From: Streptomyces sp. MS191
GTDB lineage: Bacteria > Actinomycetota > Actinomycetes > Streptomycetales > Streptomycetaceae
NCBI RefSeq assembly: GCF_008042125.1
Contig: NZ_RDBI01000054.1
Span: forward strand, 117,747 to 163,696
Direction: 5' to 3'
Length of the DNA: 45,950 nt
Part shown: positions 1-45,950 of the stretch, piece by piece
Layout of the letters: each line of letters starts with the position of its first letter
Numbering within the stretch: position 1 is the stretch's first letter
Made by a program: the position numbers and the translations under genes
The notes under the pieces: generated by a model
What the model was told of the DNA's origin: nothing
Database searches by the model: none
What the model saw: the letters and a program-made list of their open reading frames with translations, nothing else

Positions 1-166
1 GCCGGCACGCGGTCTCCCGGCGGACCGGGGGCCGCTCCGGCGCGGTCACGCGCCTCCTCGCGCGGGGCCGCGGCGGGGCGGCCGTCCGGCGGGCTGACCG
101 CATCGTGAGATCCGTGTCCACGGGACGGGGCCGGTGTGGGAGACTGCGGGCGTGCTCGCTACCACC

Positions 167-208
167 ATGATTATCGGCAGCAGCGCGCCGGTCCGCAGTG
201 ACCGCTGA
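167..208 (+). CDS. Candidate 13-aa leader peptide upstream of cimA
   Basis: A short ATG-initiated frame reads MIIGSSAPVRSDR and stops 54 nt before an intrinsic terminator. It has two isoleucine codons directly after the start. Because cimA feeds isoleucine synthesis, this could be an attenuation leader peptide. There is no good Shine-Dalgarno sequence just upstream, so it would have to be leaderless or weakly translated. An alternative pairing exists between 222-229 (ccccgcgg) and the 3' arm of the terminator (273-282), which would exclude the terminator hairpin. The frame may equally be chance. Confidence 0.3.
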   Translation: MIIGSSAPVRSDR

Positions 209-262
209 CCCGTGGCTCGATCCCCGCGGCAGTGGACACCGTGCCCCAGACCCGCGCGCAGA

Positions 263-288
263 CCTCTCGCACCCGCGAGGGGTTTTTT
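263..288 (+). terminator. Intrinsic terminator upstream of cimA
   Basis: The stem cctctcgc/gcgagggg (one G-T wobble, loop accc) is followed directly by six T residues. It either ends the gene lying before the window or works as an attenuator for cimA. Confidence 0.75.
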
Positions 289-326
289 CGTTTTCCGGCC
301 CCACCACGGCCGGAGACGGACGGCGC

Positions 327-355
327 GTGAAAATGGGGGCAAGTGGATCCATACC
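327..355 (+). promoter_or_regulatory. Possible cimA promoter
   Basis: GTGAAA and CATACC hexamers are separated by 17 nt. They lie between the terminator at 263-288 and the cimA start, which would give a leader of about 30 nt. Both hexamers are imperfect. If this promoter is real, the upstream terminator belongs to the previous transcript and is not an attenuator. Confidence 0.3.
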
Positions 356-390
356 TTCCGGAGCCACATCCGACAGGAGCCATCACAGTC

Positions 391-2007
391 ATGACCACGG
401 AGACCGACGCGAGCCCGCGTCCCGACGACAGCTTCCATGTCTTCGACACCACGCTGCGCGACGGGGCGCAGCGCGAGGGCATCAACCTCACCGTCGCGGA
501 CAAGCTGACCATCGCGCGGCACCTCGACGAGTTCGGCGTGGGCTTCATCGAGGGCGGTTGGCCCGGCGCCAACCCGCGTGACACGGAGTTCTTCGCCCGT
601 GCCCGGCAGGAGATCGACTTCCGGCACGCACAGCTCGTCGCCTTCGGCGCGACCCGCCGGGCCGGAGGCAGCGCCGCCGACGACCCGCAGGTCAAGGCCC
701 TCCTCGACTCCGGCGCCCCGGTGATCACGCTCGTCGCCAAGTCCCACGACCGGCACGTCGAACTCGCCCTGCGGACCACCCTGGACGAGAACCTGGAGAT
801 GGTCCGCGACACCGTCGCGCACCTGCGCTCCCAGGGCCGCCGGGTCTTCGTCGACTGCGAGCACTTCTTCGACGGCTACAAGGCCAACCCGCAGTACGCG
901 AAGGCCGTCGTCCGCGCGGCCCACGAGTCCGGCGCCGACGTCGTCATCCTCTGCGACACCAACGGCGGCATGCTCCCCGCCCAGATCCAGGCCGTGGTGG
1001 CCACCGTCCTCGCCGACACCGGCGCCCGACTCGGCATCCACGCCCAGGACGACACCGGCTGCGCCGTCGCCAACACCCTGGCCGCCGTCGACGCCGGCGC
1101 CACCCACGTCCAGTGCACCGCCAACGGCTACGGCGAGCGCGTCGGCAACGCCAACCTCTTCCCGGTCGTCGCGGCCCTGGAACTCAAGTACGGCAAGACG
1201 GTCCTGCCCCCGGGCGCGCTCGCCGAGATGACCCGGATCTCCCACGCCATCGCCGAGGTCGTCAACCTGACGCCCTCCACCCACCAGCCCTATGTGGGTG
1301 TCTCCGCCTTCGCCCACAAGGCCGGACTGCACGCCTCCGCCATCAAGGTCGACCCCGACCTGTACCAGCACATCGACCCCGAGCAGGTCGGCAACACCAT
1401 GCGGATGCTCGTCTCCGACATGGCCGGACGCGCCTCCATCGAGCTCAAGGGCAAGGAACTGGGCGTCGACCTCGGTGGCGACCGCGAGCTCGTCGGCCGG
1501 GTGGTCGAGCGGGTCAAGGAGCGCGAACTCCGGGGCTACACCTACGAGGCCGCGGACGCCTCCTTCGAACTGCTGCTCCGCGAGGAGGCGGAGGGCCGGG
1601 CCCGCCGCTACTTCCGCACGGAGTCCTGGCGCGCGATCGTCGAGGACCGGCCCGACGGCACCCACGCCAACGAGGCCACCGTGAAGCTCTGGGCCAAGGG
1701 CGAGCGGATCGTCGCCACCGCCGAGGGCAACGGACCCGTCAACGCCCTCGACCGGGCGATGCGGGTCGGCCTGGAGCGGATCTACCCGCAGCTCGCCAAG
1801 TTCGAGCTGGTGGACTACAAGGTCCGCATCCTGGAGGGGCGCCACGGCACCGAGTCCACGACCCGGGTCCTGATCACCACCAGCGACGGCAACGGCGAGT
1901 GGTCGACCGTCGGCGTCGGCGAGAACGTCATCGCCGCCTCCTGGCAGGCCCTGGAGGACGCCTTCACCTACGGACTGCTGCGGGTGGGCATCGACCCGGC
2001 CGAGTAG
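391..2007 (+). CDS. cimA: Citramalate synthase (LeuA/HMGL-like family)
   Basis: A 538-aa acyltransferase of the alpha-isopropylmalate synthase/homocitrate synthase family. CimA condenses pyruvate with acetyl-CoA to citramalate, a threonine-independent route to 2-oxobutyrate and isoleucine. The HMGL-like TIM barrel begins with the signature DTTLRDGAQREG (residues 19-30), including the metal-binding Asp and the catalytic Arg. The metal-binding HAQDD region follows near residue 218, and a LeuA dimerisation/regulatory domain occupies roughly the last 150 residues. The ATG at 391 is preferred because aggag lies at 375-379; upstream GTG starts would add residues without a ribosome site. The length matches cimA-type rather than the longer LeuA enzymes. 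Substrate preference is inferred from family resemblance; a 2-isopropylmalate synthase-like activity cannot be excluded from sequence. Confidence 0.9.
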   Translation: MTTETDASPRPDDSFHVFDTTLRDGAQREGINLTVADKLTIARHLDEFGVGFIEGGWPGANPRDTEFFARARQEIDFRHAQLVAFGATRRAGGSAADDPQVKALLDSGAPVITLVAKSHDRHVELALRTTLDENLEMVRDTVAHLRSQGRRVFVDCEHFFDGYKANPQYAKAVVRAAHESGADVVILCDTNGGMLPAQIQAVVATVLADTGARLGIHAQDDTGCAVANTLAAVDAGATHVQCTANGYGERVGNANLFPVVAALELKYGKTVLPPGALAEMTRISHAIAEVVNLTPSTHQPYVGVSAFAHKAGLHASAIKVDPDLYQHIDPEQVGNTMRMLVSDMAGRASIELKGKELGVDLGGDRELVGRVVERVKERELRGYTYEAADASFELLLREEAEGRARRYFRTESWRAIVEDRPDGTHANEATVKLWAKGERIVATAEGNGPVNALDRAMRVGLERIYPQLAKFELVDYKVRILEGRHGTESTTRVLITTSDGNGEWSTVGVGENVIAASWQALEDAFTYGLLRVGIDPAE

Positions 2008-2048
2008 CCGCGCGTCGTACCGGTTCTCCGGGCCCGGTACACCCCAGC

Positions 2049-4403
2049 ATGTCCGATATGACTGGTCATATCTTCCGTGCGGCGCGGACGGGCACGGCGG
2101 CGGCCGTCGCGGCCGGCGCCGTCCTCACCGGATGCCTCACCGCGACAGCGACAGCCGCCGGGCCCGCGACCGCACGGCCCCCGGGCCCGGTGCGCGTCAC
2201 CGCCTCCCCGGTCACCACCGTGGCCGAGGGGGGCACGGCCCGCATCCGTCTCACCGTCGACGCGGCCCGCCCCCTGGCGCGCCCGGTGACGGTCCGGTGG
2301 ACGACCTCCGCACCCGCGCGCGCCACCGGCCCCGGCCCGTCGGCGCGCGGCGGGGCGGCGGCCGCGCCGGGTCCGGTCACGCGTGCGGCGGCCGCCTCGC
2401 CCGGACGGGACTACCGGGCGGCCTCCGGCACGGTCACCTTCCCCGCCGGCAGCCGGCCCGGAGCCGTACGGACCGTCGCGGTCGCCACCCTCCGCGACCG
2501 CGTCCCCGAGGTCGCCGAGGCCGTCCCGGTCGCCCTCGACGTCACCGGGGCCGCGGGCCCCGAACGCCACCCGGTGGTCGTCGTCGACGCGCACGGGCTG
2601 CCGTACCTCGACCCGGGACTCCCCGTCCGGGAGCGGGTCGCCGACCTCCTCGGGCGGATGACCCTCGCCGAGAAGGCCGGCCAGATGACCCAGGCCGGCC
2701 GCAACACCCTCGCCGCCCACGAGGACATCACCTCCTACGCCCTGGGCTCGGTGATCTACGAGGCGGAAGCGGCCGGCTCACCGGCGCAGCCCCCGGCGGC
2801 CTGGCGGAAGGTCACCGACACCTATCAGTGGTACGCGCGCGCCACCCGGCTGCAGATCCCGCTGCTCCTGGCCACCGACGCCGTGCACGGACACTCCTTC
2901 GTGCGGGGCGCCACCGTCATGCCGCACAACATCGGGCTCGGCGCCGCTCGGGACCCCGCTCTCGTCGAGCGACTCGCCGCGATCACCGCCGAGGAGGTGC
3001 GGGCCACCGGGATCGCCTGGAACTTCGCGCCCTGCGTGTGCGTCGTGCGGGACGTGCGCTGGGGCCGCACCTACGAGTCCTTCGGGGAGGACCCGGAGCT
3101 CGTCTCCTCGCTGGCGGTCGCCGTCCGGGGGCTCCAGGGCGCCGCCGACGGCCGGGACCTCGCCCGCAACGACAAGGTGCTCGCCACCGCCAAGCATTTC
3201 GTCGGCGACGGCGGCACCGCCTACGGCTCCGGCCGTCCGCCGTACCTCATCGACCAGGGCGTCACCCGGATCGACCGGGGCGAGCTGGACGCCGTGCACG
3301 TCGCCCCCTTCCGGCAGGCGATCGGCCTCGGCGCGGGGGCGGTCATGCCCTCCTTCTCCTCGCTCGAACTGACCGGGGAGCGCGGCGGGCCGGTGAAGAT
3401 GCACTCCCACGGCGAGATGATCAGCGGCCTGCTGAAGAGCGAGCTCGGGTTCCGGGGCATCGTCGTCAGCGACTGGGAGGCCGTCGACCAGATGCCGGGG
3501 GACGCCGTCAGCGACGTGCGGGACGCGGTCAACGCCGGCATCGACATGAACATGGCCCCGCTCACGTACAAGGAGTTCGGCCGGACCGTCGTCGACGAGG
3601 TCGCCGCCGGCCGGATCCTGGCCGCCCGGATCGACGAGGCCGTCGGCCGGGTGCTCGAGCAGAAGTTCCGGCTCGGGCTCTTCGAGAAGCCGTACGCCGA
3701 CACCACCCACCTGGCCGGGATCGGCTCCGCCGAGCACCGGGCCGCGGCCCGGGAGGCCGTCGCCCGCTCGCAGGTCCTCCTGAAGAACGGCGGGAGCCTG
3801 CTGCCGCTGCGGACCGGGCAGCGGGTGTACGTCGCCGGCTCCAACGCCGACGACCTCGCCCACCAGGCGGGCGGCTGGACCGTCGGATGGCAGGGCGCCG
3901 GCGACCGGGCGATCCAGGGCACCACCATCCTGGACGGCATCCGCAGAGCCGATCCGCGGGCGCGGGTCACCTACTCCGAGGACGCCTCGGCGCCCACCGC
4001 CGGACACGACGTGGGCGTGGTCGTCGTCGGCGAGACGCCGTACGCGGAGGGGGTCGGCGACGTCGGCGTCAACGGCCACGACCTGGAACTGTCCGAGGAC
4101 GACGGGAAGGCCGTCGACCGGGTCTGCGCCGCGATGCGGTGCGCGGTGCTGGTCGTGTCCGGGCGGCCGCAGCTCCTCGGCGACCGGCTCGGAAGGATCG
4201 ACGCGCTGGTCGCCTCCTGGCTGCCGGGCAGCGAGGGCGACGGCGTCGCCGACGTGCTCTACGGCAGGCGGGCCTTCTCCGGGCGCCTGCCCGTGTCCTG
4301 GCCGCGCTCCGCCGAGCAGCTGCCGCTGAACGCCGGCGACCGCGGCTACGACCCGCAGTTCCCGTACGGCTGGGGTCTCACCACCAGGGCCGTCGCGCCC
4401 TGA
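2049..4403 (+). CDS. Exported GH3 beta-glucosidase with N-terminal Calx-beta domain
   Basis: A 784-aa exported glycoside hydrolase. A short basic n-region and hydrophobic segment lead to AVLTGC (Cys29), a plausible lipobox, so it may be a lipoprotein. Residues ~45-175 resemble a Calx-beta domain (EGGTARIRLTV, then FPAG followed by a repeated valine strand pattern). The GH3 N-terminal barrel starts near residue 190 (RMTLAEKAGQMTQ) and includes ATDAVHGH, WGRTYESFGEDP and the nucleophile motif IVVSDWEA with Asp475. The GH3 C-terminal domain (LLKNGGSLLPL, FSGRLPVSWP) completes the protein. The family releases glucose from beta-glucan oligosaccharides; the exact linkage cannot be told. The fusion to a Calx-beta module is less usual and suggests calcium-dependent adhesion or carbohydrate contact. 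Alternative start: ATG 2058. Confidence 0.87.
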   Translation: MSDMTGHIFRAARTGTAAAVAAGAVLTGCLTATATAAGPATARPPGPVRVTASPVTTVAEGGTARIRLTVDAARPLARPVTVRWTTSAPARATGPGPSARGGAAAAPGPVTRAAAASPGRDYRAASGTVTFPAGSRPGAVRTVAVATLRDRVPEVAEAVPVALDVTGAAGPERHPVVVVDAHGLPYLDPGLPVRERVADLLGRMTLAEKAGQMTQAGRNTLAAHEDITSYALGSVIYEAEAAGSPAQPPAAWRKVTDTYQWYARATRLQIPLLLATDAVHGHSFVRGATVMPHNIGLGAARDPALVERLAAITAEEVRATGIAWNFAPCVCVVRDVRWGRTYESFGEDPELVSSLAVAVRGLQGAADGRDLARNDKVLATAKHFVGDGGTAYGSGRPPYLIDQGVTRIDRGELDAVHVAPFRQAIGLGAGAVMPSFSSLELTGERGGPVKMHSHGEMISGLLKSELGFRGIVVSDWEAVDQMPGDAVSDVRDAVNAGIDMNMAPLTYKEFGRTVVDEVAAGRILAARIDEAVGRVLEQKFRLGLFEKPYADTTHLAGIGSAEHRAAAREAVARSQVLLKNGGSLLPLRTGQRVYVAGSNADDLAHQAGGWTVGWQGAGDRAIQGTTILDGIRRADPRARVTYSEDASAPTAGHDVGVVVVGETPYAEGVGDVGVNGHDLELSEDDGKAVDRVCAAMRCAVLVVSGRPQLLGDRLGRIDALVASWLPGSEGDGVADVLYGRRAFSGRLPVSWPRSAEQLPLNAGDRGYDPQFPYGWGLTTRAVAP
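2055..2072. promoter_or_regulatory. 18-bp palindrome over the start of the GH3 gene
   Basis: GATATGAC-TG-GTCATATC is a perfect 8+8 inverted repeat beginning 6 nt after the proposed ATG at 2049. A TACACC hexamer at 2038-2043 could be a -10 box, which would put the palindrome just downstream of the transcription start. That is a repressor-operator position. The arms are AT-rich against a very GC-rich background. The regulator is unknown. Confidence 0.5.
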
Positions 4404-4462
4404 CCGTACAGCCGTCCGATCGACAGGTCTGAATGTGCCTCTTTAGGGGTAATCGAGGTGGT

Positions 4463-5800
4463 ATGAGGACGAGGATTCCCGTGCTGTCGGCCGTCGGCGG
4501 ACTGCTCATGCTGCTGCTGCTCCTGGTCCTGGCCCCGACCGCGGGGGCCAGGGCCACGGGGATCCCCGACGCCGCCGACGCGCTGAAGCAGGGCCCGGTC
4601 TACGTCGACCCCGGCGCGGCGGACCAGATGTCCCCCGCGCAGGCGGACGCCCTCGCCCGGAAGATCAAGGACGCGGACAAGGCGCTGTTCGTCGCGGTCC
4701 TGCCCGCGAACGACCAGTTCCCGGCCGGCAACCTGCTGCGGAACCTGCGCACCGAGACCGGCGTGACCGGCCTCTACGCGGTCCGCCTCGGCGACGGCTT
4801 CGACGCCGGCGCCGACCGCGCGGTCATGTCCCGGGCCGCCGTCGACAACCTCGTCACCTCGGTGCGCCAGCCCGGCGTGGACGCCGTCACCGAGCTGAAC
4901 AACTTCGTCGACCAGGCCCTGCCGACGATGCGCGGCTCCGCCCCGGCCTCCTGGAGCGGCGTCGGCGGCTCGAGTGACGGCGTTCCGGTCGGCGGACTGA
5001 TCACCCTCGGCGCGGTCGTCGTCGCGGGCGGCGCCGGCGCCTACGCGATCACCCGGCGCAACCGCCTCCGCAAGGAGGCCGAGGAGCGAGCGGCCCTCGA
5101 CAAGCTCCGGGTCGTCGTCGACGAGGACATCACCGCCTTCGGCGAGGAGCTGGAGCACCTGGACTTCCACCCGGCCGAGCCCGGCGCCGACGACGCCATG
5201 CGCGGCGACTACGAACGCGCCCTCGACGCCTACGACAAGGCCAAGTCCCTGATGGGCTCCGCCACCCGCCCGCACGACGTCCGGCCGGTGACCGAGCAGC
5301 TGGAGGACGGCCGGTTCTCGCTCGCGGTCCTGGCCGCGCGGCGGGAGTCCCTCCCCCTGCCCGAACGCCGGTCCCCGTGCTTCTTCGACCCGCGCCACGG
5401 CCCCTCGACCGAGGACCGCGTCTGGACCCCGGCCGGCGGCGCCACCCGCGAGGTGCCGGTCTGCGCCGCCGACGCCGCCCGCCTGGACGACGGCCGCGAC
5501 CCGATGACCCGCACCGTCGACGCCGACGGCGTCCGCCGCCCGTACTGGGAGGCGGGCCCGGCCTACGGCCCCTGGGCGGGCGGCTACTTCGGCGGCATGC
5601 TCCCCGGCCTCCTCGTCGGCACCATGCTCGGCTCGATGCTCGCCACCCCGGCCTACGCCTCCGAGTACGGCGGCGGCGACTTCCAGGGCGGCGACTTCTC
5701 CGGCGGTGACTTCAGCTCCGGCGACTTCGGTTCGGGCGACTTCGGCGGCGGCGGCGACTTCGGTGGTGGCGGCGGGTTCGACGGCGGCGGCGGGTTCTGA
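4463..5800 (+). CDS. TPM-like membrane protein with Gly/Asp/Phe-repeat tail
   Basis: A 445-aa protein with an N-terminal signal or anchor (GGLLMLLLLLVLAPTAGA). It has an extracytoplasmic alpha/beta domain (~30-165) that looks like a TPM (YgcG/psb32) domain, including VYVDPGAADQMS and LFVAVLPAND. A second membrane segment (~180-200) and basic stop-transfer residues (RRNRLRK) follow, then a cytoplasmic helical region. A third hydrophobic stretch (GMLPGLLVGTMLGSMLA) precedes a tail of GGDF/SGDF/GGGG repeats. TPM proteins have been linked to membrane-complex maintenance, but no function can be assigned here. ATG 4463 was chosen because GAGG lies just upstream; an in-frame ATG at 4433 would add ten residues. 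It is transcribed codirectionally with the GH3 gene, 59 nt downstream. Confidence 0.75.
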   Translation: MRTRIPVLSAVGGLLMLLLLLVLAPTAGARATGIPDAADALKQGPVYVDPGAADQMSPAQADALARKIKDADKALFVAVLPANDQFPAGNLLRNLRTETGVTGLYAVRLGDGFDAGADRAVMSRAAVDNLVTSVRQPGVDAVTELNNFVDQALPTMRGSAPASWSGVGGSSDGVPVGGLITLGAVVVAGGAGAYAITRRNRLRKEAEERAALDKLRVVVDEDITAFGEELEHLDFHPAEPGADDAMRGDYERALDAYDKAKSLMGSATRPHDVRPVTEQLEDGRFSLAVLAARRESLPLPERRSPCFFDPRHGPSTEDRVWTPAGGATREVPVCAADAARLDDGRDPMTRTVDADGVRRPYWEAGPAYGPWAGGYFGGMLPGLLVGTMLGSMLATPAYASEYGGGDFQGGDFSGGDFSSGDFGSGDFGGGGDFGGGGGFDGGGGF

Positions 5801-5814
5801 CGTCGACACCGGTC

Positions 5815-5846
5815 GGCCGCGGTCGGGGATCGCCCCGGCCGCGGCC
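5815..5846. terminator. Bidirectional terminator hairpin
   Basis: A 14-bp stem (ggccgcggtcgggg / ccccggccgcggcc, one G-T wobble, loop atcg) lies between the convergent TPM-like gene and the clamp paralogue. There is no U tract, which is common for Streptomyces terminators. Confidence 0.6.
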
Positions 5847-5848
5847 GG

Positions 5849-6979
5849 TCACACCAGCGGCGCCCGGACCGACATCAGCAGGTGCCGGTGGGCGGTGCCC
5901 GACGCGTCGGTGAGCAGGGCGCGCTGCCCCGGTCCGAGGAGTCCGAAGCGGACGGAGTCCGAGGCGAAGCTGTGCAGCGCGTCCAGCAGGTACCCGGGAT
6001 GGAAGGCGACCGTCAGGGACTCCGCGCCCTCCAGGACGGCCGGCAGGCGCTGGGAGGCCACGTCGTCCTCGTACCCCGCCCGCAGGTGGACGGCGTCCTC
6101 GGTGAAGTGGAGCTGGACCGGGCTGTCGCCCTCGGCGACCACCGCGACCCGGCCCACCGCCTCCGTCAGCGGCGCCAGCGCCGTCTCGGCGACCGCGTGC
6201 CCGCCGAGCGTGAAGAGCTTCTCGTGGCGGGGGAGGCGCCCGTCGAGCAGCCGGGTGGTGGTGCGGGTGCGCGCACTCTCGAAGCCGATCGAGCCGGCGT
6301 CCAGGGCCAGCCGGACCGGCTCCGCCGTGGTCAGGGAACGGGCGATCTCGGTCAGCCGGCGGGCGGGCACCACCACGTCGATCCCCTCGGCCGCGGCGCC
6401 GTCCGCGCCCGCCGCGTTCTCGACGGGCTCCGGCTTCCACTCCAGCGCCCGCACCGCGTAGCGGTACCGGTCGGTCGCGGCCAGCGTCATGGTGGTGCCG
6501 TCCAGCGCGAGCCGGATGCCCGTCAGGACCGGCAGCGAGTCGTCCCGGCCCGCCGCCACCGCGACCTGGGCGACCGCCTGGGCGAACGCCCCGGCCTCCA
6601 CCGTGCCCCGGAACACGGGCAGCGCCGGCTGCGCGGGGTAGTCGTCCAGGGGCAGCAGGGAGAGCCCGAACCGGGCGCCGCCGCCGGTCACCGAGAGCCG
6701 CGCCCCCTCGATCGCGCACTCGACCGTGCCCCGGGGGAGCACCTTGCAGATGTCGAGCAGCCGGCGTCCCAGCACGAGGGCCCGGCCGTCCCGGTCGGTG
6801 TCCGCCGCCAGCTCGACGCGGGCCGAGGCCTCGTAGTCCCGGCCGGAGATCCGCAGCCCGCCGTCCGCCGCCTCCAGGAGCAGCCCGCCCAGCACGGGTA
6901 CGGGCGAGCGGGCGGGCAGGACGCGGGACGCCCAGGCCACGGCTTCGGTCAACGCGCTGCTGTCGATACGGAATTCCAT
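5849..6979 (-). CDS. DNA polymerase III beta-clamp paralogue (DnaN-like)
   Basis: A 376-aa protein of the usual beta-clamp length with three similar domains: MEFRIDSSALTEAVAWASRVLP, then the VEAGAFAQAVAQVAVAAGRD region, and a third ending in HLLMSVRAPLV. The clamp fold encircles DNA and tethers polymerases and repair enzymes. The C-terminal MSVRA replaces the common MPMRL-type ending that helps form the partner-binding pocket, so partner binding may differ. Streptomyces carry their housekeeping dnaN beside dnaA; this copy is away from that locus and next to polysaccharide hydrolases, so it is most likely the second, divergent clamp known from some Streptomyces genomes. The ATG at 6979 gives the standard clamp N-terminus; a longer GTG-initiated form to 7009 is possible. 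Confidence 0.85.
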   Translation of the reverse strand: MEFRIDSSALTEAVAWASRVLPARSPVPVLGGLLLEAADGGLRISGRDYEASARVELAADTDRDGRALVLGRRLLDICKVLPRGTVECAIEGARLSVTGGGARFGLSLLPLDDYPAQPALPVFRGTVEAGAFAQAVAQVAVAAGRDDSLPVLTGIRLALDGTTMTLAATDRYRYAVRALEWKPEPVENAAGADGAAAEGIDVVVPARRLTEIARSLTTAEPVRLALDAGSIGFESARTRTTTRLLDGRLPRHEKLFTLGGHAVAETALAPLTEAVGRVAVVAEGDSPVQLHFTEDAVHLRAGYEDDVASQRLPAVLEGAESLTVAFHPGYLLDALHSFASDSVRFGLLGPGQRALLTDASGTAHRHLLMSVRAPLV

Positions 6980-7068
6980 GGCGCGGACGCTAGCCAACGC
7001 CACTGACAACGCCCCCGGCCCGCGCGGCCGGCCCGGTGGGGTCCGGTGCCGGGACGGCCGGCGGAACG

Positions 7069-7108
7069 CCGAGCGCCCGCCCTTCCGCTGATGCGGAGGG
7101 CGGGCGCG
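7069..7108 (-). terminator. Terminator downstream of the YceI gene
   Basis: A long hairpin pairs gcgcccgccct(t)ccgc with gcggagggcgggcgc around a tgat loop (one bulged T). It lies 35 nt after the YceI stop codon and before the clamp-paralogue promoter region. Confidence 0.65.
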
Positions 7109-7142
7109 CTCGGTGAGCTCGCCCCTCAGGGGGCGGCGGGGC

Positions 7143-7760
7143 TCAGGCGGCGTTCTTGATCGCGGAGATGTCGAAGTTCAGCTTCACCTTGTCGCTGACC
7201 ATCACACCGCCGGTCTCCAGGGCCGCGTTCCAGGTCAGACCCCAGTCGGAGCGCAGGATCTCGGCCGAGCCCTCGAAGCCGACGCGCTCGTTGCCGTAGA
7301 CGTCCGTGGCCGTGCCGTTGAACTCCAGGTCGATCGAGAGCGGGCGGGTGACGTCCTTGATGGTCAGGTCGCCGGTGACGCGGTACTTGTCGCCGCCGAG
7401 CTGCGCCGCCTCGGTGGAGCGGAAGCTCATCAGCGGGAACTGCTCGGCGTCGAAGAAGTCGCCGCTCTTCAGGTGGCCGTCGCGGTCGGCGATGCCCGTG
7501 TCGATGGAGGCGATCGTGACGTCGATCGAGGCGGCGGAGGCGCCCGGGTTCGAGCCGTCCAGCGACAGTGTGCCCTCGTGCTCGCCGAAGGAGCCGCGCA
7601 CGTTGGTGACCATCGCGTGGCGGACCGTGAAGCCGATGCTGCTGTGGGCCGGGTCGATGGTGTATTCGCCGGTCAGCGCGGCGAGGGCCGGGTCGACGGG
7701 GAGGGTGGCGACGGCGGTGGCGGTGGCGGCGGTGTCGTTCTTGCGGCTGAAGATGCCCAT
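7143..7760 (-). CDS. YceI family protein
   Basis: A 205-aa YceI/polyprenyl-binding lipocalin-like protein. Motifs include YTIDPAHSSIGFTVRHAMVTNVRG, then FDAEQFPLMSF, DLTIKDVTRPL and GFEGSAEILRSDWGL; together they cover the whole YceI beta-barrel. Family members bind isoprenoid-type lipids and often respond to acid, osmotic or quinone stress. Unlike Gram-negative YceI there is no signal peptide; the N-terminus (MGIFSRKND) suggests a cytoplasmic protein. The start is firm: AAGGAG lies 7 nt before ATG 7760. The gene is monocistronic with its own promoter and operator-like repeats. Confidence 0.9.
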   Translation of the reverse strand: MGIFSRKNDTAATATAVATLPVDPALAALTGEYTIDPAHSSIGFTVRHAMVTNVRGSFGEHEGTLSLDGSNPGASAASIDVTIASIDTGIADRDGHLKSGDFFDAEQFPLMSFRSTEAAQLGGDKYRVTGDLTIKDVTRPLSIDLEFNGTATDVYGNERVGFEGSAEILRSDWGLTWNAALETGGVMVSDKVKLNFDISAIKNAA

Positions 7761-7812
7761 GACGTGCTCCTTGGGGACGGTGCGCGGGGAGGCGGCACTT
7801 GTGTTCGGTTCG

Positions 7813-7862
7813 GTTGAACCTTCAACGAGATTGACTGTAGACCCATTCCGTTCAAAGTTCAA
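7813..7862 (-). promoter_or_regulatory. YceI promoter with TTGAA/TTCAA operator-like repeats
   Basis: On the minus strand, -35 TTGAAC (7862-7857) is followed by a 17-nt spacer and -10 TACAGT (7839-7834). A GTTGAA-CC-TTCAAC inverted repeat (7813-7826) covers the expected start site. The -35 region itself reads TTGAAC-TTTGAAC (7850-7862), a direct repeat of the same half-site. This layout suggests a MarR- or TetR-type repressor binding both sites; the regulator is not next door. Confidence 0.6.
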
Positions 7863-8100
7863 CATCTTCTGGATTTCTTTCCGCTTCCCGGTCCCGCGGC
7901 CCTTCCCGCGGCCCGACCCGCCCCGCTTCCCGGGCCGCGGAACCACCGGCCGTCCGGCCCGTCCGACGCCCCGCGATCCCGGGCCACGGCCCGCCTCCCG
8001 CGACCGGACTTGGACTAAGCGACGGCGGTTCTTGGACTGCCGGGGCCGCCGTGCCGCCATCTCGTTGACGGTCCCGTGCCGCCCGGGCCAACTAGTCCCC
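7863..8100. other. Divergent intergenic region before the GH101 gene
   Basis: This region separates the YceI promoter from the GH101 start. Three GGACT elements (8006-8010, 8012-8016, 8034-8038), two as TTGGACT, lie 63-95 nt before the GH101 ATG. I see no convincing promoter hexamers or Shine-Dalgarno sequence for the GH101 gene. Confidence 0.4.
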
Positions 8101-11100
8101 ATGTCCCTCCCCAAGTCGCGAAGAGTCCGTGCGGCCTGCGCTCTCGCCGCCGCTTCATCCGCCGTGTTCGCCCTGTCCGGGCCCGCCCTCGCCGAACCGG
8201 CGGCGGCGCCGGTGGCCGCGGAGGCCGCCGGCGCCGCCCTGGTCATCGGCTCCGACCGGCTGTCCGTCGCCGTCGCCGAGGACTTCCCGCGGGTCCTGTC
8301 GTACACGGACAGGGCGACCGGCGCCCGCCTGCTCGGCAGCACGGCCCCGGTGACCCAGGTCGTCCTCAACGGCACGGCGTACCCCGTCCGCGCCCAGGGC
8401 GCCCCGGTCCTGACCGCGGCCGCCGCCGCGTACACCCTGACCTTCCCCGACCTTCCCGGGGTCGAGATCGACGCGAGCCTGGGGGTCGCCGACCGGACGA
8501 CCACCTTCAAGGTCACCGCCGTCCGCGACACCGCCGCCTTCCGCGTCGGGACCCTCGACATACCCGGGCACGACCTGGTCTCCGTCGGATCGGCGGACGG
8601 CGGCGCGCAGACCGCCTTCACCCGCCTCGACCCCGACTCCACCCGGACCGCGGACGTCTTCGCGGCGGTCACCGACACCACCGCCGCCGAGGCGAACCCC
8701 GTCGGAGCCAGCTACGCCCTGGTCAACACCGGCTCCCTCGCCGCCGCCGTCGAGTCCAACTCCAGCTACGACAAGCCCGCCGGCGCCTCCGCCCGCGACG
8801 GGGCCCGCTTCTGGCACCAGGCGCGCAAGAACGGCACCGAGACCCGCGTCGGCGTCTGGTCCGGCCAGTGGACCTACCGCGGCGAAGGCGCCCCGCGGCC
8901 CGAGAGCGGTGCCGGCCTGCCCTGGGCCAAGGTCGTCGTCACCCCCGACGCCAACGCCGACGGACGGACCGACTGGCAGGACGGCGCCATCGCCTTCCGC
9001 ACCATCGGGATCAAGGCCCCCGGCAGCGACGCCACCCCCGACCGGGTGATCGCCCACATCCCGTTCAACTTCGCCAGCAACGCCACCCACCCCTTCCTGC
9101 GCACCCTCGACGACGTCAAGCGGATCTCGCTCGCCACCGACGGCCTCGGCCAGTTCGCCCTCCTCAAGGGGTACGGCTCCGAGGGTCACGACTCCGCCCA
9201 CCCCGACTACGGCGGCAACTACAACAAGCGCGCCGGCGGCCTCGCCGACCTCAACAAGCTGCTGAAGGAGGGGAAGAAGTGGGGCGCGGGCTTCGGCGTC
9301 CACGTCAACGCCACCGAGGCCTACCCCGAGGCGAGGAACTTCAGCGAGACCCTCGTCGACAAGACCAAGCCGGGCTGGAACTGGCTCAACCAGAGCTACT
9401 ACATCGACCAGCGCCGGGACATCAACAGCGGTGACCTCGCCCGCCGCTTCCAGCAGCTGCGCGACGAGACCGACCCGAACCTGTCGATGCTCTACATCGA
9501 CGTCTACTACACCCACGGCTGGATCGCCGACAAGACCGTGCAGGCCGTCCAGGCCCAGGGCTGGAACGTCGCCACCGAGTGGTCCGAGAAGTTCGAGCGG
9601 GCCTCCCTGTGGTCCCACTGGGCCAACGACCTGGACTACGGCGGCGCCACCAACAAGGGCCTCAACTCGCAGATCGTCCGCTTCGTGCGCAACGGCGAGA
9701 AGGACGTCTGGAACGCCCACCCGGTCCTCGGCCAGACCGCCCTGGTGGACTTCGAGGGCTGGACCGGCGAGACCGACTGGAACCGCTTCACCGCGAACGT
9801 CTGGCAGAAGAACCTGCCCGCCAAGTACCTCCAGCAGCAGCGCATCACCCGCTGGAACGGCAACGACATCACCTTCACCGGCGAGGTCCGCGGCACCGTC
9901 GAGAACGGCCGCCGCACCTTCTACGACCACGGCCGCAAGGTCCTGGACGGCGAGTCCTACCTCCTGCCCTGGGACGGCGGCAAGAAGCTCTACCACTACA
10001 ACAAGACGGGTGGCAGCAGCAGTTGGGCCGTCGCCGGCACCGGCTCGTACACCGTCTACCGGCTGACGGACAACGGCCGGGTGAAGACCGGCACCGTCCG
10101 GCCCGCGGGCGGGCGGATCACCCTCGACGCGGCCGCCGGACAGCCCTACGTCCTCTACCCCGACCGCGCCCCCGAGCCGCGCGACCCGCGCTGGGGCGAG
10201 GGCACCCCGGTCAGGGACCCCGGGTTCAACGACGCCCGGCTCTCCGCCTGGGCCACCACCGGCACGGTCGCCCGCGACACCGACGGCCAGGGCCGCAACA
10301 GCGCCAGGCTCACCGGCGCGGCCACCGCCTCGGTCCGCCAGCAGATCACCGGACTCGTCCCCGGCAAGCGGTACACGGCCTCCGCCCTCGTCGAGGTCGA
10401 GCCCGGGAAGACCCGGCCGACCACGCTGGCCATCGCCGGCGGCTCCGTCACCGTCGCACGCTCCGCCCTCGAGGACCGGGTCGCCGCCTCCGACTGGAAC
10501 GGCACCCGGCTCCAGCGCGCCAAGGTCACCTTCACCGCCCCGCCCACCGGGACGGCGGCGCTTCGGATCGAGGCGGCGGCCGGCAGCGCCGCCGCCGTCC
10601 GCATCGACGACGTCCGGATCGTCGGCGGCGCCCCCGCGGCCAGGACCGGAGCCGTCGTCCACGAGGACTTCGAGGCCGTCGACCAGGGCTGGGGACCCTT
10701 CCTCAAGGGCGATGCCGGCGGCACGACCGACCCGCGCACCCACATCGCCCAGCTGCACGCCCCGTACACCAGGGCCGGCTGGAACGGGAAGCTCGTCGAC
10801 GACGTCGTCGACGGCGCCGAGTCCCTGAAGTCGCACGACGAGAACAGCGGCCTCGTGTACCGGACCGCGCCCTGGACCGTCCCGATGGAGGACGGGCACT
10901 CCTACCGGGTGGAGTACGACTACCAGTCCAGCCACGCCGGCGCCTACGAGTGGGTCACCGGCTACGACCGCACCCGGGGTGACGGGCCGTCCGTCGAGAC
11001 TCGCCGCACCCCGATCGGGCAGCAGCGCACCACCGCCCACTTCGCGCAGACGGTGACCGCCGGCTGCGGCGACACCTGGACCGGCCTGCGCAAGCGCGGC

Positions 11101-11955
11101 GACGCGCCCGACGGCGCCGACTTCGTCCTCGACGGCTTCACGGTCACCGACCTGGGCCCCGCCCCCGAGCGGGCCGCCTGCGGCACCCTCGGCCTCACCG
11201 CGCCGGACACCCTGGAGCCGGGCCGCGCCAACGAGGTCACCGCCACCTTCGCCAACGACGAGGCGAGCGCGGTCGACGCCGTCACCGCGGCCCTCGCGCT
11301 GCCCGCCGGCTGGACCGCCGAGCCGGCCGCCCCGGTCGTCGTCGGAACGGTCGCGGCGGGCGCCGAGGCCACCGCCACCTGGAAGGTCACCCCGCCCGTC
11401 GACGCCGCCTACCGCGGCTACCCGCTCGACGCCACGGTCACGTACACCGTCGGCGGCCAGGCCCGGAAGCTGACCGCGACCACCACCGTCCGCACGCTGC
11501 CCCCGCCGCCCGCCACCGACAGCTGGGCGAGCGACCTGGACTGGACGTCGTCGGCCAACGGCTGGGGTCCGGTGGAGCGGGACCTGTCCAACGGCGAGAC
11601 CGGCAGCGGCGACGGCAGCCCGCTGCGGATCGGGGGAGTGGCCTACGCCAAGGGGCTCGGCACCCACGCCCCGGCCACGGTGCGCTACTACCTGGGTGGT
11701 TCCTGCCGCTCCTTCACCGCCGAGGTCGGGGTGGACGACGTCCAGGCCACCCGCGGCACCGTGCAGTTCAGCGTCCTCGCCGACGGTACGGAGAAGGTGA
11801 AGTCGCCGGTCCTCAAGGCCACCGACCCGGCCTGGTCGCTGACGGCCGACGTCACCGGGGCCTCCTACGTCGACCTGGTCGCCGGCGACGGCGGCGACGG
11901 GAACGGCAACGACCACGCGGACTGGGGGAACGCGCGCTTCCACTGCTCCGGCTGA
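8101..11955 (+). CDS. Secreted GH101 endo-alpha-N-acetylgalactosaminidase
   Basis: A 1284-aa secreted enzyme. A Sec signal peptide ends at PALA (cleavage near residue 31/32). An N-terminal beta-sandwich is followed by the GH101 barrel with MLYIDVYYTHGW (Asp467, likely nucleophile) and VATEWSEKFE (Glu493 or a nearby Glu, likely acid/base), then TGEVRGTVENGRR and the accessory beta domain. C-terminal parts are a galactose-binding-like module (~700-850), a second concanavalin-like module (VVHEDFEAVDQGWGPF), an NEW3-type domain (ANEVTATFAND) and an NPCBM module (DLDWTSSANGWGP to the end). GH101 enzymes release the Gal-beta-1,3-GalNAc core-1 disaccharide from Ser/Thr in mucin-type glycoproteins. 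The Asp-to-Glu spacing is shorter than in the pneumococcal enzyme, so the acid/base assignment is tentative. The ATG at 8101 is chosen because it begins the signal peptide. Confidence 0.85.
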   Translation: MSLPKSRRVRAACALAAASSAVFALSGPALAEPAAAPVAAEAAGAALVIGSDRLSVAVAEDFPRVLSYTDRATGARLLGSTAPVTQVVLNGTAYPVRAQGAPVLTAAAAAYTLTFPDLPGVEIDASLGVADRTTTFKVTAVRDTAAFRVGTLDIPGHDLVSVGSADGGAQTAFTRLDPDSTRTADVFAAVTDTTAAEANPVGASYALVNTGSLAAAVESNSSYDKPAGASARDGARFWHQARKNGTETRVGVWSGQWTYRGEGAPRPESGAGLPWAKVVVTPDANADGRTDWQDGAIAFRTIGIKAPGSDATPDRVIAHIPFNFASNATHPFLRTLDDVKRISLATDGLGQFALLKGYGSEGHDSAHPDYGGNYNKRAGGLADLNKLLKEGKKWGAGFGVHVNATEAYPEARNFSETLVDKTKPGWNWLNQSYYIDQRRDINSGDLARRFQQLRDETDPNLSMLYIDVYYTHGWIADKTVQAVQAQGWNVATEWSEKFERASLWSHWANDLDYGGATNKGLNSQIVRFVRNGEKDVWNAHPVLGQTALVDFEGWTGETDWNRFTANVWQKNLPAKYLQQQRITRWNGNDITFTGEVRGTVENGRRTFYDHGRKVLDGESYLLPWDGGKKLYHYNKTGGSSSWAVAGTGSYTVYRLTDNGRVKTGTVRPAGGRITLDAAAGQPYVLYPDRAPEPRDPRWGEGTPVRDPGFNDARLSAWATTGTVARDTDGQGRNSARLTGAATASVRQQITGLVPGKRYTASALVEVEPGKTRPTTLAIAGGSVTVARSALEDRVAASDWNGTRLQRAKVTFTAPPTGTAALRIEAAAGSAAAVRIDDVRIVGGAPAARTGAVVHEDFEAVDQGWGPFLKGDAGGTTDPRTHIAQLHAPYTRAGWNGKLVDDVVDGAESLKSHDENSGLVYRTAPWTVPMEDGHSYRVEYDYQSSHAGAYEWVTGYDRTRGDGPSVETRRTPIGQQRTTAHFAQTVTAGCGDTWTGLRKRGDAPDGADFVLDGFTVTDLGPAPERAACGTLGLTAPDTLEPGRANEVTATFANDEASAVDAVTAALALPAGWTAEPAAPVVVGTVAAGAEATATWKVTPPVDAAYRGYPLDATVTYTVGGQARKLTATTTVRTLPPPPATDSWASDLDWTSSANGWGPVERDLSNGETGSGDGSPLRIGGVAYAKGLGTHAPATVRYYLGGSCRSFTAEVGVDDVQATRGTVQFSVLADGTEKVKSPVLKATDPAWSLTADVTGASYVDLVAGDGGDGNGNDHADWGNARFHCSG

Positions 11956-11982
11956 GCAGGGCGCGGCGGGGCGGGAGTTGAC

Positions 11983-11995
11983 GGAAAGCGCTTCC
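11983..11995. promoter_or_regulatory. LacI-like half-palindrome upstream of the lyase gene
   Basis: GGAAAGCGCTTCC is a near-palindrome with a central CG, as in many LacI-family operators (GAAANCG..TTTC type). It is 104 nt before the PL8 start and just after the GH101 stop. It could instead be part of a weak terminator for the GH101 gene. Confidence 0.3.
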
Positions 11996-12015
11996 GCCCC
12001 GTCGTGCGGTGCTCA

Positions 12016-12044
12016 TTGATTGCGTCGGAGAGCCGGTGTTAGAC
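12016..12044 (+). promoter_or_regulatory. Candidate promoter of the PL8 lyase gene
   Basis: TTGATT (12016-12021), a 17-nt spacer and TTAGAC (12039-12044). The -35 is good and the -10 is weak. The predicted start site falls at the edge of the dre-like operator. Confidence 0.4.
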
Positions 12045-12052
12045 CGGCCCCA

Positions 12053-12068
12053 ACCGGTCTACACCACT
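12053..12068. promoter_or_regulatory. DasR-type operator (dre-like site)
   Basis: ACCGGTCTACACCACT matches the DasR consensus ACTGGTCTAGACCACT at 14 of 16 positions. It lies just downstream of the candidate -10 box and 18 nt before the start codon. It also overlaps a perfect 8-bp inverted repeat, TAGACCGG (12040-12047) and CCGGTCTA (12054-12061). DasR is the GntR-type repressor released by GlcN-6-P in Streptomyces. Control of an enzyme that yields GlcNAc- or GalNAc-containing disaccharides fits that role. Confidence 0.6.
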
Positions 12069-12086
12069 TCCCCCGGGAGGCTCCCC

Positions 12087-14432
12087 GTGCCCGTCCCCGC
12101 CTGGTCCCGACGCACCTTCCTGCTCACCGCCTCCGCCACCGCCGCCACCCTCGCGGTCCCGCTCCCCGCCGCCCGCGCCGCGGAGCCGGCCTCGCTCGCC
12201 GAGGAGTCGGAGGCGCTGCGGCAGCGCTGGGTCGGCATCCAGCTCGGCTCCGGCTTCGACGCCGGGGCCGAGCCGTACGCCACCCGCCTCGCCGAGACCG
12301 GCGCGCTCGCCCGCGCCTTCCGGGCCTCCATGGCCCCGACGGACACCTCCCTGTGGCCGGGCTACGCCTTCGACCCGCCGTCCGGCATCACCCAGTCGTA
12401 CAGCCGCCTGTGGACCATGACGCAGGCGTACGCCCAGCCCGGCACGGGGCTCACCGGCGACCCGGGCCTCCTCACGGACATCGTCCGCGGCCTGGACCAC
12501 CTCTCCGCGCGGGTCTACCACGCCACCACCGTCCGCTACGGCAACTGGTGGGAGTGGCAGATCGGCAGCCCCCGGCTGCTCATGGACATCGTCGCCGTCC
12601 TCCACCCCCACCTCGGAGCCGAACGGATCGAGGCCGCGTGTGCCGCCGTCGACCACTTCGTCCCCGACACCGTGCTCACCGACTACAGCGGCACCTCGAC
12701 CGGGGCCAACCGCGTCGACCTCTGCCGCTCCGTCGCCCTCCGCGGCATCCTCGGGGCCGCCCCGGCCAAGACCGCGCTGGCCCGCGACGCGCTCTCGCCC
12801 GTCTTCCCGTACGTGACCCGGGGCGACGGCCTGTACGCCGACGGCTCCTTCATCCAGCACACCTGGGTGGCCTACTCGGGCACCTACGGGCAGGTCATGC
12901 TCGACGGACTCGGCCGGCTCTTCACCCTGCTCGCCGGCTCCACGTGGGCCGTCACCGACCCGAACCGCCAGATCATCCTCGACAGCGTCGAGAAGGCCTA
13001 CGCGCCCCTGATCTACAACGGCCTGATGATGGACAGCGTCAACGGCCGCGCCATCAGCCGCGGTTACCTGAAGAGCGACGAGCGGCAGATCATGCGCTCC
13101 GACCACTTCCACGGCCAGGGCCTGATCGCCGCCATCGCCCTCCTGGCCGGCGGCGCGAGCGCCGCCGAACGCGACCGGTGGCACGCGCGCGTGAAGGGCT
13201 GGATCGAACGGGACACCGTCACCCCGGTCCTCACGGCCCGCCAGTTCGGCGTCGCCGACCTCGCCCGGCTCCACGCGGTCGCCACCGCCCCCGTCCCGGC
13301 CGCTCCCGAACCCACCGGCCACACCCTCTTCGCCGCCATGGACCGCGCCGTGCACCGCCGCCCCGGCTGGGCCGCCAACATCTCCATGGCCTCGGAGCGC
13401 GTCTCCTCCTACGAGTGCGGCAACGGCGAGAACCCGCGCGGCTGGCACACCGGGGCCGGGATGCTCTACTGGTGGGGCCCGGGCGCCGGATCCGACGCCC
13501 AGTACACCGACTGGTTCTGGCCCACCGTCGACCCCTACCGGCTGCCCGGCACGACCGTCTCCACCCGGCGGCTCGCCGACCGCGCGGGCGGCGAGTGGGG
13601 CGCGCACCGGCCCGCCGTGCAGTGGGTCGGCGGCGCCACCGACGGCGAGTTCGCCGCCGTCGGGCAGCACGTCAAGGGGCTCGGCTCCACCCTGGAGGCC
13701 CGCAAGTCCTGGTTCTGCGCCGCCGACACGGTCATCTGCCTCGGGGCCGGCATCACCGCCGCCGACGGAGTCCCCGTGGAGACGGTCGTCGACAACCGCC
13801 TCCTCGCCGACGACCGCGCCCAGCCCCTCACCACCGGCGCCCGGTGGGCGCACCTGGAGGGCCACGGCGGCTGGGTCCTCCCCGAGGGGACGGCCGGACT
13901 GCGCACCCTGCGCGAGGAACGGACCGGGGCCTGGAGCGACATCAACACCACCAGCTCCACCGAGCGCCGCACCCGCGGCTACCAGACGCTCTGGCTGGAC
14001 CACGGCACGGACCCGGTCGACGCCTCGTACGCGTACCTGCTGATGCCCGGGGCCTCCCGCCGCGCCCTGGCCGCCCGGGCGGCCGACGGCGGCTGGCTGA
14101 CGATCCTGGACAACACGGCGGACCGGCAGGCGGTCGCCGTCCCGTCCCTGGGGCTGACGGCCGCCAACTTCTGGCGGGCCGGTACCGTGGGGCGCCTGAC
14201 GGTCACCGCCCCCGCGAGCGTGCTGGTGCGCCGGCGCCGATCGGTCCTCGACCTCCGGATCTCCGAGCCGCCCCGTACCGGGCAGCCCTTCGAGGTCGTC
14301 TGGGACGGGCCGGCCCGCCGGGTGATCGGCCACGACCCCTCGGTGGCGGTCCGGTCCACCGGGCGGTCCCTCCGGCTGACGATCACGCCGGGAGTCGCCG
14401 GAGCCACCCACCAGTGCACGGTGCTTGTGTAA
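12087..14432 (+). CDS. Tat-exported polysaccharide lyase family 8 (hyaluronate/chondroitin lyase)
   Basis: A 781-aa lyase. The N-terminus WSRRTFLLTA is a twin-arginine signal, ending at AARA-AEP. The alpha-toroid domain contains NWWEWQIGSPR, then STGANR (Asn208) and DGSFIQHTWVAYSGTYGQ (His258, Tyr267). The Asn-His-Tyr spacing of 50 and 9 residues equals that of the catalytic triad in pneumococcal hyaluronate lyase (N349/H399/Y408). The central beta domain includes GWAANISMASERVSSYE and GWHTGAGMLYWW, and a C-terminal beta domain ends the protein. PL8 enzymes cleave hyaluronan, chondroitin or xanthan by beta-elimination; the motif set favours hyaluronan or chondroitin. GTG 12087 is chosen because gggagg lies 6 nt upstream and because it opens the Tat signal; earlier in-frame starts lack these. 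Confidence 0.9.
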   Translation: MPVPAWSRRTFLLTASATAATLAVPLPAARAAEPASLAEESEALRQRWVGIQLGSGFDAGAEPYATRLAETGALARAFRASMAPTDTSLWPGYAFDPPSGITQSYSRLWTMTQAYAQPGTGLTGDPGLLTDIVRGLDHLSARVYHATTVRYGNWWEWQIGSPRLLMDIVAVLHPHLGAERIEAACAAVDHFVPDTVLTDYSGTSTGANRVDLCRSVALRGILGAAPAKTALARDALSPVFPYVTRGDGLYADGSFIQHTWVAYSGTYGQVMLDGLGRLFTLLAGSTWAVTDPNRQIILDSVEKAYAPLIYNGLMMDSVNGRAISRGYLKSDERQIMRSDHFHGQGLIAAIALLAGGASAAERDRWHARVKGWIERDTVTPVLTARQFGVADLARLHAVATAPVPAAPEPTGHTLFAAMDRAVHRRPGWAANISMASERVSSYECGNGENPRGWHTGAGMLYWWGPGAGSDAQYTDWFWPTVDPYRLPGTTVSTRRLADRAGGEWGAHRPAVQWVGGATDGEFAAVGQHVKGLGSTLEARKSWFCAADTVICLGAGITAADGVPVETVVDNRLLADDRAQPLTTGARWAHLEGHGGWVLPEGTAGLRTLREERTGAWSDINTTSSTERRTRGYQTLWLDHGTDPVDASYAYLLMPGASRRALAARAADGGWLTILDNTADRQAVAVPSLGLTAANFWRAGTVGRLTVTAPASVLVRRRRSVLDLRISEPPRTGQPFEVVWDGPARRVIGHDPSVAVRSTGRSLRLTITPGVAGATHQCTVLV

Positions 14433-14563
14433 GGATCCTACAAACGCCAGGGGTGTCTGGCTGTCGACTCGGCCGGGTGGGGGCATGGTTCTGTCCAGCC
14501 CCACCAGGAATCCGCGCGGGAGACTGTACGGAGTCGACGGCGGGATTTCCTTGGTCGGCTTCG

Positions 14564-14569
14564 TAGGGT
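14564..14569 (+). promoter_or_regulatory. -10 box of a leaderless accB transcript
   Basis: TAGGGT ends 6 nt before the accB ATG, which places the transcription start on or next to the A of ATG. There is no Shine-Dalgarno sequence before this start, so a leaderless mRNA is likely. No clear -35 is visible. Confidence 0.55.
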
Positions 14570-14575
14570 CGGTAC

Positions 14576-16159
14576 ATGACCGTTGTGGACCAGATCCCGA
14601 GCGAGCCGACCGACGCCCGTGGCCGTGTTGCCGAGCTGCACGCACTCCGCGAGGAGGCGCGCCGCGGACCGAGCGACCGGGCGACCGAGGCCCAGCACGC
14701 CAAGGGCAAGCTGACCGCTCGCGAGCGCATCGAGCTGCTGCTCGACCCTGGCTCCTTCAACGAGGTCGAGCAGCTGCGCCGGCACCGCGCCACGGGCTTC
14801 GGCCTGGAGGCCCGCAAGCCGTACACCGACGGTGTCATCACCGGCTGGGGCACGGTCGAGGGCCGCACGGTCTTCGTCTACGCGCACGACTTCCGGATCT
14901 TCGGCGGCGCGCTGGGTGAGGCCCACGCCACCAAGATCCACAAGATCATGGACATGGCCATCGCGGCGGGCGCCCCGCTCGTCTCGCTGAACGACGGCGC
15001 CGGCGCCCGTATCCAGGAGGGCGTCTCGGCGCTCGCCGGCTACGGCGGCATCTTCCAGCGCAACACCCGCGCCTCGGGCGTCATCCCGCAGATCTCGGTC
15101 ATGCTCGGCCCGTGCGCCGGCGGCGCCGCCTACAGCCCGGCCCTCACGGACTTCGTCTTCATGGTCCGCGAGACCTCGCAGATGTTCATCACCGGCCCGG
15201 ACGTCGTCAAGGCGGTCACCGGCGAGGAGATCACCCAGAACGGTCTGGGCGGCGCGGACGTGCACGCCGAGACCAGCGGCGTCGCGCACTTCGCGTACGA
15301 CGACGAGGAGACCTGCATCGCCGAGGTGCGCTACCTCCTGTCGATGCTGCCGCAGAACAACCGCGAGAACCCGCCTACGGTCGCCTCGGAGGACCCGGCG
15401 GACCGCCGCGGGGACGTCCTGCTCGACCTGGTGCCGGCCGACGGCAACCGCCCGTACGACATGCACAAGGTCATCGAGGAGCTCGTCGACGAGGGCGACT
15501 ACCTGGAGATCCACGAGCGCTGGGCCCGCAACATCATCTGCGCCCTGGCCCGGCTGGACGGCCAGGTCGTCGGCATCGTCGCCAACCAGCCCCAGTCGCT
15601 GGCCGGTGTCCTGGACATCGAGGCGTCCGAGAAGGCCGCGCGCTTCGTCCAGATGTGCGATGCCTTCAACATCCCGATCATCACTCTTCTGGACGTCCCC
15701 GGCTTCCTCCCGGGCGTCGACCAGGAGCACGGTGGAATCATCCGCCACGGCGCGAAGCTGCTGTACGCGTACTGCAACGCGACCGTGCCCCGGATCTCGC
15801 TGATCCTGCGCAAGGCGTACGGCGGCGCCTACATCGTGATGGACAGCCAGTCCATCGGCGCCGACCTGACGTACGCCTGGCCCACCAACGAAATCGCGGT
15901 GATGGGCGCCGAAGGTGCCGCCAACGTCATCTTCCGCAAGCAGATCGCCGAGGCAGAGGACTCCGAGGCCATGCGGGCCCGCATGGTCAAGGAGTACAAG
16001 GCCGAGCTGATGCACCCGTACTACGCCGCGGAGCGCGGTCTGGTCGACGACGTCATCGACCCCGCCGAGACGCGTGAGGTCCTGATCAGGTCTCTCGCCA
16101 TGCTCCGCACCAAGCACGCCGACCTGCCGTCCCGCAAGCACGGCAACCCGCCTCAGTAA
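14576..16159 (+). CDS. accB: Acyl-CoA carboxylase carboxyltransferase (beta) subunit AccB
   Basis: A 527-aa carboxyltransferase of the acyl-CoA carboxylase family. It transfers CO2 from biotin on the alpha subunit to acetyl- or propionyl-CoA, giving malonyl- or methylmalonyl-CoA for fatty acid and polyketide synthesis. Both crotonase-like halves are complete: GKLTARERIELLLDPGSF, LNDGAGARIQEGV and the oxyanion GPCAGGAAYSPAL in the first half; VPGFLPGVDQEHGGIIRHGA and GGAYIVMDSQSIGADL in the second. Residue 420 is Ile. Work on S. coelicolor assigned acyl-CoA choice to this position, with Asp in PccB (propionyl only) and Ile in AccB (acetyl and propionyl). The call is therefore AccB rather than PccB. 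accE follows 14 nt downstream; the biotinylated alpha subunit is not in this window. Confidence 0.93.
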   Translation: MTVVDQIPSEPTDARGRVAELHALREEARRGPSDRATEAQHAKGKLTARERIELLLDPGSFNEVEQLRRHRATGFGLEARKPYTDGVITGWGTVEGRTVFVYAHDFRIFGGALGEAHATKIHKIMDMAIAAGAPLVSLNDGAGARIQEGVSALAGYGGIFQRNTRASGVIPQISVMLGPCAGGAAYSPALTDFVFMVRETSQMFITGPDVVKAVTGEEITQNGLGGADVHAETSGVAHFAYDDEETCIAEVRYLLSMLPQNNRENPPTVASEDPADRRGDVLLDLVPADGNRPYDMHKVIEELVDEGDYLEIHERWARNIICALARLDGQVVGIVANQPQSLAGVLDIEASEKAARFVQMCDAFNIPIITLLDVPGFLPGVDQEHGGIIRHGAKLLYAYCNATVPRISLILRKAYGGAYIVMDSQSIGADLTYAWPTNEIAVMGAEGAANVIFRKQIAEAEDSEAMRARMVKEYKAELMHPYYAAERGLVDDVIDPAETREVLIRSLAMLRTKHADLPSRKHGNPPQ

Positions 16160-16173
16160 GAGGAGCCACTGAC

Positions 16174-16371
16174 GTGACCACGCCTGCCAACCTTCTCCGC
16201 GTCGAGAAGGGCCACGCCGACCCCGAGGAGCTCGCCGCGATCACCGCGGTGCTGCTCGCCCGGGCGGCCTCCCAGCCCGCCGAGACGTCCTCCCACGCCC
16301 CCTCCACGGCCGGCTGGCGCCGCCTGGAGCGCCAGTCGGGCTTCCGCCCCTCCCACTCCTGGCAGGGCTGA
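16174..16371 (+). CDS. accE: Acyl-CoA carboxylase epsilon subunit AccE
   Basis: A 65-aa acidic/helical protein (LLRVEKGHADPEELAAITAVL, then a C-terminal GWRRLERQSGFRPSHSW motif). The epsilon subunit binds and stimulates the AccB hexamer with the AccA biotin carboxylase. GTG start with aagaggag at 16158-16165. It is cotranscribed with accB and closed by a strong terminator. Confidence 0.92.
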   Translation: MTTPANLLRVEKGHADPEELAAITAVLLARAASQPAETSSHAPSTAGWRRLERQSGFRPSHSWQG

Positions 16372-16381
16372 CAGCGCAGAC

Positions 16382-16423
16382 CCGAAGGCCCCCGCCTCCC
16401 TCCCGGGAGACGGGGGCCTTCGG
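16382..16423 (+). terminator. accBE terminator
   Basis: A perfect 13-bp stem ccgaaggcccccg/cgggggccttcgg encloses a 16-nt loop, starting 11 nt after the accE stop codon. Confidence 0.85.
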
Positions 16424-16512
16424 CATGCCGGACGTCCCGCCGCGGCGCCCCGCCGTCACCGCCCGCCCGACACCGGGCACGCCCGGCGGCGCCGACCGTC
16501 CGGGGCACGCGA

Positions 16513-16545
16513 AGGCCCCCGCAACCGGACCGGTTGCGGGGGCCT
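16513..16545 (-). terminator. Terminator of the accE-proximal conservon
   Basis: A perfect 16-nt inverted repeat aggcccccgcaaccgg/ccggttgcgggggcct around a single A, 23 nt past the cvnD stop. It sits back to back with the accBE terminator. Confidence 0.8.
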
Positions 16546-16567
16546 CTCGCGGAACCCGGGGGGACGG

Positions 16568-17149
16568 TTACCGCAGACGTGCCATCAGGGCGTGCTCCAC
16601 CAGCGTGATGAGGGCGCTCTTGGCGTCCGCGCGGTGGCGTGCGTCGGTGGTGATGATCGGGGTGTCCGGGCCGATCTGGAGGGCCTCGCGGACTTCCTCG
16701 GGCTGGTAGGGCTGGTGCCCGTCGAAGCCGTTGAGGGCGATGACGAACGGCAGCCCGGAGTTCTCGAAGTAGTCGACGGCCGGGAAGCAGTCGGCGAGGC
16801 GGCGCGTGTCGACCAGGACGACGGCGCCGATGGCGCCGCGGACCAGGTCGTCCCACATGAACCAGAAGCGGTCCTGACCGGGCGTACCGAAGAGGTACAG
16901 GATCAGGTCCTGGTCCAGGGTGATGCGGCCGAAGTCCATGGCGACGGTCGTCGTCGTCTTGTCGCCGGTGTGCGTGAGGTCGTCGATGCCCGCGGACGCA
17001 GACGTCATCACGGCCTCGGTACGCAGCGGGTTGATCTCCGAGACGGCGCCGACGAACGTGGTCTTGCCCACGCCGAAGCCACCCGCCACCACGATCTTCG
17101 CGCTGGTGGTTGAACGGGCCGCGCCGCCGCTAGAGCTTGCGAAGTCCAC
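16568..17149 (-). CDS. cvnD: Conservon small GTPase CvnD (accE-proximal set)
   Basis: A 193-aa Ras/MglA-like GTPase. It has P-loop GGFGVGKTT, switch-II-like LFGTPGQDRFWF (DxxG replaced by GTPG), and ALNGFD in the NKxD position. CvnD is the G-protein of the conservon, which acts at the membrane with CvnA, CvnB and CvnC in a switch often likened to eukaryotic GPCR signalling. Its start overlaps the end of cvnC by 20 nt, implying translational coupling. It differs from the second CvnD in this window at only three residues plus a 3-aa indel near residue 11. Confidence 0.92.
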   Translation of the reverse strand: MDFASSSGGAARSTTSAKIVVAGGFGVGKTTFVGAVSEINPLRTEAVMTSASAGIDDLTHTGDKTTTTVAMDFGRITLDQDLILYLFGTPGQDRFWFMWDDLVRGAIGAVVLVDTRRLADCFPAVDYFENSGLPFVIALNGFDGHQPYQPEEVREALQIGPDTPIITTDARHRADAKSALITLVEHALMARLR

Positions 17150-17699
17150 TGAGCACCCTTTCGAGCAGTGTCACGTCTGGCTGACCGCCGGCGGCTTCGT
17201 CGCCGCCGGGCTGGTGGATGGCGACAAGTCCGGCCTCCGCCAGGTCGGCGACGAGGATCCGGGCAACGCCGAGGGGGATGGAGAGAAGAGCCGAGATCTC
17301 GGCGACCGACTTGATCTCGAAGCACAGTCGGCAGATCCGCTGGTGCTCGGGCAACTGCCCCTGCAACCGGGCCGGATCGGCCGTCGTACTGACCAGCGCC
17401 TCGATGGCGAGCTGGTAGCGCGGCCGGGTACGGCCGCCGGTCATCGCGTAGGGACGCACCAGCGGGTTGTGCGTACCCGTACCGCCCGCACCGCGGGAGG
17501 CGCCGGGCGCGCCCACGGGCGACTGCTGGGCCTGGGGCTGCTGATAGGGCTGCTGTACACCCTGTCTGCTGGGCGCGGAAGGAAAGTTGAAGTGGTTCTG
17601 TCCGGCATCACCGTGCGGCTGCTGACCACCAAAACCATTGAACGGACTTCCGCCCGGGGGTGTTCCCACGTCTCCTCCTCCGACTGCCTCGCGGTCCAT
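17130..17699 (-). CDS. cvnC: Conservon protein CvnC (DUF742, accE-proximal set)
   Basis: A 189-aa protein with a Gln/Gly/Pro-rich N-terminal half and a DUF742 domain (LVRPYAMTGGRTRPRYQLA to LLERVLSGLRKL). The domain looks like a winged helix (CRLCFEIKSVAEISALLSIP). DUF742 proteins are fixed partners of roadblock and CvnD proteins. ATG 17699 (MDREAVGGG) is preferred; an upstream GTG at 17720 would add seven residues but lies inside a stable hairpin and lacks a ribosome site. The N-terminus is about 55 residues longer than that of the other CvnC here. Confidence 0.88.
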   Translation of the reverse strand: MDREAVGGGDVGTPPGGSPFNGFGGQQPHGDAGQNHFNFPSAPSRQGVQQPYQQPQAQQSPVGAPGASRGAGGTGTHNPLVRPYAMTGGRTRPRYQLAIEALVSTTADPARLQGQLPEHQRICRLCFEIKSVAEISALLSIPLGVARILVADLAEAGLVAIHQPGGDEAAGGQPDVTLLERVLSGLRKL

Positions 17700-17712
17700 G
17701 TCCCTGTGGAAC

Positions 17713-17744
17713 CGCGCCACCGCACCCTACGGTGCGGTGGCGCG
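17713..17744 (-). repeat. Strong hairpin between cvnB and cvnC
   Basis: A perfect 14-bp stem, cgcgccaccgcacc/ggtgcggtggcgcg with loop ctac, fills most of the cvnB-cvnC gap. No U tract follows on the minus strand, so it may be a partial terminator, an RNase processing site or an mRNA-stability element that sets the cvnAB to cvnCD ratio. The equivalent gap in the second conservon shows no such hairpin. Confidence 0.7.
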
Positions 17745-17762
17745 AAACGCACTGTCTGTCTG

Positions 17763-18176
17763 TTAGTTGAGAAGACTTCCCTGAAGCTCCGCGCGGAGGT
17801 CAGGTGTCAGAACACTGCCCGCCCGGTCCACCAGCAACGCCATCTCGTAGCCCACGAGGCCGATGTCCGCCTCCGGGTGCGAGAGCACGGCCAGCGAGGA
17901 GCCGTCCGAGATCGACATGATGAAGAGGAAGCCGCGCTCCATCTCCACGACGGTCTGGTTGACCGCACCGCCCTCGAAGATCCGGGACGCGCCCGCGGTC
18001 AGCGAGGTCAGTCCGGAGGCGACGGCCGCCAGCTGGTCGGCTCGGTCACGGGGGAAGCCCTCGGACATCGCCAGCAGGAGTCCGTCGGCGGAGACCACCA
18101 CAGTGTGGGACACCCCGGGGGTGTTGTCCACGAAGTTGGTGATCAACCAGTTCAGATTCTGCGCCGCCTGGCTCAT
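17763..18176 (-). CDS. cvnB: Conservon roadblock/LC7 protein CvnB (accE-proximal set)
   Basis: A 137-aa roadblock/LC7 domain protein (LNWLITNFVDNTPGVSHTVV, SADGLLLAMSEGF, ADQLAAVASGLTSL). Roadblock proteins pair with Ras/MglA-type GTPases as regulators, here presumably CvnD. ATG 18176 gives the same N-terminus as the other CvnB in the window (MSQAAQNLNW). An in-frame GTG at 18182 has better spacing from an AGGAG and cannot be excluded. The two CvnB proteins differ at about 7 of 137 residues. Confidence 0.92.
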   Translation of the reverse strand: MSQAAQNLNWLITNFVDNTPGVSHTVVVSADGLLLAMSEGFPRDRADQLAAVASGLTSLTAGASRIFEGGAVNQTVVEMERGFLFIMSISDGSSLAVLSHPEADIGLVGYEMALLVDRAGSVLTPDLRAELQGSLLN

Positions 18177-18183
18177 GCTCACA

Positions 18184-21100
18184 CTAACGCTCCTGGTTGT
18201 AGGTACTGCCCGGGCCGAGGCCCGATCCGTTCGTGTCCGTTCCCGCGTTGCGTCCCTGCTGAACGCCACGGCGCAGGTTGCTCAACCTGCCCCGCACGTC
18301 CTCGGGGGCGCGGGAGACCTGTGGGCCGCCCTGCGGGGTCTGCTCCGCCGTTCCCTCGACCAGATTGGCCTTGGGGACCCGTCGAGGAAGACCGGAGGGG
18401 GTGACCCCGCCCGCCTTCGGCTCGCGGAGCTTCTCGGCCCGCTCCCAGCGCTCGTCGTTGGCCGAGCGCCAGTCGTCGGTACCGGCGGCTTCGTTCTGCT
18501 GGGCCGCCCGTGCGGGCGGCTGCTGCTGCGCGGCCTGGGGCACCTGCGCGGCGTTGCTGCCACGGCGCGGCAGACCGGCGTCGGTCATCGCGTGCGCGGC
18601 GTCCGGGGTGGGGTTCGGGGTCGAACCCTGACGGTCGAAGCCTACGCGCTCAGGAGCCTGTTCGGGAGCGCTCGGGGCAGATTCCGTTTCTGCTCCGTAC
18701 TGCTGACCGTACTCACCCTGGTACGCACCCTGACCAGCCCACTCACCCTGCTGGGCCTGCGGGTCGTAGCCATTGCCGTACTGCGCCTGGCCCTGGTCCT
18801 GACCCTGGTACGGGGCTTCCGCATAGGTGGGCTCAGGGTAGCCGCCGGAAGGCTGGCCGTACCCGTCGTAGCCCTGCGGGGACTGGCCGTAGCCGCCGTC
18901 CTGGGCCGGCCCGCCGTCGTACCCGGCGTGCTCCGGAGCGCGACCGAAGTCGGATGCGTACTCCTGTACGTACTCCTGCTCGGGAGCGTAGCCCTGCTCG
19001 TGCTCCTGCTGTACGTAGCCCTGCTGCGACGGGTCGATCTCGTCCCGGAACAGCGGACGTTCGCCACCCTGTGCCTGGGCCTCCAGGGCCGCCCGGCGCT
19101 CCTCGCGCTGGAGCGAGCGGTTCACCGGGTCGAGCTGGCGCTCCTCGCCCGGCTGCTCGTAGCGGGAGTCGTCGAAGCCGAGCTCCGCCGCGGTCCGCAT
19201 CGGCTGCTGCGGGCTGGGGTCGAAGGCGTTCTGGCCCTGCTGCGGGATGATCTGCGAGACCGTGAAGTCGTTCTCGGGCAGCGACTCGCCACCACCACCG
19301 TGGGTGATCGCGTCCGGGAGCATGACCAGCGAGGTCGTGCCCGCCTGCTCGCCCGAGGGGCGGAGCTGGACCCGGATGCCGTGCCGGTCGGCGAGCCGGC
19401 CGACCACGAACAGGCCCATGCGCTGCGAGACGGCGGCGTCCACGGTCGGCGGGTTGGCCAGCTTGTGGTTGATGTCCGCGAAGTCCTCGGCCGTGAGACC
19501 GATGCCCTTGTCGTGGATCTCGACCATCACGCGGCCGTCGGGCAGCCGGGTCGCGGTCACGCGGACCTTGGTCTGCGGGGAGGAGAACGTGGTGGCGTTC
19601 TCCAGGAGCTCGGCGAGCAGGTGCACGAGGTCGGTCACGGCCTGGCCGTGGATCTCGGCCTCCGGGACACCGGCCAGCTCGATGCGCTCGTACTGCTCCA
19701 CCTCGGAGGAGGCGGCGCGCATGACGTCGACCAGGGGGACCGGCTGGTCCCAGCGGCGGCCGGGCTCCTCGCCGGCGAGGACCAGGAGGTTCTCGCCGTT
19801 GCGGCGCATACGGGTGGCCAGGTGGTCCAGGCGGAAGAGGTTCTCCAGCTGGTCCGGGTCGGCCTCGTTGTTCTCCAGGTCGGTGATCAGGGTCAGCTGG
19901 CCCTCGATCAGCGACTGGTTGCGCCGCGACAGGTTGGTGAAGATCGCGTTGACGTTGCCCCGGAGCATGGCCTGCTCGGCGGCGAGCCGGACGGCCTCGC
20001 GGTGGACCTGGTCGAAGGCGCGGGCGACTTCGCCGATCTCGTCCTGGGTGTCGATGGGGATCGGCTGGACCCGGGTGTCGACGCGGCCGGGCTCGGTGCG
20101 CGACAGCTGGTCGACCAGCATCGGCAGACGCTGCTCGGCGATGCCGAAGGCGGCGGTGCGCAGCTGCTGCATCGAGCGGCTCATCTGGCGGGCCATGATG
20201 CCGGCCACGATGAAGGCGGCGAGGAGCGCGATGACCACGATGCCACCGTTGACGAACGCGTCCGTCTTGGCGTCGTCGGAGATCTCGGCGGCCTCGGTCA
20301 CGGCCTTGTCGACGAGCTCCTTCTCGACCTCGGTGTAGCCGTCGAACTTCGCCGTGGCCGCACCCATCCAGGTCTCGGGGGTGACGTCGTCCTTGCGGAG
20401 GTCCTTGATCGCGTCGGCGTCCTTGGCCGAGCCGATCGCGTCCGTCAGGCCCGCGTAGACCGACGGCGGGTCGCCCTTCACCGGCGGGCTGAGCTGCGCC
20501 TCGGTGAGCCGCTTGGCGCCCTCGGTGGCCTTCTGCGTCATGACCTGCTTGAGGCGGTCGACGTCGGCCTGGGTGCCGCCGGACTGGTACTCACCGAGAG
20601 CGATCTGCTCCAGGTAGTTGTACGAGTTGAACGCCACCGACTGCGCGGCGAAGACCTTGGGGTCCTCGCTGGGCCGCACCAGGAGCTGCATGCCGATCGA
20701 GCGCTGGAGCGACTCGGCCGCCTTGGCGAGCTGGATGGCGTAGACCGTCCGGCCGTAGCTGGTGATGTTGCCGGTGCCCAGACCGAGCTCGTTGGAGAAC
20801 TCCATCAGGTAGTGCTGCACGTCGGTGTACCGGGTCTGGGTGAACACCGGGTCGAGCGACTTGGAGTAGGCGACCTTGCGCAGCTCCTTCAGCTTGGGCT
20901 CCGCCGTGCGGAAGAGGCCCAGGCGGCGCTCCATGCCCTCGCCCTCGGGCATGTTCCTGACGGCCTCGTCGAACTTGACCTTCGCCTCGTCGGTGGCCGC
21001 GTAGGCCTGCGCGACGGCGTCGCTCTGCCGGTCCTCGGCCGTCCGGGCCGTCAGCAGGGGCGCTGCGGTCAGGTCACGCTCGTTGAGGAGGGCCTGGCCG

Positions 21101-21402
21101 TACTCCGAGGCGGCGCGCACGATCAGCGCCGTCTTCTCGGCGTTCTGCGCCTCCTGCCAGGTGTCGATCGACCCCTTCACCTGGAAGCCGCCCATGACGA
21201 GGCCGACCAGCACGGGTATGAGGAGGATCGCGTTCAGCTTCGTGGGCACCCGCCAGTTACGCGGGGACAACCTGCTGGAACTGCCCGTGCCGCTCGCGGC
21301 CTGGGGCGTCGCGGGTACCTCGACGGGCGGCGCCGCAGTGCGTGCCGGCGTGAAGTTGCCTCGCGCCTGCTGCTCCGCGGAGCCTTCCTTGCTTCGCCTC
21401 AC
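18184..21402 (-). CDS. cvnA: Conservon sensor kinase-like protein CvnA (accE-proximal set)
   Basis: A 1072-aa membrane protein. TM1 is at ~55-74 and TM2 at ~382-404, flanking a ~300-residue helical extracellular sensor. A HAMP-like linker, a dimer-like helix without an obvious phospho-acceptor His box, and a HATPase_c domain (~560-690) follow. HATPase motifs are LLAELLENATTFSS (N box), EIHDKGIGL (G1) and QRMGLFVVGRLA (G2). The last ~370 residues are Pro/Gly/Gln/Tyr-rich and probably disordered. CvnA is the membrane sensor of the conservon and may act on CvnD rather than as a classical histidine kinase. GTG start; the context GAGAGGTTG is shared with the other cvnA. Confidence 0.92.
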   Translation of the reverse strand: MRRSKEGSAEQQARGNFTPARTAAPPVEVPATPQAASGTGSSSRLSPRNWRVPTKLNAILLIPVLVGLVMGGFQVKGSIDTWQEAQNAEKTALIVRAASEYGQALLNERDLTAAPLLTARTAEDRQSDAVAQAYAATDEAKVKFDEAVRNMPEGEGMERRLGLFRTAEPKLKELRKVAYSKSLDPVFTQTRYTDVQHYLMEFSNELGLGTGNITSYGRTVYAIQLAKAAESLQRSIGMQLLVRPSEDPKVFAAQSVAFNSYNYLEQIALGEYQSGGTQADVDRLKQVMTQKATEGAKRLTEAQLSPPVKGDPPSVYAGLTDAIGSAKDADAIKDLRKDDVTPETWMGAATAKFDGYTEVEKELVDKAVTEAAEISDDAKTDAFVNGGIVVIALLAAFIVAGIMARQMSRSMQQLRTAAFGIAEQRLPMLVDQLSRTEPGRVDTRVQPIPIDTQDEIGEVARAFDQVHREAVRLAAEQAMLRGNVNAIFTNLSRRNQSLIEGQLTLITDLENNEADPDQLENLFRLDHLATRMRRNGENLLVLAGEEPGRRWDQPVPLVDVMRAASSEVEQYERIELAGVPEAEIHGQAVTDLVHLLAELLENATTFSSPQTKVRVTATRLPDGRVMVEIHDKGIGLTAEDFADINHKLANPPTVDAAVSQRMGLFVVGRLADRHGIRVQLRPSGEQAGTTSLVMLPDAITHGGGGESLPENDFTVSQIIPQQGQNAFDPSPQQPMRTAAELGFDDSRYEQPGEERQLDPVNRSLQREERRAALEAQAQGGERPLFRDEIDPSQQGYVQQEHEQGYAPEQEYVQEYASDFGRAPEHAGYDGGPAQDGGYGQSPQGYDGYGQPSGGYPEPTYAEAPYQGQDQGQAQYGNGYDPQAQQGEWAGQGAYQGEYGQQYGAETESAPSAPEQAPERVGFDRQGSTPNPTPDAAHAMTDAGLPRRGSNAAQVPQAAQQQPPARAAQQNEAAGTDDWRSANDERWERAEKLREPKAGGVTPSGLPRRVPKANLVEGTAEQTPQGGPQVSRAPEDVRGRLSNLRRGVQQGRNAGTDTNGSGLGPGSTYNQER

Positions 21403-21570
21403 TCGACCAACAACCTCTCGGCGTCGGCACCTACGTTGTGCCGGTGTTTCGTTCAGGGCCGTACTACTCGGGAGTTCATGAATTGCAGCACGTGAACGGT
21501 GTCCCTACCAAACAGCCGGAAGGGACGGTTTTCAGTGGTCCAGGCCGCAGATAAATCGGGCATAAAGAGC

Positions 21571-21594
21571 GAGCCCCGCCAAATGGCGGGGCTC
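21571..21594 (-). terminator. Hairpin terminator between the conservons
   Basis: A perfect 10-bp stem gagccccgcc/ggcggggctc with loop aaat. On the minus strand it is followed by gctctttatg, a weak T-rich stretch. It lies 150 nt past the upstream cvnD stop and may be the second of two serial terminators. Confidence 0.65.
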
Positions 21595-21672
21595 ATGTGA
21601 GCGCAGTGGCACCGTGCGGATGCGTCGGGTGTCCGGGGCCGCCCAATTCTCATTCGAAACGTTATGAAGGGC

Positions 21673-21708
21673 GGGGGCGGACCGTGTCAAAGGACACAGG
21701 CCGCCCCC
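21673..21708 (-). terminator. Hairpin just downstream of the gltX-proximal cvnD
   Basis: A two-part stem (gggggcgg/ccgccccc outer, gtgtc/gacac inner, with a 3x3 internal loop) 36 nt after the cvnD stop codon. Confidence 0.6.
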
Positions 21709-21743
21709 AGCAGGGGCCTACGACAACTGCCGTAGAGGTCCGC

Positions 21744-22334
21744 CTACTTGAGTCGTGCCATCAGCGCATGCTCCACCAGCGTGATGAGGGCGCTCTTGGC
21801 GTCCGCGCGGTGGCGTGCGTCGGTGACGATGATCGGGGTGTCCGGGCCGATCTGGAGGGCCTCGCGGACTTCCTCGGGCTGGTAGGGCTGGTGCCCGTCG
21901 AAGCCGTTGAGGGCGATGACGAACGGCAGCCCGGAGTTCTCGAAGTAGTCGACGGCCGGGAAGCAGTCGGCGAGGCGGCGCGTGTCGACCAGGACGACGG
22001 CGCCGATGGCGCCGCGGACCAGGTCGTCCCACATGAACCAGAAGCGGTCCTGACCGGGCGTACCGAAGAGGTACAGGATCAGGTCCTGGTCCAGGGTGAT
22101 ACGGCCGAAGTCCATGGCGACGGTCGTCGTCGTCTTGCCGCCGGTGTGCGTGAGGTCGTCGATCCCGGCCGACGCCGAGGTCATCACCGCCTCGGTACGC
22201 AGCGGGTTGATCTCCGAGACGGCGCCGACGAACGTGGTCTTGCCCACGCCGAAGCCACCCGCCACCACGATCTTCGCGCTGGTGGTCGACCGGCTCGGAG
22301 AGCCGGCACCCCCGCTAGAGCTTGCGAAGTCCAC
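21744..22334 (-). CDS. cvnD: Conservon small GTPase CvnD (gltX-proximal set)
   Basis: A 196-aa GTPase with the same P-loop (GGFGVGKTT), GTPGQDRFW and ALNGFD motifs as the other CvnD. It overlaps cvnC by 20 nt. At DNA level it shares a 273-nt stretch (21828-22100) with positions 16652-16924 with no difference that I can see, including all synonymous sites. By contrast, the flanking cvnC genes have clearly diverged. Confidence 0.92.
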   Translation of the reverse strand: MDFASSSGGAGSPSRSTTSAKIVVAGGFGVGKTTFVGAVSEINPLRTEAVMTSASAGIDDLTHTGGKTTTTVAMDFGRITLDQDLILYLFGTPGQDRFWFMWDDLVRGAIGAVVLVDTRRLADCFPAVDYFENSGLPFVIALNGFDGHQPYQPEEVREALQIGPDTPIIVTDARHRADAKSALITLVEHALMARLK

Positions 22335-22722
22335 TGAGCACCCTTTCCAGCAGTGTCACATCCGGCGTGCCGCCGGCCTCTCCGTTGCCCGGCTGGTGAA
22401 TCGCCACCATGCCCGCTTCCGCCAGGTCGGCGACGAGGATCCGGGCCACCCCCAGCGGCATCGACAGCAGGGCCGACACCTCGGCCACCGACTTGACCTC
22501 GCGGCACAGGTGGCAGATCCGCTGGTGCTCGGGAAGCAGCGTGGCGAGGTGCGCCGGGTCGGCGGTGGTGCTGACCAGCGCCTCTATGGCGAGTTGGTAC
22601 CGCGGCCGGGTCCGGCCACCGGTCATCGCATAAGGACGTACCAGCGGCTGGTCGCCTTCATGTCCGTACGACTCGTCGAGTGAGGCGCCGTACGGATCGT
22701 GAGAGGCGGGGGGCGGGGTCAT
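22315..22722 (-). CDS. cvnC: Conservon protein CvnC (DUF742, gltX-proximal set)
   Basis: A 135-aa DUF742 protein (LVRPYAMTGGRTRPRYQLA, then CHLCREVKSVAEVSALLSMP and LLERVLSGLRKL). Start ATG 22722 is well supported by GGAGG five nt upstream. The N-terminal linker is short compared with the 189-aa paralogue, so only the DUF742 core is conserved between the two modules. A 106-nt gap separates it from cvnB. Confidence 0.92.
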   Translation of the reverse strand: MTPPPASHDPYGASLDESYGHEGDQPLVRPYAMTGGRTRPRYQLAIEALVSTTADPAHLATLLPEHQRICHLCREVKSVAEVSALLSMPLGVARILVADLAEAGMVAIHQPGNGEAGGTPDVTLLERVLSGLRKL

Positions 22723-22828
22723 GAATCCTCCGGGCGTGACAGCAAGAGGTCTGCCGTCTGATGGGGCCGGTGGGGGTGTGGGACAGGGCGGTACGGAGGG
22801 GCGCACCGCCTTGCCGTTTTGTGCGTGT

Positions 22829-23242
22829 CTAGTGGAGCAGGCTTCCCTGGAGCTCGGCGCGGAGGTCCGGGGTGAGGACACTGCCGGCCCGGTCGACCAG
22901 CAGGGTCATCTCGTAGCCCACGAGGCCGATGTCGCACTCCGGGTGGGAGAGCACGGCCAGGGAGGAACCGTCGGAGACGGACATCAGGAAGAGGAACCCG
23001 CGTTCCATCTCCACGACCGTCTGTGCCACGGACCCGCCCTCGAAGATCCGGGACGCGCCCGCGGTCAGCGAGGTCAGTCCGGACGCGACCGCCGCCAGCT
23101 GGTCGGCACGATCGCGGGGGAATCCTTCGGACATGGCCAGCAGCAGACCGTCGGCGGAGACCACCACCGTGTGCGACACCCCTGGGGTGTTGTCCACGAA
23201 GTTGGTGATCAACCAGTTCAGATTCTGCGCCGCCTGGCTCAT
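22829..23242 (-). CDS. cvnB: Conservon roadblock/LC7 protein CvnB (gltX-proximal set)
   Basis: A 137-aa roadblock/LC7 protein nearly identical to the other CvnB (differences include GGSVAQ for GGAVNQ and PECD for PEAD). The DNA for residues 1-19 is identical to the paralogue's first 57 nt. It starts just after the cvnA stop, with AGGAG from the end of cvnA as its probable ribosome site. Confidence 0.92.
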   Translation of the reverse strand: MSQAAQNLNWLITNFVDNTPGVSHTVVVSADGLLLAMSEGFPRDRADQLAAVASGLTSLTAGASRIFEGGSVAQTVVEMERGFLFLMSVSDGSSLAVLSHPECDIGLVGYEMTLLVDRAGSVLTPDLRAELQGSLLH

Positions 23243-23251
23243 CGCGCTCAA

Positions 23252-26200
23252 CTAACGCTCCTGCTGGTGGGTGGGACCGAGGTGGAAGCTGCCCGTGGTG
23301 GAGTTGCCCGCCTGGCGGCCCTGCTGGATGCCGCGGCGCAGGTTGGTGAGCCGGCCACGGACGTCGTCGGGTGCACGCGAGACCTGGGGGCCGGCCGTGT
23401 GGGCCTGCTCCTGGGCGGTCCCGGGTACGAGGTTGGCGCGCGGCACCCGCCGCGGGAGCCCGGAGGTGGTGACACCGCCGGCCGCGGGCTTGCGCACCCG
23501 CTCGGCCTGGCGCACCAGCTCGTCATTGGGGGAGGTCCGCCAGGCGGCCTGCTGACCCGTGTCGCCGGCGCCCTGGGGGGCGGCGGGACGGCGCGGCGCC
23601 GGCTGCTGCGGCACGGCCGGGGTCTGCGTCGTCCGCTCGGCCTCCGGCGCGCGGCCGTTGTCCGGCTGACCCGCGGCCTGGCCCTGCGCCTGCCCGTGGA
23701 ACCAGTTGGTCTCCAGCGTGTCGTACAGCGGGGTACGACCGTCGCCGGAACCGGTCGCCGGAGGCAGCGCCTCGGGCTGACGCGGCTGCTGGGGCCGGGG
23801 CTGCGGCTGCTGCTGGGGCTGCTGCGGCAGGTTGCCGGCGGGGCGCGGCGCACCGTAGTCGCCGCCGCCGCGCTGACGCGGGGCCGGCTGCTGCGGGGCC
23901 TGCTGCTGGTAGCCCTGCTGCTGGTTGAAGTCCGGCCGCGGGAACTGCGCGGTGGACGCCGGGTCCTGCGGCGCGGGCTGGTACCCCTGCGGGGCCTGCT
24001 GCTGGTTGAAGTCCGGCCGCGGGAACTGCCCCGTGGAGCCCGGGCCCTGCGGGGCCGCGGGACGGGCGTACTGACCCGTGGTGTCCGGCTCCTCGTGCCC
24101 ACGCGGCGCGTCGAGCGGCGACATCTCCTGCTGCGGGCGGCGGACCGGCTGAGCCTGGTCGTTGCCCCAGCTGGTGGACTGCGGCCGCTGCTGCTGGTTG
24201 CCGGGGAGCTCGGGACGCGGGTAGCCACCCTGGTTGGGGTGGGCACCCTGCTGCCCCTGCTGCTGCGGAGCGTGCTGCGCCTGCTGCGGCTGAGGGGCCT
24301 GCTGGTTCTGGCTCTGGTTGCCCCAGACGTCCGTACGGGACGGGATGGCGCGCTGCGCGCCGCCGGCGAACCCGCCGGCGCCGCCCATGCCCGGACGCTG
24401 CGGCTCCTGGGGAACCTGCGGGAGCTGCGCGGTCTGCGGACCCTGGTTGCCCTGACCCTGACCCGGCCCCTGGGGACCGTTCTGGCCGGGGAGCGCGGCA
24501 CGCGGACCGTTGCCCGCGCCGACCTGGCCGCGCGGGGCGCCCGCCGCGGCGCCGAGCCGGCCGGCCGCGGAGGACGGCGCGCCGCCGAGCCCGGGACGAC
24601 CGCCGCCGGGACCACCGGACGCACCCGGGCCGCCGGCGAGCCGGCCGCCGGGGGCGGAGTTGCCCTGCGGCATCGCGCCCTGGCCGCCGGCACCCTGCTT
24701 GGGGGCCGGCTTCTTGCCGCCCTGGGCGACGTCGACGGGGAGCATGACGAGCGCGGTGGTGCCGCCGGAGTCCGACGGACGCAGCTGGATGCGGATGCCG
24801 TGTCGCAGGGACAGGCGGCCGACCACGAACAGACCCATGCGGCGCGAGACCGAGACGTCCACGGTGGGCGGCGACGCGAGCCGCTCGTTGATCGCGGCGA
24901 GGTCCTCGGGGGAGAGGCCGATGCCGGTGTCGTGGATCTCGACGAGCACCCGGCCGTCGGGCAGCGCGTGACCGGTGACCCGGACCTTCGTCTGCGGCGA
25001 GGAGAACGACGTGGCGTTCTCGAGCAGCTCGGCGAGGAGGTGCACGAGGTCGTTGACGACGCGGCCGGCGACCTCGGTCGCCGGGACGGCGGCGAGTTCG
25101 ATGCGCTCGTACTGCTCCACCTCGGACGCGGCGGCGCGCAGGACGTCGACCAGCGGGACCGGACGGGTCCAGCGGCGGCCGGGTTCCTCGCCGGCGAGGA
25201 CGAGGAGGTTCTCGCCGTTACGGCGCATGCGGGTGGCGAGGTGGTCGAGCTTGAACAGCGAGGACAGCTGGTCCGGGTCGGCCTCGCGGGACTCCAGCTC
25301 GGAGATGAGCGAGAGCTGACGCTGGATGAGGCCCTGCGAGCGGCGCGAGAGGTTGGTGAACATCGCGTTGACGTTGCCTCGCAGCAGCGCCTGCTCGGCG
25401 GCGAGACGGACGGCCTCGCGGTGCACGTCGTCGAAGGCCGCGGCCACCTGGCCGATCTCGTCCCGGGAGTGCACACCGACGGACTCGACGGAGGTGTCGA
25501 CGTCCTGCGGGTCGGTCTCGGAGAGCTGCTTGACGAGCTCGGGCAGACGTTCCTGGGCGACCTTGGTGGCGGTGTCCTGGAGCCGGCGCAGCGACCGGAT
25601 CATGGACCGGGCCACGACGAAGGCGCCGACGAGGGAGACACCGAGCACGAGGAGGATCAGCGCACCGTTGATGATCGCTTCGCGCTGCGACTCGGAGCGC
25701 AGCTCGCGGGCCTTGCTCTCCATCTCACCGAGGAGGGTGGCCTCGATGGTGTTCATCGCGGTGATCTTCGTGCCGTACTCGTCGGTGAAGTTCAGGTGAC
25801 CGCGGGCGGTGATGTTGTCGAGGCCGGTGGAGCTCCTCAGGACGCGGCCCGTGTACTCGTCGGCGGCCTCGATGGAGGGGTTGCCGGTGGTCAGCGGCGC
25901 GATCAGCTCGTTGGCGTCGCCACCCGCCGACTCGTAGATCGTCGCGAAGGTCTTGAGCTCGACGTCCTCGCTCTCGCGGGCGGCCTCACCGTAGAGACGG
26001 TCGCCCGGTTCCAGCTTGCCGCGCTTGTCGTCGCCGGAGGGGAGACCGGCGGCGATGATCGCCTGCTGGATGGAGGCGTACTCCTTGGCGGAGGAGAAGG
26101 CGGCGAGCGCACGCGTGCGCTTGATCATCTCCGGGTTGCTGGTCGCCTGGGCCATGTCCTGGGACAGGCTGAGGAGGGACCGGATCAGCCGGCTGTACGC

Positions 26201-26848
26201 CTCGACCGTCACCGAGTGCGAGGCCTGGGTGTAGGCCTCTCCCCGGATCGCCTTGATCTTGACGATCTGCGCGGTGATCTGGCTGACGCTCTGCCGGATG
26301 CCCTGCAGCGCCTCGTCGCCCTCGGTGTCACCGATGCCCTCGGTGGCCGCCAGGAACTCCTTCTGGGCGCGGTCCGTGACGGCGCGCGGCTGGGCGACCT
26401 GGTAGTCGTTCGGCGAACGGCCGTTGGACAGGGGACCGGCGGACTTGTCGCGCTCCTCCTGGAGGGCCTTCGCGAGGTCCGTGGCCTCCTTGGTCATCTT
26501 GGTCAGCAGCTGCATGTGCTCCAGCTGCTCCATGTCCTGGAGCGACTCGCTGATGCGGATGCCGCCGAGGCTGGTGGCCGCGACCACGGGCAGGGTCAGC
26601 AGCGCCACCAGGCGCGTCGAGATGCGCCAGTTCCGCAGCGCTATTCGGGGGCCGGAGTCGGCCTCGGTCTTGATCGGCGGCGGTGCGGCCGCGCTGGTGG
26701 AACCGCCCCGCTTGGAGGCGTCACCGCCCTCGCCGGCCGTGCCCTGCCCAGGGGTCTGGGTGTGCGGGGCCGAGGAACCGCGGTCGGTTCCGGCGCGCGG
26801 CTCCTGCTCGGCCGCAGCGCTGCCATCCCTCTTGAAACGTCCCTGCAC
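23252..26848 (-). CDS. cvnA: Conservon sensor kinase-like protein CvnA (gltX-proximal set)
   Basis: A 1198-aa protein. The cytoplasmic N-terminus (~75 aa) leads to TM1 (~80-97), a large extracellular helical region (~100-388) resembling nitrate/nitrite-sensing NIT domains, TM2 (~390-412), HAMP, and a HATPase_c domain (~570-720; LLAELLENATSFSS, EIHDTGIGL, RRMGLFVVGRLS). The ~470-residue Gln/Pro/Gly-rich tail includes two copies of FPRPDFNQQQ. In S. coelicolor the gltX-side conservon would be cvn1 by position, from memory. GTG start at 26848 with AGAGG upstream; the 5' leader is long, about 230 nt from the predicted promoter. Confidence 0.92.
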   Translation of the reverse strand: MQGRFKRDGSAAAEQEPRAGTDRGSSAPHTQTPGQGTAGEGGDASKRGGSTSAAAPPPIKTEADSGPRIALRNWRISTRLVALLTLPVVAATSLGGIRISESLQDMEQLEHMQLLTKMTKEATDLAKALQEERDKSAGPLSNGRSPNDYQVAQPRAVTDRAQKEFLAATEGIGDTEGDEALQGIRQSVSQITAQIVKIKAIRGEAYTQASHSVTVEAYSRLIRSLLSLSQDMAQATSNPEMIKRTRALAAFSSAKEYASIQQAIIAAGLPSGDDKRGKLEPGDRLYGEAARESEDVELKTFATIYESAGGDANELIAPLTTGNPSIEAADEYTGRVLRSSTGLDNITARGHLNFTDEYGTKITAMNTIEATLLGEMESKARELRSESQREAIINGALILLVLGVSLVGAFVVARSMIRSLRRLQDTATKVAQERLPELVKQLSETDPQDVDTSVESVGVHSRDEIGQVAAAFDDVHREAVRLAAEQALLRGNVNAMFTNLSRRSQGLIQRQLSLISELESREADPDQLSSLFKLDHLATRMRRNGENLLVLAGEEPGRRWTRPVPLVDVLRAAASEVEQYERIELAAVPATEVAGRVVNDLVHLLAELLENATSFSSPQTKVRVTGHALPDGRVLVEIHDTGIGLSPEDLAAINERLASPPTVDVSVSRRMGLFVVGRLSLRHGIRIQLRPSDSGGTTALVMLPVDVAQGGKKPAPKQGAGGQGAMPQGNSAPGGRLAGGPGASGGPGGGRPGLGGAPSSAAGRLGAAAGAPRGQVGAGNGPRAALPGQNGPQGPGQGQGNQGPQTAQLPQVPQEPQRPGMGGAGGFAGGAQRAIPSRTDVWGNQSQNQQAPQPQQAQHAPQQQGQQGAHPNQGGYPRPELPGNQQQRPQSTSWGNDQAQPVRRPQQEMSPLDAPRGHEEPDTTGQYARPAAPQGPGSTGQFPRPDFNQQQAPQGYQPAPQDPASTAQFPRPDFNQQQGYQQQAPQQPAPRQRGGGDYGAPRPAGNLPQQPQQQPQPRPQQPRQPEALPPATGSGDGRTPLYDTLETNWFHGQAQGQAAGQPDNGRAPEAERTTQTPAVPQQPAPRRPAAPQGAGDTGQQAAWRTSPNDELVRQAERVRKPAAGGVTTSGLPRRVPRANLVPGTAQEQAHTAGPQVSRAPDDVRGRLTNLRRGIQQGRQAGNSTTGSFHLGPTHQQER

Positions 26849-27086
26849 TAGCGTCGCAACCTCTGGACCAGGCGTCCTTCCGGGTGAACGGATCGGACGG
26901 TGTCGGCGTCTCGGGGTGCGGAATGCACCCCATGGTGGTCGTCGGTGACCGGCGCAGATCCCCCTTCCCGCCGCTCACCCGGCGCTGCGTTGCGCCCCCT
27001 GCGCGCCGGCTTGAAGCCCGCGACGGTGCGTGGAATTCCAGCACAGTGCCGGATCTCCAACAAGGGCTGGGTGTCGGGCCACGAGA

Positions 27087-27115
27087 GGTATAACAACCCG
27101 TGAACATCGCGTCAC
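27087..27115 (-). promoter_or_regulatory. Promoter of the gltX-proximal conservon
   Basis: On the minus strand, GTGACG (27115-27110), a 17-nt spacer and TATACC (27092-27087). This predicts a start site near 27080 and a ~230-nt leader before cvnA. The leader (26849-27080) is otherwise featureless to my eye. Confidence 0.5.
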
Positions 27116-27224
27116 CCCATGTAGAAGATGATCAGGGAGGAATCGGGCGTATCACTCCCAAAGGCCCACGAGGCCCTCGTGTCCCAGTCGCGATGATCAG
27201 GAGCGGAATGGAGCATTCAGTGGC

Positions 27225-27299
27225 GTAATGTCCGATTGTTTGACACTCGAGCGCCGCCTGTAATGTCCGTCTTGTCTGTCAGGCCGTGAGCAAACTCAC
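27225..27299 (+). promoter_or_regulatory. Direct repeats and promoter-like region before the micro-ORFs
   Basis: GTAATGTCCG occurs twice, at 27225-27234 and 27260-27269, 35 bp apart. TTGACA (27240-27245) lies between them; TAATGT (27261-27266) within the second copy could be a -10, but the spacer is only 15 nt. GTGAG-caaa-CTCAC (27286-27299) follows. Together they look like a regulated promoter for the small ORFs at 27341-27585. Confidence 0.4.
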
Positions 27300-27340
27300 A
27301 CACGGACGGGTGCCTTCCCCATGCATTCGAAGGGAGCCGC

Positions 27341-27397
27341 ATGCTTAGCCTGACGTTTTACAAGTGCCCCCACTCTGTAGAGGTCTCCCACCCGTGA
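27341..27397 (+). CDS. 18-aa micro-ORF coupled to the next small ORF
   Basis: MLSLTFYKCPHSVEVSHP, preceded by GAAGGGAG at 27329-27336. Its TGA stop (27395-27397) shares one base with the ATG of the next ORF (TGATG), the usual sign of translational coupling. No homologue is known to me. It could be a leader peptide that controls the following gene. Confidence 0.4.
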   Translation: MLSLTFYKCPHSVEVSHP

Positions 27398-27585
27398 TGA
27401 AGACGACGATGGTGCTCCGCTCCACGGCCAACCCCCGCCGTACGACGCTCGCCCACCTCGAGGACGCCGCCCGCCTCGACCGGGGCGCCCAGCCGGAGCA
27501 CGCGGTCGACCTTCCCACGCAGACCGCCAACCCGCGTCGCACGGTCCTCATGACCGCCCCCGCGACGCCCCAGCCCGCCCTCTGA
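27397..27585 (+). CDS. Small hypothetical protein with two TANPRRT repeats
   Basis: A 62-aa basic peptide. TANPRRT occurs at residues 10-16 and 43-49. The two copies use different synonymous codons (Pro ccc/ccg, Arg cgc-cgt/cgt-cgc, Thr acg/acc), which argues that the peptide sequence is selected and the copies are not a recent DNA duplication. There is no signal peptide or membrane segment. Start ATG 27397 overlaps the stop of the upstream 18-aa ORF; its own ribosome site (AGAGG, 12 nt away) is distant. Function unknown. Confidence 0.6.
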   Translation: MKTTMVLRSTANPRRTTLAHLEDAARLDRGAQPEHAVDLPTQTANPRRTVLMTAPATPQPAL

Positions 27586-27665
27586 GAGGCGGTGTCGGCG
27601 CCCCTCGCCGCGTTAGCCTGGAGCGTCAGACTCCAGCCAGTAGCAAGTGAGGGGCGACAGCACTC

Positions 27666-28451
27666 GTGCGCATCGCCAGATTCTCCATCGACGGCAATGT
27701 CGCCTTCGGCGCCGTCGAGGGCGAGGGAACCGTCGAGTCCGGCGGCCTTGTCCTCGACATCATCAAGGGCATCCCGTACACCGACTTCGAGCTCAGCGGC
27801 ACCAAGGTCCCGCTGAGCAAGGTACGGCTCCTGCCGCCCGTGCTCCCCAACAAGGTCGTGGCCATCGGCCGCAACTACGCCGAGCACGCCGCCGAACTCG
27901 GCAACGAGGTCCCGGACGTCCCGGTCGCCTTCTTCAAGCCGACCACCTCCGTGATCGGCCCCGGCGACGCCATCGAGTACCCCTCCTTCTCGAACGAGCT
28001 GCACCACGAGGCCGAACTGGCCGTGGTCATCGGCCGCATGTGCCGCGAGGTACCGCGCGAGCGCGTCAAGGACGTCGTCTTCGGCTACACCTGCGCCAAC
28101 GACGTCACCGCCCGCGACGCCCAGCGGCGCGAGAAGCAGTGGGCCCGGGCCAAGGGCTTCGACACCAGCTGCCCGCTCGGGCCCTGGGTCGAGACCGAGC
28201 TCGACCCGGGCGACCTCACCATCCAGGCCACGGTCAACGGCGAGCAGCGCCAGCTCGGCCGCACGAGCGAGATGATCCGCTCCGTCGAGGACCTGGTCGT
28301 CCACATCACCGAGGCCATGACGCTCCTTCCCGGCGACGTCATCCTCACCGGCACTCCGGCCGGGGTCGGCCCCCTCAACGTCGGCGACGAGGTCGCCGTC
28401 ACCATCGAAGGCATCGGCACTCTCACCAACAGGGTGATCAAGCGTGGCTAA
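27666..28451 (+). CDS. Fumarylacetoacetate hydrolase family protein
   Basis: A 261-aa FAH-family enzyme. The fold signature runs from VVAIGRNYAEHAAELG to LLPGDVILTGTPAGVGPL. Metal ligands visible are the ELHHEAELAVVIG pair (Glu115, Glu117) and Asp146 in CANDVTARD. The family includes hydrolases and decarboxylases of 2-keto or 3-oxo acids (acylpyruvases, oxaloacetate decarboxylases, HpcE-like). The substrate here is unknown. GTG start at 27666. It overlaps gltX by 8 nt, so the two are probably one operon, although no metabolic link is obvious. Confidence 0.88.
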   Translation: MRIARFSIDGNVAFGAVEGEGTVESGGLVLDIIKGIPYTDFELSGTKVPLSKVRLLPPVLPNKVVAIGRNYAEHAAELGNEVPDVPVAFFKPTTSVIGPGDAIEYPSFSNELHHEAELAVVIGRMCREVPRERVKDVVFGYTCANDVTARDAQRREKQWARAKGFDTSCPLGPWVETELDPGDLTIQATVNGEQRQLGRTSEMIRSVEDLVVHITEAMTLLPGDVILTGTPAGVGPLNVGDEVAVTIEGIGTLTNRVIKRG

Positions 28452-29925
28452 CGCGAACGTCCGCGTACGTTTCTGTCCCTCCCCGACCGGCAACCCCCAC
28501 GTGGGCCTGGTCCGCACCGCCCTCTTCAACTGGGCGTTCGCCCGCCACCACGGCGGCACGTTCGTCTTCCGCATCGAGGACACCGACGCTGCCCGCGACT
28601 CCGAGGAGTCGTACCAGCAGCTGCTCGACTCGCTGCGCTGGCTCGGCTTCACCTGGGACGAGGGACCGGACGAGGTCGGCGGCCCGCACGCCCCGTACCG
28701 CCAGTCGCAGCGGATGGACATCTACCGCGACGTCGCGCAGAAGCTGCTCGACGGCGGGTACGCGTACCACTGCTTCTGCACCGCCGTGGAACTGGAGGCC
28801 CGTCGCGACGCCGCCCGTCTGGCCGGCAAGCCCTCGGGCTACGACGGCACGTGCCGCAACCTGAGCGCCGAGCGCATCGAGCGCTACCGCTCCGAGGGAC
28901 GCGAGTCCATCGTCCGCTTCAAGATGCCGGACGAGCCGATCACCTTCCACGACCTGGTCCGCGGTGAGCTCACCTTCACCCCGGACAACGTCCCGGACTA
29001 CGGCATCGTGCGCGCCAACGGCGCCCCGCTGTACACCCTGGTCAACCCGGTAGACGACGCGCTCATGGAGATCACCCACGTGCTGCGCGGCGAGGACCTC
29101 CTGTCCTCCACCCCGCGCCAGATCGCGCTCTACAAGGCGCTGATCGAGCTGGGCGTCGCCAAGGAGATCCCGGCCTTCGGCCACCTCCCGTACGTGATGG
29201 GCGAGGGCAACAAGAAGCTCTCCAAGCGCGACCCGCAGGCGTCCCTCAACCTCTACCGGGAGCGCGGCTTCCTCCCCGAGGGCCTGCTGAACTACCTGTC
29301 CCTGCTCGGCTGGTCCTTCTCGGCCGACCAGGACATCTTCACCATCGACCAGATGGTGTCGAAGTTCGACATCGCCGACGTGAACGCCAACCCGGCGCGC
29401 TTCGACCTCAAGAAGGCCGAGTCGATCAACGCCGACCACATCCGCCTGCTGGACGAGAAGGCGTTCACCGCGGCCTGCGAGCCGTGGCTGCGGGCCCCGC
29501 ACGCCGCGTGGGCTCCCGAGGACTTCGACCGCGCGGCGTGGGAGGCCATCGCCCCCTACGCCCAGACGCGGGTCACCGTCCTCTCGGACATCACGGCCAA
29601 CGTCGACTTCCTCTTCCTGCCCGAGCCCGTCTTCGACCAGCCCTCCTGGGACAAGGCCATGAAGGGCGAGCCGGCCGCGCTGCTCACCACCGCGCGCGAG
29701 AAGCTCGAGGCCGCGGACTGGAGCGACCCGGAGTCGCTCAAGAACGCCGTCCTGGTCGCCGGCGAGGAGCACGGCCTGAAGCTCGGCAAGGCGCAGGCGC
29801 CGGTCCGCGTCGCCGTCACCGGCCGCACGGTCGGCCTGCCGCTCTTCGAGTCCCTGGAGATCCTGGGCCGGGAGAAGACCCTGGCCCGTATCGACGCGGC
29901 CCTGGCGAAGCTCGCCGCCCAGTAG
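28444..29925 (+). CDS. gltX: Glutamyl-tRNA synthetase
   Basis: A 493-aa class I synthetase that charges tRNA-Glu; in actinobacteria it usually also mischarges tRNA-Gln for the GatCAB amidotransferase. The HIGH motif is NPHVGL (residues 17-22) and the KMSKS equivalent is KKLSKRDP (~256-263). The Rossmann core, the connective insertion and a C-terminal anticodon-binding helical cage are all present. GTG start inside the end of the FAH gene. Genes for tRNA-Glu and tRNA-Gln lie about 1 kb downstream. Confidence 0.96.
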   Translation: MANANVRVRFCPSPTGNPHVGLVRTALFNWAFARHHGGTFVFRIEDTDAARDSEESYQQLLDSLRWLGFTWDEGPDEVGGPHAPYRQSQRMDIYRDVAQKLLDGGYAYHCFCTAVELEARRDAARLAGKPSGYDGTCRNLSAERIERYRSEGRESIVRFKMPDEPITFHDLVRGELTFTPDNVPDYGIVRANGAPLYTLVNPVDDALMEITHVLRGEDLLSSTPRQIALYKALIELGVAKEIPAFGHLPYVMGEGNKKLSKRDPQASLNLYRERGFLPEGLLNYLSLLGWSFSADQDIFTIDQMVSKFDIADVNANPARFDLKKAESINADHIRLLDEKAFTAACEPWLRAPHAAWAPEDFDRAAWEAIAPYAQTRVTVLSDITANVDFLFLPEPVFDQPSWDKAMKGEPAALLTTAREKLEAADWSDPESLKNAVLVAGEEHGLKLGKAQAPVRVAVTGRTVGLPLFESLEILGREKTLARIDAALAKLAAQ

Positions 29926-29940
29926 GCGAAGTACACCGAC

Positions 29941-29973
29941 GAGGCCCGGTCCCCCGCGGGGGGACCGGGCCTC
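29941..29973 (+). terminator. gltX terminator
   Basis: A perfect 15-bp stem gaggcccggtccccc/gggggaccgggcctc with a gcg loop, 16 nt after the gltX stop. Confidence 0.88.
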
Positions 29974-30041
29974 GTCGCTTGCGGCCTGTCCCCGGTCGTC
30001 CCGAGGGATTCCCGGCGGTCCTCGATGTGTCGAGGCTCACG

Positions 30042-30047
30042 TACCGT
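30042..30047 (+). promoter_or_regulatory. -10 box of the HAD hydrolase gene
   Basis: TACCGT ends 6 nt before ATG 30054, as expected for a leaderless transcript. CTCGA-tgtg-TCGAG (30021-30034) is a small inverted repeat in the expected spacer/-35 region. Confidence 0.4.
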
Positions 30048-30053
30048 GGGTCC

Positions 30054-30842
30054 ATGGTCATTCGCGCCGTCCTGTGGGACATCGACGACACCCTCTTCGA
30101 CTACGCCCGCGCCGACCTCGCGGGCATGCGCGACCACCTCGCGGCCGAGGGCCTCGCCGTGGGCCCCTGCGCGGACCGGCCTTGGGGGCCGGCCGCGGAC
30201 GGCGACGGGCCCTGGGTGCGGTCCGGAGGCTTCGGCTCCGTCGCCGAGGCCCTCAGCCGGTGGCAGGAGCTCACGGTCGTCCACTGGCGGCGCTTCGAGG
30301 CCGGCGGCGTCGACTTCCAGGAGCAGCGGCGCGAGCGCGTACGCGACTTCCTGGGGCGGGAGGATCTGGGCGCCGCCGAGGCCGACGCCTGGTTCGGGCG
30401 CTATCTCGCGCACTACGAGGCCGCGTGGGAGCTCTTCCCCGACTCCGTGCCCGTCCTCGACCTGCTGGCGGGTGACTACCGTCACGCCGTCCTGTCGAAT
30501 TCGAGCATCCACAACCAGGAGCGCAAGCTGCGCGTCCTCGGCGTGCGCGACCGGTTCGAGGCCGTCGTGTGCGCCGCCGAGCTCGGATTCGCCAAGCCGG
30601 CCGCCGAGGCCTTCCACGCCGCCTGTGCCGCCCTGGGCCTGCCGCCGCACGAGGTCGCGTACGTGGGCGACCAGCCCGACATCGACGCGCGCGGAGCCGT
30701 CGAGGCCGGCCTCCTGGGCATCTGGCTGGACCGTGCGGGGACCGGCGGACGGCCGGAGCTGACCCGCATCACCGACCTCCACCAGCTCCCTCCGCTGCTG
30801 GGCGGCGATACCCGTTTTGGAGCGCCGGACACCTTCAGGTAA
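30054..30842 (+). CDS. HAD-superfamily hydrolase
   Basis: A 262-aa phosphatase-like HAD protein. All four motifs are present: I DIDDTLFD (nucleophile Asp9), II LSNSS, III the Lys in GFAKP, and IV GDQPDID. A helical C1-type cap lies between motifs I and II. The family dephosphorylates small metabolites; the substrate cannot be named. No ribosome site precedes ATG 30054, which agrees with a leaderless mRNA. Confidence 0.88.
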   Translation: MVIRAVLWDIDDTLFDYARADLAGMRDHLAAEGLAVGPCADRPWGPAADGDGPWVRSGGFGSVAEALSRWQELTVVHWRRFEAGGVDFQEQRRERVRDFLGREDLGAAEADAWFGRYLAHYEAAWELFPDSVPVLDLLAGDYRHAVLSNSSIHNQERKLRVLGVRDRFEAVVCAAELGFAKPAAEAFHAACAALGLPPHEVAYVGDQPDIDARGAVEAGLLGIWLDRAGTGGRPELTRITDLHQLPPLLGGDTRFGAPDTFR

Positions 30843-30932
30843 TGTTCTTCCTGCGCCGAGGGGAGCAAGCCGAAAGGCCGAAACCCACGGAGCACAACCC
30901 GAACAAGATCCCCGCAAGGGATTGCGTTTTGG

Positions 30933-31004
30933 TGGCCTATGGTGTAATTGGCAGCACGACGGTTTCTGGTTCCGTTAGTCTAGGTTCGAGTCCTGGTAGG
31001 CCAG
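30933..31004 (+). tRNA. tRNA-Gln (CTG)
   Basis: A 72-nt cloverleaf. Acceptor TGGCCTA/TAGGCCA, D arm with GGTGTAATTGGC, anticodon loop TTCTGGT giving CTG, T arm GGTTCGAGTCC, discriminator G. The CCA is not encoded. Confidence 0.95.
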
Positions 31005-31046
31005 CTCGCAGAGCTCATCTGCACCACGCGGATCCAGATCCGCAAA

Positions 31047-31119
31047 GCCCCCGTTGTGTAGCGGCCTAGCACGCTGCCCTCTCAAGGCAGTAGCGCCGGT
31101 TCGAATCCGGTCGGGGGTA
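31047..31119 (+). tRNA. tRNA-Glu (CTC), copy 1
   Basis: A 73-nt cloverleaf. Acceptor GCCCCCG/CGGGGGT (G-U first pair), anticodon stem ctgcc/ggcag with loop CTCTCAA (anticodon CTC), T arm GGTTCGAATCC. It differs from copies 2 and 3 by a compensated pair in the anticodon stem. Confidence 0.95.
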
Positions 31120-31207
31120 CAGATCCATCCTGCGGATCACCAGGGTCGCACCCGGTGATCATGCGGTGACATCATCCGGCACTCTGGTGCCGGATGGGAT
31201 CGCTAGG

Positions 31208-31280
31208 GCCCCCGTTGTGTAGCGGCCTAGCACGCCGCCCTCTCAAGGCGGTAGCGCCGGTTCGAATCCGGTCGGGGGTA
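31208..31280 (+). tRNA. tRNA-Glu (CTC), copy 2
   Basis: A 73-nt cloverleaf with anticodon stem ccgcc/ggcgg and anticodon CTC. A separate hairpin (31173-31196, catccggcac/gtgccggatg) lies between copies 1 and 2, possibly a terminator or processing signal. Confidence 0.95.
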
Positions 31281-31296
31281 CTGGTTCAACCCACCA

Positions 31297-31368
31297 TGGC
31301 CTATGGTGTAATTGGCAACACTACGGTTTCTGGTACCGTCATTCTAGGTTCGAGTCCTGGTAGGCCAG
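31297..31368 (+). tRNA. tRNA-Gln (CTG), copy 2
   Basis: A 72-nt cloverleaf with the same acceptor and T arm as the first tRNA-Gln but several changes in the D loop (GGCAACAC), the anticodon stem side and the variable region (gtcattctagg). The anticodon is CTG. Confidence 0.95.
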
Positions 31369-31409
31369 CTCGCAGAGCTCATCTGCAAAACGCGGATCTG
31401 ATCCGCAAG

Positions 31410-31482
31410 GCCCCCGTTGTGTAGCGGCCTAGCACGCCGCCCTCTCAAGGCGGTAGCGCCGGTTCGAATCCGGTCGGGGGTA
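31410..31482 (+). tRNA. tRNA-Glu (CTC), copy 3
   Basis: 73 nt and identical to copy 2 within the cloverleaf. Here CCA follows directly in the DNA (31483-31485). The Gln-Glu spacer ctcgcagagctcatctgc is shared with the first Gln-Glu pair, indicating a duplicated unit. Confidence 0.95.
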
Positions 31483-31489
31483 CCACGAG

Positions 31490-31519
31490 AGAAGCCCTTC
31501 CCTTCGGGGGAGGGCTTCT
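31490..31519 (+). terminator. Terminator of the tRNA cluster
   Basis: A 13-bp stem agaagccct-tccc/gggg-agggcttct capped by a TTCG tetraloop, followed by tcgtcgtcc. Confidence 0.85.
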
Positions 31520-31604
31520 TCGTCGTCCGGCCACGGCACACACAACTCCGGCCCACCGCTGCGGCGTTGGAGCGGTGGGCCGGATCGGACGGAGGAGCGG
31601 AAGG

Positions 31605-32321
31605 TCAGCCGGTGCGGCGGAGCGCCTCGGAGAGGCGGGCGGCGGCGTCGATGACCGCCTGGGCGTGCATACGCCCCGGGTGGCGGGTCAGACGCTCGAT
31701 CGGCCCGGAGACCGACACGGCGGCCACGACGCGGTTCGAGGGCCCGCGCACCGGCGCGGAGACGGACGCGACGCCCGGCTCCCGCTCGCCGATCGACTGG
31801 GCCCAGCCGCGGCGCCGTACGCCCGACAGGGCCGTCGCCGTGAACCGGGCACCCTGAAGACCGCGGTGGAGCCGCTCGGGCTCCTCCCAGGCCATCAGGA
31901 TCTGCGCGGAGGAGCCGGCCTTCATGGTCAGCGTGGAGCCGACCGGCACGGTGTCCCGCAGGCCCGAGAGGCGCTCGGCGGCCGCCACGCAGATGCGCAT
32001 GTCGCCCTGGCGGCGGTAGAGCTGGGCGCTCTCGCCGGTGACGTCGCGCAGGTGCGTCAGCACCGGGCCCGCCGTGGCGAGCAGGCGGTCCTCACCGGCC
32101 GCGGCGGCGAGCTCCGCCAGGCGCGGTCCGAGGATGAACCGGCCCTGCATGTCGCGCGCCACCATCCGGTGGTGTTCCAGTGCCACGGCGAGTCGGTGTG
32201 CCGTGGGTCGTGCGAGTCCCGTCGCCGCGACCAGACCTGCGAGGGTGGCCGGACCGGACTCCAGGGCGCTCAGGACAAGGGCTGCCTTGTCGAGAACGCC
32301 TACGCCGCTAGAGTTGTCCAT
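31605..32321 (-). CDS. ndgR: IclR-family regulator NdgR
   Basis: A 238-aa IclR-type regulator. The N-terminal winged helix (VLDKAALVLSALESGPATLA, then LVAATGLARPTAHRLAVAL) is followed by the IclR effector domain (GSTLTMKAGSSAQIL, SAPVRGPSNRVVAAVSVSGP). The length matches NdgR of S. coelicolor, also known as AreB in S. clavuligerus, which controls leuCD and other amino-acid genes and influences antibiotic production. Divergent placement from leuC supports the assignment. ATG 32321 is chosen because it gives the known N-terminus (MDNSSGVGVLDKA). Confidence 0.93.
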   Translation of the reverse strand: MDNSSGVGVLDKAALVLSALESGPATLAGLVAATGLARPTAHRLAVALEHHRMVARDMQGRFILGPRLAELAAAAGEDRLLATAGPVLTHLRDVTGESAQLYRRQGDMRICVAAAERLSGLRDTVPVGSTLTMKAGSSAQILMAWEEPERLHRGLQGARFTATALSGVRRRGWAQSIGEREPGVASVSAPVRGPSNRVVAAVSVSGPIERLTRHPGRMHAQAVIDAAARLSEALRRTG

Positions 32322-32334
32322 GCAACGATATTCG

Positions 32335-32380
32335 CGTCTCACTCTGTGAAACGCAAGTTCAATTTTCCTGGGAACTTGCG
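32335..32380. promoter_or_regulatory. NdgR/AreB operator region between ndgR and leuC
   Basis: A perfect inverted repeat CGCAAGTTC (32352-32360) - 11 nt - GAACTTGCG (32372-32380) adjoins a second imperfect one, CGTCTCAC-tct-GTGAAACG (32335-32353). For ndgR, TTGCGT and GAATAT hexamers with a 17-nt spacer fit a minus-strand promoter that runs through both repeats. Binding by NdgR is inferred from the known divergent ndgR-leuCD control. Confidence 0.65.
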
Positions 32381-32502
32381 AACCTGTACGTGCGGCCCGC
32401 GGACCAATCGGGTCCGCTGCCGGCGTCCGGCGCGTGGGGTACGGACGCGGGCCCACATGTCTCTAGAAGTGCCGGCACACCACGCCGGCCGGAGGGAAAG
32501 CG

Positions 32503-33927
32503 ATGGGTAGGACACTCGCGGAGAAGGTCTGGGACGACCATGTCGTCCGGCGCGCCGAGGGCGAGCCCGACCTCCTCTTCATCGATCTGCACCTGCTGCA
32601 CGAGGTGACCAGCCCCCAGGCGTTCGACGGCCTGCGCCAGAACGGCCGCCAGGTGCGGCGCCTCGACCTCACCATCGCCACCGAGGACCACAACACCCCG
32701 ACCCTCGACATCGACAAGCCGATCGCCGACCCGGTCTCCCGCGCACAGTTGGAGACCCTGCGGAAGAACTGCGCCGAGTTCGGCGTCCGGCTGCACCCGC
32801 TGGGCGACGTCGAGCAGGGCGTCGTCCACGTCGTGGGCCCGCAGCTGGGCCTGACCCAGCCGGGCACGACCGTGGTCTGCGGAGACTCCCACACCTCCAC
32901 CCACGGCGCCTTCGGCGCGCTGGCGTTCGGCATCGGCACCAGCCAGGTCGAGCACGTGCTGGCCACCCAGACGCTGCCGCTGGCCCGCCCCAAGACGATG
33001 GCCATCACCATCGACGGCGAGCTGCCCGACGACGTCACGGCCAAGGACCTGATCCTGGCGATCATCGCGAAGATCGGCACCGGCGGCGGCCAGGGCTACA
33101 TCCTGGAGTACCGCGGCTCCGCCATCGAGAAGCTCTCGATGGAAGCCCGGATGACCATCTGCAACATGTCGATCGAGGCCGGTGCCCGCGCGGGCATGAT
33201 CGCCCCCGACGAGACCACCTTCGCCTACCTGAAGGGCCGCGACCACGCCCCCGAGGGCGAGGACTGGGACGCCGCCGTCGCGTACTGGAAGACCCTGAAG
33301 TCCGACGAGGACGCGGTCTTCGACGCCGAGGTCGTCATCGACGCCGCCTCCCTGGCGCCGTTCGTCACCTGGGGCACCAACCCGGGCCAGGGCGCGCCGC
33401 TTTCCGCGCACGTCCCCGACCCCGCTTCGTACGAAGACGCTTCGGAGCGCCTGGCCGCCGAAAAGGCCCTGGAGTACATGGGGTTGACCGCCGGACAGCC
33501 GCTGCGCGACATCCGGGTCGACACCGTCTTCGTAGGCTCCTGCACCAACGGCCGCATCGAGGACCTGCGCAACGCCGCCGACCTGCTGCGCGGCCGCAAG
33601 GTCGCCGAGGGCGTCCGCATGCTGGTCGTCCCCGGCTCGGTCCGGGTCGCCCTGCAGGCCGTCGAGGAGGGCCTGGACAAGGTCTTCAAGGAGTCCGGCG
33701 CCGAATGGCGGCACGCGGGCTGCTCGATGTGCCTGGGCATGAACCCCGACCAGCTGGCACCCGGTGAGCGCTCCGCGTCCACCTCCAACCGCAACTTCGA
33801 GGGCCGGCAGGGCAAGGGCGGCCGGACCCACCTGGTCTCGCCCCAGGTCGCCGCCGCCACCGCCGTACTGGGCCACCTGGCCTCCCCGGCCGATCTGTCC
33901 GACGTCGCTACGCCCGCGGGGGTCTGA
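32503..33927 (+). CDS. leuC: 3-isopropylmalate dehydratase large subunit
   Basis: A 474-aa aconitase-family subunit that isomerises 2- to 3-isopropylmalate in leucine synthesis. The three [4Fe-4S] ligands are visible: Cys347 in [13 protein letters not shown], and Cys407 and Cys410 in [32 protein letters not shown] is the aconitase signature. ATG 32503 follows ggaggg at 32491-32496. It forms an operon with leuD, 6 nt downstream, and is divergent from ndgR. Confidence 0.96.
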
Positions 33928-33933
33928 GGAACC

Positions 33934-34527
33934 ATGGAAGCTTTCACCACCCACACCGGCCGGGCCGTCCCGCTGCGCCGCAGCAACGTCGACACCGACC
34001 AGATCATCCCCGCGCACTGGCTGAAGAAGGTCACCCGCGACGGCTTCGAGGACGGCCTGTTCGAGGCCTGGCGCAAGGACTCCGAGTTCGTGCTCAACCG
34101 CCCCGAGCGGCAGGGCGCCTCGGTCCTGGTGGCCGGCCCCGACTTCGGCACCGGCTCCTCCCGCGAGCACGCCGTCTGGGCGCTGCAGAACTACGGCTTC
34201 AAGACCGTCGTCTCCTCCCGGTTCGCCGACATCTTCCGCGGCAACTCGCTGAAGAACGGGCTCCTGACCGTGGTCCTGGACCAGAAGGTCGTGGACGCGC
34301 TCTGGGAGCTGACCGAGGCCGACCCCACCGCCGAGATCACCGTCGACCTGGAGCAGCGGAAGGTCCTCGCGGCCGGGATCGACGCCGACTTCGAGCTCGA
34401 CGAGAACGCCCGCTGGCGGCTGCTGAACGGCCTGGACGACATCAGCCTCACCCTTCAGAACGAAGCGGACATCGCGGCCTACGAGGCGGCACGGCCGGCC
34501 TTCAAGCCCCGTACAATTACCGCCTGA
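33934..34527 (+). CDS. leuD: 3-isopropylmalate dehydratase small subunit
   Basis: A 197-aa swivel subunit that completes the LeuCD dehydratase. Recognisable motifs are [16 protein letters not shown] near the start, [17 protein letters not shown] (substrate-binding loop), and [18 protein letters not shown]. Gap to leuC is 6 nt, with GAGG overlapping the leuC stop, so the two subunits are translated together. Confidence 0.96.
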
Positions 34528-34541
34528 GCAGCGCTTTTCCA

Positions 34542-34579
34542 CGACTGCGCCCCCCACCTTCCGGTGGGGGGCGCAGTCG
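34542..34579 (+). terminator. leuCD terminator
   Basis: A 17-bp perfect stem cgactgcgccccccacc/ggtggggggcgcagtcg with a ttcc loop, followed by cttgttg. Confidence 0.88.
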
Positions 34580-34631
34580 CTTGTTGAGACCCCGTCGGGC
34601 GACAACTCGCCCTAGATGGCACAATCGGTGC

Positions 34632-34859
34632 ATGGAACGCGACAGCCAACTCGAGCTCTACGAGGCAGTCGCCGCCCGATTGAAGGAAGCGCACACAAGA
34701 GTGCGCTCACTGCAAGTCCCGGAGGGCGTAAGGATGGCGCTGTCCCGGAAGCTGCTGGTCGTGACGGCGGCGGCGAAGCACGATCTCGCGGACGCGGCAA
34801 CGCGTCTGGACCGGTTGATGAAGGACCTCGACGAGGGCCGATTCCCTGAAGACGACTGA
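34632..34859 (+). CDS. Conserved-looking small helical protein
   Basis: A 75-aa protein, very likely all-helical (QLELYEAVAARLKEAHTRVR, then RKLLVVTAAAKHDLADAATR and LDRLMKDLDEGRFPEDD). Charge pattern and heptad-like leucines suggest a coiled-coil or helical hairpin. I cannot name a family. ATG 34632 has no clear ribosome site; CTAGAT/CACAAT hexamers shortly upstream could serve a short-leader or leaderless promoter. It lies alone between leuD and hupS, both in the same direction. Confidence 0.7.
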   Translation: MERDSQLELYEAVAARLKEAHTRVRSLQVPEGVRMALSRKLLVVTAAAKHDLADAATRLDRLMKDLDEGRFPEDD

Positions 34860-34870
34860 CACCAGGAACT

Positions 34871-34895
34871 CCGCAACGGGACTTCTGCGTTGCGG
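34871..34895 (+). terminator. Hairpin after the 75-aa gene
   Basis: A perfect 8-bp stem ccgcaacg/cgttgcgg with a 9-nt loop, 11 nt past the stop codon. No U tract. Confidence 0.5.
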
Positions 34896-34922
34896 CACTA
34901 GGGTGATTAGCCCGTTTCGTGT

Positions 34923-34951
34923 TTGATTTGCGGTATATACATGCCTAACGT
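34923..34951 (+). promoter_or_regulatory. hupS promoter
   Basis: TTGATT (34923-34928), a 17-nt AT-rich spacer (contains GGTATATACATG) and TAACGT (34946-34951). It predicts a leader of about 45 nt before the hupS GTG. Confidence 0.55.
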
Positions 34952-35002
34952 GCGAAAAAGCTTGAACACTTTCGTTCTGGCAATGTCTCCGAAGGGGAAG
35001 AC

Positions 35003-35665
35003 GTGAACAAGGCGCAGCTCGTAGAAGCGATTGCCGACAAGCTCGGCGGCCGTCAGCAGGCCGCGGACGCTGTCGACGCGGTGCTGGACGCGATCGTGCG
35101 TGCCGTGGTCGGCGGGGACCGGGTCTCGGTCACCGGCTTCGGTTCGTTCGAGAAGGTCGACCGTCCGGCCCGGTACGCCCGCAACCCGCAGACGGGTGAG
35201 CGCGTGCGGGTCAAGAAGACCTCCGTTCCGCGCTTCCGTGCGGGTCAGGGCTTCAAGGACCTGGTCAGCGGCTCGAAGAAGCTGCCCAAGGGTGGCGAGG
35301 TCTCCGTCAAGAAGGCGCCCAAGGGCAGCCTCACCGGCGGCGCTTCCGCGACCGTGAAGAAGGCCGCCGCGAAGAAGGCCACCACCGCGAAGAAGGCCGC
35401 CGCGAAGAAGGCGACCCCCGCGAAGAAGGCCGCGGTCAAGAAGACCACCGCCGCGAAGAAGGTCGCCGTCAAGAAGACCACGACGGCGAAGAAGACCACG
35501 GCCGCCGCCAAGAAGGCGACCCCCGCGAAGAAGACCACGGCCACGGCCAAGAAGACCGTCGCCAAGAAGACCGCGCCGGCGAAGAAGGCCACGGCGAAGA
35601 AGGCGCCCGCCAAGAAGACCACGGCGCGCAAGACCACCGCCAAGAAGACCGCCGCCAAGAAGTAA
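35003..35665 (+). CDS. hupS: HU-type nucleoid protein with Lys/Ala-rich tail (HupS)
   Basis: A 220-aa histone-like protein. The N-terminal ~93 residues are a normal HU domain (MNKAQLVEAIADKLGG, TGFGSFEKVDRPARYARNP, VPRFRAGQGFKDLV). From ~105 onward the protein is a run of KKA/AKK/PAKK repeats, resembling eukaryotic linker histone H1. This two-part form is the Streptomyces HupS type, which compacts spore nucleoids. GTG start with gaagggga at 34991-34998. The repetitive tail is prone to length change between strains. Confidence 0.94.
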   Translation: MNKAQLVEAIADKLGGRQQAADAVDAVLDAIVRAVVGGDRVSVTGFGSFEKVDRPARYARNPQTGERVRVKKTSVPRFRAGQGFKDLVSGSKKLPKGGEVSVKKAPKGSLTGGASATVKKAAAKKATTAKKAAAKKATPAKKAAVKKTTAAKKVAVKKTTTAKKTTAAAKKATPAKKTTATAKKTVAKKTAPAKKATAKKAPAKKTTARKTTAKKTAAKK

Positions 35666-35707
35666 CGCATCTGTAAGCGGCACCAGGGCCAAGGGCCACT
35701 CACACGC

Positions 35708-35740
35708 CGGGCCGGACTCCCTCGCGGGGAGCCCGGCCCG
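35708..35740 (+). terminator. hupS terminator
   Basis: A 14-bp stem cgggccggactccc/gggagcccggcccg with one mismatch, 42 nt after the hupS stop. The following 150 nt up to the 68-aa gene hold nothing else I can recognise. Confidence 0.65.
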
Positions 35741-35893
35741 CGGCGCGTTCCGGCGTCGCCCGCGACGGCGGTGCCCACCCCGCCGCACGGCGGACCGCCC
35801 CGGACGCGCCGGCCGTTCCGACCGCGCCGGCGGTGGGCCGGACCACCGGACGCGCCCCGGATGGCCGAATTCCGCCGGTTTTCCGCCGAGGAT

Positions 35894-36100
35894 TCAGAAG
35901 GTCTGCAGCGTGATCAGCGTGATGCGCGGTCCGGAATCGCCCGCGGGCTCCGTCTCGATGCGCACCCGCTGCCCAGGACGCAGCAGCCGCAGCCCGCCCG
36001 CGTCGAAGGCGTCGGTCCCGAACTCCACCGGGGTGCCGTCGTCGAGCAGCACACTGCCGCTGCGGGTCTCGGGGTCGTACGTGAACGCGGTCGCCTGCAT
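35894..36100 (-). CDS. 68-aa protein with cold-shock-like beta pattern
   Basis: A small protein, MQATAFTYDPETRSGSVLLDD and onward, with alternating hydrophobic strands (GSVLLDDGTPVEFG, GLRLLRPGQRVRIET, ITLITLQTF). The layout resembles a cold-shock or OB-fold barrel, but the RNP aromatic motifs of true Csp are missing. It is probably a conserved actinobacterial protein. It starts 11 nt downstream of the cofC stop and so is probably cotranscribed with cofC. Confidence 0.75.
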   Translation of the reverse strand: MQATAFTYDPETRSGSVLLDDGTPVEFGTDAFDAGGLRLLRPGQRVRIETEPAGDSGPRITLITLQTF

Positions 36101-36110
36101 GGGCAGCAGC

Positions 36111-36767
36111 CTATCCGGCCGCGCGTTCCCAGCGGGCGGCCGTCCGAGGACCGACACCCAGCGCGAGCGCCGCCGCCAGATCCTCGCCGGTGTCCACGTC
36201 CCGGCGCACGGAATCGACCCCCGCCAGCCGGATTTCCACGGCCCCGGACGACAAATGCCGCCGCCGTGAAGGGCCCCCGAAAGCAGGTGCCAATTCCACT
36301 CCGGGGCCCGCCGAGAGGAATGTCGTACCGATTTCGGCCGCATCCGCGAGAAATGCCCGGGGGAATTCCCCGGCCGCCGACAGGACCCGGCCGAGCTCCG
36401 CCGGCCGCAGCGCGGGCAGGTCCGCGTTCAGCGCCGCGACCCGGGCCCGCGGGCGCGACCGGCGCACCGCCCGCACCCCGTGCGCCAGCGCCGCGTTGAG
36501 CCCCGCGGCCGGCACGTCGGGCACGATCCGCGCCCCGAGCGCCGCCAGCGCGAGCCCGGCGACGTGATCGTCCGTGACGACCGCCACATCCCGCACGCCG
36601 GGAGTCTCCAGCGCCGCGGCCACGGTGTCCTGCGCGAACGCCAGCGCCAGCCGTGGCCGCAACCGTTCCCCGGCGGCCGCCGCGAGCCTGCTCTTCGCCC
36701 GCACAAGGGGCTTCAGGGGGACGACCAGGGACCAGCCGCCATCCGGATCGGTGTTCATCGGGGCCAT
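36111..36767 (-). CDS. cofC: 2-phospho-L-lactate/phosphoenolpyruvate guanylyltransferase (CofC/FbiD)
   Basis: A 218-aa nucleotidyltransferase. It makes the GDP-activated three-carbon precursor of coenzyme F420; in actinobacteria the substrate is usually phosphoenolpyruvate (FbiD). Motifs are WSLVVPLKPLVRAKSRLAA (N-terminal GTP loop), VVTDDHVAG, AGLNAALAHGV, AALNADLPALRP (metal-binding Asp) and DVDTGEDLAAA at the end. Start ATG 36767 (MAPMNTD) or ATG 36758; neither has a ribosome site. F420 serves redox enzymes in antibiotic biosynthesis. Confidence 0.85.
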   Translation of the reverse strand: MAPMNTDPDGGWSLVVPLKPLVRAKSRLAAAAGERLRPRLALAFAQDTVAAALETPGVRDVAVVTDDHVAGLALAALGARIVPDVPAAGLNAALAHGVRAVRRSRPRARVAALNADLPALRPAELGRVLSAAGEFPRAFLADAAEIGTTFLSAGPGVELAPAFGGPSRRRHLSSGAVEIRLAGVDSVRRDVDTGEDLAAALALGVGPRTAARWERAAG

Positions 36768-36919
36768 TGTGACCCGGGGCCCGGCACGGCCGGCCGACGG
36801 GCGGCGGGCCCGGTGCCCGGCGGGACCGGGAACCCGAGGCGTACCGTGTCCTCGACAGACCAGGGGCATGGGGCGACACTTGACCCCCTGCAAACCCAGT
36901 CCCAGAGGAAGGTGTCCGA

Positions 36920-37672
36920 GTGTCCCGCCGCAGAATCGGCTTCTGGTACCGCCTGGCGGCGGTCATCGCTAAACCGCCGCTGGTGGTTCTCTTCAAGCGG
37001 GACTGGCGCGGAACGGAACACATTCCGGCGGACGGCGGATTCATCACCGCCGTCAACCACAACTCGTACCTGGACCCGCTGTCGTACGCGCATTACCAGT
37101 ACAACACCGGCCGGGTCCCGCGCTTCCTCGCCAAGGCCGCACTCTTCAAGGGCTCGTTCGTCGGCACGATGCTGCGCGGCACGGGGCAGATCCCGGTCTA
37201 CCGCGAGACCACCAACGCCCTGGACGCCTTCCGGGCCGCCGTCGACGCCATCGAGCGCGGCGAGTGCGTCGCCTTCTACCCCGAGGGCACCCTCACCCGC
37301 GACCCCGAGATGTGGCCCATGGCCGGCAAGACCGGCGCCGCCCGCGTCGCGCTGCTCACCCGGGCCCCGGTCATCCCGGTCGCCCAGTGGGGCGCCAACC
37401 TCGCGATGCCGCCGTACGCCAAGGAGGACAAGCTCCGCCTGTTCCCGCGCAAGACGCTGATCGTGCAGGCCGGCCCGCCCGTCGACCTCTCCCGGTTCTA
37501 CGACCTGGAGGCGACGCCCGAGGTGCTGCGCGAGGCCACCGAGGTCATCATGGCCGCGATCACCGCGCTCTTGGAGGACGTCCGCGGGGAGAAGGCGCCC
37601 GGCGAGCCGTACGACCACCGCAAGGCCCGGATGGAACAGCGGCGCAAGGCCGCAGGGGAAGGGACGAAGTGA
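36920..37672 (+). CDS. 1-acyl-sn-glycerol-3-phosphate acyltransferase (PlsC family)
   Basis: A 250-aa PlsC-type acyltransferase of phospholipid synthesis, membrane-bound. NHNSYLDPL carries the catalytic HX4D pair (His47, Asp52); GTGQIPVYR and FYPEGTLTRD are motifs II and III, and VIPVAQWG is motif IV. A basic tail (RKARMEQRRKAAGEGTK) ends the protein. GTG start with aggaagg upstream. Its stop overlaps the gpsA start (GTGA), pairing glycerol-3-phosphate supply with acylation. Confidence 0.92.
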   Translation: MSRRRIGFWYRLAAVIAKPPLVVLFKRDWRGTEHIPADGGFITAVNHNSYLDPLSYAHYQYNTGRVPRFLAKAALFKGSFVGTMLRGTGQIPVYRETTNALDAFRAAVDAIERGECVAFYPEGTLTRDPEMWPMAGKTGAARVALLTRAPVIPVAQWGANLAMPPYAKEDKLRLFPRKTLIVQAGPPVDLSRFYDLEATPEVLREATEVIMAAITALLEDVRGEKAPGEPYDHRKARMEQRRKAAGEGTK

Positions 37673-38670
37673 CCAAGGCAGCAGTCTTCGGCACGGGATC
37701 GTGGGGGACCGCCTTCGGGATGGTGCTCGCCGACGCCGGCTGCGAGGTGACCCTGTGGGGCCGCCGGCCCGAACTCGCCGAGGCGGTCAACGCCACCCGC
37801 ACCAACCCGGACTACCTGCCCGGCGTCGTCCTCCCGGAGAACGTCCGGGCCACCACCGACCCCGCCGAGGCCGCCCGCGACGCCGACTTCACCGTCCTCG
37901 TCGTCCCCTCGCAGACCCTGCGCCGCAACCTCACCGAGTGGGCGCCCCTGCTGGCCCCCGGCACCGTCCTCGTCTCCCTGATGAAGGGCGTCGAACTCGG
38001 TACCGCCAAGCGCATGAGCGAGGTCGTCGAGGAGGTCGCGAAGGTCCCCTCCGACCGTGTCGCCGTCCTCACCGGACCCAACCTGGCCAAGGAGATCGCG
38101 GCCCGCCAGCCCGCCGCCGCCGTCGTCGCGTGCAGCGACGAGAGCGTGGCCCAGCGCCTCCAGAGCGCCTGCATGACCCCCTACTTCCGCCCCTACACCA
38201 ACACCGACGTCGTCGGCTGCGAACTGGGCGGAGCGGTCAAGAACGTCATCGGGCTCGCCGTCGGCATCGCCGACGGGATGGGCCTCGGCGACAACTCGAA
38301 GGCCACCCTCATCACCCGCGGCCTCGCCGAGACCACCCGTCTCGGACTCGCCATGGGCGCCGACCCGCTCACCTTCTCCGGCCTCGCGGGCCTCGGCGAC
38401 CTGGTCGCCACCTGCTCCTCGCCGCTGTCCCGGAACCACACCTTCGGCACCAACCTGGGCCGCGGCATGACGCTGCAGGAGACCATCGCCGCGACCAAGC
38501 AGACCGCCGAGGGCGTCAAGTCCTGCGAGTCCGTGCTCGATCTGGCCCGCCGCCACGGGGTCGACATGCCGATCACCGAGACGGTCGTCTCCATCGTCCA
38601 CGAGGGCAAGCCGCCCATCGTCGCCCTCAAGGAACTGATGTCGCGCAGCGCCAAGTCCGAGCGCCGCTGA
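37669..38670 (+). CDS. gpsA: Glycerol-3-phosphate dehydrogenase [NAD(P)+]
   Basis: A 333-aa enzyme that reduces dihydroxyacetone phosphate to sn-glycerol-3-phosphate for phospholipids. The N-terminal Rossmann motif is VFGTGSWGTAFG; catalytic Lys is in GGAVKNVIGLAVG; the substrate-binding GDNSKATLITRGL and GLGDLVATC segments are intact. GTG 37669 overlaps the plsC stop by four bases. Confidence 0.96.
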   Translation: MTKAAVFGTGSWGTAFGMVLADAGCEVTLWGRRPELAEAVNATRTNPDYLPGVVLPENVRATTDPAEAARDADFTVLVVPSQTLRRNLTEWAPLLAPGTVLVSLMKGVELGTAKRMSEVVEEVAKVPSDRVAVLTGPNLAKEIAARQPAAAVVACSDESVAQRLQSACMTPYFRPYTNTDVVGCELGGAVKNVIGLAVGIADGMGLGDNSKATLITRGLAETTRLGLAMGADPLTFSGLAGLGDLVATCSSPLSRNHTFGTNLGRGMTLQETIAATKQTAEGVKSCESVLDLARRHGVDMPITETVVSIVHEGKPPIVALKELMSRSAKSERR

Positions 38671-38771
38671 CCAGGCCCGAACCGGCGGACCGGAACCTTC
38701 CGGGACACGACCCGCGCGCGGCGGACCAGGCCCTCGGGCCCGCCGGAGACGCAGGGTACGCTCATCGCGAT

Positions 38772-39911
38772 ATGAGCGAGAACACCCAGAGCCCCCGCAA
38801 GCCGCGCGTGGCCGTCGTCTTCGGCGGACGCAGCTCCGAGCACGCCATCTCCGTCGTCACGGCCGGCGCCGTCCTGCGCGCCATCGACCGGACCAAGTAC
38901 GACGTGCTGCCCATCGGTATCACCACCGACGGCCGCTGGGCGCTGACCGCCGACGCCCCCGAGCGGATGGCCATCGCCGACCGCTCCCTGCCGAGCGTCG
39001 CCGACCTCACCGAGTCCGAGCAGGGCGGCGTCGTCCTCTCCGTCGACCCGGCCAACCGCGAGGTCGTCTACACGGAGCCCGGCGCCGTGCCCAAGGCGCT
39101 GGGCGAGGTCGACGTGGTCTTCCCGATGCTCCACGGCCCCTACGGCGAGGACGGCACCCTCCAGGGCCTCCTGGAGCTCTCCGGAGTCCCCTACGTCGGT
39201 GCGGGCGTCCTCGCCTCCGCCGTCGGCCAGGACAAGGAGTACATGAAGCGGGTCTTCACCTCCTTCGGCCTGCCCGTCGGCCCCTACGAGGTCGTCCGGC
39301 CCCGCGAGTGGGACCAGAACCCGGCCGCCGCCCGCAAGCGGATCGTGGAGTTCGCCGCGACCCACGGCTGGCCGCTCTTCGTGAAGCCCGCCCGCGGCGG
39401 CTCCTCGATGGGCATCACCAAGGTCGACGAACTCTCCGGCCTGGACGAGGCCATCGAGGAGGCCCGCCGCCACGACCCCAAGATCCTCGTCGAGTCGCTG
39501 CTGCGCGGACGCGAGATCGAGTGCGGCGTCCTGGAGTTCGAGGACGGCCCGCGCGCCAGCGTGCCGGCCGAGATCCCTCCCGTCACGGACCACGACTTCT
39601 ACGACTTCGAGGCCAAGTACATCGACTCGGCCTCCGGGATCGTCCCGGCACCGATCGGGGACGAGGCCACCGCCGAGGTCCAGCGCCTCGCGGTCGCCGC
39701 CTACGAGGCCGTGTCGTGCGAAGGGCTGGTGCGCGCGGACTTCTTCCTCACCGACGAGGGCGAGTTCGTGATCAACGAGATCAACACCATGCCCGGCTTC
39801 ACCCCGATCTCGATGTACCCGCGCATGTGGCAGGAGAGCGGCGTGAGCTACCCCGAGCTGGTCGACCGCCTCATCCAGGCCGCGCTGACCCGCTCCACCG
39901 GCCTGCGCTAG
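38772..39911 (+). CDS. ddlA: D-alanine--D-alanine ligase
   Basis: A 379-aa ATP-grasp ligase for peptidoglycan precursors. VVFGGRSSEHAISVVTAGAVL is the N-terminal signature; KPARGGSSMGITKV binds ATP; the omega-loop EAKYIDSASGI has Tyr at the position that is Phe in vancomycin-type D-Ala-D-Lac ligases, so it is the housekeeping D-Ala form. EFVINEINTMPGFT carries metal ligands. ATG 38772 has no ribosome site; TACGCT at 38757-38762 could be a -10 for a very short leader. Confidence 0.95.
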   Translation: MSENTQSPRKPRVAVVFGGRSSEHAISVVTAGAVLRAIDRTKYDVLPIGITTDGRWALTADAPERMAIADRSLPSVADLTESEQGGVVLSVDPANREVVYTEPGAVPKALGEVDVVFPMLHGPYGEDGTLQGLLELSGVPYVGAGVLASAVGQDKEYMKRVFTSFGLPVGPYEVVRPREWDQNPAAARKRIVEFAATHGWPLFVKPARGGSSMGITKVDELSGLDEAIEEARRHDPKILVESLLRGREIECGVLEFEDGPRASVPAEIPPVTDHDFYDFEAKYIDSASGIVPAPIGDEATAEVQRLAVAAYEAVSCEGLVRADFFLTDEGEFVINEINTMPGFTPISMYPRMWQESGVSYPELVDRLIQAALTRSTGLR

Positions 39912-40014
39912 TCGGTACCCGGGCGGACCCGAAGCGGAACGCCGGAGCCGTGCCCGGGGACGGCGGCCCGAGCCGCCGTCCCCGGCCCGCACCACGCCTC
40001 GCGGCGCGGGGGGA

Positions 40015-40497
40015 TCACAGGCTGGGGGGCACCGCCCCGGCGACGGGACCCGCGAGATCCACCAGCGGGCCGACGTCGTGCGCGTACCGCGCGTCCAGCG
40101 TCACCTCGACGTAGGCCTTGCGGTACGTGGTGGTGAACCGGGGGCCGTCGCCCTGCCGTTCCTCCAGCAGCCAGTTCACGCCGTCGGCCTCGACGGCGTG
40201 CGCCTGGGGATCGTTCATCTTTTCGGGCCGGGGGACGCCGCAGCGCAGTACGATCGCCGCGTCCCCCCACCCGGCGGTCAGCTCGGAGTCAGGCTCCGGA
40301 TCGTTCCGTTCCAGCCCCGCCACGGTGTCGGGAAGCACCTTCGCCAGCGCCCGGCAGAAGGCGGCTTCCTCCGCCGGAGGGCTGGGAACCGGGACCGACG
40401 CCTTCGCGTCCGTGGAGGAGCAGCCCGCGGCGCCCAGCAGCAACGCGGCCGCTGCGGCGGCGAAGGGCAGGCGGAAGGGCCGGTGAGAGGACATCAC
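40015..40497 (-). CDS. DUF3515-like lipoprotein
   Basis: A 160-aa lipoprotein. The N-terminus has a basic n-region, an Ala/Leu h-region and lipobox GAAGC (Cys25 from the second Met). The remainder (FCRALAKVLPDTVAGL, IVLRCGVPRPEKM, ADGVNWLLEE, RFTTTYRKAYVEVTLD) resembles the actinobacterial DUF3515 family. Function unknown, and it acts outside the membrane. The start is GTG 40497 if the transcript is leaderless (a TACCCT -10 box ends 6 nt upstream), otherwise ATG 40494. Confidence 0.82.
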   Translation of the reverse strand: MMSSHRPFRLPFAAAAAALLLGAAGCSSTDAKASVPVPSPPAEEAAFCRALAKVLPDTVAGLERNDPEPDSELTAGWGDAAIVLRCGVPRPEKMNDPQAHAVEADGVNWLLEERQGDGPRFTTTYRKAYVEVTLDARYAHDVGPLVDLAGPVAGAVPPSL

Positions 40498-40503
40498 CGG
40501 CCA

Positions 40504-40509
40504 AGGGTA
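40504..40509 (-). promoter_or_regulatory. -10 box of the DUF3515-like gene
   Basis: TACCCT on the minus strand, 6 nt from GTG 40497, consistent with a leaderless transcript. Confidence 0.4.
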
Positions 40510-40517
40510 GACGGGGG

Positions 40518-40751
40518 CTACAGATGGACGACCGGGCAGGTGAGGGTACGCGTGATGCCCTCCACTTGCTGGACCTTGGCGACCACCATGCGGCCGAGGT
40601 CGTCGACCGTGTCGGACTGGGCCCGGACGATCACGTCGTACGGCCCCGTCACGTCTTCGGCCTGGATCACCCCCGGGATCTTGGAGATGGTCTCGGCGAC
40701 GGTCGACGCCTTGCCCACCTCGGTCTGAATGAGGATGTACGCCTGTACCAC
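40518..40751 (-). CDS. Stand-alone Lrp/AsnC ligand-binding (RAM) domain protein
   Basis: A 77-aa protein consisting only of the alpha/beta RAM domain of Lrp/AsnC regulators (VQAYILIQTEVGKASTVAET, GPYDVIVRAQSDTVDDL, IQQVEG-type helix and TRTLTCPVV). It lacks a DNA-binding domain. Such proteins form decamers and bind amino acids; they may modulate full-length Lrp proteins. GTG 40751 is firm because GGAGG lies 4 nt upstream. It is 20 nt from the lipoprotein gene on the same strand. Confidence 0.92.
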   Translation of the reverse strand: MVQAYILIQTEVGKASTVAETISKIPGVIQAEDVTGPYDVIVRAQSDTVDDLGRMVVAKVQQVEGITRTLTCPVVHL

Positions 40752-40793
40752 GGAACCTCCAGGGCGGCCACGAGGATCATTGGGGGGAGATGA

Positions 40794-40994
40794 ATGAACC
40801 TGCAGAAAGGTTCGCCACGGTACCGCGTCGCCGCGGGCCGCGGGGAGACCTCCGCGCTCGGGGGCGCCCACGGTGTGGCGTACGCACGACAGAAGTTGAC
40901 GGTCTACTTGACGGTATCCGGCGCGGTGGCGGCTCGCGACCCGCGGAGCGGGGCACGCACGTCCGGCACGACGACACGAGGTGAGACGCGGTGA
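40794..40994 (+). CDS. Possible 66-aa ORF coupled to thiL
   Basis: An ATG frame preceded by GGGGGG (40782-40787, 6-nt spacing) and ending in a TGA that overlaps the thiL GTG (GTGA). Those signs suggest translation. Against it, third-position GC is only about 82%, lower than neighbouring genes, the sequence is Arg/Gly-rich without recognisable features, and a TTGACGGT direct repeat (40896-40903, 40908-40915) that looks regulatory lies inside it. A second frame from ATG 40790 is also open. Confidence 0.3.
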   Translation: MNLQKGSPRYRVAAGRGETSALGGAHGVAYARQKLTVYLTVSGAVAARDPRSGARTSGTTTRGETR

Positions 40995-41953
40995 AGGGCA
41001 CAGTCGGCGAGTTGGGGGAGTTCGGGCTCATCAAGGAGCTCACCTCCCGGCTCACCTCCACCCCGGCGGTACGGATCGGTCCCGGCGACGACGCCGCGGT
41101 CGTCTCCGCACCCGACCGGCGCGTGGTGGCCAGCACGGACATCCTGCTGGAAGGACGTCACTTCCGCCGTGACTGGTCGACGGCCTACGACGTCGGCCGC
41201 AAGGCGGCGGCGCAGAACCTCGCGGACATCGCGGCCATGGGCGCCGTCCCCACCGCCCTGCTCCTCGGCCTGGTCGTCCCCGCCGAGCTCCCGGTCACCT
41301 GGCCCACCGAGCTCATGGACGGTCTGCGGGACGAGTGCCAGGTGGCCGGCGCGGCCGTCGTCGGCGGCGACGTCGTCCGCGGCGACACGATCACCGTCGC
41401 CATCACGGCCCTCGGCGACCTGCGCAACCACGACCCCGTGACCCGGGGCGGAGCCCAGCCCGGCGACGTCGTCGCCTACACCGGCTGGCTCGGCTGGTCC
41501 GCCGCCGGATACGCCGTCCTCTCCCGAGGCTTCCGCTCCCCGCGCGCCTTCGTCGAGGCCCACCGCCGGCCCGAGCCGCCGTACCACGCGGGTCCCGCCG
41601 CCGCCGGGCTCGGCGCCACCGCGATGTGCGACGTCAGCGACGGCCTCATCGCCGACCTCGGCCACATCGCCGAGGCCAGCAAGGTCCGCATCGACCTGCG
41701 CTCCGGCCTCATCGACATTCCCACCCAGATGAACGACATCGGCCAGGCCGTCGGCGTGGACCCGCTGCAGTGGGTGCTCACCGGGGGAGAGGACCACGCC
41801 ATCGTGGCCACCTTCCCGCCCGACGTGAAGCTGCCCGCCCGCTGGAAGGTCATCGGCGAGGTCCTCAACCCCTCCGCGCTGCCCCAGGTCACCGTGGACG
41901 GCGCCCCCTGGCACAGCAAGGGCGGCTGGGACCACTTCGGGGCCACCGAGTGA
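40991..41953 (+). CDS. thiL: Thiamine-monophosphate kinase
   Basis: A 320-aa ATP-dependent kinase that makes thiamine diphosphate from thiamine monophosphate. It belongs to the PurM-like superfamily: [38 protein letters not shown], and the C-terminal [17 protein letters not shown] with Mg-binding Asp, plus [17 protein letters not shown] 40991 is supported by gaggtgag upstream. It overlaps thiD by 4 nt (GTGA). Confidence 0.95.
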
Positions 41954-42750
41954 CCACCGCGCCGCCCCGGGTGCTGACCGTCGCCGGATCCGACTCCGGC
42001 GGCGGCGCGGGCATCCAGGCCGACCTGAAGACCATGCTCGCCCTCGGCGTCCACGGCATGAGCGTGATCACGGCCGTCACCGCTCAGAACTCGCGGGGCG
42101 TCCAGGGCGCCTGGGAACTGCCCGAGGAGGCCGTGCGGGCCCAGTACCGGGCCGTGGTCGACGACATCGGCGTCCAGGCGGTGAAGACCGGCATGCTGGC
42201 CTCCACCGTCCTGGTGGAGACCGTCGCCGACCTGCTCGCCGGGACGGACGCCCCCGTGGTCGTCGACCCGGTCGGCGTCTCCAAGCACGGGGACGCCCTC
42301 CTCGCCGCCTCCGCGCTCGACTCCGTCCGCACACGCCTGCTGCCGCGCGCGACGGTCGCCACGCCGAACCTGGACGAAGTGGCGCAGCTCACCGGGGTAC
42401 GGGTCGAGGACGAGAGCGGCATGCGGCGGGCCGCCGAGGCGATCCTGGCCTTCGGACCGCGCTGGGCCCTCGTCAAGGGCGGCCACCTGCCCGCCGGGTC
42501 GGGTGCCGTGGACCTGCTCACGGACGGCGGCGAGGAACACTGGCTGCGCGCACCGCGCCTCGACAACCGCCACACCCACGGGACGGGCTGCACGCTCGCC
42601 TCGGCCGTGGCCGCCGGACTGGCCAAGGGCCTGACGGTGCCGGCGGCGGTGCACGAGGCCAAGGAGTACGTCACCGGCGCCATCGCCGCCGGTTTCCGTC
42701 TGGGGACCGGCATCGGCCCCGTCGACCACGCCTGGCTCACACGCGGCTGA
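41950..42750 (+). CDS. thiD: Hydroxymethylpyrimidine/phosphomethylpyrimidine kinase
   Basis: A 266-aa ribokinase-fold kinase that phosphorylates HMP and HMP-P in thiamine synthesis. [18 protein letters not shown] is the N-terminal signature; [29 protein letters not shown] and the anion-hole motif [17 protein letters not shown] follow. It is translationally coupled to thiL and followed by a bidirectional terminator. Confidence 0.96.
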
Positions 42751-42841
42751 GGGCTGTCCCGTGAGCCCGGCGGGGAAGGCGGGGCGGCCCCGAGGTCCCG
42801 GGCGGGACCTCGACGGCCCTCAGGCGTTTCCGGGCATGGCA

Positions 42842-42873
42842 AAAGGCCGGCTCACCGAGGTGAACCGGCCTTT
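42842..42873. terminator. Bidirectional terminator between thiD and rpmB
   Basis: The stem aaaggccgg/ccggccttt extends inward through ctcacc/ggtgaa with one mismatch; loop gagg. The A and T runs at the ends allow use on both strands. Confidence 0.8.
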
Positions 42874-42913
42874 CAAGGCAACCGCAGGGGCTGCGCTACG
42901 ACAAAACGTCGGC

Positions 42914-42945
42914 GGGATCTTCCCCACTTGCGCGGGGAGCATCAC
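42914..42945. repeat. Single type I-E CRISPR-repeat-like element
   Basis: On the minus strand the element reads TGCTCCCC-GCGCAAGT-GGGGAAGATCCC. This is the 28-nt layout of actinobacterial type I-E repeats: a CCCCGC stem, GCAA loop, GTGGGG stem and ATCCC-type end. There is only one copy, and it touches the rpmB stop codon. It may instead be the rpmB terminator, since a TTTTG stretch follows 10 nt later. No cas genes are in the window. Confidence 0.4.
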
Positions 42946-43131
42946 TTAGCGCGAGACCTTGCCGGCCTTGATGCACGAGGTGCAGACGTTGAGCCGCTTC
43001 GGCGTCCGACCGACCACGGCACGCACACGCTGGATGTTCGGGTTCCAGCGACGAGACGTACGGCGGTGCGAGTGCGAAATGTTGTTGCCGAAGCCCGGCC
43101 CCTTGCCGCAGACGTCGCAGTTGGCAGCCAC
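42946..43131 (-). CDS. rpmB: 50S ribosomal protein L28 (zinc-binding form)
   Basis: A 61-aa L28. CDVC (Cys5, Cys8) and CTSC (Cys50, Cys53) form an intact four-Cys zinc site, so this is the zinc-containing housekeeping form rather than the Zur-regulated zinc-free paralogue. [18 protein letters not shown] is typical of L28. GTG start. The ~110-nt leader contains a gcccga/tcgggc hairpin (around 43213-43230), possibly used for autoregulation. Confidence 0.95.
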
Positions 43132-43370
43132 GGGTCACTCCAAAGACTTCAGATTTACAGTGAAATCCGGCGCACCGGAATCAGAGTTCTGAAGTGGCTT
43201 GCCGGGGGAATGGCCCGACTTTCATCGGGCAACCGAAGCAGCATACAACGACTGCTCCCGTGGAACGAAACTACCACGGCCACCGCGGCCCCCGCCCCCG
43301 TCCCAGGTCACGAGCGGGTCTACCCTGCGGTGAGCTCAGCCCCTGAGGCCCCTAGCAGGAGGATCACCCG

Positions 43371-44996
43371 TTGCCGCAGACCGCGCAGACCCTCGACGCC
43401 GCAGCGGTCCGATCCTGGTGCGTACGGGCGCTGCACGCGCTCGGCCGGGAACGCGAGGAGATCGACGCGATCAACGTCTACCCGATCGCCGACGGGGACA
43501 CCGGGACCAACCTCTATCTGACCCTCGAATCCGCCGTGCAGGCGGTCGAGGAGGTCTTCGCGGCGGACCCCGCGGGCACCTCCGGCACGTCCGCCGACGG
43601 CGAGGCGGTGGGGCCCGACCCCGCCGCGGCCGTCCGGGCCATGGCGCACGGCGCCCTGATCGGCGCCCGGGGCAACTCCGGCACGATCCTCTCCCAGTTG
43701 CTGCGCGGGATGACCCCCGTGCTCGCCGACGGACGTGACGGTGATCACCTGGCCCGCGCGCTCGCCGCCGCGGCCGAGGCGGCCCGGCAGGCCGTGGCCC
43801 ACCCCGTCGAGGGCACCATCCTCAGCGTGGCGAGCGCCGCCGCCGGCGCCTGCGCGGCCGGCGGGGACCTGGTCACGGTGGCCCGCCGGGCGTACGACGG
43901 GGCCCGGGCCGCGCTGGCGGCCACCCCGGGACAGCTCGCCGTGCTGGAGCGCGCCGGGGTCGTGGACGCCGGCGGGCGGGGACTGGTGACGGTCCTCGGA
44001 GCGCTGGTCGAGGCCGTCTCGGGAGAGGTCCAGATCCGCCCCGTCACCGCACCGCCGCACCGGCCGCTCGCGGCCGAGGACTGCGCGACGGGGGACGGCC
44101 CGGCCTTCGAGGTCCTCTACCTCCTGGAGGCCCCCGACCCCGCCGTCGAACGGCTCCGGTCCCGCCTCGACGCGCTGGGGGAGTCCCTCGTCGTCGTGGG
44201 CGGCGACGGACTGTGGAACGTGCACGTCCACACCGACGACGCGGGAGCCGCCGTCGAGGCGGGCGTGGAGGCGGGCCGGCCGTACCGGATCCGCATCACC
44301 CACTTCCCCGGCACCGCCGAGGCGCCCGAGCGCGCCCAGCGGGCCGTGGTCGCCGTCCTGCCGGGGGAGGGGCTCGCGGGACTGTGCGAGGCCGCCGGGG
44401 CGACGACTCTGCTCGCCAGGCCGGGACGGCCGCCGGTCAGCGGCGACCTGGTCGAGGCGATCCGGCGGGCCCACGCGCGCGAGGTGGTCCTGCTGCCCAA
44501 CGACACCGACCTGCGGCACACCGCGGGTGCCGCCGCCGAACAGGCCCGCGCGGAGGGCATCCGGGTCGCCCTGATCCCGACCCGCGCGGCCGTCCAGGGC
44601 ATCGCGGCCCTCGCCGTCCACGAACCGGACCGGCGCTTCGACGAGGACGTGGTCGCGATGACGGCGGCGGCCGGCGCGACCCGGTACGCGGAACTCGCCG
44701 TCGCCGAACGGCAGTCCTTCACCTCGGCCGGCGTCTGCCAGGCAGGCGACGTCCTCGGCCTGATCGAGGGCGACGTGGCGGTGATCGGCCACGACCTGAC
44801 CACCACCGCCCGGACCGTCCTGGACCGGATGCTCTCGGCGGGAGGCGAACTCGTCACCCTCATCGTGGCCGACGGCACGCCCCCGTCCCTGGCGGCCGCC
44901 CTCGAACGCCACGTGCGCGAGACCTACCTGGCCGTCGACACGACGACCTACCAGGCGGGCGCCGGAGCCCCGCCGCTCCTGATCGGCGTCGAGTAG
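43371..44996 (+). CDS. DhaL-domain (DAK/FakA-like) kinase-type protein
   Basis: A 541-aa protein. The N-terminal DhaL/DAK2 domain (~1-215) has the nucleotide- and metal-binding motif NVYPIADGDTGTNLYLT and ARGNSGTILSQLLRGM. A central domain (~230-330, GDGLWNVHVHTDDAG) and a C-terminal EDD-like region (VVLLPNDTDLR, FTSAGVCQAGDVLGLIEGDV) match FakA, the kinase of the fatty-acid kinase pair FakA/FakB. No fakB is in the window. TTG start at 43371, well supported by aggagg at 43358-43363. Its position directly upstream of recG is common in Gram-positive genomes. Confidence 0.88.
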   Translation: MPQTAQTLDAAAVRSWCVRALHALGREREEIDAINVYPIADGDTGTNLYLTLESAVQAVEEVFAADPAGTSGTSADGEAVGPDPAAAVRAMAHGALIGARGNSGTILSQLLRGMTPVLADGRDGDHLARALAAAAEAARQAVAHPVEGTILSVASAAAGACAAGGDLVTVARRAYDGARAALAATPGQLAVLERAGVVDAGGRGLVTVLGALVEAVSGEVQIRPVTAPPHRPLAAEDCATGDGPAFEVLYLLEAPDPAVERLRSRLDALGESLVVVGGDGLWNVHVHTDDAGAAVEAGVEAGRPYRIRITHFPGTAEAPERAQRAVVAVLPGEGLAGLCEAAGATTLLARPGRPPVSGDLVEAIRRAHAREVVLLPNDTDLRHTAGAAAEQARAEGIRVALIPTRAAVQGIAALAVHEPDRRFDEDVVAMTAAAGATRYAELAVAERQSFTSAGVCQAGDVLGLIEGDVAVIGHDLTTTARTVLDRMLSAGGELVTLIVADGTPPSLAAALERHVRETYLAVDTTTYQAGAGAPPLLIGVE

Positions 44997-45207
44997 CGGC
45001 CGGCCGCACGGGACGCGGGGACCGCCCGGCCGCCAGGCGGTACCCCCCGCCCACGGCCGGCCCCGGGGGCGTCGCGCCGAGCTCGCCCATCCCGGCGGGC
45101 TCCCGGCCGATCGGCGGACGGGGCGGGCGGGATCCGGCCCCGTCCAGGAGACACCCCGCCCGTGATCTTCCCGGCCTGCGGGACGGTTGTCGGTCCCGTG
45201 GTGTGCA

Positions 45208-45950
45208 ATGGAGCCCGTGCCCGCGCTCGACGAACCACTGAAGAAGCTGCTCGGCGCCGCCACCGCGAAGGTGATGGCCGAGCACCTCGACCTGCACACG
45301 GTCGGGGACCTGCTCCACCACTACCCCCGGCGCTACGCCGAGCGCGGGGAGCTGACCGCGCTCGGCGAACTGCCCCTGGACGAGCACGTCACGGTGGTCG
45401 CCCAGGTCGCCGACGCCCGCGTGCTCACCTTCAACAAGGGCGGACGGGGCACGGGCCAGCGGCTGGAGGTGACCATCACCGACGGCAGCGGCCGGATGCA
45501 GCTGGTCTTCTGGGCACGGGCCAGCGGCTGGAGGTGACCATCACCGACGGCAGCGGCCGGATGCAGCTGGTCTTCTTCGGCCGCGCGGTCTTCTTCCACC
45601 AGAAGGAGCTGCTGCCCGGGCGGCGCGGGATGTTCGCCGGCAAGGTCGGCCTCTTCAACCGCAAGCTCCAGCTCTCCCACCCCGAGTACAAGCTCCTCGA
45701 CGCCGACACCAGCGACGAGACGGTCAAGGCCTTCGCGAGCGAACTGCTGCCGATCTACCCGGCCGTCAAGCAGCTGGAGTCCTGGACGATCGAGCAGTCC
45801 GTCTCCATCGCCCTGGACTCCATGGAGGCCACCGGCTGGGCCGGACTCGTCGACCCGCTGCCGACCGCCCTGCGCGAGGGCCGCGGCCTCACCGACCTCC
45901 CCGACGCCCTCCGGAAGGTCCACCGCCCGCACACCAAGGCGGACATCGCG
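45208..45950 (+). pseudogene. recG: ATP-dependent DNA helicase RecG, 5' part, frame broken by a 65-bp duplication
   Basis: The reading starts at ATG 45208 (or GTG 45217): EPLKKLLGAATAKVMAEHL, VGDLLHHYPRRYAERGEL, HVTVVAQVADARVL and the wedge-domain RLEVTITDGSGRMQLVF are clear RecG N-terminal features. After GRMQLVF the frame runs into WARASGWR and stops at 45537 (109 aa). From 45513 another frame repeats GTGQRLEVTITDGSGRMQLV and continues FFGRAVFFHQKELLPGRRG and on, open to the end of the window. A tandem 65-bp duplication (45447-45576) causes this. Removing one copy restores a normal RecG. RecG remodels stalled forks and Holliday junctions. The window ends inside the gene, before the helicase motifs. 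An assembly or sequencing error is a serious alternative. Confidence 0.85.
45447..45576. repeat. Exact 65-bp tandem duplication in recG
   Basis: Positions 45447-45511 and 45512-45576 are identical and directly adjacent. The unit starts gggcacgggccagcgg and ends cagctggtcttct. 65 is not a multiple of three, so the duplication shifts the frame. Confidence 0.97.

Follow-up and report, generated by a model that had tools for sequence, protein, structure and literature searches.

A 65-bp exact tandem double that splits recG in a Streptomyces draft genome is probably a chimeric-read or assembly artifact

Is the recG gene of this Streptomyces isolate broken, or is it broken only in the draft assembly that represents it? 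The stretch of DNA analyzed here (45,950 nucleotides, hereafter the window) corresponds to C212:117747-163696, where C212 is a 388-kb scaffold in a 7.79-Mb draft of 261 contigs. Near the end of the window, the first-pass annotation reported two exact, adjacent 65-bp units (45447-45576) that disrupt recG, with the correct frame resuming in the second, and offered three readings, namely a reversible switch, a recent loss of function, or an assembly artifact. Direct sequence and translation bear out the duplication and the frame break. Evidence gathered across the draft favors the artifact, which we consider the probable explanation with good confidence, over both the switch and the recent loss.

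The split recG frame and its counterparts in relatives

The two units are identical and directly adjacent (Table 1), and 100 shuffled sequences contained no match like this double, giving a chance expectation of nil. Because 65 is not divisible by 3 (65 mod 3 = 2), the RecG frame breaks at the repeat: translation from the ATG ends after 109 codons at TGA 45535-45537, with a short foreign tail, and the correct frame picks up in unit 2 and stays open through to the gene end. Matched to the RecG models (NF008167 / TIGR00643), the two fragments form consecutive, overlapping pieces, as expected of an ordinary Streptomyces recG, and the Wedge/OB, DEAD, Helicase_C, and RecG C-terminal domains are all found, in pieces over two frames. 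Unlike ordinary Streptomyces recG, however, the frame is broken by an exact double, and in this draft only; a single uninterrupted recG reading frame is absent from this assembly, and the break is the repeat. We found no second recG copy in the genome: the next-best RecG match, C197:1929624, covers the helicase region only and is probably mfd, a known relative of RecG. Compared with the closest relative sampled (G025), recG downstream of the junction has a dN/dS of 0.16, indicating constraint, and a gene evolving in this way past the junction does not look like an old pseudogene. A DNA hairpin was considered as a trigger of the double and rejected, the local folding being not unusual (z = -1.5).

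Table 1. Features of the recG locus (window coordinates) and exact tandem doubles at gaps or contig ends (contig coordinates, start position).
Feature	Coordinates	Strand	Basis or note
recG, part within the window; the gene runs past the window end to C212:165271	45208..45950	+	genome's only recG, frame split by repeat
Upstream RecG frame (109 aa), from the ATG to a premature TGA; final residues foreign	45208..45537	+	translation
65-bp unit 1	45447..45511	+	exact repeat
Second 65-bp unit, identical to the first, in which the true RecG frame resumes	45512..45576	+	exact repeat
GTGA, in-frame GTG (RecG valine 88) overlapping the premature stop TGA; could serve for re-initiation only with a real repeat	45534..45537	+	direct reading
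Last base of the window, immediately ahead of a single N within recG (C212:163697)	45950..45950	.	sequence
Double at gap or contig end	C212:1		54 bp
Double at gap or contig end	C212:194775		42 bp
Double at gap or contig end	C212:276808		39 bp
Double at gap or contig end	C224:11008		34 bp
Double at gap or contig end	C197:737930		101 bp

Comparison with relatives, which the first-pass annotation had proposed, revealed a single unit in every relative examined, with no copy-number variation at the site, showing that the duplication is not widespread. A degenerate pattern for the junction had 0 matches in 392 other Streptomyces genomes, the recG loci of 52 relatives were free of exact tandem repeats near 65 bp, and a plasmid collection search returned no match. 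One open frame connects the N-terminal and post-OB motifs in 50 of the 52 loci, the other two (L039 and L057) being left unjudged for frame as they are without the motif used. In the closest relative, RecG is intact at 751 aa and carries one unit.

These observations bear directly on the proposed reversible switch, by which recG would be turned off and on through gain and loss of one unit under selection. Contraction of a 65-bp direct repeat is possible in principle, and phase-variable tandem repeats known from M. tuberculosis promoters, with a similar unit size (54-56 bp at cysG), vary in copy number (PMC12817950). Those repeats, however, lie in promoters and vary over many isolates, whereas the recG double lies inside a gene of a single draft. 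A selected switch should recur, yet the repeat is in no relative by either the junction pattern or the locus comparison. The doubled run is moreover exactly 2 x 65 bp, and since the match run is thus one period long the junction is without microhomology, which likewise lends the switch no support; we regard a selected switch as exceedingly improbable.

Equally far-fetched is a real duplication whose truncated RecG is still made by re-initiation at the GTGA overlap. The overlap coincides with the point where the upstream frame ends, but its GTG is an ordinary valine codon inside the wedge-domain OB fold, a product starting at GTG 45534 would be without the start of the wedge/OB domain, and the frame shift accounts for the overlap with no need for selection.

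Exact doubles elsewhere in the draft

Exact doubles were sought in 1.54 of the 7.79 Mb, comprising C212 and C224 in full plus 0.8 Mb of C197, with stretches from three near-complete relatives as a smaller control of 1.2 Mb. Counting isolated exact tandem doubles of 30 bp or more, we found 16 in the draft (10.4/Mb) and 2 in the relatives, a significant excess in the draft (P = 0.003). The length of 11 of the 16 is not divisible by 3, and junction homology is 0-3 bp in almost all of them. Five doubles (Table 1) lie at most 5 bp from a 100-N gap or contig end, a zone that makes up 0.04% of positions (P about 4e-14). Doubled lengths range from 34 to 299 bp, which rules out a fixed k-mer overlap as their cause. 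The longest, an exact 299-bp double, occupies C197:250548-251145, with the nearest 100-N gap 3.2 kb away. A tandem repeat of another kind occurs within the window at 35351-35662, degenerate, with a period of about 15-39 bp and rich in AAG/GCC codons (a lysine-alanine tail of KKA/AKK type); it resembles the C-terminal, lysine-rich tails seen in actinobacterial HU-type proteins and is presumably a natural repeat.

C212 carries another conserved gene with this kind of break. An exact 50-bp double at C212:113133-113235 (L063:14633-14735), about 4.5 kb before the window start, interrupts the urease alpha gene, ureC: the urease alpha match follows one frame ahead of the double and another after it, and the closest relative aligns over it with a single 50-bp gap, i.e., with one unit. 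That two conserved genes are broken alike on one 388-kb scaffold indicates a common technical cause. For the other doubles, stop-to-stop frames were uninformative because this genome is GC-rich and has long open frames everywhere, and third-position GC worked better. By this measure the frame shifts at the doubles C224:298937 and C197:399351, where a gene break is not demonstrable, the relatives aligning piecewise or the region seeming variable or intergenic.

The recG double itself is not at a gap or join, its nearest 100-N gap being 23 kb away, and this position speaks for a genuine, very recent duplication, produced by end joining or by template switching during replication, that inactivated recG in the isolate sequenced. 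So do the low rate at which exact doubles occur in the near-complete relatives and the tolerance of recG loss in the bacteria studied, exemplified by a D. radiodurans recG deletion that is viable with slower growth (PMC7889586). Nevertheless, an artifact double need not lie at a gap, because similar internal doubles such as that of ureC exist; junction homology is 5-6 bp in the two doubles of the relatives and nil in the recG double; and the excess of doubles at assembly gaps, together with the broken ureC, weighs against a real event. We therefore consider a genuine duplication unlikely. A real duplication would amount to an ordinary loss-of-function mutation, revertible by slippage like any direct tandem repeat, and no evolved switch.

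Inverted and direct copies at gap edges

Along C212 there are 15 joins, each exactly 100 N long, and 22 short runs of N; the draft also has scattered single Ns. One of the latter lies 374 bp from the recG double; single Ns behave as ambiguous bases and not as joins, one N corresponding to one base where the closest relative aligns. At C212:331157 and C212:374971, two-N runs are centered in short perfect inverted repeats (e.g., CAGCTGCGG NN CCGCAGCTG), and the closest relative is likewise near-palindromic there, so that these Ns apparently reflect base-call failure at hairpin tips.

The edges of the gaps are abnormal in a systematic manner. An inverted copy of sequence within 1.5 kb was found at 26 of 118 gap edges (22%) against 35 in about 9000 random positions (0.4%; Fisher P about 4e-34), and a direct copy within the same distance at 8 of 118 against 21 in about 9000 (Fisher P about 2e-9). 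When aligned to the closest relative, 10 of 17 alignable gap edges were opposite in orientation to their own inner flank, compared with 0 of 222 random positions. Examples on C212 include the edges at 101324, 186682, 187864, 232562, 281728, and 322550, and judging from their alignment, these edges of 100-N joins are best read as fold-back chimeric contig ends. These copies, together with the inverted orientation, identify the contig ends of the draft as often fold-back or tandem-joined sequence.

One could take everything at face value, with the recG break, the doubles, and the fold-back joins all real and the isolate a naturally recG-null mutator strain that no longer restrains fork reversal and template switching. 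This is very unlikely, because the joins cluster at assembly gaps.

Known library artifacts offer a partial parallel. MDA chimeras are about 85% inverted and 15% direct, with junctions that usually have 2-21 nt of homology (PMC1855051), and chimeric fold-back and direct-join artifacts of libraries also appear in PMC6218980 and PMC12870357. The gap edges of this draft resemble MDA-type artifacts in mixing many inverted with fewer direct joins of nearby sequence. They differ in junction homology, mostly 0-3 bp in the doubles of the draft, and given the longer homology usual at MDA junctions we do not claim MDA as the source.

Origin of the double and meaning for the draft

Taken together, the draft has joins at its gap edges that are systematically abnormal, more exact doubles than the relatives, and a second broken gene. 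The artifact reading of the recG double is favored because doubles are over-represented and clustered at contig ends, inverted fold-backs occur there, and ureC is broken likewise, and the identical recG copies, their junction without microhomology, its absence from the other Streptomyces sampled, and the constraint on the rest of the gene add to this; as the recG double lies away from any 100-N gap, the case is indirect, and we infer that this internal double shares its origin with those at gap edges. False copies most likely entered the draft through chimeric sequencing molecules, either template-switched or fold-back, or through unmerged overlapping contig ends. At contig ends they would appear as exact tandem doubles and inverted fold-backs, and within contigs some direct-orientation copies would have been merged into the consensus, as most likely in recG (65 bp) and probably in ureC (50 bp). 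The second 65-bp unit is most likely absent from the chromosome, and the real gene is probably a normal, uninterrupted recG.

Accepted as assembled, this locus would enter the annotation as a lost fork-rescue helicase. Instead, tandem and inverted copies that are probably false recur systematically in this draft, and its broken genes and odd repeats are untrustworthy without the reads. Comparing exact doubles and inverted ends at gap edges with random sites provides a fast screen for other draft genomes.
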